Source of the DNA: Owenia fusiformis | Taxonomy: Eukaryota; Annelida; Polychaeta; Sabellida; Oweniidae | NCBI GenBank assembly: GCA_903813345.2 | Contig: CAIIXF020000008.1 | Span: 4,287,341-4,351,340, forward strand | DNA length: 64,000 nucleotides | Direction of reading: 5' to 3' | Part shown: in pieces, positions 1 to 64,000 of the stretch | Layout of the letters: every line of letters begins with the position of its first letter | Numbering within the stretch: the stretch's first letter is position 1 | Translations under genes and position numbers: made by a program | Notes under the pieces: generated by a model | Seen by the model: only the letters and a program-made list of their open reading frames with translations | What the model was told of the DNA's origin: nothing | The model's database searches: none

Positions 1-763
1 TCAAAACGGTACTGTTGCAGATTGGCTGTGTAATGTTCATGTACAGACAGCCACCCCCTCCTGCTTCACATGATTCCCCACATGCTGTATTTTTGATTAA
101 TTTTTGTAGCATCTTGTTAATTATTAAAAAATAGCAAAGTATATATTTTGTGACGATAACATCACTTATGAGAATTTGTTCATGTCATGAGAATTTGTTC
201 ATGTCATGTAGTCCCTGACTGCCTGATATGTAGCTAAGTTTGGTTTTTGCACACTAGTGAAACCATGCATTTTTCAATACGTGCCATGCCTTAGAAATGT
301 AACAGATACATGATAAGTCATCCTTCAATCAAAGGACTTCATTTATTACTCAATTCAGGAAATTATGGAAAGAAGAGAAATACCCTTGGACCAAGGATGA
401 CGAAAAGTACAAAATTATTTTTTCTTGAAATGTGTACAGGAAAGTGCTCATGCAAAAATAATGGGAAGTTGCATACCCTTCTCTTGAATGCCCATGCTGT
501 AACATAGTAACCGTATTAGGTTCAACTCATTCTAAATAAATGCGTGAAACATATAGGACCAATAGGAATCCCATTTCAGAATCCCCAGGATAAAATTAGT
601 TATGTTTGTTTCAAAGTGAAGTAAGTAAGCTATATTGCATTTCAAGTGCCAAAATACCAGTGGATATTGCTACTCGCCCGTTGATTCTCATACCAATGCT
701 TGGCTAGGTATGTTATACTCAAAAAAATAAAATAAAAAATAAAAACAAATTTGTTTATTTTAG
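1..763 (+). other. Intron upstream of the first visible SOS1 exon
   Basis: AT-rich sequence without a recognisable exon; the N-terminal residues of SOS proteins are not encoded here in any frame I read. An 18-bp direct duplication (ATGAGAATTTGTTCATGT) occurs at about 168-205. The stretch ends in the acceptor TTTATTTTAG. Confidence 0.6.
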
Positions 764-1024
764 GTTCAGAGACAGGTCCATCCAAATCTACATGCCCGTA
801 AAGATGCCTTAGAATACATAGACAGTCTTATACAGCAACTCTTAAATATGTTATGCCAATCTCAACCTCATACTGTAACAGATGTGGAAGACTGTGTTAA
901 GAAAACCTTCCCACACCCCATAGATAAGTGGGCCATAGGGGACGCTAACACTGCCTTGGAGAAAGGAAAGAAAAAATCCCCATTGGTTCTTCCTGTAGAA
1001 AAGCTTCATCCTATTTTAGTAAAG
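764..1024 (+). CDS. SOS1: SOS1 exon, histone fold (first in window)
   Basis: Encodes [19 protein letters not shown] through [14 protein letters not shown], 87 codons in phase 0. It matches the N-terminal histone-fold segment of SOS1 closely, including [10 protein letters not shown]. In this family the domain binds membrane lipid and packs on the DH-PH unit. Acceptor TTTTAG at 758-763; donor GTGAGT at 1025. The last 20 or so bases of the exon plus the donor are the founder of the minisatellite that follows. Confidence 0.97.
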
Positions 1025-2380
1025 GTGAGTGTTTGAAGTCATGTGATGCACAAGTGTATCCAATTTTAGTAAAGGTGAGTGTTTGAAGTCATGTGATACA
1101 CAAGTGTATCCAATTTTAGTAAAGGTGAGTGTTTGAAGTCATGTGATGCACAAGTGTATCCTATTCTAGTAAAGGTGAGTGTTTGAAGTCATGTGATACA
1201 CAAGTGTATCCTATTTTAGTAAAGGTGAGTGTTTGAAGTCATGTGATACACAAGTGTATCCAATTTTAGTAAAGGTGAGTGTTTGAAGTCATGTGATATA
1301 CAAGTGTATCCAATTTTAGTAAAGGTGAGTGTTTGAAGTCATGTGATGCACAAGTGTATCCAATTTTAGTAAAGGTGAGTGTTTGAAGTCATGTGATATA
1401 CAAGTGTATCCAATTTTAGTTAAGGTGAGTGTTTGAAGTCATGTGATGCACAAGTACAAGTATATCCAATTTTAGTAAAGGTGAGTGTTTGAAGTCATGT
1501 GATACACAAGTGTATCCAATTTTAGTAAAGGTGAGTGTTTGAAGTCATGTGATGCACAAGTGTATCCTATTCTAGTAAAGATGAGTGTTTGAAGTCATGT
1601 GATACACAAGTGTATCCAATTTTAGTAAAGGTGAGTGTTTGAAGTCATGTGATGCACAAGTGTATCCTATTCTAGTAAAGGTGAGTGTTTGAAGTCATGT
1701 GATACACAAGTGTATCCTATTTTAGTAAAGGTGAGTGTTTGAAGTCATGTGATACACAAGTGTATCCAATTTTAGTAAAGGTGAGTGTTTGAAGTCATGT
1801 GATATACAAGTGTATCCAATTTTAGTAAAGGTGAGTGTTTGAAGTCATGTGATGCACAAGTGTATCCAATTTTAGTAAAGGTGAGTGTTTGAAGTCATGT
1901 GATATACAAGTGTATCCAATTTTAGTAAAGGTGAGTGTTTGAAGTCATGTGATGCACAAGTGTATCCTATTTTAGTAAAGGTGAGTGTTTGAAGTCATGT
2001 GATACACAAGTGTATCCTATTTTAGTAAAGGTGAGTGTTTGAAGTCATGTGATGCACAAGTGTATCCAATTTTAGTAAAGGTGAGTGTTTGAAGTCATGT
2101 GATATACAAGTGTATCCAATTTTAGTAAAGGTGAGTGTTTGAAGTCATGTGATGCACAAGTGTATCCTATTTTAGTAAAGGTGAGTGTTTGAAGTCATGT
2201 GATGCACAAGTGTATCCTATTTTAGTAAAGGTGAGTGTTTGAAGTCATGTGATGCACAAGTGTATCCTATTTTAGTAAAGGTGAGTGTTTGAAGTCATGT
2301 GATACACATGTGTATCATATTTTAGTAAAGGTGAGTGTTTGAAGTCATGTGATGCGCAAGTGTATCCCATTTTCTCCTAA
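1025..2380 (+). repeat. 50-bp minisatellite made of exon end plus splice donor
   Basis: Twenty-six full units and a degraded 27th, unit length 50 bp (the ninth is 56 bp). Each unit holds ATTTTAGTAAAG followed by GTGAGT, a copy of the exon end and donor just upstream. Units vary at GATGCA/GATACA/GATATA and CCAAT/CCTAT. By these markers units 2-8 (1075-1424) repeat in the same order as units 12-18 (1581-1930), which is a higher-order duplication of 350 bp. Confidence 0.97.
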
Positions 2381-2733
2381 AGGAGAAGTCTTTCAACCAG
2401 ATTGAGAACCTATTCAAACCTTGTGTCAGAACAGGGCCAATATCTGAATTTAGGTGAGGCAATATTGAGAAGGTGAGGCTTAAATTGAATTGAGGCAATA
2501 TAATACTCTCAATTTGACTTTGTTTTTATAGTTTCTAAAAAATGTCTTCTCGTATTTTTTTGTAAAATATTTGCAACTGCCTCGTGCCTGGCTCATGACT
2601 AGTTTATACAGATATTACACAGTAGTACTTTGTGAAATATGTTGACTTATCAGTTGGAGAAAGAAGACAGAAATAGTTATTCTTGGAAAGACTTGTAGTT
2701 TGGAAAAAAGATTAACATGATAATGCATAATAA
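2381..2733 (+). other. Intron 1 unique stretch
   Basis: AT-rich intron sequence between the minisatellite and the Helitron-like element. I see no exon or strong repeat, only a short local duplication around GAGGCAATAT at 2455-2500. Confidence 0.5.
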
Positions 2734-3066
2734 TTATCCCACCGAACGAAGTTCATAGGGATATAGAGAAGCTGTCTGTCTGTTTGTTCGTCCCTCCATT
2801 TGTTTGTTTGTATAGATGACAGACAATTCAAATACATGTACCAGTAGATGGATTTGGTTAAAATTTTATAGGTTTATGCCTTATGGGTATAGAGTCACTG
2901 CTCGAGAAGGAATTTTCAATATGGCTGCTCAATTCAAAATGGTCACCATTTTTCATAAAAAATGTAATCTTTGATAACTCATATACCAGTTAACAGATTT
3001 GGTTTTTAATTTATATGCTGATACCTTAGGAACATAGAAGTCCCGAACCACTGAATTCCAAAATGG

Positions 3067-5271
3067 CATACCTGCCAACCTCTCACGTTTTTTTTAAAAA
3101 AAACAGGAGAATCCAGGAGATATTTTGCAAAAAACAGGAGAAAAACAGGAGACTTTTACTGAAAAAAACAGGAGAAAACAGGAGACTTCTTTTAAAAAAC
3201 AGGAGAAAACAGGAGGTTTCTTTTAGAAAACAAGTTACCATCTAAAAAACAGGAGAAAACAAGAGACTTTCAGTCTAAACAGGAGATTTTCTTTAAAAAA
3301 CAGGAGAAAACAGGAGACTTCTTTTAAAAAACAGGAGAAAACAGGAGGTTTCGTTTAGAAAACAAGTTACCATCTAAAAAACAGGAGAAAACAGGAGATT
3401 TTCAGTCTAAACAGGAGATTTTCTTTAAAAACAGGGGAAAACAGGAGACTTCTTTTAAAAAACAGGAGAAAACATGAGGTTTATTTTAGTAACCCCCCTA
3501 TCACACCAAACTCGTTCTTACCCGTTCTTGCCAGTCCTACGAAAACGTCATAAAACGGGCTCAATCTTGCTGTGGTCGGGAAATATGTCTGAAATAATTA
3601 GCTTCTTCGTTCTTAAACAGTCTTCAATACGTCCTTCTCGTTCGCAGTTCGTTCAGGTCGCACCACGTCGGTGTGCAACGTAGTAGAACGCGTCCCTTAG
3701 TCTAGAAGGTCAACATGACCTGAGTACAGAACGTTATGGTCGCCATCGAATTTTGAATCGATTCAAAATTCTAAAATCACATTCCCGTCTGAGAACGATC
3801 ATAAAGTTCGTAAATAGACCTTAGAAAGTTGCAGCTACGTTCATTCCGTTCGCACACAGTTTTGAAGAACGCAGTGGCAACTTGTTTGGTGTGATAGCTA
3901 TATTTTTGCTAACTCGTTCATAAGCAGTGTTAAATACGTTCTCAATCAGTTTAAACCCGTTTGCAATTAGTCGTTCTCAACACGTCCTCAGACAATACAA
4001 CTCGTTGTTAAAACGTCCCTAGTAGGATTGAAGTACGACGGTTCCGTTCGTAGTACGTCCAGCTCGTCGTTAGTACGTTGTCACTCGTTCTAATTGTAGA
4101 ACTTGACGACCACGAGAACATTTTGAGCATTGTTTAAGTTCTAGAGGACCTTCCCGTTCGAGTACGTTCGATGAAGTTTGTTAATAGATCCCAAACGGTT
4201 CTTAGTAGGTCCAGTCCGTTCGTACACAGTTGAAGCCCGTTTTTGAGAACGTAGTGAGAACTAGTTTGGTGTGATAGTAGGGTAAACAAGTTACCATCTA
4301 AAAAACAGGAGAAAACAGGAGATTTTCAGTCTAAACAGGAGATTTTCTTTAAAAACAGGAGAAAACAATTTATTTTAATATAATAAAAGCTTGAGAAAAC
4401 AGATTATCTTTAAAAACAGGAGAAAACAGGGTATTTTATTTTAAAACAGGAGAAAACAGGATATTTTCCTTAAAAACAAGAGAAAACAGGATATTTTCTT
4501 TAAAAACAGGAGGAAACAGGAGACTTCTTTATAAAACAGTTTAAAACATAGGGAGTATCGGTATCGATGTTGCATCCTGGGAGCCAATCCTCCTTGGTCC
4601 AGGATGGAAAAACCGGGGGAAAAACCAAAAAGCTTACCGTAAATGTGACTGATAAATCTCAATCTTTGACAAACTTCAATGGTAAAATCATTCAAACTTA
4701 TTTAACATGATTTCTCATAATGTATATACATCCTTAATCTTGGTAGGCTTACGCAATCGTGCATAAATAGACAAAACTATTCTTACCCCCGTTTCACGGA
4801 CATACTTGCGCAGATTCTTATCGCCTCCACTCAGGAGATTATCTACGTAATACGCATGCGCTAGGATCGTAATAAAGGATGGATTCGCTCTTACTGATTA
4901 AAATTGTTGCGCGTGCGCTAATTTCGTTGTTGTTGATTGGACATTTATATTAGATTAACTTTGTTTTTCATGATTAGATGTCGCTCGAGTTAATTGACTT
5001 TTATGTAAGATACTGGAGACGATCGATTAGTACTCGGATTCAAGTTAAAAATCGAGAGGTAAGAGGAAAAAACGGGAGGACACAGACAAAATCGGGGGAT
5101 TTCTACCTAAAACATGCGAAGTTTTTTGTAGAAATCGGGGGAAATCGGGAGAAAAAATCGGGAGATGATGAAAAATTACAAAATTAGAAAATCGGGAGAT
5201 GACAAAATTGCGCAGGAGATGGGTTAAAAAAACAGGAATCTCCCGATTTAAATCGGGAGTTGGCAACTGTG
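3067..5271 (+). mobile_element. DNA transposon nested in H1
   Basis: Ends CATACCTGCCAAC and, on the other strand, CACAGTTGCCAAC: 10 of 13 positions match without gaps. AAATGG flanks both sides (3061-3066 and 5272-5277). Removing it restores AAAATGG-CTACCATTTTTT, which resembles the undisturbed sequence at about 26223. The interior is mostly A-rich repeats of AACAGGAGAAAACAGGAGAC and, near the right end, of ATCGGGAGAT. The superfamily is uncertain (hAT-like is possible). No intact transposase seen. Confidence 0.6.
3493..4282 (+). mobile_element. PIF/Harbinger-like MITE nested in the nested element
   Basis: 790 bp flanked by TAA on both sides (3490-3492, 4283-4285), the 3-bp target expected of PIF/Harbinger. 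The terminal inverted repeats CCCCCCTATCACACCAAACT and CCCTACTATCACACCAAACT differ at two positions. The interior is rich in GTTCGT/ACGTCC motifs. A second copy of the right end (TTTGGTGTGATAG) lies internally at about 3883, so the element looks like two related halves in tandem. The small ORFs here are not genes. Confidence 0.8.
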
Positions 5272-5641
5272 AAATGGCTACCATTTTTTGGTAAAAAAAT
5301 GTAATTTTTCATATTTCAAATACCAGTTGATGGATTTGGTACAAATTTAATATGCTGATACTTTAGGGACATAGTACTCTGCTCAAAAGTTAATATTCAA
5401 GATGACCAGCATTATTTGTTAAAAAATGTAAAATTTTCAAAATGACTGTTGAATAAAAAACTGGTCACTCTCGAATCAGTTGTTGGCAGCTTACATCATG
5501 GGTGTATATTTTGTTCAAAAGAGACAATACTGCTCTCCTACTTCCTGGTTACGTCTATCATGTAATGTCCAAAATGACTATCGATTTAAAAGAATGTTAG
5601 TTCGGTGGGATTTTCTACTCCGTAGACTTGCTGCTTCCTAG

Positions 5642-6579
5642 TTAACATTTCATTGACACTTCGTTTTATTTATGAGCCATTATCATGTTAAGCTAACTTA
5701 TAAATGAGAAATATGTATTGTTGAAATTTCCGAGAAGCATACAAATGTAATATATTTCAAAGATTTTTATGTTCACCAGTTCAGACACTTTTTGCTTAAC
5801 TTTCAGTTTGTTAACTTTTTAATTCAAACGACTTTGATTTGAACAGTATATCATTTGACAAGAACAATACGTATTTAGACCCAATACTTTAAGATACACC
5901 TTTAGACCTGGACATTTATAAACTTTACCACCCACAGATTTGAATACTGTATAAATGCTTGAACTCCTTTAGACCTGAACACCTTTAGACTTAAACACCT
6001 CAAAACCAATACCTTTAACCAAAATAGTTCAAATACCTATAGGTCTGAATACCTTTAGACCTGAGTATCTTTAGATCTGAACACCCTTAGACTTGGAACA
6101 ACTTTAGACTTGAATACCTTTAGACCTAAATACTTTTAGACCTTAATTCCTTTTAATCTGAATACCTTTAGATCTGAATTCCTTAAGTCCTGAACATCCT
6201 TAAACTCAACACCTTTAGACCTGAATACTTTTAGTGTAAATACTTTTAGACCTTAATACTTTAAGGTCTTAACACCTTGAGACTTGCCTTTAGTCCTGAA
6301 CATTTTTAAACTCAACACCTTTGGACCTGGAACCCTTTAAACCTAAACATCTTTGGACATGAACATCTTTAGACTTTCACTTACAGATCTGAACACCTTT
6401 TGGCTTGAACATTTAGTTATATCCAAATACCAAATTCCACAAACCCTAATTACTTTGAAATTTGAACATTTTTATACTCCTGAACTATAAAATTGAATAC
6501 CTTTTGCAATTATTTCTGCCACACAATTCAGCTGAGCCCTGGCCCAATATTACTAATCATATTTGATTTTACATTTTAG
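5642..6579 (+). repeat. Degenerate tandem repeat CCTTTAGACCTGAAYAC in intron 1
   Basis: From about 5880 to 6440 the motif CCTTTAGACCTGAA recurs many times with irregular spacing of roughly 15-25 bp and heavy divergence. The rest of the stretch is AT-rich intron without features I can name, ending in the acceptor ACATTTTAG. Confidence 0.75.
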
Positions 6580-6663
6580 GAGGTGCTGGGCTATAAGGTT
6601 GACTTCCAAGTGTCACTCTATATAGTGGCAGTCTTAGAATATATTGCCGCTGATATATTTAAG
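6580..6663 (+). CDS. SOS1: SOS1 exon 2, histone fold
   Basis: 28 codons, phase 0 to 0: [20 protein letters not shown] and on to FK. Corresponds to the start of the second histone-fold helix bundle. Donor GTAGGT. Confidence 0.96.
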
Positions 6664-8139
6664 GTAGGTGTCTAGCAATTTCCCTTTGTATATATTTTGT
6701 CCAAAAGTGCTGCCATCTATCATTAATTGCCAAAACTATCAAGTATATTTTGTTATCAGAATGAACAATTGGGGACATTGATTTGTGTTTCGTGCTTGTC
6801 GAGATGGTTAGTATCCACTCATTGAAAATAAATGATATCTCTCAAATATCATAGGATAACTTTTATTTACAGCCACGATTAGAAATATAAATAGACTTGA
6901 TGGCCACATGTATATACAGTGATATCCCCAGCATTAAAGCACGTGGGCACAGCACCCAACTGAGATTTTGAAAACAAGCTTGCACCCACCTGAATATCCA
7001 TTTGTACCCATTTGAAAATGAGAGAAAATCATGAAAATTTGGCATATATTGAGCAATTTTGGTCTGATTATAAAAATGAGAACTTTCCACCCACTTGAGA
7101 AAAAATTTTGTGGAGGACACTAATATAACCTACAAAAGTTATCCAAGTGATCAAAATAATCCTGTATGTGTAGCAACTAAATCAAATCTTTGCTCTGTTA
7201 ATAATGCCACCAGCTATTATGCATATGCAATGACATCACACAGTAAGTGATCAAATGCAAAAAAGCCTTCAAAATGGGAACTCCCTTCCGATATAGTATA
7301 ATTAGACTAGCACCATCATTCTTGCCTATTTTTTTACTTGATAGTCCAACTCTCCAAATCTGTTCTTATTTGAAACAATACCTAAGCATAGTTTTAAATG
7401 ATACGCAATTAAAAGATATATCCCTTGAAAGAGGGCATCACTATTGCCTTACTGTGTATGAAGAGGACAATAGAGGATGTGACAAATATACAACATAATG
7501 TTTCTTATTGTGCCTATGACATAATATTGTTAACATATTTCTATAACTTTCTTGAATGATGGAATTATGCTCTTTATGACATCTTGAACATGATATTATA
7601 ACTTTAATACTTATATTTTTTTTATAATTTATAGATAACATGATATTTTATTCTTGGAAGTAATGTAGGTGGTAAACCTAGAAAGGTGCCCCTATGGGAG
7701 ACAATGATGCTATTTCTAAATTTGTTTTGCTTGATAATTAGTCTCTCTGTGACTTCATAAGAACTTTTTATCAATTCTTGAAAAAAGAGATGTTCATGCT
7801 TTTTTTGATTATACACTTCGCAACCAATTATTGATCAAATTAGTTGGTTGAAATGTAACTTGTATTACATATATCGATGCTCCAAAGAAGTAGTAACATC
7901 TTGTTATTATTATTAATACTAACTGACATCTTGTTTGAATAAAGCTTTAATCCTGATATTTTATGACTTATGCTGTCTGATTCCAGTCCTGTTATTGTGC
8001 ACTATCTGCACTAAAATTAGTAAAAATGACATTCCTGATTGAGATCAGATGTCATTAGAATGTCCCCCATCCCCTCCCCACCCTATCCCCCCATCACGTG
8101 GCATCATATATTCACTAAGCATTATTCTTTGTTTTCCAG
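6664..8139 (+). other. SOS1 intron 2
   Basis: Holds an interspersed repeat at about 6940-7130 that returns inverted at about 32755-32960. The remainder is AT-rich with no gene I can support. Confidence 0.6.
6940..7130 (-). repeat. Interspersed repeat, copy 1
   Basis: Shares CACCCAACTGAGATTTTG, a CATTTGAAAATGAGAGAAAATCAT-type core and the TTTTGGTCTGA motif with the reverse complement of 32755-32960. Two diverged copies in opposite orientation indicate a dispersed family. Ends not defined. Confidence 0.7.
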
Positions 8140-8220
8140 TTGGCAGGAAATTATGTCCGTAACATAAAACACTCTGAGATTACTAGCCAAGACATCAAAG
8201 TTGCTATGTGTGCAGACAAG
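8140..8220 (+). CDS. SOS1: SOS1 exon 3, histone fold
   Basis: 27 codons, phase 0 to 0: [20 protein letters not shown] then VAMCADK, matching the end of the second histone fold. Acceptor GTTTTCCAG, donor GTAATA. Confidence 0.96.
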
Positions 8221-9381
8221 GTAATATTTTTGTGCTCAACATACTCTATGAACTGACAGCTGTGGAAAAATGAAATAGAGAGAGTTTGAGTCAGGGTTGA
8301 GTACACCATCCACTCATACCAGTGATTGCACACCTTTCTTCCACCATGTCTCCATGTTATTAGTTCCTGAGATGTGGCCATTCCTATAATGGTACATTTT
8401 TGAACCACTATTTAACGTTTATTTAACTTATTGATTAGGGATAAGTACCTTGAAATATTGATCCTTCAAATTTAACTTGAATAAGGCAAGAGTAGATTAA
8501 AACAAATAATAAGCATATCTTCAGCATATCCATTTCTTCATGAAAAATTCATGATTCTTGTTTATTTCATTTACTTTACAGAAATTTTAAGATTTGTTGT
8601 TCCTACTCTTGTCAATTTTATATGAATTTCAAAACATCAAAAATTTGATATCCTTTCATCAACAAAACAATGCATGGAACATACTTTGGCCTATTTTTTT
8701 AGTTCAATAAGTGTTGAAGGGTGAAATGATGATTGGTGGCATTATTATGGGACATTGATTCTATGAGTGATTTGCCTGAAATGGCTGTTAGTATTTGGTA
8801 ATCACAATTGAGTCTGTTTCTCAGTATGGTACAAAGGATAATTAACTTGAGTTATGGCTGTAGTTTTTGCTGAGAAAAAACAGTGGAGTTATTGTTTTTC
8901 TAGTTTTCTAGTTTGACACTGATTTGACACCAAAATTCAGTGTATCATCAGAAATAACTGTGCTCATTTTGCATCAATTTGATGGCAAGATGGCACAAAG
9001 AATATCTGGTAATTTAGCTCTAAATTGGATCAGACACAAGTTAGTCAAAGCAATACCGAAGGTGAGTTTCACTTGGTTAAATCTCGTCATTGTCACAAAA
9101 GACTTCTGAGTTCTTTATCACTTTTGTTGCTGAAAATTTTGTGCATGTATTAAGTAAGTAGCATTAAGTAATTTTAGGGATTCTAATAAAATTTGATCTA
9201 GAACTGTCTAGACAAAAAACAAAAAGATTGATTTTGATCATTTTTATTTGCATTGAAAGTATATGTATTAAACATATTGTGGTAAAAAATGTTGTCTATG
9301 CATATTGACATTCACTTATGGCTCGTTTAGGGTAGTAGATTGGAAGATTAATTTATGAATATACATGTTCTGTATTTCCAG
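8221..9381 (+). other. SOS1 intron 3
   Basis: AT-rich intron of 1161 bp; I see no repeat, RNA or coding signal in it. Confidence 0.6.
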
Positions 9382-9717
9382 GTCCTTATGGACATGTTCT
9401 TTCAAGATGATGAGGTCTCATTCAGTGTCGAGGAAGAACCTGTTAAACAAGGATCTCTAAAATATGAGGACATCGTCAAAGATCTCATCCTAGAAGAAAC
9501 TCAGCATGTTCGAGATCTTAACATGATAATTAAAGTATTCAGGGACCCATTTGAAAAACTGTTCCCAAAAAGTGGCGATTTGGACGCTATATTTAGCAAT
9601 ATTTTTGAAGTGTATGAATTTTCTACGAAATTATTAAGTTCCTTGGAAGATGTTGTCGAAGCAACTGAAGAAAACTCGGTTCCATTGATTGGTGGCATTT
9701 TTGAGGAACTTGCCGAG
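9382..9717 (+). CDS. SOS1: SOS1 exon 4, start of the DH domain
   Basis: 112 codons, phase 0 to 0. Begins VLMDMFFQDDE (end of the histone-fold region), then a short acidic linker and the first DH helix (YEDIVKDLILEETQHVRDLN, MIIKVFRDPF), finishing FEELAE. The DH domain is the Rac-directed exchange module and also autoinhibits the Ras site. Donor GTAAGA. Confidence 0.97.
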
Positions 9718-9734
9718 GTAAGAATTTTTACCAC

Positions 9735-9850
9735 ACTTTGAAAAGCTTGGAACAACATAAATTTTGTCATCAAAATTCAAGGAAACCACTTATCTTTTCA
9801 ACTTGATGCAAGAACAGGCTAGTGCCAAGATCTGATTGGGTTTTATCAAA
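9735..9850 (+). repeat. Fragment of the 10140-10958 element family
   Basis: Carries CACTTTGAAAA then TTTTGTCATCAAAATTC, ACCACTTATC, TTCAACTTG, GCCAAGATCTGATT in the same order as the larger element downstream. It begins only about 18 bp after the exon 4 donor. Confidence 0.7.
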
Positions 9851-9950
9851 TTGAGTTGACTTTCCAATGGTATATGATTATTGTTATTATTTGCTACGTA
9901 TCATCTAATCATGCATTTACGAGCCTTTCCTGTTGTGGAGACCTTATTCA

Positions 9951-10139
9951 ATAGGTACCTGCATTCAATAGGTACCCGCATTCAATAGGTACCCGCATTC
10001 ATTATCCCTTTGAACAAAGTTCTGGAGATACAGAGAATGGCTCTCCATTCATTCGTCCAGCCATCCATTTGTACCTTTGACTTCAAATATAATTCTTATT
10101 TTATTCATATGCCCTGATTCAACAGCATATTAACTTTTT
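9951..10139 (+). repeat. 17-bp triplication and a 5' fragment of the Helentron-like family
   Basis: ATTCAATAGGTACCCGC is repeated three times up to 10000. From 10005 TCCCTTTGAACAAAGTTCTG resembles the 5' head of H1-H4 (TCCCATCGAACGAAGTTCGG), followed by a CATTCGTCCAGCCATCC region. It stops where the next element starts at 10140, so it is a truncated head. Confidence 0.5.
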
Positions 10140-10958
10140 ATCGCACTTTGAAAAAGTGCTATATTGTCGTCTTGTGCTGTTGGGCGGGCGTGCGGGCGGG
10201 CGGGACATAAACCAAATCTTGTCATCAAATTTCCAGGATAACTGCTTACCTGTTCAACTTGAAATTTTTACAGATGCAAGAGCAGACTAGTACCAAGATC
10301 TGATTAGGTTAAGGGCATGCTGGGTAAACTACGTGGCCGCCATTTTGAATTTTTCAACAAATCTTGTCATCAAAATTCCAGGAAAACCACTTATCCGTTC
10401 AACTTGAAATTTTTACAGATGCAAGAGCAGACTATTGCCAAGATCTGATTAGGTTTTGGGTATGCTGGCTGAATTACATGGTGGCCATTTTGAATTTTTG
10501 AATTTGGTGGCCATTTTGAATTTTTCAACTTGCTCCAAATTGACCAAATTTTTTTTTTAAAACATCTACAAGTTCTCAGAAGTTCAAATCTCACCTTAGA
10601 TTTCAGATTTGACCTTTCGTTGACCTTCAGTGGCCTTGAAAAGGTCAAAAATTTGATTTTCTAAATTGATATTTTGGATTTAAATTTAGGTCAGCTTAAT
10701 TACAAAACACCTACTGAGGTCTGAAAAAGTGAAATTTTCAAGGTCGAAGGTCATCAAATTAGGTCACAAACAATGTTATCTAAATTTTCCCAAAGTTCAA
10801 GACTACAAATAAATTCTTGTCATCAAAATTGCAGGAAAACCGCTAACCTTGTCAACTTGAAATGTTTACAGATGCAAGAGCAGAACTCCAAGGTCTGATT
10901 AGGTTTTGGCCATGCTGGGTAAATTGCATGGTGGCCAGTTTGCTCTTCAAAGTGCGAT
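10140..10958 (+). mobile_element. Non-autonomous element with 13-bp inverted ends, internal repeats
   Basis: ATCGCACTTTGAA at 10140-10152 is exactly complementary to TTCAAAGTGCGAT at 10946-10958. Inside, after a GGGCGGGCG-type run, a module of about 140-150 bp recurs: TGTCATCAAAATTCCAGG, CAACTTGAAATTTTTACAG, GATGCAAGAGCAGA, GATCTGATTAGG, GGTGGCCATTTTGAATTTTT. The plan of head with GC simple repeat, then modules ending in GGCCATTTT, then inverted tail resembles H3/H4, so this may be a second family of the same class. Its true 3' end may lie up to about 10983. Confidence 0.65.
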
Positions 10959-11385
10959 ATTTATCACTGTGTGTCTTGTTTAGTATTTTTGTTAGGACTT
11001 ATTAAATTGTAATGCTATTATAGGCATTTTTGTACAATTTAGATTATTGAATCTAATTGCTGCTTCTAATTTGAAAATTAACTTTAAAGATTTGGGAGGC
11101 AAGATATTGTTTGGGGTACTAATTGTTTGTGTTGGAACATATCATGTACCATTCACCAGGTCTACTGGTAACACATTTCACACCCAGTCAACCAATAAAG
11201 CTTGTGTTTTTAATATTATTTTTTCATAACCAATATTGGTATAAACATACTTGTTTTTTATATTTTATGTATAACCTTTGGACAGTTTGTGACCAGTCTG
11301 ATATCATATTTTAAATCATATTTCAGAATAATATTCATTTAAAAAAGTTCCATGCCTACTTATACTTATGCCTTATGCCTTCCAG

Positions 11386-11496
11386 AATGCAGAATTTGTT
11401 GTGTATGAGAGATACGCAGAAGATCTTATGAAACCTCATGGTCGAGAGAGATTGAATATACTACTTCAAAGAAAAGATTTAAAAGAAACTTTAGAT
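11386..11496 (+). CDS. SOS1: SOS1 exon 5, DH domain
   Basis: 37 codons, phase 0 to 0: NAEFVVYERYAEDLMKPHGR and onward to KETLD. Aligns with the human DH segment containing YESYARDIL. This is the least conserved DH exon here. Acceptor CCTTCCAG, donor GTAAGT. Confidence 0.9.
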
Positions 11497-11542
11497 GTAA
11501 GTGACATTGAAATAATAGATACTTGTACATTGTAGTATGAAT

Positions 11543-12138
11543 TAGGGCCGTGCCATTTGACTGAAATTGGTCCGAACCGCAAACTTTTGCTTGAATACCA
11601 GTGTTTGGAACTTTCATATCATGTTCCGAAGGGTTTCGGAACAAACATTGGAACCTTACCTACTCCTGGCTTTGAATCCAGTGTTTCCCCAGTAATGTTT
11701 TTCTTCAAACCGAGTCAAATATACATGTGTATTAGTCGAAGCGATGAAATCAAGTTTTGTTTTGATTTGAGAGTATGACCTTCAGTTTTTTCAGATAATT
11801 TATGACTTCCGTTGCATTTACATTTCGTATATATTTTCGTTTTCCATCTAGATTTACGCAAAAGTGAAAATGGCTGGCAAACCAAATCATGAGGAGACGG
11901 GTATAAAGATCGATAGTTTTAAGTTAACGTTGGAGTTTTACTTCAAATAGCTCAAAACAAATATAAAACAATGTGCAAATTATGCCAAGACACTGTCATA
12001 TCAACTTATCAAGCAAGTTCGTTTCTTTTTTGTTACTTTGTGTTAGTGGTCCGAAAGGGGTTCCGAAAGTTCCGATTCTGTGAGTCAAAGTTACTATTCC
12101 GATTCCGAACCGTCTGAACCGATTCCGGCAGAGCCCTA
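11543..12138 (+). mobile_element. hAT-like non-autonomous element
   Basis: 596 bp flanked by a perfect 8-bp target duplication GTATGAAT (11535-11542 and 12139-12146). Ends TAGGGCCGTGCC and, reversed, TAGGGCTCTGCC agree at 10 of 12 positions. The interior has the reiterated GGTTCCGA/TTCCGAACCG motifs. No transposase is visible. Confidence 0.85.
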
Positions 12139-13056
12139 GTATGAATTCAGTTTTTGAAGACTGGATTGGTATCTTGAAAAAGATATGTCCAAATAACTTG
12201 TGGCTTTTCATGAATAGGAACTTTTTTCTTGGTAGAAAAGAAAGAGCTTTCTGTGGTGATGTTAATTCGATGTCCAATTTTAGTTTGACATATTCATATA
12301 ATTGTTACTCAGTAGATAATATTAGTTTAATGGTGGTTGTCATGGAATATGAATTTTTTCCTTGAGAAAATATGACTTTGACCTCGTAAATATCACATTG
12401 GGCTATCACCCTCAGTCAATATCATACTTTCCTTGGTCAATATCATATTTTCCCTCAGAATAAATTTCATGTTCCATCCCTCCCATTAAATGACCTATAT
12501 ATATTATCCTTCAACTAATATTCTGGGGATTGTTTCCAGAAATTCCGTAGACTTCCGATATCATGGCGTATCAGCCATAGGAATGCAAAAAATATGACAA
12601 ACTAACGAAAAATCTATTTTCTTTTTTTCTTAAACATAACAATATATTGAAAATAGATCATATATTGTACTGTTACAAATAAACGTGACTCTTATTTTTT
12701 TCGAAACACTTTCAAGGCCTTAGCATTAGGTAATACATACTAGCCTAGCCTAACAAATTGATGGTATACCTCCAAGTAGGTTGTATGCAATTCTGATATT
12801 TTGTGGTGTTTGAGTGTATCTGATGTTTTTTATTGCACAATGGTTTACATTAATAACAAATCAAAAATTAAATTCTTAATAACATTTTTTTCTGGAAAGT
12901 TACACAATGTTGCAATGATGTATTTTAAAATCAATATTTTATAATGAAGTGTATTTTTATTAATATTTAAATGTCAAACAAAATAACATATGTGTCAGAA
13001 TGAAATGGATTACACATTACTATTTAAAAGATAAGAATGTAGGTCGTGATGGTATA

Positions 13057-13290
13057 CAGGGTGTTCCAAAAGTAACAGGACTGGTGCTGGCATTTTGTCA
13101 AATCTGAACAGAGTGTCTTCAAATTTTCACAATTTGTACTTTGAAGTATTACAACTAAAATTGTGAAGTTTCAGAAAAAAACAAAAAATGTGGGTAGAGT
13201 TATGGTTACTATGGTAACATGACATCACAATACCCGGGGCAACTTTTTCATGAAAATGTGATATCCAACATTTTTGTATGACTGAAGAAA
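13057..13290 (+). mobile_element. Mariner-like 5' end fragment
   Basis: TACAGGGTGTTCCAAAAGTA is a typical Tc1/mariner-type terminus starting with TA. No matching right end was found within the intron, so the right border is arbitrary. It contains the palindrome GTTACTATGGTAAC at about 13206. Confidence 0.5.
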
Positions 13291-13744
13291 GTATCTTATT
13301 CACCTATTACAACACAACATTCCTTGTTTGTTTTATTAGTTGTTTTGTTGTTATGGTTTTGCTATACAACTCAGATTCAAGTATAATTTCATAATAATAG
13401 TATCTATTTACTAATTTACTTTCCTGGAATATCACTATGTATAACAGTCTGCGCAATTAACGATTGAGTTTTTGAAAAAATGCAATTTGAAGCCAGTCAT
13501 CCCTTGATAACGGGCCTGCCCGCGAGTTAGCATTAAAGACCACTGCAGCTATAGAGGAGCTAGGTTTTGATGTCTAAAACCATGCACCATACATTTCTCG
13601 ATACAGGCCTCTAGCTAAAACACCTTATAATGACTCTTCAAGCAAATTCTGGCTTGAATCAATAAAAATGATTTAGACATAGCTAGAAATACCAATCCAT
13701 TAAATCAACTTACGTATAAGTTATGTTGTCATTCTTACAATTTC

Positions 13745-13840
13745 TGGGTAGAAATCATCATGATAATCCATGACATCTCATTTCTTCTCAGCCCATGTTT
13801 CAGGTGAAACAGAAAGATGCTATGAGTATCAGAATGGGTA
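13745..13840 (+). repeat. Dispersed repeat, copy 1
   Basis: Shared with 45497-45592: ATCATGATAA, CCATGACAT, TCATTTCTTCTCAG, GGTGAAACAGAAAGATGC and TATGAGTATCAGAATGGG occur in the same order and spacing at both places, same strand. Confidence 0.8.
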
Positions 13841-14045
13841 GAAATAAGATTAAGTTATTCTAACTCAAAAAACCTCTACAATTTTGTCTACAAACATCAC
13901 TGCCTGCAAAATTATGATATCATAAATCTAGCCAATATACTTAAGTTTTTTTGGCTCAACAAAAAGGGTCAGGATTTATTGGAAAGATCTATACACCTGT
14001 AGAAGTTCAAATGTATCATTTTGTATGTTTTTGCGTTGTTTGCAG

Positions 14046-14144
14046 AATACTGGCAATGGTTTTCGAGATGCTGTGAAATACGTCCTGCCCAAGTCACTAC
14101 TAGGTCCTATCTATCACTGTCTTCATATATTGGATGTCATAAAG
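14046..14144 (+). CDS. SOS1: SOS1 exon 6, DH domain
   Basis: 33 codons, phase 0 to 0: NTGNGFRDAVKYVLPKSLLG then PIYHCLHILDVIK, matching the strongly conserved DH core. Acceptor TTTGCAG, donor GTAAGG. Confidence 0.97.
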
Positions 14145-14324
14145 GTAAGGTTCTATATCTCTTGTCATGTGACAAATTTGATCAATGAAAGAACTGGTTT
14201 TTTATTGTACAAACATTTGAAGTGACAAAATTCAAGATTTTCTGACATATGTATTTCTCAGGTTCTTTAAAGGGTATCTGCATTATACCTTTACAAAGTG
14301 AAGGTACAAAGACATCTTCAAAAA

Positions 14325-14479
14325 TATTTTTTCAGACATTACAAAGTATATTTGCCTTGTCTTTCAGACACCAGATAGAATATTTCAGACATTACAAAGT
14401 ATATTTGCTATATGTTTAGACATTACAAAGTATATTTGGCATGTGTTAGAACTCTATGTATATTTGCAATGTGTTTCAG
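14325..14479 (+). repeat. Tandem copies of the exon 7 acceptor and exon start
   Basis: Blocks reading (T)TTCAGACATTACAAAGTATA occur with the AG at 14335, 14388 and 14419 (the last with TAG). The true exon 7 border at 14479/14480 reads TTTCAG then ACATTACAAAG. Read in the exon phase from the first decoy, translation meets TAG, so only the last acceptor keeps the frame. Confidence 0.85.
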
Positions 14480-14607
14480 ACATTACAAAGCACTAGTCCT
14501 ACAGAGGAAGACCAGGAGAGTCTGGAGCAGGCCTCAGGTCTCCTACATCAAACCAAGCTCAAGCTGGACATCATATGTAAAGATACACTGCCAAAACGTA
14601 AACCAGG
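14480..14607 (+). CDS. SOS1: SOS1 exon 7, DH-PH linker helix
   Basis: 128 nt, phase 0 to 2. Translates TLQSTSPTEEDQESLEQASG, then LLHQTKLKLDIICKDTLPKRKP plus two bases. It corresponds to the end of DH and the helix leading to PH. Donor GTGAGT at 14608. Confidence 0.92.
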
Positions 14608-14952
14608 GTGAGTAGCCAAACATCTGACTAACTAACTGGATCCTGGGGATTGGTATACAATACATATTTAAAACTCTATGCAAATCATATTGCAGAATAA
14701 ATGAGAAAAACAGAATCAGATTTTTCGGGTGGTGACATATTGTTATACTCTCCAACTTTTTTTGGACAGGGGTTGGTGTTCAATGGTTGGCATCTGTTAC
14801 ATAATATCTGTAAAAAATGGTAGGTAGTGACATTTCGCATGTCAATGCCATGTCTCATTTTGATTTTAGGCATTATTTGGTTAAAAATTTACCTCTAGAT
14901 GGAGGATGTTTTGCAGTAATATGTTACCTATGTACACTATATCGCATTAAAG

Positions 14953-16242
14953 CTATAGCAAAGTTGAATCATAATATTTACTTGTCTTTTTACAATATCT
15001 TTTCTTATCATAGACTTGTTCTAAGCTCATGAAATACTCATTTGACATGGGGGCACTGTTAAGCTTATTGCAGATTTGACAAAATGTTGTTTCTAGTGGC
15101 CATTCTGACTTTGTGTTAAGATCTCTATGTTCAGGTATGAATTTCCACATGAAATATTGGTTGTAAAGATTGTCATTTTCATTGAGCATTTTCAGAAATC
15201 TTGCAAGGTATGATGTTGAGGAAAAATCTGCAATGTCAATGTAGGAGTTAGGAGGAAGTAGAGTCTCGTAATCTGCACCTCCGAGTACGATCGGAACTAC
15301 ATTCCATTTCACTAGAGCACGCCACAGTTTTTCTGTCACATAATCTTCACAAATCGAATTCTCAAACGCCAGATAGAATTTGTATGGTTTATAGAACTCA
15401 TCTTCACATGATGTATTTTGTTCACAAAATAAATCTCCACATCGACCATATATGTCAACGGAGGTATAGTGTTGTAAATCGTGGATGTATACCTCACGTC
15501 TACTGCTCGTTATACAGTTGCTTATTGCACTGAAAACAAGCTTGGTTTTGTTTTCGGCAAAGTTGGTATCTGGTTGAATAGACCATTGTTTTATATCAAT
15601 TATAGTTTCTTTGTATTTGATGTGGGAACCATTGTAGTATCCATAGGGATTCCAAATGTCACTGTTTCTATGGTAACCCATGGTCCAGTTGAATAATTTT
15701 GTGATTTCATTTTTTTCATCTACCGTTTGCCACATTTGAAGGCTTGGTGGTGCCTCCAAACTTGCAAAAATCCATATCTGGTCATTTTCACGGGAATTTG
15801 GCAATAAACCTGAAAAGGTTCGCTTTTGTAAATATTGTTTCATAATTGTGTTTGATGAAATAATAACGGCACTGCTGAAGTTTAAGAGTGATCTGTTTTC
15901 AGTTACAACGCAATGACAATTGTCACATGTTATATTTGACATTCCACTGTGCTTGTATTGTGGATTCCAAATGAGTATAGTCTTTATGTTCCAAGATTTC
16001 GTAGTGTTTCTAATGTCACTGTTTTGTGTGCTTGTGTTATATTCTTTATCTGCATCATCTTCAATTTGCTCATCATATTCTGGGTTTAAGTCGCCATGTT
16101 TGTTTTTCGGAGAATTCTTGGAGTATGATGTCTCTTTGCTCCAAACAATTCTTGGAAGTTTCAGACTCCTTTGCACAGTCTTTAGGATTATGATTGTTAA
16201 TAATATCATAACAAGACATATGAACGGACTTATTCTATACAT
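14953..16242 (-). CDS. GT10 alpha-1,3-fucosyltransferase-like protein, intronless
   Basis: Complete 429-residue type II membrane protein predicted to transfer fucose from GDP-fucose to N-acetylglucosamine-containing glycans in the Golgi. Residues 1-5 are cytosolic and about 6-21 form a signal-anchor segment, followed by an acidic, N-glycan-rich stem (about 30-85). The family signature is at 287-310: YKFYLAFENS, then ICEDYVTEKLWRAL, the GDP-fucose-binding region. Upstream lie LEAPPSL (162-168) and NWTMGYHRNSD (185-195), both typical of GT10. Paired cysteines occur near both ends of the catalytic part. At least nine N-X-S/T sites are present. An in-frame TGA lies four codons before this ATG, which has AAA in front of it. 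The gene lies antisense in SOS1 intron 7; lack of introns could mean a retrocopy or simply the single-exon form common in this family. The acceptor specificity cannot be told. Confidence 0.93.
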   Translation of the reverse strand: MYRISPFICLVMILLTIIILKTVQRSLKLPRIVWSKETSYSKNSPKNKHGDLNPEYDEQIEDDADKEYNTSTQNSDIRNTTKSWNIKTILIWNPQYKHSGMSNITCDNCHCVVTENRSLLNFSSAVIISSNTIMKQYLQKRTFSGLLPNSRENDQIWIFASLEAPPSLQMWQTVDEKNEITKLFNWTMGYHRNSDIWNPYGYYNGSHIKYKETIIDIKQWSIQPDTNFAENKTKLVFSAISNCITSSRREVYIHDLQHYTSVDIYGRCGDLFCEQNTSCEDEFYKPYKFYLAFENSICEDYVTEKLWRALVKWNVVPIVLGGADYETLLPPNSYIDIADFSSTSYLARFLKMLNENDNLYNQYFMWKFIPEHRDLNTKSEWPLETTFCQICNKLNSAPMSNEYFMSLEQVYDKKRYCKKTSKYYDSTLL

Positions 16243-17087
16243 TTTACAATGTCAGTTGATGTATCTAGCCTTTATTTTTTTGAAGTATTTAATTGTCAAT
16301 GATCTTTTCTAATCTATCACCAGTATTTTATTTTTCAAGATATGAATGTTTTTAAGTCTGCTGTTTTTTCCCAAGAGTTCACCTATACATAAAATATAAT
16401 GGTAATTTTGTTTGTATAGTGGGCATTTTGACCTTACACGACGTGTACTATACAACATCTCAAACATTAAACATACGCAATAAAGCAGTTACCATAAATC
16501 ACTGGTATCTTTAAGACCAAGAGGCTATTGTAAGACAAGATACACAGACACAATATAACCTAAACAATTAATTTATTGTTTAGTTTTAGCAAGTACTCGT
16601 GCAACGGGCATGGTTTGTATTTGATGTGTAAAACCGAAACACAATGGATAATTCCCCACAACAATTTTCAACATTTTAAAAATTAAGTTCTAATGGGGGG
16701 GGTTAGAGGTAAATCTTGATTCGTCAAGTTTATTAACCTACATCGATCTTATGATGCCTCCCCTTATACATAGATAGCTGCTGATAAAATGACAAACACT
16801 TTAGGTTCACACAGTTTTCTGGGAACTACTTCCACTATGATGTGATCTATGTAAAGAAAATATTTGGGCTCTTAAATATGTTTTTAAATTTTTTGAATTT
16901 TTTAACTCATATGAAAATGCATTGGTATACATGTATATCATCAGCAGTAGTCTCAAGAAATCATGCAAACTTTCAAACCCAGAAAATCATAAAAATCTTG
17001 TCTCAGCTTACATTGATTGTCTTACAGATAGCATTATAAACACTACACAAACTGTTCCTGTTATAATGAAACCCTATCTATTTTTAG
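16243..17087 (+). other. Intron 7 remainder and upstream side of the fucosyltransferase
   Basis: Contains the presumptive 5' flank of the minus-strand fucosyltransferase. I see no clear TATA box, CpG cluster or repeat. A GGGGGGG run lies near 16694. The right end is the SOS1 acceptor CTATTTTTAG. Confidence 0.5.
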
Positions 17088-17218
17088 GGAGACATCTCTG
17101 AGATGTTATGGTCGTATGGGTCGACAGGCCGCTCTCAACAAAATGAATGATCTTCAGAAGTCTATAGATGGCTGGGAAGGGAAAGATATTGCACAGAGTT
17201 CCAATGAGTTTGTAATGG
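17088..17218 (+). CDS. SOS1: SOS1 exon 8, start of PH domain
   Basis: 131 nt, phase 2 to 1. Encodes [20 protein letters not shown], then [20 protein letters not shown] and FVM, matching the human stretch ending in DGWEGKDI and NEFIM. Donor GTATGT. Confidence 0.96.
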
Positions 17219-17854
17219 GTATGTATTAATAACTGAAATGAACAGTAAATTCTCATAAAGAATGTTCTTCTAACTAAGCTGTTAGGTACCAAATATTTAG
17301 AAATTGAGTGGCAGTAGCCTAGATGTATAAACAGTAATGTAAATCTGATTTGAAAGTCACATTCTTGCAAACTGTTACCTTTTTAATGATTTTACGATTT
17401 TGCAACTTGAATGATGACCTTGACTGTTTGACTGATTCAGTTAAATTGTTACAAAGTAGATTGTAGAATCATTTATTTAGAATCAAAAATCACCAAAATT
17501 TCAAAAATATGACCTATAAGTAGGAATATCAATAAACCCAAATATCAATTTTAACAATATTAACAATATACGAATATGAATATTTGTTCTGTTAGACTTC
17601 TTACTCTGGGGTCCGTTTTTGGAACTGTCGTGACTTATGATTTGATCACAAGTCATTGTTCGTCAAAAAGTAGACAATGGTTTTCTCAGAATCATAAGTT
17701 ACGATCATACCAAAAACAAAGTCCTGAGGAGTTAATGTTTTTTCTAGTTGGCTATTAGCCGCAGCTTACGAGAGCCATGTTTATACAATAAATATTAATG
17801 ATTGCAACCCACATGCACATACAAGATAGACATGATTTATCATGCCTGTTTATC
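17219..17854 (+). other. SOS1 intron 8, left part
   Basis: AT-rich intron, no feature seen until the duplicated exon border begins at 17855. Confidence 0.5.
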
Positions 17855-18030
17855 ATGTAATTCCAGATGGTGTTGTGTCTAAGTATGCTGGCAAGAGGCT
17901 TACGGAAAGACATGTCTTCCTATTTGATGGTCTACTTATTTTATGTAATTCCAGATGGTGTTGTATCTAAGTATGCTGGCAAGAGGCTTACTGAGAGACA
18001 TGTCTTCCTATTTGATGGTCTACTTATTTT
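17855..18030 (+). repeat. 88-bp tandem duplication across the exon 9 acceptor
   Basis: 17855-17942 and 17943-18030 are identical except at three sites. Each starts ATGTAATTCCAG, includes the acceptor AG and the first 76 bases of exon 9. The same ATGTAA follows at 18031 inside the exon, so the duplication breakpoints share 6 bp of microhomology. All three differences (GTG/GTA, ACG/ACT, GAA/GAG) are synonymous in the PH frame. Confidence 0.95.
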
Positions 18031-18143
18031 ATGTAAACAAAACCTTAGAAGGTCTTCAGTCACTGGGCCTGTAGGAGAATATCGCTTGAAAGACAAGTTT
18101 CATCTCCGCAAGCTGACTATCAATGACAAGGATGATACACCCG
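17955..18143 (+). CDS. SOS1: SOS1 exon 9, PH domain core
   Basis: 189 nt, phase 1 to 1. Encodes DGVVSKYAGKRLTERHVFLF, DGLLILCKQNLRRSSVTGPV, GEYRLKDKFHLRKLTINDKD and DTP, a typical PH sheet (ERHVFLFDGL). I chose the second of two identical acceptors (AG at 17953-17954). Using the first (AG at 17865-17866) adds 88 nt, shifts frame and gives an early stop. Donor GTATTT is weak but gives the only phase that joins correctly to exon 10. Confidence 0.93.
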
Positions 18144-18453
18144 GTATTTCCATAAAATATTGATTTTTAGTGACTTATGTTTATTTTAAAAATGCAAGCT
18201 TTATATCTCATTTTATTGTTTCAAGATATGATTTTCTGTATCTCATTCGCTGGATCACTCGTCCAGATATTGATATCAACGTGTGGATAAATATGATATC
18301 AATCAAAATCATATTCTATGTAAAATATTTTTTGCCTTTTAATGCATTTGGGAATGTATAATGATAAAGTTCAATCATTTGAATAATTTTATTTCTCTCA
18401 TGTTATTGAGAAATTACTATCAATGATTCTTGTTTTTCATTCGTCTTTTTCAG

Positions 18454-18655
18454 AAGTGAAAAATGCTTTTGAAATTCAGCTCAAGGACCAACCATCTATG
18501 ACACTAGTTGCCAAATCTATCGATGAGAAAAATAACTGGATGTGGGCGCTGGTATCGCTACAGAAACGCAGTTTCCTGGAGAGAATGCTTGACAGCAGGC
18601 TATTGGCCGAGGAGAAGGCCCAACCCCTTCGCCTTCCATCTCCTGAACACTATAG
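18454..18655 (+). CDS. SOS1: SOS1 exon 10, end of PH and linker to REM
   Basis: 202 nt, phase 1 to 2: [60 protein letters not shown] and LPSPEHY. Contains the C-terminal PH helix ([12 protein letters not shown]). Acceptor TCTTTTTCAG, donor GTAAGC. Confidence 0.97.
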
Positions 18656-18996
18656 GTAAGCTAGGGAAAATGTCATGATTTAAGATACATATTTGACTGA
18701 AAAGATGGTTTAAACAAGAAGATATGGCTTAGCCTAAAATGCCTTTATTGGCAATAGGGAAGCTTCTATGCATTGTAATTGTTTATTGAAAAATAATTAT
18801 TTATTACTAGTGATATGATAAAAGCTAGAGAGATGTTTAAACTGACATGGTCTTGAATTTGCCAACTCTGGAAAATCAAAAAATATAAATTGTTCTGTGG
18901 TAAAATTTCTGTCCTAAATTGTAGAATAACATCATAACCAATAGATGGCATTATTTACTGAATTGGTCTATTGTATTGTTATTATCTTGTCTTCAG

Positions 18997-19206
18997 GTTT
19001 GCAGAAGAAGACTCTGAAGATAATATAGTGATAGACAGCACCAGCCCAATTGGAGAGAGTCCTGTAATAAAGGGTGGTACACTGCTGAAGCTGGTTGAAC
19101 GTCTCACATACCACATGTATGCCGATCCAAAATTTGTACGAACATTTCTTACGACGTATCGGTCGTTTTGTAAACCTCAGGAGCTACTCAAGTTACTTAT
19201 GGAAAG
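18997..19206 (+). CDS. SOS1: SOS1 exon 11, REM domain
   Basis: 210 nt, phase 2 to 2. [70 protein letters not shown]: the highly conserved RasGEF N-terminal motif. REM forms the allosteric Ras-GTP site together with Cdc25 in this family. Donor GTCAGT. Confidence 0.98.
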
Positions 19207-19831
19207 GTCAGTGGATTAGGAACACATATGAATTATGATGGCTTTATTTTTATCAAGAGCTTTATTGCCATCATATAAGTACATATACATCATATAAGTA
19301 CAGGTCATACATGAGGAACCGAATTGCCAGTGGCATTATGTGGAAAAGCCAGTCGGTCCTGTAGCTCAGTGGTAGAGCATTTGCCCGGAAAGTGAGGGGT
19401 CGTGGGTTCGATCCCCACTGAGGTTGACTGACTTTTTCACATCAGCTCTTAGCACAGGATTTCATTCTGTGTTTTCATTAACAAATAGGTATATATAGTG
19501 GCATCACTGTGGTCATGTAAGTGGGTTGAGAAGAGGAATAGGTGATCCAGTGATCAACATTTGTATATCATTGAAAAATGATGTTAATTTTGTCAGTGGG
19601 AGGGGGTAATCAGCATTGGCCAATCAGTATTTTCAAAATTCGTTATTTTTGGTAGAGAACATTGAACCTTAATTGTTGAATTTAGTCTTTCCACAACTGT
19701 CAATATTTGGACACCTTCTCATACACAATGTAACCTTGCATGTAACCTTTCCAATGTTTAACTTCTTTGTTTATGCAATTTGGCTCCTCACTCATGCATT
19801 AGTATTTGCGTCATTGTTGATGTTATTTCAG
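19207..19831 (+). other. SOS1 intron 11 with a tRNA-like sequence
   Basis: Contains a tRNA-like segment at 19355-19426 and a short CATATAAGTACA duplication near 19275-19303. No other feature seen. Confidence 0.5.
19355..19426 (+). tRNA. tRNA-like sequence: tRNA pseudogene or SINE head
   Basis: 72 nt with a good A box (TAGCTCAGTGG), a good B box (GGTTCGATCCC), a perfect D stem GCTC/GAGC and a perfect T stem GTGGG/CCCAC, followed by TTTTT at 19433. The acceptor stem is poor: G-U pairs and a C-A mismatch. The anticodon stem relies on G-U pairs, and position 33 is C rather than U. It is therefore unlikely to be a working tRNA. A tRNA-derived SINE head or a decayed gene fits better; the apparent anticodon (GGA) is not trustworthy. 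Confidence 0.55.
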
Positions 19832-19975
19832 GTTTGAAATTCCTGACCCAGTTCTTCCTGAAGAGGAATCTGATAGTAACGAAGCAAGCAGCCCCACCTC
19901 TCCCAGTGCCAATCCCGCCAATAGGGAAGACCTGAAACGATTCAGGAAAGAATATTGTAAACCAGTCCAGTTCAG
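19832..19975 (+). CDS. SOS1: SOS1 exon 12, REM domain
   Basis: 144 nt, phase 2 to 2. FEIPDPVLPEEESDSNEASS, PTSPSANPANREDLKRFRKE, YCKPVQF. The serine/proline-rich insert is a variable loop; LKRFRKEY is conserved. Acceptor GTTATTTCAG, donor GTAGGA. Confidence 0.97.
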
Positions 19976-20100
19976 GTAGGACCTTTCAAATTAATTGTTG
20001 GTAGTATCTATTGTTTATTGTCCCTGTCCCATTTTCCTTTATGGTCTCTTAAGGCATGAGTAATTCGCTCTTGAAATACCTGGTCAATCATTCTTGTAAG

Positions 20101-20153
20101 ACATTTCAATGTATTAGATGTTCTTTGTCATTAGGTAGATCATCAATCATTCC
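20101..20153 (+). repeat. Possible decayed copy of the exon 13 acceptor and start
   Basis: Aligns without gaps to 20193-20245 (36 of 53 positions), and most mismatches are G to A or C to T changes. The acceptor-like CAATG replaces CAGAG. This would be a fourth duplicated exon border in the gene. The identity is low enough that chance is not excluded. Confidence 0.4.
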
Positions 20154-20201
20154 AAGTTCATATTGTAAACTGTGGCTAAAAAGTTACTGAATACATTTCA
20201 G

Positions 20202-20358
20202 AGTGTTGAACGTTCTCCGTCATTGGGTGGACCACCACTACTACGATTACGAGAGAGATGAGAGTCTTTTAACCAATCTCGAAGACTTCCTCGAGGCGGT
20301 CAAAGGGAAAGCAATGAGGAAGTGGGTGGAGTCGATCACCAAGGTCATCCAGAGGCGG
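20202..20358 (+). CDS. SOS1: SOS1 exon 13, end of REM domain
   Basis: 157 nt, phase 2 to 0: [52 protein letters not shown]. Close to human ([33 protein letters not shown]). Acceptor ACATTTCAG, donor GTAAGT. Confidence 0.98.
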
Positions 20359-20495
20359 GTAAGTGTCACCTTCACAATTTACAGGAGATGCAGCGTTCAA
20401 TATAAATAACATTAACACAGTATTGCTACTTTGGATCCATTTGAAAGTGGAAACATTTTGTCATGCTTCTACCCTTTTGTTCTTCTTTTTTGCAG

Positions 20496-20597
20496 AAGCA
20501 AGCCAAGACCGAACCGAAGGACATTGTGTATGAGAAGGAGCTGCCACCTATTGAGTGGCACATAGCCAGAACCCCTGATCAGTTTGATCTGATGCAG
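20496..20597 (+). CDS. SOS1: SOS1 exon 14, entry to the Cdc25 domain
   Basis: 34 codons, phase 0 to 0: KQAKTEPKDIVYEKELPPIE, WHIARTPDQFDLMQ. Human has a longer linker and then VEWHISRPG...FDLL. Acceptor TTTTTTGCAG, donor GTAAGT. Confidence 0.96.
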
Positions 20598-21100
20598 GTA
20601 AGTCAAACTCTTATAATAGTAACATGTATACTTTAGCAATCTGTGCAACACCAGAGGCAATAAGATTCATATGAAAAATTATATCATTGATAGATGGCAG
20701 ATGCTAAAATGATTGTAAAACAGCATTGCATTAGGTGTATAGGTCTGTTATTATTACACTATAGATGTCACTCTTGTATTGAAAATTAAATTATACACTG
20801 GAAAAATATATATCATTGATCTATCACTGTTTATCTTATCATGGTATATAAACAGACTGAAAAAGGCAACCATATTCATTGACCTGGTTAATTACCCAGG
20901 CCCTGTTTTCATGTCTTGTTCTCCAGTGACATTTTAACTTGATAGATCTTTTATATCAATTAGAAAGATATATGAGAACTTCTTCATTCATTTCCAAATG
21001 AGTTATATGCCCAATTGGAGTATTTCCTTTGAAATGTTTATCAGATTCACCACCATATTTTACAATAGCATGACAACTGTGTATTTCCTTATACTTTCAG

Positions 21101-21253
21101 CTTCACCCTATTGAAATCGCCCGCCAGGTGACTTTATTAGAGTTTGATTTATACCGTGCAGTAAAACCATCTGAGCTTGTTGGAAGTACAGAGAAGAAGG
21201 ATAAACGGGAAAGTGCCCCTAACCTTCATAAAATGATACATTTCTCTACAATG
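21101..21253 (+). CDS. SOS1: SOS1 exon 15, Cdc25 domain
   Basis: 51 codons, phase 0 to 0: [68 protein letters not shown] is the opening signature of RasGEF catalytic domains. Donor GTAAGT. Confidence 0.98.
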
Positions 21254-21454
21254 GTAAGTGAACTAACAGGTGGAAATTTCATCTGATCAGACCAGTAAAT
21301 GTGTCATTAATTTCTAGAATACACATGCTTGTACGGTAAAACCTGTAAAATGACCTTGTTTGAAAATTATAATTACCCGCCCACTCACTAATATATTTGA
21401 AAGTGTGCCATCAAAACAATGTGTTGATATTATTGTATATCATCTGCATGTAGT

Positions 21455-23451
21455 GAATATGCCAAGTACACATGTCAGCTGCCACTCTTCCATCTGCTCA
21501 TTGCATGTCTATTTCATACTATTTCTCTCTTAAATTTGAATATGCCAAGTACACATGTCAGCTGCCACTCTTCCATCTGCTCATTGCATGTCTATTTCAT
21601 ACTATTTCTCTCTTAAATTTGAATATGCCAAGTACACATGTCAGCTGTCACTCTTTCATCTGCTCATTGCATGTCTATTTCATACTATTTCTCTCTTAAA
21701 TTTGAATATGCCAAGTACACATGTCAGCTGCCACTCTTCCATCTGCTCATTGCATGTCTATTTCATACTATTTCTCTCTTAAATTTGAATATGCCAAGTA
21801 CACATGTCAGCTGTCACTCTTCCATCTGCTCATTGCATGTCTATTTCATACTATTTCTCTCTTAAATTTGAATATGCCAAGTACACATGTCAGCTGCCAC
21901 TCTTCCATCTGCTCATTGCATGTCTATTTCATACTATTTCTCTCTTAAATTTGAATATGCCAAGTACACATGTCAGCTGTCACTCTTTCATCTGCTCATT
22001 GCATGTCTATTTCATACTATTTCTCTCTTAAATTTGAATATGCCAAGTACACATGTCAGCTGTCACTCTTTCATCTGCTCATTGCATGTCTATTTCATAC
22101 TATTTCTCTCTTAAATTTGAATATGCCAAGTACACATGTCAGCTGTCACTCTTTCATCTGCTCATTGCATGTCTATTTCATACTATTTCTCTCTTAAATT
22201 TGAATATGCCAAGTACACATGTCAGCTGTCACTCTTCCACCTGCTCATTGCATGTCTATTTCATACTATTTCTCTCTTAAATTTGAATATGCCAAGTACA
22301 CATGTCAGCTGTCACTCTTTCATCTGCTCATTGCATGTCTATTTCATACTATTTCTCTCTTAAATTTGAATAAGCCAAGTACACATGTCAGCTGTCACTC
22401 TTTCATCTGCTCATTGCATGTCTATTTCATACTATTTCTCTCTTAAATTTGAATATGCCAAGTACACATGTCAGCTGTCACTCTTCCACCTGCTCATTGC
22501 ATGTCTATTTCATACTATTTCTCTCTTAAATTTGAATATGCCAAGTACACATGTCAGCTGCCACTCTTCCATCTGCTCATTGCATGTCTATTTCATACTA
22601 TTTCTCTCTTAAATTTGAATATGCCAAGTACACATGTCAGCTGTCACTCTTTCATCTGCTCATTGCATGTCTATTTCATACTATTTCTCTCTTAAATTTG
22701 AATATGCCAAGTACACATGTCAGCTGTCACTCTTCCATCTTCTCATTGCATGTCTATTTCATACTATTTCTCTCTTAAATTTGAATATGCCAAGTACACA
22801 TGTCAGCTGTCACTCTTCCATCTGCTCATTGCATGTCTATTTCATACTATTTCTCTCTTAAATTTGAATATGCCAAGTACACATGTCAGCTGTCACTCTT
22901 CCATCTGCTCATTGCATGTCTATTTCATACTATTTCTCTCTTAAATTTGAATATGCCAAGTACACATGTCAGCTGTCACTCTTCCACCTGCTCATTGCAT
23001 GTCTATTTCATACTATTTCTCTCTTAAATTTGAATATGCCAAGTACACATGTCAGCTGTCACTCTTCCATCTGCTCATTGCATGTCTATTTCATACTATT
23101 TCTCTCTTAAATTTGAATATGCCAAGTACACATGTCAGCTGTCACTCTTCCATCTGCTCATTGCATGTCTATTTCATACTATTTCTCTCTTAAATTTGAA
23201 TATGCCAAGTACACATGTCAGCTGTCACTCTTCCATCTGCTCATTGCATGTCTATTTCATACTATTTCTCTCTTAAATTTGAATATGCCAAGTACACATG
23301 TCAGCTGCCACTCTTCCATCTGCTCATTGCATGTCTATTTCATACTATTTCTCTCTTAAATTTGAATATGCCAAGTACACATGTCAGCTGTCACTCTTCC
23401 ATCTGCTCATTGCATGTCTATTTCATACTATTTCTCTCTTAAATTTGAATA
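21455..23451 (+). repeat. 83-bp minisatellite, 24 units
   Basis: Units read GAATATGCCAAGTACACATG, TCAGCTGYCACTCTTYCAYC, TGCTCATTGCATGTCTATTT, CATACTATTTCTCTCTTAAA, TTT. With A=GCCACTCTTCCAT, B=GTCACTCTTTCAT, C=GTCACTCTTCCAT, D=GTCACTCTTCCAC and E a private variant, the order is A A B A C A B B B D B B D A B E C C D C C C A C, so B dominates the left and C the right. The repeated 75-codon ORFs follow from the 83-bp period and are not genes. Confidence 0.98.
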
Positions 23452-25193
23452 AAGTGTCTGATTCTCTTGAATTTTTATATAATTTAGAGTTATGTCATTC
23501 CTTTCAAATTTGTCTCTTTATATATTCTTATAATTTTCTGCCATTACATATTTTTTCCAAGAAATGTTCTTGGAGAGAGAAAGTAAACAGCCATAAAGGT
23601 TGCATGTCGATTTATGTAAAGATAAGAGAGAAAGTAAAAAGCCATAAAGGTTGCATGTCGATTTATGTAAAGATACAATACAAAGAAATATTTCATTCAA
23701 TTTCAAAGAGAAATATAGCAAAATAATACAAGACATCATGATATTCTAAACATGGATGGTGTCATTGATTGCATTTTTGATTTAAGGTACATCCGCGTGT
23801 TCAGCACTTATATAGATATTGTTGATTAGTAAAAAAGGAGAACATTCAGTGACCTACATTTTTGTATTTTTAAAAAGTAGGTCACTGAATTTCTGAATCA
23901 TCATATATTGCAGAGATTAATAACCCTCACCTATTAATCTAGGTAGATTAATGTACTCTCTGTGCCAAAACTAAAAATAACATGGGAGCCATTGACATTT
24001 CTGCACATACAGAACAGCCTTAATTAATGTCAGTTTAATATCTAAACATTTTGATATACCACAAATGTATTTCTGCATCCAATTAAATATATAGGCACTA
24101 GTGCCAAAGGGAAAGGACTGAAAGTTGAAATGGAACTTAGCAAGAAAAAGCAAACTCTAAGTGCATACCAGTCAAGAAAAACAAACCCCATATATCCCAA
24201 AACCGTGATCTAACGTGACAAGAAACAATGTCTAATATCCCCTTTCCCCCACCATTCAAGAACCAATATCACAATCCAAGACCAGAAGACCAAGGGACAT
24301 TTCATTCATACTGAAGTCATTACAATACATGTTGAAGAAAAAATTAGAAATTGATAGCCAATACTCATAACCTCAAAAATAGTTGTAGATACGAGTACTC
24401 ATACAAGATAGAGCATTCAGTCTCAAATGATAAAGATGATTTTTTAAAAAGGAATAAAGATTTTTTCTCAAATGATAAAAATATATTATCAACTTTGAAT
24501 ATCTTGCCACTTGGAAAAAATTTGGTTTACAATTAATTAAAAAAAATCTATTTACATTTTCAAAGCTCTTTCAAGTCACCAAACTTTAGACCTGTATATA
24601 TATCCTATCTTTTGTTGCCCCTTATAAATTAAGAAGCTTTTGATACATTGTCTATATGGTATAATTATTTAGACAAACATGGAAATCCATATATTTTTAC
24701 ACACAGCCAGATGTGCATTTAGACATGAATTATAAAAAATGATTATGTCATATAGTTATTCCTGGAAAATATAATTGATTATTTTATAGTTTCCAGGATG
24801 TAGACATTGCATTAATTCAATTGCAATTCATAGAAAATTCCTGGAAAATGAAGAGATAAAAATTATGTAGATACCTAGATGCCAATAAATTCTAAATAAT
24901 TTGGTTCGTTAACCAGCCAATTTTATAGCCGTTTCTATAATTTTATCATCTTCTTGACCTTGGTGCAGCTGTGCAGAATGCCACTTATTTTGCTCATATT
25001 TGGAATAGAGGGGTTCTGGCTTGTCATTTCTGGGGAACTATTTTGTCCATTAATCTCATAAGAGTGTCATAAAGAGTGTATAAATAAATGAAAAATAATT
25101 AATCTCATAGATACAAGAGTCTTTTCATATCATATCATTCATAGCCACCCATTTAGATATATCCACCAAAATATGTATAATTGTATTTTCCAG
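23452..25193 (+). other. SOS1 intron 15 right part
   Basis: Contains a 51-bp direct duplication at about 23575-23676 and a perfect 14-bp stem hairpin at 23844-23890 (ATTCAGTGACCTAC / GTAGGTCACTGAAT). The rest is AT-rich with nothing recognisable. Confidence 0.6.
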
Positions 25194-25376
25194 TTCACAT
25201 TTTGGCTTGAAAAATGCATCGTCGAAGCTGAAAACTTTGAGGAAAGAGTAGCTGTGATGTCACGTATCATTGAGATTATGATCATGTTCCAAGAGAATAA
25301 TAACTTCAGTGGTGTCCTAGAGGTTGTTAGTGCAATGAACTCTGCTCCAATACATCGACTGGAACACACCCGTTTG
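25194..25376 (+). CDS. SOS1: SOS1 exon 16, Cdc25 domain
   Basis: 61 codons, phase 0 to 0: [61 protein letters not shown]. Matches the core helices of RasGEF catalytic domains ([19 protein letters not shown]). Donor GTGAGT. Confidence 0.98.
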
Positions 25377-25706
25377 GTGAGTACCTTTTATACTGTCATT
25401 ATTTCTTGATTTACCCCCCCCCCTCCCTCTCTTACTGTGACAATTTCTCTCTTACCTACAATAAAGTACATTATAATATTTGGTAAAACATACAATTTGG
25501 TAAGGCGCGACAAAAATTAACAAAACACATCATTCGTATTAAAATTACTTTGGATTGATACTTTTAAGAAAGTACATTCCAGCAAAAAATGCATTCTCCT
25601 ACGTAAAGAGAGACAAAAAGTTGCCAGATGATTTGAAAGTGATAAATAGTGATAATTAGCGATAAGTATCATTATATATACAAAAAAAATATTCATATTT
25701 TTTTAG

Positions 25707-25824
25707 GAATTGCCAACTAAACTGAGTAAGGCGTTGGAAGAGGCGTGTGAGTTAAATTCAGACCACCTGAGGAAATATATCGAAAAACTCCGATCAATCA
25801 ACCCTCCATGTGTGCCATTCTTAG
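25707..25824 (+). CDS. SOS1: SOS1 exon 17, Cdc25 domain
   Basis: 118 nt, phase 0 to 1: [39 protein letters not shown] plus one base. INPPCVPF leads into the Ras-opening hairpin; F corresponds to human F929. Donor GTAAGC. Confidence 0.97.
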
Positions 25825-26039
25825 GTAAGCACACATTTAGCAATGTTGCATAAGAGGAAATATAGGAGTTACTGGTGACATAATGTAATATAGGAGATGT
25901 TTATAACTTTTTCAAATACAGAGTATTATTGATTTTATGGTTGTCTGATTAAAATTTGAATTGTTTTAGCCAACCTGTCAAAAATAAGTTTTAAAACATT
26001 GCACTATCACATGTTAAAAATGTAGTGAATGCATGCTTA

Positions 26040-26424
26040 TTATCCCACTAGACGAACAAAGATATACATAAGCCATCCATTGTTCGTTTGACAGTCCGTT
26101 CGTGTGACTTGGCAAAAAACTCAAAAACTGGTAGACAGATTTGGTTCAAATTTTATAGGCTTGACGCTTATCGGCATAGAACCTCTACTCAAGAAGGAAC
26201 TTTCAATATGGCCACTCATTTCAAAATGGTTGCCATTTTTCATAAAAAGGGTAATCTTTGATAACTCAAATACCAGTTGACTGATTGGGTTCAAATTTTA
26301 TATGCTGTTGCCTCGGGACATAGGATATTTGTTCAATAAGAAAATTTCGAGATGGTGGCTATTTATCAAATCATGTTTTGTTCGGTGGGATTTGCTACTC
26401 TGTGGAGTTGCTGTTTTTTACTAA
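26040..26424 (+). mobile_element. Helentron/HINE-like element copy H2
   Basis: The smallest near-complete copy, 385 bp. 5' TTATCCCAC with a 4-base insertion before CGAAC; 3' GTTCGGTGGGA, then the hairpin GCTACTC-TGTG-GAGTTGC and the terminus CTAA followed by T. Interior is collinear with H1 outside the latter's insertion (CAAAATGGTTGCCATTTTTC, ATACCAGTTGA). Confidence 0.75.
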
Positions 26425-26889
26425 TTTAATAATTAGAAAAACAGCAACTCTCTTGATCTAATTTTGATTTCCTAAATATGGACATTCGAGCCATTGTGTA
26501 TCGTGTTAATGAGCTTCCTTGAAACAACAGGATATGAGAAAATTGAAAACGACTGTATTGAAGGAAGCATCTGTTGTAAGTGGGAATTGCTAGCGACACT
26601 TTCCATTAGCTGAACAATGTGCTCTTTTCCATCCTTAAAATACCATATATGGTATCATTGATGTCTGAATACAAGCTACACATTCATGATCCAGATTCGA
26701 CATTTGGTGTTAAAATCATTGAACCATTCATATAGCATTTAGTTGTCAATGTATTGACATTAGGTTTTACATATCTCTTGAAATGCTCAACATGTACACC
26801 TGGTATATTCTGATCTACATTATTGTAACAAGTGCAAGCTAACCTCCTGTATCAAACAGTTGTTCGTATGAAGTAGAGCATTTATGTAA

Positions 26890-26987
26890 AGCTAAGTTCA
26901 CACCAACAGCGCTTTGATGGCGCTTTAATGCGACATGCAAAGCCGCTTTGCACGCCTCATTAAAGCGCCGTTGGTGTGAACTTAGCT
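26890..26987 (+). mobile_element. 98-bp PIF/Harbinger-like foldback MITE
   Basis: Perfect 18-bp terminal inverted repeats AGCTAAGTTCACACCAAC flanked by TAA on both sides (26887-26889, 26988-26990). Inner sequence continues the symmetry (GCGCTTTAATG / CATTAAAGCGC with one shift), so the whole element can fold on itself. Confidence 0.85.
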
Positions 26988-27026
26988 TAATTGTTTTTTG
27001 AAGCAGATCCAGCATATTTCTTGAGA

Positions 27027-27305
27027 ATAGTTATCTTGACTTCAGGACAGTCATTCTGACTTAAGAATAGTCATCATGACTTAAGAAAAATAGTAGAGTT
27101 AAGAATAGTTATACAGTATTTGCTTAAAAATGGTCATCTTGACTTAAAAATAGTTATCATGACTTAAGAATAGTTATCCTGACTTAAAAATAGTTATCAT
27201 GACTTAAGAATAGTTATCCTGACTTAAGAATAGTTAACTTGACTTAAGAATAGTCATTTTGACTTCAGAATAGTCATACAGATTTAAGGAAAGTTATCTT
27301 GACAA
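27027..27305 (+). repeat. About 20-bp tandem repeat GACTTAAGAATAGTTATC
   Basis: About thirteen diverged units of roughly 18-20 bp, alternating TTATC, TCATC and TTAAC variants, in SOS1 intron 17. Confidence 0.85.
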
Positions 27306-27493
27306 AAGCAAATTAATAACAACAATTGTGAAATAAGGGGTAAGACATGTGTCTCAATTCACATGTGCTAGTTTTTATATAATTATCTCAAAAACATATG
27401 TATACTTACGCCTACAATTTACCCCTTCATATCAGATTATAAATGTGACAAATTAATTTCTAAAAATTATTCATAGAGTTTATCAAGCCTCAG

Positions 27494-27727
27494 TCACATT
27501 TGCTCTCTGGTGACCATAGGCGGCCACATAGCTTCACAAAATTGATATAGAAAATCTACATCATACTGTTTACCCCAATACTTTATGCAGCTTAATTCTC
27601 TCAAATTTTGGAAATATAAGGCCATGCCGTAAGGCCATGCTGCAGAACTGACTTCATGCAGTCTCTTAGAGACATATTCAAGGATACATTGTAGGTAAAG
27701 TTCTGGGTGTATTCGTGGTGACAGCAA
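27494..27727 (-). other. Exon-like open stretch, unidentified
   Basis: On the minus strand, an open frame follows an acceptor-like TATATTCCTAG and runs about 77 codons (PELYLQCILEYVSKRLHEVS, AWPYGMALYFQNLRELSCIK, YWGKQYDVDFLYQFCEAMWP) to a TGA. It has no ATG start and looks more protein-like than its surroundings. I cannot name a family and see no partner exon. It may be a gene relic or chance, antisense in SOS1 intron 17. Confidence 0.2.
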
Positions 27728-28213
27728 TGGATCTAGGAATATAATTTCGCATAATTGTTCTTATAATACATTATACTCTTAACCTAATTTAGCATTGTGT
27801 TTATGAGAACGGAGTGGCCATGGTTTAGTTTGTAAAATACAGTAGAATAGAGAGACTCCTTGAGTTATATACTCTGTGAGTAATATGCTACATACACATG
27901 ACACATGAAAACTTGAAAATTATATGAATTTTAGGATTACTCAATAAAACTTGGTTCGAGAGAAAGCAGTCCTGTGTGGGTGTATTAACTCCATTTACAT
28001 TTCTGAAAGTGATTACTGAAGTATAAAGTCACATCTCAGCATTTTATCCTTAGAATGAATTCAATTTTCTTGTATTTCTTTACAATTTAGAGTTTCAGCT
28101 TCGTGCTTGTTCATGTTACTCCTTGCTATTCCTCTCAGTTTTTCTGTATTTCCTGTTTCATTTATAAAACCATCATGAACAGCTTCATTAACAACTCATA
28201 AATTTTACTTCAG

Positions 28214-28383
28214 GTATGTACTTGACCAACATCCTTCACATAGAAGAGGGAAACCCGGATATTCTACCGAACAAGGAAGGTATAATCAATTTCTCAAAGA
28301 GGCGGAAAGTTGCTGAAATCACTGGTGAGATCCAGCAGTATCAGAACCAGCCTTACTGCTTATCGTTGGAGGCTGACATTAGG
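28214..28383 (+). CDS. SOS1: SOS1 exon 18, Cdc25 helical hairpin
   Basis: 170 nt, phase 1 to 0: [60 protein letters not shown] and N in [12 protein letters not shown] are the equivalents of human T935, L938, E942 and N944, which displace Mg2+ and the nucleotide from Ras. Followed by a 25.9-kb intron. Donor GTGAGT. Confidence 0.98.
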
Positions 28384-29599
28384 GTGAGTTGCAGACCTTT
28401 ATTTTACAGTAAAACTTGTCTGATTTGTACATTGGAGTAGTCTTGTATTAAACCCCCTTGTCCCCTTTTTGTCGTTATACAAAAGGGGATAAAGAGAGAA
28501 GGTGAATTTATAAAATGGCCACCAGAATTTGTAGTCGCCACTCAGCAGTTGGTACCAGACACTGAGATTTGATGCAGCATGGATACGAGGTCTATTACAC
28601 TCCCTCAAGGTATCAAGACATTATATTAGAGTGGCGTTTAGTATACACAGGTGTAAATTCATATTACTCAAGTTTTAATTATATTTCTGATTTAAATTGA
28701 TCTATTTTATTCTTGGGAGTCTTTGGAGAGAATAAAGAATTGTCTCCACGTGGAATGATTAAAAACAATAGAAGAGAGTACTTAAGATTCTTAACATCTT
28801 GTAGGGTATTAACTCTGGAAATAGCAATAAATTTAATTAGAAATCTAATTTCTTCACTGCCCATATTTGCATGGTTTAAGGTCATTGAGCTATGTTGGGT
28901 TATATCCAAGCCTAATGTTAGGATTTATAATTGCAACTTCCTGAGTTTGCTAAGATTAATTACAAATATCGAGTTATAAATAAGTTCTCATTAGATGAAT
29001 TGATAGAATCCCTCGCTTGAAATGTCTCTCTGGCTAGACTTATTTAATTAGTTTGAACTGTGTTTCGTTGTTTGGTTCTAGCCCTTTTCCTTGTATTATA
29101 GATGTATATGCCAAGCCTGATGTAATTATCATAGAAATATCTTTTTGGTTGGGTGGAGATTAAAAGAAAAAAAAGAATATGAAAATATGTAAAATATACA
29201 TGTAGTGGTATCATTCTTGTCATGCTTAAAAAAAATTGTTTACGTGGCGGGTTATTGGGGTAAACTTCAGTTCCTTTTTTGATGGCATAGATTTCTGGTG
29301 TGCCCATATGGTGCTTTGGTTTTTACAAATAAGGGCTCTAATAACTGTATTCAAGGATGCAGTTTGGGTTTACTCTTTTAAACTTGGGTTTTACCAAATA
29401 CAAATCACATTCACCGTGAAATATTGTCCAGAAATATATGTCACATTCATAAGCTCACTGGGAATTTCTCTCCGTATAATTATTATTAATTTCCTATAAT
29501 ATACGGATCATCCTATAATCATAACAGGAAGTTGGTACACCCTTTTGTTAATGTACAATATTGCTCCCTTAGCCTCATGTGTCATTTTAAATCATATTT

Positions 29600-30100
29600 T
29601 CATAAACTACATCATTGAAATATGATAATAGTTGATAATAGCAACAGTATTTTATTCATGCAATATAAAAATAAAAAAGTAATCGTAAATTGTTTAAATA
29701 AACAGGGATGTAATGTACTTTTGATTTTTTTAATACCTACTTCATTCCAATGTGATGTAATAGCTATAGTAAATTATTCATACAAAGTAAAAATAAACTA
29801 ATCATAAATTGTAAAAAACAAACTGGGTCGTAATGTACTTTTAAATCATATTTCTAACCTACTTTATTCTTTATGTAATAGATGCTGTAACTTATTGATG
29901 CAATATGAAAATAAGATAATCATAAATTGTTAAAACAAACCAGGACGTAATGTACTTTTAATTTTCTTGCGTAACAAGTGTGAACACTCTCAATTAATTC
30001 CGACTTATCTTCGTTTTAATCTACCTCATCCCAGTGTGTTGTCAGTATTAGCTACAGTAACTTATTCATGCAAAAATGAAATCAGAAATTATTTTACGTA
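29600..30100 (+). repeat. Diverged tandem repeat, unit about 125 bp
   Basis: Four imperfect units, each with ATTCATGCAATATAAAAATA, a CATAAATTGTTAAAACAAAC-like part, and GTAATGTACTTTTAA. Confidence 0.75.
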
Positions 30101-30492
30101 TACAAGGGCCATGTACAAAGATAACTCACTTTATATGATGTAAAAATGCCAGAAAGTTACATCTTCGTTCGCTCGGCTCCCATCGGTCGCAGTGAAGACA
30201 CCGAGCATGCAAAGATGAAAAATTTGACATTTTATTATTGAGAAAGAGAGAGGAATAGACATGAACTTAGCAGACGGAAGTTTTGAACATGATTTATTCC
30301 CTTTGGAAGAGCTGCTATGAGTTGAACATTCTTCATTAAGCGAACTAATTGTTTAGGCAGGAAATGATGGCTCTCTGGGAGGTTTCTCTATACATAATTC
30401 ATAGCTATATTGATCAAAACTACCCATTTATCAAATAAAGTGTGCTATACAGTACACACATGGTGGAAATGAAAATGTCACAATGCCCTATC

Positions 30493-30515
30493 GGGGGGGG
30501 GGGGGGGGGGGGGGG
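30493..30515 (+). repeat. Homopolymer of 23 G
   Basis: Uninterrupted G run on the transcribed-sense strand of SOS1 intron 18. Length is likely variable and prone to sequencing error. Confidence 0.9.
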
Positions 30516-31111
30516 TTCATTTCATTCATAACTAATTTGCTTGCACTTTAATACACTGAAGAGTTTTAGCAATAGTAAGCCTATATTTATAAGTGATACT
30601 ATACAAGCCATTATTTAACAAATCATTACATATCTTCCCATTCAACAATATTCTAGTTCCCCATTAGAGCCCTTTAAGACAATATATGACCTTGAATTAA
30701 TCATATGACCTTGAATCAATTACCCTTTGTCAGTATGCTTGATTGACTTCCTCTCATATTCTCTACACTGATGAAAAACCTCTCAAATCACTAAGCAAAT
30801 CAGACCCTGTCATTCCTCAAATGTACGATCTCTATTTGTTAATATGATGAACCAGAATCACATACCTGGTCCTTGTCGGAAGATGATGAAGCTTTTGAGC
30901 ACAGTGTACTTTTCGGGAACTTTGTGCTATTGAGCACAGGGTACTTTAGTCCAACAAGTTAAAACTATTAGAGAGGAACTTGAATGTGTGTGTTCATGCA
31001 CACGTGTGCATTTCAGCAAGTTTTTCGCTCGTGTAAATCATGAACGTGAAGCTTTTTAATAATATTACTGTGAGTCTGATTTTACCATGGCCTATTGGTA
31101 TTTATTTTTTT

Positions 31112-31174
31112 GAGGTCTCCTCTGCCGAAGGCAGCGCAAAGTAGGAGCGTAGCGACTACTTTGCGGGAGACCTC
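31112..31174 (+). repeat. Two-step hairpin GAGGTCTCC / GGAGACCTC
   Basis: Outer 9-bp arms at 31112-31120 and 31166-31174; inner 10-bp arms CGCAAAGTAG and CTACTTTGCG at 31135-31144 and 31156-31165. GGAGACCTCG returns at about 31639, so this may be one end of a longer element. Confidence 0.75.
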
Positions 31175-32754
31175 GAACCATTGATCACATTTGCTCCTGT
31201 AATTATTCACTTCTTCACCTCTTTAAAATGTGATTTCAATCAGTTGATCAAATTTTCGGACTTTGACCTCAAATTCAAATATTAATATTTATAAAAAAAA
31301 ATACTGACTCATTATTATATTTTTAAAAGTCTTTCAAATAAAGTGAAATGAAGCAAAATTCAGCTAAAATTATGCAATGTCGTAAAATGGCGTGACTGGA
31401 ATATGATGAAATCACCCGCGACGTCAGACACGTATTGCCACAAACAATTAATATAGACTTCACTGATTGGTTTAAAGATTCTTCGCATGATTTGTGACGT
31501 CATAAACATGTTACCAAACCAACAACTAAACAAATAACAAATAGGCATATAGGTTCGTTCAGTGCCACGCTCTTGAATCAGTTATAAACAGATTAATCAA
31601 CAGATATATGAGAGGGTCAGGTATTTTTTTGACTTGGAGACCTCGACTCGAGGAGTTTGCTGCATTTTCTTGTTTACAAGATGAAATAAAATGATCACAT
31701 TTACAACATAGTTAAAATCAATTTAGTAATGAGCTACATGTACATGTGAATCCCTGTATCTCTCACGTTGACATGTAGAAAGTAGACTAATCTGATGTCA
31801 TTTTCCTGTGTGCGCATTGAAGTTCACATTCACGCTCTGTTAAATAGCTCAACCTTTCTATTGATTTATGAATTAACCCATATATGGATGAAGATTGATG
31901 ATAGGTAACATTGCTTTGTTTTGTTTGTTTCCTATAAGGAAATGTATTTGATTGTCATATGAAGAAATCTTCTCATATAAATAAAAACATCAACAAATGA
32001 ATAATTCGTGCACATGATTATGTTATGTTTATTTTAAGGGCAAAAAATAATCTGTCAATCAAAGGATAGGTACCGATATGGTGAACTGAATTCAACAATA
32101 TTTTTCTCTTAAACCAATTATTGAAAACATTCTGTAAAAAAACACGGTCCTTTATATATTGTTGACAGATTGGCAACAATTTAATGCAAAAATTATTTAT
32201 ATATATTTTATATAAATGTTTTTGTTAACATTTTTTGTTTTTAGTGCAATTGTTTTTTGTTCCTTTCTACCAATTCTTGAGAATGAAATTAAATGTTTTT
32301 CCGAACCTTGTTGGAACAAAATAGCATATACAACATTTTCTTAGACTTCTCAATATTACAGTTATACAAAGGAAATTTTGGTTGATTTAACAAGAAGTAT
32401 GCAAAAACTTAAAACAAAATCCCCCAAAATAGATAAAAATTAAGATAAACGTTTTATTTCATTAACATGATACTTTTTTAAAATCAACCAAACTTTCCTT
32501 TGTACAATTACAATATTGAGAGACCTAAACAAATTGTGTTTATGTCATTCATTCTCAACATATGATACCAAGAACAAAAGAAGTGTCTGATGTGTTTTCT
32601 AAAACAATATAGAGAAAAGGATATATATATATTTCAAATTTTAATGTTACCATCCAAAAGATAATCCATTAAATTGACGATGTGTAAAATTTTCAGAATG
32701 TTTTGATGACTGGTTTAAGAGAAACGTGTGTTCAAAAAGTTCACCATATCGATA

Positions 32755-32960
32755 CCACTCCTTTGATTGAGAAATTTTATACATCAGGAGTTTTTCTCAA
32801 ATGGGTGTAAATTTCTCATTTTCGCAATTCAGACCAAAAGTGGTCAAAATTTGGCCATTTTTAATGATTTTTCTCATTTTCAAGTGGGTACACATAGATT
32901 TTTATTATCAAAATCTCAGGTGTATGCTGCGCCCACTTGCTTCAACGCTAGGGAGATTAC
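32755..32960 (+). repeat. Interspersed repeat, copy 2
   Basis: Inverted relative of 6940-7130; includes TTTTCTCAAATGGGTG, TCAGACCAAAAGTGG, ATGATTTTTCTCATTTTCAA and CAAAATCTCAGGTG. Confidence 0.7.
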
Positions 32961-34086
32961 TGCGTAAAGACTAGATAACCTCCTGCTCATTCAAATAAAA
33001 AAGTAAAATGGTTTGAAATGATCTCAACAACTTTTCAGAGCACATGTTTGTATGGCTTGCCAATCTAGAAAACTTTTGATTACACAATAGATTCAAACCA
33101 CCAACTTAACGTTTGACACGATTCAGATAGCTTACCATATGATACTGTCGCTAGACTTTGATTTTCTCATTTTTAGGCACAGACAACCTTTTAGAATAAA
33201 AATCATATTCTTAAATATGAAATCATGTACCATTTGCCTGTGAGCTCTATAATGAAAAAATGTCAGGTTATTGACTCAGATTAATGGGGGATTGGATCTC
33301 AGGGGTTTCATCTGTTCAATGACCCCCCTCCTTGCGATCCGCCTACCTGATGTTGAAGATGAGAAGATTGTGTATTGATTTGTACAGGAAGTTTAGCAGT
33401 TATTTTGGGTTTGTTTTGACTTGAGTAGCAATCGCAACCACATGCTGCATAAGAGTACATCCCCTTTAGTTCAATATCATGGTGCTTGGGAGTTTTAACA
33501 TGAAAGCCTATGGATTAGCAAAGGAAATTATTAAAAATGAAAATGATGATTTAGTTGAACAAAAATGTGGATGTATCAAAGATAATTTATGCACTCTGTG
33601 GATACAGTGGAAATAAGCATTTTACGCAACCACTGATATCCGGCAGAATTTTTGCATTTCCGTTTTGTTGATTTGTCTATTTGCCAAAATTCTGGCACTG
33701 AGATAACATTCTGTAGCATATAGGAAGTGATAACCCACTTTGCCCACTTAAATTCAAGGGCGCAGACTAAGTTATATAAGCTATAGTTGGGTGGGGCAAG
33801 ATTCCTTTAATCTTTTAGCTACTAGGTGATTTTAGATTCAGTCAGCTCGACTATATTACCAAAGTTACTTTCGGTAAAATTCACTAAAAATACATACTTC
33901 ATTTATTATGTTCTTAAATTTTTAATTAGGCTTTGTATGACCTAATATTATATGCTGTCATCCAGAAAATAAATCCATTGGACATCTTGATCCATTATTT
34001 CATATTGAATATTTATAACTAAAGGAATTCACTGGTGAATACCCTCAGAGATAAAAAGATCATTATTTCATAATTGCATATGAATA

Positions 34087-34345
34087 TACAGGGTGGGCCA
34101 ATAAAAATTGGAACGTCTTTATTTTTGCAGTTCAATTCACAAAAATTCAAATAATGATAAAAGGATTATTTTGTGAAAATGTTAAAGATATGTATGATTA
34201 TTTTTGGCTTGTCATGGTCAAAAGCTGTTTAGTGAACACCTCGCTCTAGTGAACACCTGAGTTCAGTGAACACCACTTAAGGCATTCTATATTAACTCTG
34301 TCATAGAATTCCCTCTCTGTAGTAAACACCTACCTTCCGTGAACT
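34087..34345 (+). repeat. Mariner-like end joined to GAACACC-rich sequence
   Basis: TACAGGGTGGGCCAATAAAA is a mariner-type terminus without a partner. From about 34208 it runs into TAGTGAACACCTCGCTC, TAGTGAACACCTGAG, CAGTGAACACCAC, AGTAAACACC, a motif family seen again at 53297, 55868, 56797 and 57147. Confidence 0.6.
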
Positions 34346-34799
34346 CTTTTTTTGTGGCTTCATGGGTTTTCACTATATTTACATTTAACTGTATAGTTTA
34401 TCACTACCCTATACCCTATTGTAAGATTTTTACATTTTTTATGCTGATACGATTAATAATCTCAAAATTATCTGCTATAGCTTTTCAATTGGGATTCAAT
34501 ATGAAGAAATACTTCTTACTCCGATTAAGTAATGCTAGATCAAAAGCTTATGGCATATTCAAAGAGTATAGCTGGATCCCTCTCAACTGCTAAAAGGGTA
34601 GTAAAAGCCAATATCAGGTTACTCTATAGAACCAGAGCAGTGTGACATCATAAATAGAAAGTTAAACAGAGAATTTATATTTCATTGTAGAGATAATCGC
34701 ATCATAAATTGAGGAGTGTAACAGCAGAACGACATTATGCATGATAAATTGCTTTTTTTGTTGTATTTACAAATCATCAGGCGGATGTTTTCACATAGA

Positions 34800-34990
34800 T
34801 ATGTGATAGTCAGTATGACCTAAAATATCATTATTATGTCATATTGTCAGCATGACCTAAAATATCATTATTATGTCATATAGTCAGTATGACCTAAAAT
34901 ATCAATGTTATGTCATATAGTCAGCATGACCTAAAATATCATTTTATTACATTATATTGTCTGTCTGAGCTAAAATATCATGAGTATGTT
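34800..34990 (+). repeat. About 37-bp tandem repeat
   Basis: Five units of AGTCAGTATGACCTAAAATA, TCATTATTATGTCATAT. Confidence 0.9.
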
Positions 34991-35388
34991 ACATGTACTG
35001 CTATTTTATGAAATTTTGGAATTGATCATGGAGGTATAATATATTCCAAATTTTTTTTGTGATTTAACTATTAATAAAGAATAGAATTAAGTTCATTGAA
35101 TTCAACAACTATTATCATCTATTTATTTCTATTATAAATATTGCAAAATGATGATTATTATCACTTAATTATGTGATTTAGTTGTTGACTCATGTACCCA
35201 TGTGGGAGAACACGTATGATGTGTCACACATTTGGCTGTCTTTCTAACTGTTAGTCCATCCATTTGTCCTTTTGTCAGTATATCCATTTGTCAACGTGGT
35301 TGGTACAAATCAAAACTACTTTTCATATAAGTTTGTACTCACATTCATTCAGGTCTGATTTTGTCATTTTACAAAAGTAGTACTTCTC

Positions 35389-35541
35389 ATGGTACCATAT
35401 TCACTTTATGGTACCATATTCACTTTATGGTACCATAATCACTTTATGGTACCATATTCACCTTATGGTACCATATTCATGTTATGGTACCATATTCACT
35501 TTATGGTACCATAATCACTTTATGGCACCATATTCACTTAG
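35389..35541 (+). repeat. 19-bp tandem repeat with ATGGTACCAT palindrome
   Basis: Eight units of ATGGTACCATATTCACTTT with few changes. It lies directly downstream of the minus-strand UNC93A-like gene; the last unit contains that gene's stop codon (complement TCA at 35534-35536), so the array would be transcribed in its 3' UTR. Confidence 0.95.
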
Positions 35542-35763
35542 TGTCACTTTTTGTTTGAAGTTTCCATTTGAATTGTATAAGAAGTTCCAGTATTGTGTAG
35601 CTCACCATGGCAACCAACAACATTCCTATGGTGATGTAAGCCTTGGTTGATACACATAAGAAAGCCTGGATAGCAAATGATGTTGATACGCCTATAGACT
35701 GCCACATGTTTCGACTCACAAAACCACAGTCCAGTGTATCAGGGAATAGTATGTTGATGATAG
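35534..35763 (-). CDS. UNC93A: UNC93A-like exon 3, with stop
   Basis: 230 nt, phase 1: SIINILFPDTLDCGFVSRNM, WQSIGVSTSFAIQAFLCVST, KAYITIGMLLVAMVSYTILE, then a short charged tail ending KSDTK and TGA. Aligns with the final helices of UNC93A. Acceptor TTTTTTTAG on the minus strand. Confidence 0.92.
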
Positions 35764-36062
35764 CTAAAAAAATGAGAGAATAATTTATATATTTTTTATT
35801 TTATTCATAAGTGAAGTCAACCCCTGCAGTTTTACAGTCAAAAAATACCAGGAGCATGTCAGGTCTCGTGAAGTTTTGAATAGATTGTATTGATTCTTAA
35901 TAAAATATGCAAATTATTCTTGTTTATAATTTATGTTCATGTCTTTGAGATACAATATGAGTGATTGAGTGTCTTTGACCTATTTTTTTATTGATGATTG
36001 TTTTTATTTTTTATTTGTAACAGATATTACATTGATTGATTATCATTTCAAATTCAACTTAC

Positions 36063-36330
36063 AATTTTCCTGTGTTTGCCATATGGCGTGTGCCAAGCCA
36101 TAAATTGCAGGAAGTGTGAAAAACAACCAGAACTGATCAGTGGAAGGTTCCCATAGCAACATTGTTACTATGGCGAGCATATTAAGAGATGCTGCTATAG
36201 CGACAAAGACCTGTCTTGGTATCCACCGATGGATGATTCCAATGAGGCTGGCGCTAATGGTGTTAGTTATTCCCATACACAACATGGTGAGACCAATATA
36301 ACCAACCCCTAGCTCACAGCTTATATAGGC
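36063..36330 (-). CDS. UNC93A: UNC93A-like exon 2
   Basis: 268 nt, phase 0 to 1: AYISCELGVGYIGLTMLCMG, ITNTISASLIGIIHRWIPRQ, VFVAIAASLNMLAIVTMLLW, EPSTDQFWLFFTLPAIYGLA, HAIWQTQEN. Matches the region of human UNC93A ending in VWQTQNN. Minus-strand acceptor TTATTTCCAG, donor GTAAGT. Confidence 0.95.
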
Positions 36331-36490
36331 CTGGAAATAAGATTAAAAATGGCGTAAATAAAATTAAAAATGACATTAACATTACAAAAGTGTATTCCAA
36401 GTGTCCATATTTATTGTAGAACAGAATGGTTCAAAACTTTTCCCATTCATATTGGGCAGGTTGATAGAATGATTTTATATTTTAGTGCCA

Positions 36491-36544
36491 TTTACAGGGT
36501 AGGCCAAAAAATGTCACCCTTATTTGATTTGGCTCACTCTGTAA
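36491..36544 (+). mobile_element. Very small inverted-repeat element
   Basis: TTACAGGGTAGGCC at the left and, reversed, TTACAGAGTGAGCC at the right match at 12 of 14 positions over 54 bp, lying in intron 1 of the UNC93A-like gene. The ends are mariner-like. Confidence 0.45.
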
Positions 36545-36636
36545 TAGTACTGTTTTGAGTGTGATTCTATTTGTTTATAGGGAAAGCTAGGGTTTTTGAA
36601 AAGAAATATATGTAAAGTCTTTATTCATTCCCTTAC

Positions 36637-37797
36637 CTGAGTAAAGTCACCCCATATGAGTGAATTTCTAAATCCATTATATACAAACAATGCTATGAGT
36701 GGCAGCATTCTTGGATTCCCCTGTAGTTTGATTGTCTTTAATATTCTATCTACTGCTGAAATAGTTTTGGTTGGTTTGTGTGGATCAATTATGAACAGTG
36801 TCAACATTCCAAGGACGATACATCCAGAATATACACCAACTAGGAGATAGATTTTCTCGTTTGGTGGTCGAATGATGTTTGTTCCGGTCAAATTTGAATT
36901 TGGGCAGAATTCTGGACCACAGACATCGTTGAGTGTTGTAGCATTGTTGATATTATCATCGATTGGTTCTGTGTCATCCAATAGGATGCTAGCTGAAATT
37001 AACTCCCCCCAGATTCTTGCACTGTTGACCATTGCTAGCATTAGACCATGGAATGAGTCAATTATCGAGCGAGTGTCTGATGTTTTCTTGATGTATATGT
37101 AGTCCAGTGCTAGAGATGTAACCACAGTTGGATTGGCAACCCAGTTTATCCCTGTTCCAATTCCATATAATATACTCGTTGGTATGAGGCTATACCAACT
37201 GGGAAAGGCATTCGCTACTATAAAAGTCAGCAATAACATCCAAGAGACGAAAAATGACTTTCTAAGACCAAGTTTGTTGAAAAAAGAAGGTGCAATGAGC
37301 AAACTAGAAATGGCATACCCAGCCCATTGACAACTGATAGCAGCTGCCCCAAGGCCTCCTTCTTTATTTAAACTACTCTGAAGGCCGGTCAAACTAAAAT
37401 GTGGGATATTGACTATCATTGCTCCAATGGTTAGAGTAAATAAGTTCTTCAGTATTTTCTGTTTGGTGTCCAGATTTGGCTTTCGTTCTTCTGTTGTATC
37501 TGTGTCATCATCTATTGTAACGTGAGGCTCTATTATTTGTTGTTGGCTCTGAGACCTTTTCTCACCCAAATTTTGCTTCAAACTGTACATTTTCACCATT
37601 TTGAAGAGTTTGTGTGGTTTTGAAAAAAGACAATCGAGTTTCCTCAGCTTACTTTCAAATCTCTCGATGTCGATTTTCATCAGACTTATAAGTACGATAC
37701 CAACCTGACCTAACCATGACATGTGACCATGACATGTGACCATTACATGTGACCCATGCATGTGTCCTTCGTACATTCTGGTCAGGAATTGTGACAT
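36637..37797 (-). CDS. UNC93A: UNC93A-like exon 1
   Basis: 387 codons ending LIWGDFTQ, donor GTAAGG on the minus strand, phase 0. Hydrophobic segments that I read as membrane helices lie at about residues 119-136, 153-171, 181-198, 203-219, 248-270, 316-337 and 362-379. The loop at 275-312 has N-X-S/T sites and two cysteines (CGPEFC), as in human UNC93A. An in-frame TGA six codons before the ATG closes the frame upstream, unless an upstream exon joins here. A 13-bp unit GTCACATGTMATG is repeated three times within the first 30 codons, which suggests that the extreme N-terminus may not be protein-coding. Confidence 0.9.
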
Positions 37798-39776
37798 CCT
37801 TTGCAGAAAATGTCAATAATCAAAATTTGAGAGATTAAAATACTTGTGAAAAATTGTTAAATATGAAATGACTAATCTAATTAATTTTTTATTCCTGACT
37901 TTAGAATAGTCCTTCTAATGACTTTAGAAGTCCTTTAGAATAGAAAAAAATGTATATATATGGTTGATATTTTAAAGATAAGACTCAGAATAGGTATATC
38001 TAGATTTACAATTTATTACTGGAATAGTACATTGTCTGAAGGGGTCTATTTACCCTGAATTTATCAGCTAGCTACATTACCCTCTGTTTATAACAGATGA
38101 TTTCATATTTTTCTTACTGATAAGATTTTAACCATCTGTGACGTAGCTTGCATGGCATATTGAGAGTTTTTTTAAAGCGAATGTTAGCGGAAAAATCAGT
38201 GTCATGATTTTTTCTACAGACGTCTATTAGGTATAGGGTAGCTCATAGAATATAACAATCTGTATCTCAGAGTGTAGACATGGTCATCTCTTTTAAAGAT
38301 TGAAAGGGTATGTCTGGGGGTCAGTCAATTTTCTAAACTCAAGGAGTTAGTACTTTTAATAAGGGCTTCAATTTTTACATAATTAATGAGTATTAAAGTG
38401 GCAGTATTATTGTTAATACCATCCCTCCTAATATTTGTTATTAGAATATTATAATTTATAATGATAATTGTTAGAAAATTATACATAATTTATAATGATA
38501 ATGTATTAGATTAACATTTACCAGATATAAATCAGGTAAGATAGATATGTTGTTTACTATTTTGGAAACAATAAATAAGCAGATAACTTTAGAATATTAT
38601 TCTAATCCAGATAATTGTTTTGCTGTCCTATTTCTAGATGAATTTCATTTCATCTGTGAAAATAACATTGACTAACTAAAATAATTTATAGCAATGAATT
38701 TAGTAGAATATTTGGATGTCCCTCATACAGATGACTTTTAATGGCATATTAAAGTTTTCCTAAAGCCAACAAGCCAAAACAGTATATTTTGTATTTTAGT
38801 GATCGATTTGAATCAACGAGTTTTTATTGTGATGCACAATTTATAGCATTTATAGAATTAGAATTGATTATACTTTTTTCAACTTATAAATTTCTTTAAT
38901 TTTATGTTTGAATTACCACTTTAACGGCACTTGTTAACTGAAGGACTGGTGTTTACTTAAAGGGACTTGTTTATAACAATACATTAAGATTTTTATAACT
39001 TAATTGATGTTATTGTTAGTTTGACCTAAAATATCATGATTGTGTTATATAATTTATTCAAGAGCAACTTAAACACTGCTTTAAATAAATGTCCCTGAGA
39101 TCAACAGAAAGGAACAGGTGTTCAATTGTGAACTGAAAGTTGACCAGTATGTATTTATTTCAACACCAGGTGGCTAACTGGGGTCAGACTTAAACTTCCA
39201 GATAATCATTTGCTCTTATTATATTCCTTATTTATCCAACGGTTTATTTAATACCTGTGGCTTAGTAAGTGTTCTGAACAAACGAAATGACATCCGATCC
39301 GGGGATTCCTAAGGGCCTATTACATTAGTAGACAAAGGGGGTGAGGTCTCAGACCTAGGCACATTTTTGTGTTTTCATCTGATCAGTGTTACCCTGCTTC
39401 GGAAATCCCCACAACAGTCTTTGGCATGACACAAGATCACGTGATATGCAAATGAGAGAACCCCGTTGTTTTTCCAGCAGAACAACCAAAATAGATGCAG
39501 ACAATCTTCATTTCAGAATGTTTTGTGATTAAAATTTCCTAAATGATCAAAAAGATATTACATTATCGGGATATATTGGTTTTACTTACCAATCAATAAC
39601 ATGTGCGGATATATTTAGCTCTGGACATAATGTCCAAAGGGGATGACAATGATCATCAGAAAAATACTTTGTGCAACTCCTTATTCTATTGGTTGATAGA
39701 ATAGTATAAAGTAAAATACAGTAAAAAACTGAATGCCAAATATATCGAATTTGCGAACAAGGCACGTTCCAGATAT
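37798..39776 (+). other. Intron 18 between UNC93A and the Helitron-like cluster
   Basis: About 2 kb of AT-rich DNA with no coding signal. Only short local duplications (TAGAATATTATAATTTATAA-type, about 38430-38510). Confidence 0.5.
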
Positions 39777-41010
39777 ATAATTATGACTCACAAAAATGAT
39801 AGGTGTTTGATTTATGACATTTCTAAAACGTTCAGATAATCACTTGGTCTTATTATCACATATTTATTATTATCCCATCGAACGAAGTTCGGAGGGATAT
39901 AGGGAACGCCTCCGTTCGTCCGTCCGTACGTCCGTCCGTACGTCCGTCTGTCCGGGCGATAACTCAAATACCGTTTGCCCGATTTTGTTCATATTTTATA
40001 CACAGGTGCCCTATGAGGGTAGAAGTTCTGCTCGAAAGCCAATTTTCAAAATGGCCGCTCATTTAAAAATGGCGGCCATTTTAGTGCCGATTTTACAGTA
40101 ATTTAGGTGCAATATGTAAAACTGTAATAGCAATATGTTTTAAATGTAAAAAAAATTATATAGGACATTAATAAAACTAGAAATGTAGATATCAAAAAAG
40201 CACATGGCAGCCATTTTGAAAAATGGCGGCCTTTACTCGTTCTTTTACGATTTTTGCTGTAACTCGAAAAGTAGTGGAGCGATTTTGTTCATATTTGGTA
40301 TGTGAATACTATAAGCATGGCACACTGTCTAATGACACTTTTGGTAGAAGGCGGCCATTTTGAAAAATGGTGGCCATTTTGAAAAATGGCCGCCATTTTA
40401 ACTTATTTTACTAAAACTCGAAAAGTAGTGGAGCGATTTTGTTCATATTTGGTACGTGAATACGTATAAGCATGGCACACTGTCTAATGACACTTTTGGT
40501 AGAAGGCGGCCATTTTTCAAAATGTCCGCCATTTTAACTTATTTTACTATAACTCAAAAAGTAGTGGAGCGATATTGTTCATATTTGGTATGTGAATACT
40601 ATAAGCATGGCACACTGTCTAATGAGACTTTTGGTAGAAGGCGGCCATTTTTCAAAATGGCCACCATTTTAACGTATTTTACTATAACTCGAAAAGTAGT
40701 AGAGCGATTTTGTTCATATTTGGTATGTGAATATTATAAGCATGGCACACTGTCTAATGACACTTTTGGTAGAAGGTTCCCGTTTTGAAAAATGTTCGAT
40801 GGGATTCGCTACGCTTTGGCGTTGCCGTTGTTCTAGTTTAATAAATATAATAATTCTGGTTTATATTATGATGACTCACAAAAATGATAGCTGTTTAATT
40901 TATAACATTTCTAAAACTTTCAGATAATCACTTGGTCTTATTATCACCCATTTATTATTTAATAAATATAATAATTCTGGTTTATATTATTATGACTCAC
41001 AAAAATAATA
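39777..41010 (+). repeat. About 120-bp tandem repeat hosting the H3 insertion
   Basis: Units outside H3 read TTTAATAAATATAATAATTC, TGGTTTATATTATGATGACT, CACAAAAATGATAGCTGTTT, ..., CAGATAATCACTTGGTCTTA, TTATCACCCATTTATTA. One copy lies left of H3 (39777-39869), one right (40837-40957), and a third begins at 40958. The 40957/40958 junction is the empty equivalent of the H3 insertion point. Confidence 0.9.
39870..40836 (+). mobile_element. Helentron/HINE-like element copy H3 with empty-site proof
   Basis: 967 bp: TTATCCCATCGAACGAAG at the 5' end, then a CGTCCGTCCGTA microsatellite, then a module of about 150 bp repeated (AAAAGTAGTGGAGCGATTTT, GTTCATATTTGGTATGTGAA, AGCATGGCACACTGTCTAAT, GGCGGCCATTTTGAAAAATG), then GTTCGATGGGA, the hairpin GCTACGC-TTTG-GCGTTGC and CTAG. 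The neighbouring empty site reads ATTTATTA-TTTAATAAA, exactly the two flanks joined, with no target duplication. ORFs across it are products of the repeats. Confidence 0.85.
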
Positions 41011-41392
41011 ATTGTTAAAGTGACATCATAAGAAATCCAGTCTTATCACACCTGGTAAAAATTTATGCTAGAATAATAAATGATGGCAAAAATGTAGAGG
41101 AAATGCTTAGAAATTTAAAACTAATATACTGCTACACTACTTTGTGAAATTTTGGGTTCATCATAAGGTTTAGTAGATCGCAAAAAAAAACATTTTGTGA
41201 TCTTACTATTACTAATTAAGGGTATGATTAGATTCTGTTAATTGAGTATCTATGTACTTCTGTTTTTAATATTGCAAAACAAGAATTATTATCACCGAGT
41301 TATCATTATTAAATTAAAAAGCTGTCAAAACATGATATATATGTCGTTGTTAAAAATGTGATATATATACAGAATATCACATCATTTTGAGT

Positions 41393-41510
41393 GATATCAT
41401 TTTTATCGCCAAGTTGATATCAAATATCAACACGATTGATATCAACACGAGTGAGCGAAGTGAATGAGTGTTGATATTTGATGATATCTACGAGGCGATA
41501 AAATGATATC
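41393..41510 (+). repeat. Hairpin with arms of about 41 bp
   Basis: GATATCATTTTTATCGCC and CAAATATCAACAC on the left return as the complement in GTGTTGATATTTG and GGCGATAAAATGATATC on the right; the centre is CGATTGATATCAACACGAGTGAGCGA-like. Confidence 0.8.
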
Positions 41511-41532
41511 CCGAGAAATTAGGTGATATTGC

Positions 41533-42573
41533 GTTTATCCCATGATTACAATTCGCCAATTCTTGGTCAGACGAATTTGCACCAGCCATTTTGATTTGTA
41601 CTTTACTCACTGCACAGTAACATGCACTACTTTCTGTACATGATATAGTTTGTCATAAATACCATTTTAATCGTTATTAACCTTTACCATGCTGCCTTAT
41701 TTCAGCAAATATATCCCACGCAACTGGCTTATTTTTCAAAGAGTGCAAAAAATGATATACCTGGACTAAATAATTAATATCTCAATAACTACTGAATGAA
41801 TCTGGATAAAATTTTCACAAAGGGAAGATACAGTGGCCTGGCTCATGAAAAAAATGTTCTCATGAATTTTTTCGTACATTAACACGACTGGGCATAAATA
41901 TACCATGAATACTCCTCCGGAATCCGCCGCTCCGCCTCTTCGTCTGGTCAGAATCCAAATCTGAATTTGCAGCGATCGAATGTTCAATTTTTCAATTCAG
42001 AAAATATTCTAGTTTCTATTTTCGATGACCGTTATCGGCTTCCAAGAGCCTAAAGAGCTCGAAATCGTAATCCTTTTCCTCCACATTTTCGTTGTGATCG
42101 TATTTGTCCACCATTTTGTACGATTCGTTCACTAAAAACGACTAAAACACTGTTTAAATTGTTGAATTGAGAATTATTTTTCGAAATATCGCCATTTCTA
42201 GGTCAACAGGAAGTCATGTTAGGCACTGAATAAATCAGGCAATCTAATTGGACAATACGAATGGCGCGAAAAAGTAAAGTTTTTAAAAGTTTGAAATCGG
42301 GCGTACGGGTCCGCCGGCAGTTGTGAGAGACATTTTAGTCTCGGCGGACGAGTCCGCCGGCAGCACGCTAAAGGTTAAGCAGCTATTTTCTCAAAAGAGA
42401 ATAAATTATCTGACCTAATTTCCAACAATATTGTGGCGCGAAATGCAAATGTGATATCACACGGATATGAGTTTGATAAACGATTTTCTGGAAAATATCA
42501 CACGGATTTCAATAATAATCAGAAATATCAATAGCTGTTATTGTACAGATAACACATTAATCGTGGGATAAAT
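41533..42573 (+). mobile_element. Candidate element with TTTATCCCAYGATTA ends
   Basis: GTTTATCCCATGATTA at 41533-41548 is inverted at 42558-42573 (14 of 16). Between them lie a more GC-rich block and CACACGGAT repeats near the right end. No target duplication recognised and no protein; the hairpin just outside may belong to it. Confidence 0.45.
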
Positions 42574-42782
42574 GTAGTTGTCAAATCGTGATTCTTCTCA
42601 ATTTATCATCTCAGAACTATAGTTACAAGTTAACAATGTTATGTATGGCAGGGTCTCATTTTTTTCATTTTTTACATTTCATGTCAAATGTTTCATAATT
42701 CACACACAAAGTAGGAACTTTAAACCTCAAATCTCTGATAGATTTATGAGTGCCTCTGCACTGGCTCTTATGTACCTCCTTA

Positions 42783-44243
42783 TTATCCCATCGAACGAAG
42801 TTCGGAGGGATATAGGGAACGCCTCCGTCCGTCCATACGTCCGTACGTACGTACGTACGTCCGTCCGTCTGTCCGTCCGTCCGGGCAATAACTCAAATAC
42901 CGTTAGCCCGATTTTGTTCATATTTTGTACACATATACCCAATGGGGGAAGAACTTCTGCTCGAAAACCGATTTTCAAAATGGCCGCTCATTTAAAAATG
43001 GCGGCCATTTTAGTGCCGATTTTACAGTGATTTAGGTACTGCATATAAAACTGTAATAGCAATATGTTTTAAATGTAAAAAAAGTTATATAGGACATTGA
43101 TTAAGCTAGAAATGTAAATACAGAAGAAATACCTGGCAGCCATCTTGAAAAATGGCTGCCTTTGCACGTCTTTTTACGATTTTTGCTGTAACTTGAAAAG
43201 TAGTGGAGCGATTTTGTTCATATTTGGTATGTGAATACTTTAAGCATGGCACAATGTCTGATGACATTTTTGGTAGTAGGCGGCCATTTTGAAAAATGGC
43301 CGCCATTTTTACGTGTGTTATTTAACATTTTTTACTGTAAGTCAAAAAGTAGTGGAGCGATTTTGTTCATATTTGGTATGTGAATACTTTAAGCATGGCC
43401 CAATGTCTAATGACATTTTGGGTAGTAGGCGGCCATATTGAAAAATGGCCGCCATTTTTACGTGTTATTTTACATTTTTTACTATAACTCAAAAAGTAGT
43501 AGAGCAATTTTGTTCATATTTTATATGTGAATACTATAAGCATGGCACACTGTCTAATGACACTTTGGGTAGTGGGCGGCCATTTTGAAAAATGGCCACC
43601 ATTTTTTACGTTTTTTACTCTAACTTGAAAAGTAGTAGAGCGATTTTGTTCATATTTGATATGTGAATACTTATGAGCCTTGCACACTGTCGCATGACAC
43701 TTCGCGTAATAGGTGGCCATTTTAAAAAATGGCTGTCATTTTTACATTTTTTACTATAACTCAAAAAGTATTGGAGCGATTTTGTTTATATTTGATATGT
43801 GAATACTTAAGCATGGCACATTGTCAAATAAAACTTTAGGGAGTAGTCGGCCATTTTGAAAAATGGCCACCATTTTTATGTGTGTTATTTTACATTTTTT
43901 ATTATAATTCAAAAAGTAATAGAGCGATTTTGTTCATATTTGATATGTGAATACTGGTAAGGATTGCATACTGTCTTATGACATTTTGGGTAGTGGGCGG
44001 CCATTTTAAAAATGGCCAGTATTTACATGTATGCGTGGGCGATTTTTTTAAAATTTTATATGTGGCTACTTAAAAGCATATTACTTCTGCTGATGACAAC
44101 TTGTCTAGTGAGCAACCATTTTGAAAATGGTGGCCTTTCTTATGGGTTTTATTTTACGATATTTGCTATATATTTTGTTTGTAAAATGCCAGCCATTTCT
44201 GTTCGATGGGATTCGCTACGCTTTGGCATTGCCGTTGTTCTGG
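42783..44243 (+). mobile_element. Helentron/HINE-like element copy H4
   Basis: 1461 bp. 5' TTATCCCATCGAACGAAG, microsatellite CGTACGTACGTCCGTC, about six 150-170-bp modules each ending in GGCGGCCATTTTGAAAAATG-type palindromes, then GTTCGATGGGA, hairpin GCTACGC-TTTG-GCATTGC and CTGG followed by T. Same orientation as H1-H3. Modules near the left are more like H3 than those near the right. Confidence 0.82.
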
Positions 44244-44376
44244 TTATTAATATCTCCCTAAAATTTGAACTGGTGTATACTTAAATGTTTTCTTTATCGT
44301 GCTAGGTTCTGTAACAATTTTATGTCCTTTTATCTTTTAGGCACTTGTACTAAGTAAATTGTGCAACGTGCATATA

Positions 44377-44953
44377 TACAGGGTGGTCAAAAAAAATGGA
44401 AACCCTGCATTTTCCTTATATCTTTGTCACTTTAAGGAATTACTCCCTGATATTTCACACATTTGTACATCATTCAATTTCCTACCACACTACCATATTT
44501 CATGACCATCAGACTGATAGTCACAATTTTACAGCACTTTGAATAACATGCTTCAGATTTGACCATTATCGCTCTGTAGGCAAAGAGCACAGTTGTCAAT
44601 GAGCCTAATGCATTCCTCAGCAAATATGGCCTGAATGAAACAGATGATCTCACTTTTGAGGTTCGCTATTGTCCTGAGGTCATTCTCATATACTCTATCT
44701 CTGCCATATCCTCACAGGTAGGGACATTTTAGACGATGAGTACAGGTTTCCCCACAACGCAATAGTGGCCACTGGGCATGTTCTTTAAAGTACTGTAACA
44801 TTGTGACTATCAATCTGATGGTCATGAAATAAAGTAGGCTGGTAACAAATTGAATGATGCACAAAAGTGTAAAATATCAGGGAGTTTTTCTTTAAAATAA
44901 CAAAGATATGAGGAAAATGGTAATAGGGTTTCCATTTTTTTTACCACCCTGTA
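44377..44953 (+). mobile_element. Mariner-like element with long inverted ends
   Basis: TACAGGGTGGTCAAAAAAAA on the left and, reversed, TACAGGGTGGTAAAAAAAAT on the right, both opening with TA. Symmetry continues for about 175 bp into each arm (TCATGACCATCAGACTGATA and its relative, ACTCCCTGATATTT and its relative). The middle keeps a piece of transposase. Confidence 0.85.
44553..44711 (-). pseudogene. Transposase C-terminal fragment, decayed
   Basis: Fifty-two codons and a TGA: RVYENDLRTIANLKSEI, IQAIFAEECIRLIDNCALCL, QSDNGQI. The pattern RVY-N-RTI--LK-EI ... C---NG--I is that of the C-terminus of mariner/IS630-type transposases. The frame upstream is immediately closed by a stop, so only a remnant is present. 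It lies between the inverted arms of the 44377-44953 element. Confidence 0.65.
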
Positions 44954-45309
44954 TTTTGCATAATTTCTTTAATTTCATGAAATATGTCACATTATTGTAC
45001 TACAGGACTACCCCAAATCCTTGAGTTTTTTTGTTTTTGTACTCAAATCGAAAATGATATTTTTATTCATTTTGTCTTTTTTTATCAATAGAAAGATTAT
45101 GTCAGTAAAAGTGTAAAATTTGACAGCGATGCCTGATTTCCCCAAGGTGTATTTGTATTAGCTGTAAAATCGGGGCTTTCACATCCTGTTATTGAATGAA
45201 ATGAAAGTTCAGAATTAAACCCATTGGCATTATTCTTGTTTTTCCATTTCAAACAGTTAAGAATCATGACTTGCCTGTACTTTATTTAACCCAATTAGAA
45301 TATGTTGAT

Positions 45310-45480
45310 ATCGGCAAGTTGATTAAGTATAAGTATTTAGTATAAGTTATAAATTCAGATTGTAAAGTTATAAGTTAGGGTACTAGTTAGTTAATATATA
45401 AGTTATAAATTCAGATTGTTAAGTTATAAGTTAAGGTATTAGTTAGTTAAGGTATAAGTTATAAATTCACATTGATAATT
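45310..45480 (+). repeat. Tandem repeat of about 60 bp
   Basis: Two and a half units of TATAAGTTATAAATTCAGAT, TGTTAAGTTATAAGTTAAGG, TATTAGTTAGTTAA. Confidence 0.85.
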
Positions 45481-45496
45481 TGCAAAAGGGTAAAAA

Positions 45497-45592
45497 CATC
45501 ATGATAAACCATGACATTTCATTTCTTCTCAGTCATAAGAGGCTTCTGGTGAAACAGAAAGATGCTATGAGTATCAGAATGGGCGAACACTT
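45497..45592 (+). repeat. Dispersed repeat, copy 2
   Basis: Same-strand relative of 13745-13840; the conserved order of blocks and the shared TTCTTCTCAG and AGATGCTATGAGTATCAG suggest a family with further copies elsewhere. Confidence 0.8.
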
Positions 45593-48500
45593 TGAAATCA
45601 AGAACACCCAACACTTTCTTTTTACAACATAAACATGTCTCATAACATGATAAGATGATTTTATATTTGTAACATCACCATATAATGCAAAGGATTACTA
45701 TATGCTACTTAACACTTTCATTTACTGACATTTCAGTCATTGAACTCTAACTTGCATTTTATAATGCAATGTTTGAATTAATGAAATTCTGCATCCTGTG
45801 TTTGCTTTTTATTAAATATATGTTTTTTGTAAACAATAGTATTAAAATCTAGAGGATGAAAGGCTTATAGATAATTGGGTTGATTGATGATGGTGTATAT
45901 AGCTCAGATATTGTTAAGTTTCAATTGCTCATCGCGTATCAACGAGATGAAATATTAACCAGATCTAAGCAGGAAATGGATGACGGATGATGTCACATTG
46001 ATCTCAAATAAAGGGATTTATTATAAGCGATAAAACTAAATTGCAAATCCAAAGGAGGAAACTATTTTTTATTACATCTTACAGCTGGATTGAAAAAGGT
46101 TTTTCTCATGGTATAAATAGTTCTTCTTTTGCATGCTAACTATATTCCTTCTCTCTATTTTCCCTATTCTAACCTTTGTTCTATATTTGATAGCATTTAA
46201 TAGCAAATGACATACTTCATACTTAATTTATTTTTTATTGTTATGGGATCCAGAAAGGGGGTGGTCTCACAAAAGAGTATGTGAGATATCATTGAAACAT
46301 GGAACGAATGGGGAACTTTGTGATCTTTTGACTTAACCCCCTAATAAAAATATATAAAAAGAGTGGTTAAACAGATGATAAAATCTTGACAACATTCTAA
46401 TTTTAGTTCAAATAAATTGAAATACGCCAAAGAGAAAAATAAGGTTAAGGTATCCTGGTAATTTACATTTCACGATCAATGAACATGATTGACTAAAGCC
46501 ATAACAATGCTGTTCGAGGTTTTTATTGTGTAAGAAGTATATTTTATTATCACATTCAGGATATACTCGCTTACACTTATTGTAGTATTTCCTCTCCCAG
46601 GGGTGTGTGAACTTTCAGTGACACGTCGCTGTGATATTAATTTTGTCTACAATCTTACTTTGAGGGAGAGATCACCTACCTGAAATATCAAAATTACAAA
46701 TTTAAGATGTAATGAATTTTGCATGCTCCCTTTATTTGGCGTAAGTACCTCCTCCCCTCTCTCTCTCTCTTTGTAGCCTATATACTGAATATAAAGAGAG
46801 AGATGACTTATTACCCATGACTCCCAATTATTTATTGAAATGACAGTTGAAGGTATCTTTATTATTAGTTTACTGAACAATGTCCTGAGTATCCATTCAT
46901 TTTTCTGTCCATCCATCCATTCAGCTGTCCAATAAGATAGGTTTTAGTCATTTTTCAGAGGATAGGATTCATACTGATGACACCGGGGTAAAATCAATTT
47001 ATTCATAAATAGAATAAGCCTGTCTAACTTTGCTCATATAAGTATATTCATTAATATATCTTTTATTGACTCAATAATCATGTTATTAAAATGACATATC
47101 AGCCACTACAGTATACAAAAAACTTTGACTACAAACTACAACATTACTACAAACTACAAAACTATTTACATCAGTTTCACTTGTTACAGTATAATAACAA
47201 AGGATCAGTGTGGTGTATCCATAATATACATGGTTTTAAATAACTCATACATCTGAACAGGAAATAGACTAGAAAAATGCCCTTGAAAGATAGTACATGT
47301 TACAAGTGGGAAGTAAAGGTTGAGAAGTCCTGACCTGGAATTCACAAGTGTCAGAGATTGAATAGCCCCTCTTGTATAACACTTTGACGTCAGAGATTAA
47401 CCAATCAAATAGCTGCGTCACTGTTGAGATCACATAATCAGGCCATGGATGAACATAACCACCTTCGCTAAAATTACATTTTTTTTTTTTTTTATTTATT
47501 GAATTGCAACGTTTTAATTTCAAACTTTTTTGAATTATGATTTTTAATGGCATTGTGGGATCCATTGCCTGTACCAGTTGTTAATGGGGAACTCAGGTGA
47601 ATTTATGTCATCAGGAATCAAATAATATGTGTACGCTATTAGATCTTTAGTAGGTAGGATAGCATTTTGGTTTAATACATGATATAGATGCAAAATACTG
47701 TGAGATGTAACTAGGTCACTTTGGTAAAACATTGGAAATCTCAACAACAGAATATGTTAACTCTTCAGCTGAAAGGCTTCTGGGATTGAATGACTGCCAT
47801 CTCAATCGAAACAGTCACAAGATACCTGGGTCCCCACAGTATTATTTTGTCATGGGTTTTCATACTTTTCAGTGGTTTCATATTCTTGATTTTTAGAATT
47901 ATTCACAATTACGAATTTTAGCTTTTTGTAGCTTTATTTTGTTCTACTTTATTCCTCCATACAAACATGAATTTGAGAGTGTAACTCTGAACAGGATGTT
48001 CCATAGAAGCCATAGCATCAGACTCACTAATTAATGGGAGTACTTTTACAATATTGCCATTCAACTGAAATAAGTATCATTGTTACCATCTATAACATAT
48101 GTGTTCTCATTTGATAGGTGTGTATGGAGGTTAAAGGAGTTATAATTTCATCATTGGATTTTCAGAGATATAATTACCGGATGCTGTTATACTACATGTA
48201 ATAAGTACACATGTCAGTACCTTACTATTTCCTGTCATTAACATGTGAATTACTTATATCAAATTTCATTGATACAATCAAACTTTGAATAAACTTTCTG
48301 ATTTTTATGAATTTTTGAATATTTGTAATCTCGATTGATCTGATGTTGACTTGATATTTTCTAATCTGTCTCAGTTCTGATTAATTTCTTGATTAAAGTG
48401 TTACATTTATGATAATCAATTCAAGGGCTCATGAATAATACCCAAAAATTATAAAATTTTAATTAGGATGATGTGTACATGTATTTCCGCTTTTCGCAAT

Positions 48501-50771
48501 AGAAGAGCTGAACATGCAAGTTAAAAAACACAAATTTTGAATGAGTTCATTTAGGTGATGCAATTATAGGCATAGAAATAAGGACACATATACATATATT
48601 TAGATGTGACGTTTAACATAATGGAATGCAAATTGATTATTTCGATCATTAACCTCATTTTTATGAGCTATTTTTTCATATGAATAAACACATGTAAAAA
48701 CAGGTCAGAAAATTGAACAACAACAATAATGCATGTTGAAATTAAAAGTTTTTCTTAGAAAAGCAGTACAACCTGAGTACACGGATAAGCTGACATTATT
48801 ACTTATTAGCGCTGAAGATTTTTCATGTTAACCAGTACAGTATATTTTAAGTCATTATACCTGAAGAAGCCAGGCAGGAAACTCTCATTTCAGCTGAAGC
48901 AATTGAGGAAAGCATACAGAGATAAGAGATTACCGAGATTTCAGTTCAAATCTGGGTAAACCACAGTCTTGATTCAAAATAACACATTTACATTTAGAAC
49001 TGAAGCGTAGATAGTGAGGTATCTCACGTAAGGACGGATTATATTTATCAGTGGAAGGAGCACTGATTTACTTAGCTCAAGGTGAATTATAAGCCAATGC
49101 AGACTGGATTTTCCTATTTCCTCTGAACAGGCTCCTAAGCATCATACACTGTGTGTTTATCACTTTATATATAACCACGGATGTTCCGAATTTAAGCCAG
49201 GAAACGAACAGTGATATTTATAGTTGTAATACATGGTTTATCATATGGCAGTTTCTTGGATCCTTGAGTGCTGTTAGAGATTCGAAGCTTTGTATGCAGA
49301 GATCTTTAATATTGCCCTGCAATGGTGGCTATGGTGACATCGTGAGAGTACAAAATCAATAGAGAAAGTCTCCACTGCCTAATTACAACAATCGCTATAA
49401 GCCATTGAGACAAGCATGTTCTGCACAATTCACGTTTAAATTCTACTTGTTAACATCGACTGCTTAGTATATAGAAGGAATCGGTGGAATAAAAAGAGAA
49501 TTTTATACCAAATAAATAATTATTTCTTTGAGCGACTCCCCTAAGGGAAAGTGATAATTTAAACAGGATATTATAAAAAACATAAAAGCCTGAGCAACAT
49601 TATTACTATTTAAGGAGCGTTTCATAACTTCAAATACATTATACTGTAGTTATTAACATGATTTAGACTTATATAAATGCAAAAGGAATAAGGAATCTGG
49701 ACAAATGACAAATTTCGATAAGATCAAACGTAAGATGTTGATCTCTGGTGGGATACCAATTAAACTTCGCATTAAAATGGCAAGTACTTTTCATATTTTT
49801 ATATTTTATTCAAATCAAATATTAATTGTACATAATGTACAATATGATTATTTGAAACTAAAATTTTGAATGTTACTTATTTTTTACTTTTATATGTTTT
49901 TATATATTGTGTTAAAAGGTCGATGGATAATGGGAAATAAAATGACAAATACAATGATAATATAGCAGATTGCGATTGTCTTGAAAGTTTAGAAATTATT
50001 TATTCGATGCATTTTACTTTTTATTATTTGTTAAGATTCGTGCACTCAACTGTTATACAAGTGGTAAAATTAGCAAGGAATGATATAACGAGAGTAAAGT
50101 CAACACCTTCATTTGTATAGACAAGCCAAAATATGAAATGATACAATCAAATGTTATCGTGAAATAGCATGGAATAACCATGAACATAGTGGCACTTATA
50201 TAAACAGAAAGCCAGACTTCTTGAAAACCAAACCTGTGTAAATGCTTTGAGCATCATTCAAACATATTTCACTTAAATTCCTCTCTTGAAGTTGAATATT
50301 CTTGGATTTTATTTAAGTAAAGAGTGCAAAATTCAGGTCTAAATGCCTATAATTTTCGATTTGTATTCTGTTTTTGATTTTAATTGAATTCATTTACGAG
50401 AACTATTCATTTATGGGTAAACTGAGGTTGAAGATAGAAAAGTCAGAATACCATACCATATGGCTGGCTTTATTTTGATGTTTTGGTACAGACGGTTTCA
50501 GAATGGAGGTTGCCAATTAAGGATTTCGGAAGCATCTTTCGAGGCATATAGTTTACATGTGTATTATGTAATACCACGGCAACCAACCGGAACATAAATA
50601 AACAAATGGGAAGACATGTGGATTTTATTGAGTTCAATTATCTCCAGTCAATCAGATAATCCAGATAATTTTTATCCTCCATAAAATCATAATGGTATCC
50701 ATAACCTTTAGGGTAAACTAACCCTTTCGAATATATGTTTAAGTTTGATTTTGTTCTTCAAAAGAAAGTTT
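45593..50771 (+). other. Intron 18, quiet stretch
   Basis: More than 5 kb of AT-rich DNA. A CTCTCTCTCTCTCT tract at about 46757, a T17 run at about 47478, and nothing that I can call a gene, RNA or mobile element. Confidence 0.5.
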
Positions 50772-51137
50772 CATATATACAATGGTACAGTATACTAGGC
50801 TCATATACAATGGTACAGTATACTAGGCTCATATACAATGGTACTATATACTAGGTTCATATACAATGGTAAAATATACTAGGCTCATATACAATGGAAC
50901 AATGTACTAGGTTCATGTACAATGGTATGATGTACTAGGTTCATATACAATGGTACAATGTACTAGGTTCATATACAATGGTACAATGTACTAGGTTCAT
51001 ATACAATGGTATAATGTATTAGGCTCATATACAATGGTACAATGTACTTGGCTCAGATACAATGGTACGATGTACTAGGTTCATATACAACGGCACAGTA
51101 TACTAGGTTCATATACAATGGTACTATATACTAAGCT
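50772..51137 (+). repeat. 28-bp tandem repeat, 13 units
   Basis: CATATACAATGGTACAGTAT, ACTAGGCT with regular 28-bp spacing; the middle units carry AATGTACTAGGTT variants, the outer ones AGTATACTAGGCT. Confidence 0.95.
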
Positions 51138-51984
51138 TAGACCAATGTGTACATGAAATAATGCCACAAATATCAGTTTGCATCATTTTGGTTAGTCTTG
51201 ACTCCAGCCCTATGTTCCCATATCTTGATAAATATGACTTATATAAAATTAATGTATATGTGACTCTATGTAGAGAAACAATAGGTGTGGCTAGAGACTT
51301 TATGCAAGAGCACATTGCATACCATTAGCTAGAGAGAACATATATATCATAAACTAATACTGTGTCATTGTGTCCTATTTTTATCAATTGAATCCAATTC
51401 TGCGATATTACTATGATTAAGTATCCTACAGTATAGTGCACATCTCCCAGAAAACAAAACCAATTTTTGTAATTGTGTACTGTTCTTTATGGCTTTTTGG
51501 CCCTTATTTCCAATTTGGAAGGCTTACATCATGCCTGTTTACTCTAATCCAATTCCAGGACTAATAGTCCTGCGCGCCAATGATTGTTCAGGCAGTGTTT
51601 CTACAAGAAGAGAACATTGGATGAGCCAATGATTGTTCAGACAGTGCGCCAATGATTGTTCAGGCAGTGTTTCTACAACATGGGAGAATAACCCATGCCT
51701 CCTTCACCAAAACTACCTCAATACATTCTTTAGTATTTTAGAATTCTTTTTATGTAGTTGAATCACCAATTGTATAGTTCTAGCGGCAGTTCGAAGAGAT
51801 TTTCATTTTACATCGGGAAATATTTCAGCACTTTTCAAGATGTTGGAAGGGGAATCCCCTAAGATACCAATGGCATTCTGGGAGCCAATCCTTCTTGAGT
51901 CTAGATGGAGGAATTTTGCGATTAAAAACGAAATAAGGGTATTATGGCGCCATTCTATTTTATAATGTTATTGACAATGGTAAT

Positions 51985-52450
51985 CGTAGCACAGGAAGTG
52001 ATATCTTCAATATTGTTTCTCGGGACAAAAGCGTAATTGAATTCAGCGAGGGCAATCTCCTAAGTATTCTATTTGATGGATGTAAGAGTGATACTGGCTT
52101 TTGATAGGAATATAGATTTATTTTTGTATATGGCATGCTTATGACTAATTATAGAAGCAGGAAGTATTATCTTCAATATTGTTTCTCAGGACAAAAGCGT
52201 GATTGAATTCAGCGATGGCAATAACCTTAGTATTCTATTTGAACAATGTAAGAATGATACTAGCCTTTGATAAAAATATAGATTTATCTTTCTGCAAACT
52301 ATAATATGTCATGCTCATGACTTAATGAATGAAGAAGGACGTTTCATCTTCAGTATTGTCTCTCCGTAAACAAAAGTGTAATCGGTTTAGTAAGGTCAAT
52401 GACCCAAAGTATTCTAATTAGTGAATGTATGAGTGATACTGGCCTAATAT
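51985..52450 (+). repeat. Three tandem units of about 165 bp
   Basis: Each unit has TCTTCAATATTGTTTCTC, GACAAAAGCGTAATTGAATT, AGTATTCTATTTG, GTAAGAGTGATACTGGC; divergence increases to the third. Confidence 0.8.
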
Positions 52451-53296
52451 GTCATGCTATAGCATCTAGAGTCCATAGGTACATGTATAGTACTTTTAAT
52501 AGGTAGACTGGTAGATGGGATGTGTCTTAAGATCATAATTATGAATCTGTTTGGAAATTTTATTTTTTCTGATTCATATTTTACCCCATAACACTTTCAT
52601 CATCCTCTTAGTTTGGCACTTTCATTGGATCTTATTCATTGAAATGACCTTTCTGGAATTATTAATTTGGTTTATGTTTCTTTTATGAGTGCAAAGGTCT
52701 CAGATAATATGGCAAGTAGGTCACTTTTATTTTCCAGATGATACAATCTAAATACTGATATATCGAAAGCGAATTTTGTTATTCTGTCTATAGAATGAAA
52801 TTTGAAAATGATGATCGGGATTTTTCAGACAAAATCATTAATATTTCCCCCCCCTCCCATTCCTTAAAAGAATCTCACTTATTTATCCCCTTCTATGAAA
52901 TAACTTCAACAATTTACCCCTCCCCTTAAAGAATTTATTTTATTTGCCCCCTCCCTTAATGGCGTCTACTTTCTTACAACTAGCATTTAAAATGTTATAT
53001 ATACCACATATTTAAAATGTAATTAGAACACGTTAACACCATTCCAACAGAGAAAAGCCATAAAATCAGCTTTACAGTACAGTATGAGCTATTTGCATCC
53101 TGATCCATAAGATTGTGGTTGTGGTTATTTTGACCCAGTAAAAAGTGAGGATTATAAAGTGGCTTGAAGTGGAAAAGATGAGCATGTAGCGGAAAACATT
53201 AGACCCCATTAAGATATATAGGATGCATATTTATAAGGGCAAATGCATATATATGTCATTTTTATAGTTCTTATATTACTGTCCTATAAGATACAT

Positions 53297-53482
53297 ATAC
53301 AGTGAAACCTGTATATATGAACACCTCTCACATCCGAACACCTCTCATGGGGAACACTTTTTTTTCTTGGTCCCAAATTTGTTATTATTTTCCTTTGACT
53401 TACATGTTAAAATATGAACACCTGCCAATCTGAACACTTGACGAGACCCAGAGGGGTTTAAATTAGACAAGTTTCACTGTAT
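53297..53482 (+). mobile_element. 186-bp MITE-like element, GAACACC family
   Basis: Perfect 12-bp inverted ends ATACAGTGAAAC / GTTTCACTGTAT. Interior ATGAACACCTCTCACATCCG and AATATGAACACCTGCC belongs to the GAACACC motif group found at four other places in the window. Confidence 0.75.
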
Positions 53483-54083
53483 GTTCTAATTTTTGATAAA
53501 ATCATCAGTGAAGAATTTCTCATATTTATTTTAAGATTTTTGGACTTCATATTTATTTTGATTACTCCTTCACTATTTAATTCTAATTCATGATTTAATT
53601 GTTTTTCTTGGACAGGATATGGTTTATCTTGCTAGCTGTTACTCGACGTATACAATATGATGATTGGACGAGAAAAAATTTCTAGACCGATAAAAAAACG
53701 TTTTGATGTTATGAATGTTATCAAACTCAATTAATTTTGTTTAATTGTGGCTAATTTAGTTTTTCTTACTCTTACCAGAATTTTTCGATGAAAATCATTT
53801 TATCAAGGACCACATTTGAAACAAGACCATAGGTACGGCTTGGGTGTAATACCGTTCCAGGAGATCAGGACCATATATTAGGGTGTATTACATACCTAGC
53901 GAAGCATTTGTATGGAAGTCAATGGGAAAGTTAGCGAGCTATATCCACCGATATTGCCCGATTACCCTGATATAGCCCGCTTACCTCGTTTTGATATTAG
54001 ATTTCTTTAATAACCATGATAATATCATGACGTCACGTCATTGATACAAAGTAACCATGGGAACAAAGGCATGTAATACATCA

Positions 54084-54195
54084 GTTATGTCACTATGACG
54101 TGAAATATGCCTTCGTTCTTGCCCAAATATAGAGCCTCCCAAGGTCGGCCTATATTGGGAGAACTCAGGCATATTTCACGTCATAGTGACATAAC
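54084..54195 (+). repeat. Perfect 29-bp inverted repeat before exon 19
   Basis: Arm 54084-54112 (GTTATGTCACTATGACGTGA...) is exactly complementary to 54167-54195. The inner sequences TTCTTGCCCAAATATAG and CTATATTGGGAGAAC continue the pairing with few errors. The right arm ends 75 bp upstream of exon 19. Probably a foldback MITE; as RNA it would form a long hairpin in the SOS1 pre-mRNA. Confidence 0.92.
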
Positions 54196-54270
54196 CTCTA
54201 AATATTACCCTAGGTTCAGGACTCGTAGCACTAATATATTCACTAATATGTTCATCCTTTGTATTTATAG

Positions 54271-54387
54271 CACTTCTTTGAGTGCCTGAACCCTCTCGGA
54301 GACATGGGAGTAAAAGACTGCGAAGACTACATGTATAATAAATCTATAGAAATTGAGCCAAGGAACTGCCGACAGCCGCCAAAGTTT
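54271..54387 (+). CDS. SOS1: SOS1 exon 19, end of Cdc25 domain
   Basis: 39 codons, phase 0 to 0: [39 protein letters not shown]. Matches the human FFENLNPMG ... LFNKSLEIEPRN region that closes the catalytic domain. Acceptor GTATTTATAG, donor GTAAGT. Confidence 0.97.
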
Positions 54388-54679
54388 GTAAGTAATTTTT
54401 CTCTAACAAGAGGCATTTGTACATATGCTATTTGAAATTGAACCTGCATTTAGTGGAAGATGATTTCATAGAGGGGAGGGGGGGGGGTTAAAAATTCCTT
54501 TTAAATCTTGTTTTTATAGTACTTATATACATAACCTTATATCAATATAGATGCCTTTCTCTGTTATGTAAAAATTGACATTATTATGTTTTAATTTGAA
54601 TCTCAAAAATGATCACATCCTGTTTTATCATTTCATTTGATGGAAGGAAGGAAGTAACACATGTTTTATGAGAAGATGC

Positions 54680-55310
54680 AATTTTTTTAATCGATTCAAT
54701 GAATCATATATACCATTTGTTGTTCCAAGGTTAGGTCAATCTGAGCTTTAATATATGAGGCTCTTAAAGAAGCAGTATTATATAAAATATGACTTAATTT
54801 TTTCAATCGATTCAATGAATCATATATACCAGTTTAGATAACCTTTTGTTATTCCAAGGTTAGATCAATCTGAGCTTTAATATATGAGGCTCTTAAAGAA
54901 GCAGTATTATATAAAATATGGCTTAATTTTTTTAATCGATTCAATGAATCATATATACCAGTTTAGATAACCTTTTGTTGTTCCAAGGTTAGATCAATCT
55001 GAGCTTTAATATATGAGGCTCTTAAAGAAGCAGTATTATATAAAATATGGCTTAATTTTTTTTAATCGATTCAATGAATCATATATACAAGTTTAGATAA
55101 CCTTTTGTTGTTCCAAGGTCAGATCAATCCCAGCTGTAATGACTTAAAGAAGCAGTATTACATAAAATATGGCTTAATTTTTTTAATCGTTTGAATGAAT
55201 CATATGTACAAGACTATAGATTTAGATAACCTTGACTGTTCCAAGGTTAGATCAATCTGAGCTGTAATATATGAGGCTCTTTAAGAAGTAATATTATAGA
55301 AGATATGGCT
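54680..55310 (+). repeat. Five tandem units of about 116-130 bp
   Basis: Each unit begins near TTTTTAATCGATTCAATGAA (54687, 54803, 54932, 55062, 55183) and includes TTCCAAGGTTAGATCAATCT, GAGCTTTAATATATGAGGCT and GAAGCAGTATTATATAAAAT. Intron 19. Confidence 0.92.
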
Positions 55311-55532
55311 AATCGTAATTGAATTTATCAAATCGTGTTCTAATTTAAATATCCCAGACATTATGGTTGATTTATTTCTATATAATATGTATTCATTGAT
55401 GAAATATCTGGACTTATTGATTTTTAGATCTTCTTGAAATATGCATTAGCCTTGAAAAACATGACACATTTCTATATTATGATTAATGTGAATGACTTTT
55501 GAATTGCTAAGTTAATATATATTTTCTTCCAG

Positions 55533-55827
55533 GTAAGGAAGACGACATATCCACTTAAGTCTCCAGGCATCAAGCCCTCAAGCCATCAAGCATCAAGTCG
55601 ACACAGTAGCACTAGCGGGACATCCACCTTGAAACGTCATGATATGTCCTCCGTCTCCAGCCCATTTACTTTCCATAAAAACTCTGAAGAAGACATGGAG
55701 CCATTGGTTAGTGCTGAAGACACTCCGCCAACGCCCTCTACACCCCTCACTCCCCCGGCAACGGCCTCAACTACGACAACTAGTAATAACAGTGTATTTG
55801 CCAATGTCATGATTGGTTCTGCCACAG
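55533..55827 (+). CDS. SOS1: SOS1 exon 20, start of proline-rich tail
   Basis: 295 nt, phase 0 to 1: VRKTTYPLKSPGIKPSSHQA then Ser/Thr/Pro-rich sequence with PTPSTPLTPPA (human: PRTPLTPPPA). YPLKSPG is conserved with human. The many S/T-P sites suggest MAP-kinase feedback phosphorylation, as known for vertebrate SOS1; here that is inference. Donor GTATGA. Confidence 0.95.
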
Positions 55828-57842
55828 GTATGAATATCTTTCCAATGATTTCAGAAAATAAACTACTGTAAAACCTGTCTAAGTTGGATCGTTCATAATA
55901 AGAGGTGTTCACATCTAGAAGTGTTCACATTTAGAAGGATTCACATTAAAAAAAATTCACATTTAGGGGTGGTCACGTTTAGAGGGGAGGTTGTTTACAT
56001 TAAAGAGATATATACATAGACAGGCTCAACTATTAGAAAATTTAAAAATGCACATAGACTGAGCAGTGGGAATGTTTTAAAAACATTTTGTGAATTTACA
56101 AGCTTTTAGACGAGGGGTTGAATATACTGTATATAGGCCTATGCCTTCCTGAATTAATATTATTAATCGGTGGTTCAAACAGTGGAGTGTATGCCGTTTA
56201 GTTGCTCCTTGTGTTTAGTCAGTACCTTCATAACAACTCATACAGTAAAACTTCAAAGGAAATTTCAGAAATATTTATTATTAGATTCTAATGATTTTAT
56301 TATTACATAGTTAAATGCTGGTATGTCCCGTCCCTCATACATACAAACATCAATTATACAATCATTGGTATTCATATTTAATCATTAATTCTGTTTGTTC
56401 TGTAATGTATATTATATACATGTCCTATCGTATTACGTATCTACCAGTATTTTCATCTAATTTTACCACTCTAGGTACATCCAGTTTGAGTTACATCCAC
56501 CAAATTAGGCTTTCATCTTTGTACTCTTATATATTATTTTGCTTATTACATCATAAGTTAAATGAACTTAGATTTGACTTCCTTTCAATCAAATGTACTC
56601 TTACATTTAGTTTATTGTTGCGCCTTACATATTTGTATAATTAAATCATATTTGATTTTCCTCTCTATCACATGTACTATTACATTCACATTTTATATCA
56701 CATCTTTTAACATGTATATTGGGAGCCGTTTTCTCACTCTGCTGCTATAAAACTAATTTCAAGCATTTTTCATTACCTAACCTAAGTGAATACAGTTAGA
56801 CCTGTGTTTATTGAACATTTTTTCGCTGAAAAAATAGTTTGGTGTAGGTAGCTGTTCACTAAAGAGAGAGTAATTTATACAGAAGTCAGTAGAGTATATG
56901 GGGAGGAAGGGTTTCCACTAGAGACAGGTGTTCACTAGAGACTGATGTTCACTAAGACAGGTTATTCTGTAATTCTTTCATTCAATACTTTTTCAGTTCT
57001 AACACATTATTTAACTAAAGGGAGGAAATGAAAAACATAAATCAATTTATTGATATGATTTAAATGGCCTAGTGACTCGATCATGTCATAATAATTTCGA
57101 ATCATGATCTCTACTTCCTTCCGCCTATCAATAATGAGACAATGCACATTAAAACCTGTATTCAATGAACACCTATGGAGCAACAAAAATGTGTTCACTG
57201 TAGAAAGGTGTTCACTATAGAGAGAGAGGATAATTTATACAGAAGTTAGCAGAGTATGTGCGGAGGAAGGGTGTTCACTAAAATAACTGTCTATCCCAGT
57301 AGAATGTGAGAAATCTTTTAAAAGTAAAAAGCGTGACTTTTCTGGCCAATATTTTATGAAATAAAAATACATGTATACAATCCTACAGTATATGGCCTGT
57401 AGGATTGTATATATTAAATTACATGAATTATCACATTGGATTTGTAAATTAATATCCCTCGATAAAGATATAATCAAAGTAGAAGTGGTAATTGTCGCTA
57501 AATAGCTAGGGAGGATTTTCTTATTAACATGATTTGCACCTGTCCACACATTTTGGGGTTTTTATTCAGAATTTTTTTCATCTAATAAACTAAAGTAACT
57601 TTTCTTAGGGCTTTAGACATTTAAATCTTCATTCATATTGTTCATATTTATATGTTTGTTTATAAAGGGAGACAGAAATACTCTCTTGAAACCCCATATT
57701 TCATTATTTTCCTCGATTCATAAGTTTTGTTTTGCCCAGCTGTCGTAAATGGGACATCAAGATCTATACTTACAATGTTCAATCTTGACCCATCTGTATT
57801 TTTATATATGTTTATGTAATATGTTTGACGTGTTTGTTCCAG
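55828..57842 (+). other. SOS1 intron 20
   Basis: Three stretches of the GAACACC/GTTCACTA motif group (55868-56000, 56790-56965, 57145-57285); the last two share AATTTATACAGAAGT, AGCAGAGTATGT-like and GGAGGAAGGGT. No exon seen; other short ORFs lack support. Confidence 0.6.
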
Positions 57843-58243
57843 GTGGCACCAGTAGTCCAAGTTCGATCAGCTCCCCCTTGCAGCCATTACCAGAACAACT
57901 ATTTGGAATGGCCCCGTTGCAGCCTCCCCCTATACCACCCAGAAGGAGAAGAGAACAATCTGTTAATGATTACACCAGTAGGGGCCTTGCCCCAGAGGTA
58001 CCCCCCAGAGACATTAGCCCACCTCCTTTACCCCCCAGGCGTGAGGTGCAACACCATGGGACTCTGCCCCGAACCCACAGTATGTCATACTCTAGATCTA
58101 ACATGACAATAAGTAGCCATAGTACGTTACCACGGCGCCATTCAGAACGAGATCATATTAATGTAAACGGGACAGACTCTAACACTCCACAGCTGCCACC
58201 AAAGACCTATAAATATTCACATAGTCGAAAACCAAGTAGCTAG
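57843..58243 (+). CDS. SOS1: SOS1 last coding exon, SH3-binding tail
   Basis: 401 nt, phase 1 to stop TAG (58241-58243). Contains four polyproline motifs: PPPIPPRRRR, PEVPPRD, PPPLPPRRE and PQLPPKTYK, of the PxxPxR/K type bound by Grb2/Drk SH3 domains; the last is nearly identical to the human C-terminus (PKLPPKTYK). GTLPRTHS and STLPRRHS are basic S/T motifs between them. The tail is shorter than in human. Acceptor TTTGTTCCAG. Confidence 0.97.
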
Positions 58244-60330
58244 CAATACAGAACACCTGTCACTAGGATCAGCTGTTGCCACATATTGTATATTGATTGA
58301 CGCAGTATATTGTAAATTGAAATAGGATATTGTACATTGATGCAGTATAATTTACACTGAAATAGTGTATTGTACATTGATGCAGTATATTGTACATTGA
58401 TGCAGTATACCATAGATTTATCTAAGTGAAATATTGAATTAAAATATTGTATATTGATGCGGTGCATTGTACACTGAATCAGAATTCTGTACATTGGTGT
58501 AGAATATTGTACATTGATGCAGTGCAGTGTAAATTGAATTAAAATATTGTACATTGATGCAGTGCATTGTACATTGAATAATAATATTGTACATCAGTGT
58601 AGAACATTGTACATTAATGTAGTGCATTGTACATTGAATAATAATATTGTACATCAGTGTAGAATATTGTACATTAATGTAGTGCATTGTACATTGGATA
58701 ATAATATTGTATATCAGTGTACAATATTGTACATTAGTGTAGTGTATTGTACATTGAAGTGAAATATTGTACATTGAAGTGAAATATTGTACATTAATGC
58801 AGTGCTTTTGTAATGAATTCTTGAATAATTGAATGTACTCACACTTCTCCCAGTTTCAACAAACCTTGACTCTGTTCCACAATGTGATTGGTTTCCGCAT
58901 TATTGTCAACTCTTCCAAATAATCTGCCTTATAAGTACATTGAATTAAATGAAATATTGTACATTAATCTGCCTTAAGATGGTGTCCAATTCCCGTTGTG
59001 GAATAACAAAGTGAGATTTGATAGGAGGGGGGGGGGGGTAAATGATGGTTTCATTAACGAAAACATCCTCCGAAGCAGGTGTCCAGAATCCGTACCTCCT
59101 TTTTCCCCCCTGCTATAAGCAGTTAGCATTTCCCCGATTAAGAACTCGCAATTTGATTCGCTGTCACAACACTGCGACAGCAATCATGTATACGTCATCG
59201 GCGCATACTTAGATCACGTGATTCGGTTTAATCGGGCGCTTCCAACTTGGTTATAGCAGGGGGTAAAAAGAAAGAAGTATTCTGGATTTTGAAGCCCTGT
59301 GATCGGAGGATGTAACGAATAGTGTTGATTATTAATATTCAAGTAAAAGACAAATCAACATAATGAAATTTTTTCAGTTACTTGACAGTGGGATACCATC
59401 CCTTACATTGATATTTTCACAACTTCAGAAGCTTCATATCTATTGTGTTACATGTCTTACAAGGCAGCACGAAGGACCATTACAATTGCTCTTTATAGTA
59501 ATAATGATAAACTTTTGTGGAATTCAATGACCAGAATATTATATTTTCATAACCATATTTTTTCATTTTGTATCTAAAATGTCAAGAAATCTCATGGAAT
59601 TGCTTTTAAACCTTTTTTAACTTCCAGAATGATTTGCTCTTACAGAAATCATGATTTCAACTTAAAAATACTGGAAGGATTTGACATTGTACATTGAACT
59701 AAATGAAATATTGTACATTGAAGGAAAATATTCCACATTGAAGTATGATAGCATTGATTAATATAAAATATTGTACATTGATGCAATGCATCTCACATTG
59801 AAGTAAAATATTGTACAAACTATTGTACATTGGTGCAATATATTGCATATTGAAACAATGAATTGTATGGATAACAATGAAGTTAATTGTACATTGATGC
59901 AATATATGGTACATTGAAACAGTAATATTGTACATTGATGCGGTATATTGTACATTGGTACATTATATTGTGTGTTGATGATGTATATTGTACATTGACA
60001 CGGAACTGTATACATGTGTTATAAATTGTTGCATAGTTTGAAATCATGTTGATAGTTCTAAATGCAATACATCTTATTGTATGCTGTACTGTTTTATTTG
60101 AGTATCAAAAATGGAAATAAATGAATTATAGTCATATTGTAGAAATGTCATCATGGTCAAATACAATATGTATAATGACATAAACGATGCATTGAATATT
60201 TACACCAGTATATGTACAAATTAATGTACAGTTCATGTAGTTATGTAGTCAAGTGTACATTTGCTGTATATTGTACATTTATGCTGTATATTGTACTAGA
60301 ATGTAATGTACCTTATACAGTAAGTCCTCA
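58244..60330 (+). repeat. Probable SOS1 3' UTR made of a TGTACATTGA repeat
   Basis: From 58280 to 58800, 59680-60010 and 60240-60310, the unit AATATTGTACATTGATGCAG (about 20-22 bp) recurs roughly 50 times with drift. Minus-strand ORFs rich in MYNI/CTIHYINVQ are only its complement. A possible polyadenylation signal AATAAA is at 60116-60121. The extent of the UTR is a guess, since no transcript end can be seen. Confidence 0.8.
59058..59320 (+). repeat. Imperfect foldback within the 3' region
   Basis: ACATCCTCCGA...CCAGAAT...TTTTTCCCCCCTGCTATAA...CCCGATTAA on the left is answered by TTAATCGGGCG...TTATAGCAGGGGGTAAAAA...ATTCTGG...TCGGAGGATGT on the right. Likely a relic MITE that interrupts the repeat array; G-runs flank it at about 59025-59040. 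Confidence 0.75.
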
Positions 60331-60596
60331 CTTCTGCTGTATACTGTGCATTTATGTAGGGTTTGTGTGTATATTGGTACAAAAAACATAAAAAAAACAT
60401 TTCTTCCTTTAGACATACTTTATTTTCTTATTTAAATGATCACAAGGAGTAGATGGTTGTGCTCTACAATGACTTTCTAAATTTGCCTTTCTCATTTGCC
60501 TGTCTCATGTGAAATAATTTATTTGGCAATATGTTTATGCTCTCCAAAGCCTGAAAGTAAAGTTTTTCAATTCCATTCATTTGTTTTAAAATATAC

Positions 60597-60665
60597 AAGG
60601 GGCGATCAATAAGTCAATAGAGATTGTGGAATTGCAAGGAAAAAAATAAACATTTATTAAGGATG
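60597..60665 (+). mobile_element. Mariner-like single end
   Basis: TACAAGGGGCGATCAATAAG resembles a mariner terminus; no matching right end found. Confidence 0.4.
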
Positions 60666-60768
60666 GTACAGTGAGACATTTTCTGGGTTAAGTTAATCGA
60701 GAGGTTTATTTATTCTACTCGCTCCACCTTAATTTAAACGAAGAAGCATGGAACATGTATGACCCGAA

Positions 60769-60981
60769 GCCTGTTTCTCAAAAATATCACACATTCAGAT
60801 TTCTGATTTACATTTGTTCATTAAGATGTTACTATAGTAACATAGAAAGACCTTACAATGGCAGAATAGTTAGATGTTACTATGGTAACATTATAAGGTG
60901 TTACCATGGTAATATATTAGATACATAAAATATGATTGAATTTCATGGATAATTCAAACGATATTGTTTTGAGAAACAGGC
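60769..60981 (+). mobile_element. MITE with three X-box-like palindromes
   Basis: Perfect 15-bp inverted ends GCCTGTTTCTCAAAA / TTTTGAGAAACAGGC over 213 bp. Inside lie GTTACTATAGTAAC (60828), GTTACTATGGTAAC (60876) and GTTACCATGGTAAT (60900). The first two fully fit the RFX-factor X-box pattern RYYNYYATRRNRAC. Confidence 0.8.
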
Positions 60982-62774
60982 TCCAGGAATGTCAAGCCAA
61001 ATGGGCAAATTATTTTAATATGACACATATAAATTGACATCAATAGCTCAAATGGAAAATTATTATTACGACTCTGATACATGAATAAGCTTAATTTCAT
61101 CGTATTGAAGTATCGATTAAAATTGATTAATTCAAATAAAATGAATACTATCTGTTCCTGCTCATTAGAAACTATTGAAACAATTATGTATTTTTAAAAT
61201 CTCATTTCACACTATATGTTCCTTTCAGTTTTGATAGAAGTCTCTGACTTTGTTGTTTTTCTTAACAATTTATAGTTCATGCTTCATTATTGTTTTCTTT
61301 ATTCCTTGCAGATTCCACTCCTTTCCATTTTATTTCATGTTTTTAACATGACTAATGAAAGGCATTAGTCAAAACATGTACATGTACATACAGTAGATCT
61401 TCTACAATTAAATAAATGCATATGAAACAAAAAGATCTTGTGTTTGAAACTGTAAAATTGTGTAATTCCAGATATACAAACTTGTACGAGGGTTGATCCC
61501 AAGTTTTGTACCATTTGCCCTAAAAATCTTTATACATTTGTCAGTGTGTTAACAAACATTGCCTTTAAACCCTGAATATTTTGTTTTTAATGAATAACCC
61601 TCGTAAAGTATATATTGATCATGGATGACATCCTAAAAATAAATCCTTCAAGTTCAACTCAAGTTGAACTTTGAATTTGATGCCTGTTTTATACTAAAAT
61701 GACATAATCTTAGATATGGTATCAAATCAAAAATAGTAATAATATATGTATGTTTTTACTCTGACCTCGCCTTATAGGCTTGGTGCCCTAGCAAATGACA
61801 CTAACAATTATGACAGGACGAACACTAAAAGCCAGCCCAAGTCAGAAAGTACATGAAGACCCTGTCATTTAGTAAATTTTTGAGTTGTCTGAGAGACCAC
61901 CAGGAGACATAAATGTTTGAATAAAAAACTTGACTTTATCACCATCAAAAGAATATATCTTTCTAGTTAGACTGATTATTATCAAATAGTAATTGCGAAA
62001 GCAAAAATTGAGGGAAATGCAAATAAGGGGGTATAAAATAGAGAGTGCTAAAAAGGTTGACTCCATTTTTCACAGTTCTCGCATCATCCCAAGCCACTTG
62101 TTGGATGACTCTAATAATGCAATGCGGGAATACAATACCACCAGTTAATGGGTTTAAGTTTGAACACTGCAATAGGCCACTTGAGTTAAAATTGATTATC
62201 TTGAATAAATGGGATAGTTCCTTATATGGTTAGGTTTCTTGGAAAATCGCTTCCAATCAATTATTACATTTAGATTTCTTAGAATTGCACAAATTCTTTA
62301 TGGGATTTCCGAGAACTGGAGCATTAAATGATGTCAAATGGCAAACTGCCATAAGTTTAATTTACGTTTTGTCCTATAAAGTGGATAATTACGGATTAGG
62401 ATCAGTCAAGAATTCTATATAAATAAGACTTTGTCCGAGGAAGTGATGTATGAATGTGTCTGAATGCTGAATGAATGAACAGACAGGAAAAAATAAATTT
62501 ATTTGATCAAAGGATTTATTTTATTGATTTAATTGTTGAGGTAATGGTTGATAAGTATTATTTCATCTGAAATAATATTAATTTGTTTAAGTTTGTTGAT
62601 AATGAAGTAATATAATAATAAAAAACTAAAAATATGTCATGCATATACGCATTGATTATTGATCATTATCTGATTATTATCAAGCAAAAATATTTCTGGT
62701 GAAGAACATAAATAAACGCCGAAACATCAAAAAAGAACATGAATGTTCCCACACGAATTGCATATAATATTTTG
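60982..62774 (+). other. Intergenic stretch between SOS1 and a minus-strand candidate exon
   Basis: AT-rich; one mini-mariner at 61485-61605. TTTATT (AATAAA on the minus strand) at about 62494-62530 could serve the candidate gene on that strand. No gene supported. Confidence 0.45.
61485..61605 (+). mobile_element. 121-bp mini-mariner
   Basis: TACGAGGGTT at the left and AACCCTCGTA at the right are perfect complements including the TA target; the left end continues GATCCCAAGTTTTGTACC, as in mariner termini. Confidence 0.75.
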
Positions 62775-63027
62775 TCACACATTTGCTTTGAAGATTAGAA
62801 CCAAGTTGCTCACAATTTGAAGGAAGGTGTTCAACATTTGTAAGTCACTCACTTGAGGTGTTCCCAGGCCTGCAAACTGCCTCACATTTTGAGTAAAACA
62901 TATATCTAGCATATAACTAAACTTTTTCTGTCCAACTAAAAGACCTTGTGTATGAATGATTCGCAATGTAATACCAAATTGTGAAAGTTTTTGTTGATTT
63001 AAGTATGCCTTCATTCTATTTGATTCT
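62775..63027 (-). CDS. Candidate terminal exon of an unidentified gene
   Basis: After a good minus-strand acceptor (TTGATTTTCAG), 84 codons are open to TGA: ESNRMKAYLNQQKLSQFGIT, LRIIHTQGLLVGQKKFSYML, DICFTQNVRQFAGLGTPQVS, DLQMLNTFLQIVSNLVLIFK, ANV. Helix-like, amphipathic, and unlike the low-complexity noise nearby. I recognise no family. Upstream exons would lie beyond 63027 or outside the window. If real, the gene is convergent with SOS1. Confidence 0.35.
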
Positions 63028-64000
63028 CTGAAAATCAATGAAATTACAAATATGACGTGTATTGTATCATTCACATTGATATTATTCAATTATCAAGATG
63101 GCTGTTCAAATGCAGATCTCTTCCTCTACAAGTATGTCTTAATTATAAGCAAATCAAAGGCTTAAACAGTAAGTTACCATCATGATTACCCTTCAGACAG
63201 TCTTGTTATAAACTAACTGTGAAGATGAAGCTCTCTTTTGAGCAACAAAGTCCAATGAATGCAGAGACATAGTGATATTACCTTTCAGACAATAAAGCTG
63301 ATAAAAATCTTGAATGTGAGATTAAATTTCAAAAAATATGACAAAGCCATTTAGGATACATTAACGCTACTACAGGATTCTCTTATGTCCTTACAGAGTT
63401 CAAGCATGATCACCAACGTGCTTTACTAATCACATGGATGTGATGAAGAATCACGCTAGAAAACAATGTCCTTTGATGACACACAATATACAATACGATT
63501 TGATAACATGAGATTATGTAATGGTCTACTTGCTTACTGTCTACTCTGTATATTGGGGTTATACAAAGGGAGGGATTGTATAATTGATTTATTCAGAGGA
63601 TATGATCTCTGGATAAACCTTATATCCAATCCAAGCAGGGATGACATTTATGTCCCATTATATTATGAATAAACAATAAAGAATCATATAATGTTTAGTT
63701 TGTGTATCTCATATTCTAATACTGTTGTTGAGTAAATGATCGACCCATGCACTTGAGTATAAAGACAATAAATGAAATTTTATTGAGCAGAATCTTAGCA
63801 GTTGTGAAGAACATTTTCATTCAAAATTATTTAATCTATAAACTTATAAACTAAATCTATAAACTCTATTTAGATTAATGAGGATGGCTCTCCAATATGT
63901 TCATATTTTTATTTCTGAAATACTTTTTTCTTCTAATGATTTTTTATTGTACTTTTGTGCGAGTATCTGTACACAAAATATTTTTGCCTACCCCATTGGA
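63028..64000 (+). other. Right end of window
   Basis: AT-rich; I could not find a convincing upstream exon of the candidate gene, nor repeats beyond a CTATAAACT duplication near 63835-63870. Confidence 0.4.

Follow-up and report, generated by a model that had tools for sequence, protein, structure and literature searches.

A well-preserved HINE-type element beside its empty site in Owenia fusiformis, and the TNN^TT insertion target of its family

H3 is a non-coding element of 967 bp (39870-40836, forward strand, in the TTATCCC...CTAG register) found in the stretch of Owenia fusiformis DNA analysed here (64,000 nucleotides, hereafter the window). It is very probably a HINE, a non-autonomous Helentron (Helitron2-like), whose movement would depend on a Rep/helicase(/endonuclease) protein supplied in trans and on a rolling-circle, single-stranded DNA intermediate. 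H3 is otherwise an ordinary member of this class, well preserved and with its filled and empty sites existing side by side. Two features go beyond routine HINE anatomy: the insertion target of its family, TNN^TT, and a likely partner with antisense genes.

H3 splits one unit of a ~121-bp tandem repeat (2.2 copies), and the adjoining unit is empty at 40957/40958. In the window, BLAST places this host repeat at 39774-39871, 40837-40960, and 40958-41010, with a further partial match of 34 nt at 39189-39222. Junction alignment and BLAST show the left flank (39777-39869) to be a truncated copy, whose final bases TTA fit TNN^TT. The right flank (40837-40957) is the second copy, and its end is the left half of the empty site, whose right half is a third, partial copy (40958-41010, from BLAST); all lie on the forward strand. 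When the left flank is joined to 40837-40868 and aligned with the next repeat copy, 117 of 125 columns are identical without any gap. The longest exact match spanning the junction is 41 nt (40950-40990), and the empty site itself reads ATTTATTA^TTTAATAAA (40950-40966). The original prediction, that H3 lies inside a tandem repeat whose next copy is uninterrupted, therefore holds. BLAST against the 498-Mb genome finds the host repeat at the H3 locus only. It is therefore host DNA separate from the element, and the possibility that it is an element component is ruled out.

At this locus junction offsets of 0, 1, and 2 all yield the identical empty sequence. Therefore H3 can be read as TTATCCC...CTAG, TATCCC...CTAGT, or ATCCC...CTAGTT. 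The two extra T are either owned by the element or duplicated, and their side of origin is not assignable. Both termini had been predicted to be fixed as TTATCCC and CTAG; the empty site does set the boundaries, but within two T. Note that the ATCCC...CTAGTT register is formally equal to a 2-bp TT duplication.

H3 has the anatomy of a HINE. Its subterminal inverted repeats (subTIRs) are 12 bp long and asymmetric: the 5' subTIR ATCCCATCGAAC is found at 39872-39883 (from sequence and fold), while 31 nt trail the 3' subTIR GTTCGATGGGAT (40794-40805, from sequence). The complementary inverted repeat GTTCGGAGGGAT (39887-39898) begins 3 nt beyond the 5' subTIR and pairs with it as a 5' hairpin with the loop GAA (-6.6 kcal/mol, z -2.8). 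The predicted hairpin before the 3' end also exists, GCTACGC-TTTG-GCGTTGC at 40808-40825 (-5.4 kcal/mol, z -2.65). For each of the two hairpins, 2 of 200 shuffles fold equally well. The 5' hairpin is followed by a microsatellite of TCCG/TACG units (39911-39954, TRF), a core (39979-40378), and three central tandem repeats with a unit of 135 bp (40372-40776; TRF, 93% matches); a microsatellite and central tandem repeats are features of some HINEs. By alignment, the core has antisense homology to DNA downstream of Rep-PIF1-endonuclease ORFs in two genomic elements. The 3' terminus is CTAG (40833-40836), followed by TT; all these features are given on the forward strand. CTAG followed by T, predicted as a transposition hallmark, is true of the H3 copy but not of the family consensus, which is CTGG as seen from pattern listing and comparison of copies. 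CTGG ends 40 of the 48 copies examined and is found in all matches listed for the CTRG pattern; in the family it is followed by TT. The CTAG of H3 is thus a private change, and other subfamilies also end in CTAG.

The family is large. Its exact 5' head, TTATCCCAYCGAACGAAG, occurs 2,451 times in the 498-Mb genome, and the reversed control pattern does not occur. Heads without TT add 61 more (28 + 33), so that TT stands at the left in 2451/2512 heads. The best forty copies (the range covers best candidates only) are 89-96% identical to H3 across most of its length, and the family tail reads GTTCGATGGGATTCGCTACGC...CTGG. H3 itself was delimited by genome copies, BLAST, and flank comparison. The window contains two further elements of this group, H1 (2734-5641) and H2 (42783-44243). 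H1 is a related 2.9-kb element with a CACCG-type head, a CCTAG end, TT at each side, and AAACAGGAGA repeat arrays. H2 is a longer copy of 1,459 bp (ATCCC through CTGG); its central repeats number about six at ~149 bp each, and TT stands at each side. A piece of the family 3' part with a diverged tail (GTTCGGTGGGATTTGC...) is found at 26177-26415 of the window.

Some copies are arranged locally. At C1:21645114-21647224 three heads with a spacing of ~1,040 bp share an identical 5' flank, TGAAAACAGTTT, with one tail nearby among the matches listed; element and flank may be arrayed in tandem here. Another two copies (L041 and L042, C12:11.70 Mb), separated by 1,193 bp, have identical flanks and seem to have arisen by tandem duplication of element and host DNA. 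At least 4 of 48 sampled insertions (L084, L092, L004, and H3) are within local tandem arrays and so have empty sites at the same locus.

Empty sites were searched by comparing the joined flanks of 44 copies with the genome, and seven copies besides H3 have them. Matches of 100% are found at five loci for L006 (over 122 bp), nine loci for L007 (121 bp), and fourteen loci for L080 (120 bp). L084 matches at 100% over 121 bp and L092 at 97% with one gap, each in an empty unit of a local array, as in H3; L008 matches at 99%. Query and target are equal in length for L006, L007, L080, and L084. Four of the seven represent independent dispersed loci on other chromosomes. L041 has CT in place of TT at its left, whereas the TT-joined query matches the empty relatives of this copy at 98-99%, as a later point mutation would explain. 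At all eight copies the net gain is the element plus two T, and no target bases are deleted.

The claim that no target bases are duplicated stands for anything beyond TT, for which a duplication is formally equivalent. The joined flanks of the eight copies show no further duplication, and flank sharing past TT in 48 fetched copies is not above that of shuffled pairing. A target site duplication (TSD) longer than TT is therefore ruled out by both the flank comparison and the empty sites. In 18 copies the 5' dinucleotide is altered, and the 3' side is TT in 18/18, so no pair shares a non-TT duplication.

The target extends upstream of these T. Positions are counted back from ATCCC; in the TTATCCC register, position -5 thus precedes the insertion point by three bases. 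This position is T in 97 of 98 unselected 5' flanks (and in 45/48 fetched copies). In the same 98 flanks, T or A occupies position -4 in 90%, and 76% have A at position -3. On the other side, the first two bases of 99 3' flanks are each T in 99%, and no further strong preference follows. The T-N-N part is host sequence at each of the seven other empty sites; thus the insertion target of the family is T-N-N^T-T.

A search for the autonomous partner starts from 58 Helitron_like_N matches in the genome. The motif RGSPHxH, which is the diagnostic Helentron Rep motif (Thomas et al.), is found in 23/23 fetched loci having a recognisable Rep motif. Two related copies lack it, one on C4 (27.75 Mb) and one on C5 (30.81 Mb), which are 95% identical over 5.3 kb. 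Both encode Rep, PIF1 helicase, and an Exo_endo_phos (AP-type) endonuclease (PF14214, PF05970, PF03372), the protein set of Helentrons. In the C5 copy the Rep motif reads RGAMHFH, so this is not a typical Helentron Rep by the published diagnostic. About 400 bp of homology to the H3 core exists downstream of the endonuclease ORF in both copies, antisense and collinear, and in the C5 copy it runs on into a full H3-type 5' end, likewise antisense. An antisense arrangement has a precedent in Helentron-Da-40, a Helentron with a minus-strand protein (PMC4067079).

These homologies make the C4 and C5 elements likely, rather than certain, partners of the H3 family, because the 3.2 kb searched upstream of the C5 ORF does not reveal the opposite, H3-type end; local alignment scores there are at shuffle level. 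A genome search with this upstream region gives no further copy and no left end. H3 ends are also absent from 8-9 kb scanned downstream of three other RepHel elements and, in two large RepHel groups (L100, L101) and the C4 copy, from the short 3' regions covered. Among the RepHel loci examined in the genome, none proved to be a complete autonomous partner bearing both H3 termini. A 17-bp inverted repeat of the C5 copy was set aside as an element end because its 5' arm is inside the ORF. The head beside the C5 copy could instead be a nested HINE, but the core common to both C4 and C5 is then harder to explain. Taking these copies as candidate partners, we give about even chances to the combined reading that the family has a spaced T-N-N^T-T target, near-invariant over thousands of insertions, and an endonuclease-bearing Helentron partner with genes antisense to the transposition ends, and that the HINE corresponds to the 'downstream' end of this partner with tandem repeats.

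Many RepHel elements of the genome (L009-L028, L072) have open frames of ~3,000 aa and often exist on small contigs, and the one scanned has OTU and Herpes_teg_N-type protease domains. At C5:30.80 Mb (L078 4100-5900), the N-terminal part of the ORF of the endonuclease-bearing RepHel contains a locus-specific array of repeats of ~345 bp.

Some features of H3 are shared with canonical Helitrons (Helitron1). These are the CTRR 3' end, the 3' hairpin near it, and, in 76% of copies, an A just ahead of the insertion point. However, Helitron1 starts with 5' TC and has no inverted repeats (PMC5148889), while H3 starts with TTATCCC and has subTIRs. Asymmetric inverted repeats together with a 5' hairpin are defining for Helitron2/Helentron (PMC5148889), and the Rep proteins seen in this genome carry either the Helentron RGSPHxH or a fused endonuclease. 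A canonical Helitron rather than a Helentron derivative is therefore improbable.

Slightly less probable still is a cut-and-paste MITE with terminal inverted repeats, moved by a DDE transposase and creating a 2-bp duplication of its TT target. Copies do read TT-ATCCC...CTRG-TT, a 12-bp inverted repeat is present, and alignment can't decide against reading the two extra T as a TT duplication. However, the 3' inverted repeat is 31 nt inside the end and ahead of a hairpin, so the ends of H3 are not symmetric. The 5' hairpin, microsatellite, and central tandem repeats are those of HINEs. The CTRR|T ends also argue against a MITE, as does the connection to RepHel-endonuclease elements. The 3' TT kept in the 18 copies mentioned above is a weak argument in the same direction, as post-insertion mutation also explains it. 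Least credible, at a negligible level, is that the second repeat copy once carried the element and lost it by precise excision: one locus alone can't order events, but seven other copies have empty sites, including the four at independent dispersed loci, and precise excision is not expected for copy-and-paste elements.

The insertion of Helitron/Helentron type proposed in the original prediction is thus supported by empty sites, the 3' hairpin, CTRR before T, subTIRs, the 5' hairpin, and the HINE layout. For Helitrons and Helentrons it is established that transposition follows a rolling-circle route, that a Rep/helicase acts in trans, and that hairpins and subterminal repeats have their own roles. 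By structural analogy, a Rep/helicase(/endonuclease) protein would act in trans on H3-type elements, with the subterminal repeats and the two hairpins probably serving as start and stop signals. The element would be carried by a single-stranded rolling-circle intermediate, and the strand would be joined into host T-N-N^T-T without duplicating target DNA. H3 very probably entered a single unit of a tandem repeat that was already present at this locus, the next unit being a fossil of the state before insertion.

The thousands of copies of this family, and its numerous exact empty sites, amount to a clean in vivo record of Helentron-type integration sites. In earlier HINE work the target was left unclear by runs of T, while nearly every copy of the H3 family has T fixed at the third base upstream of the junction. 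Within this genome the HINE core is also tied to a Rep-helicase-endonuclease element, a tie that could reveal how such elements acquire central tandem repeats.

A literature search with the subTIR letters returned only unrelated papers among the matches listed. Cg_HINE of the Pacific oyster (PMC7492417) has the same order of 5' subTIR, complementary inverted repeat, 4-nt microsatellite, central tandem repeats, 3' subTIR, and 3' palindrome. It is also alike in its TT insertion preference, lack of TSD, and thousands of dispersed copies. Its microsatellite is of GTCC type and its central repeats are mostly 140-180 bp (PMC7492417), compared with 135 bp in H3; the likeness is one of published layout, not of aligned sequences. 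HINE-Mo/DINE-1 and their Helentrons (PMC4067079) share with H3 the 3' palindrome, paralogous empty sites without TSD, and a TT target in which the count of T is ambiguous, as likewise reported for mite HINEs (PMC4067079). The subTIRs of HINE-Mo/DINE-1 are similar in length to those of H3, 12-15 bp (palindromic in HINE-Mo), and their distance to the terminus is 2-4 nt at the 5' side and 38-60 nt at the 3' side (PMC4067079). In H3 the 3' subTIR is 31 nt from a CTRR end, and its family differs in having TT at both sides in nearly all copies and an extra fixed T in the target (TNN^TT). Another similar system is FoHeli1/2 (Helitron2) of Fusarium oxysporum (PMC5148889), with asymmetric inverted repeats, hairpins at both ends, and empty sites. 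While its 3' end (ATATTTT, compared with CTRR in the H3 family) and target sequence differ, a spaced T is found in its target (TNAT^A) as well.
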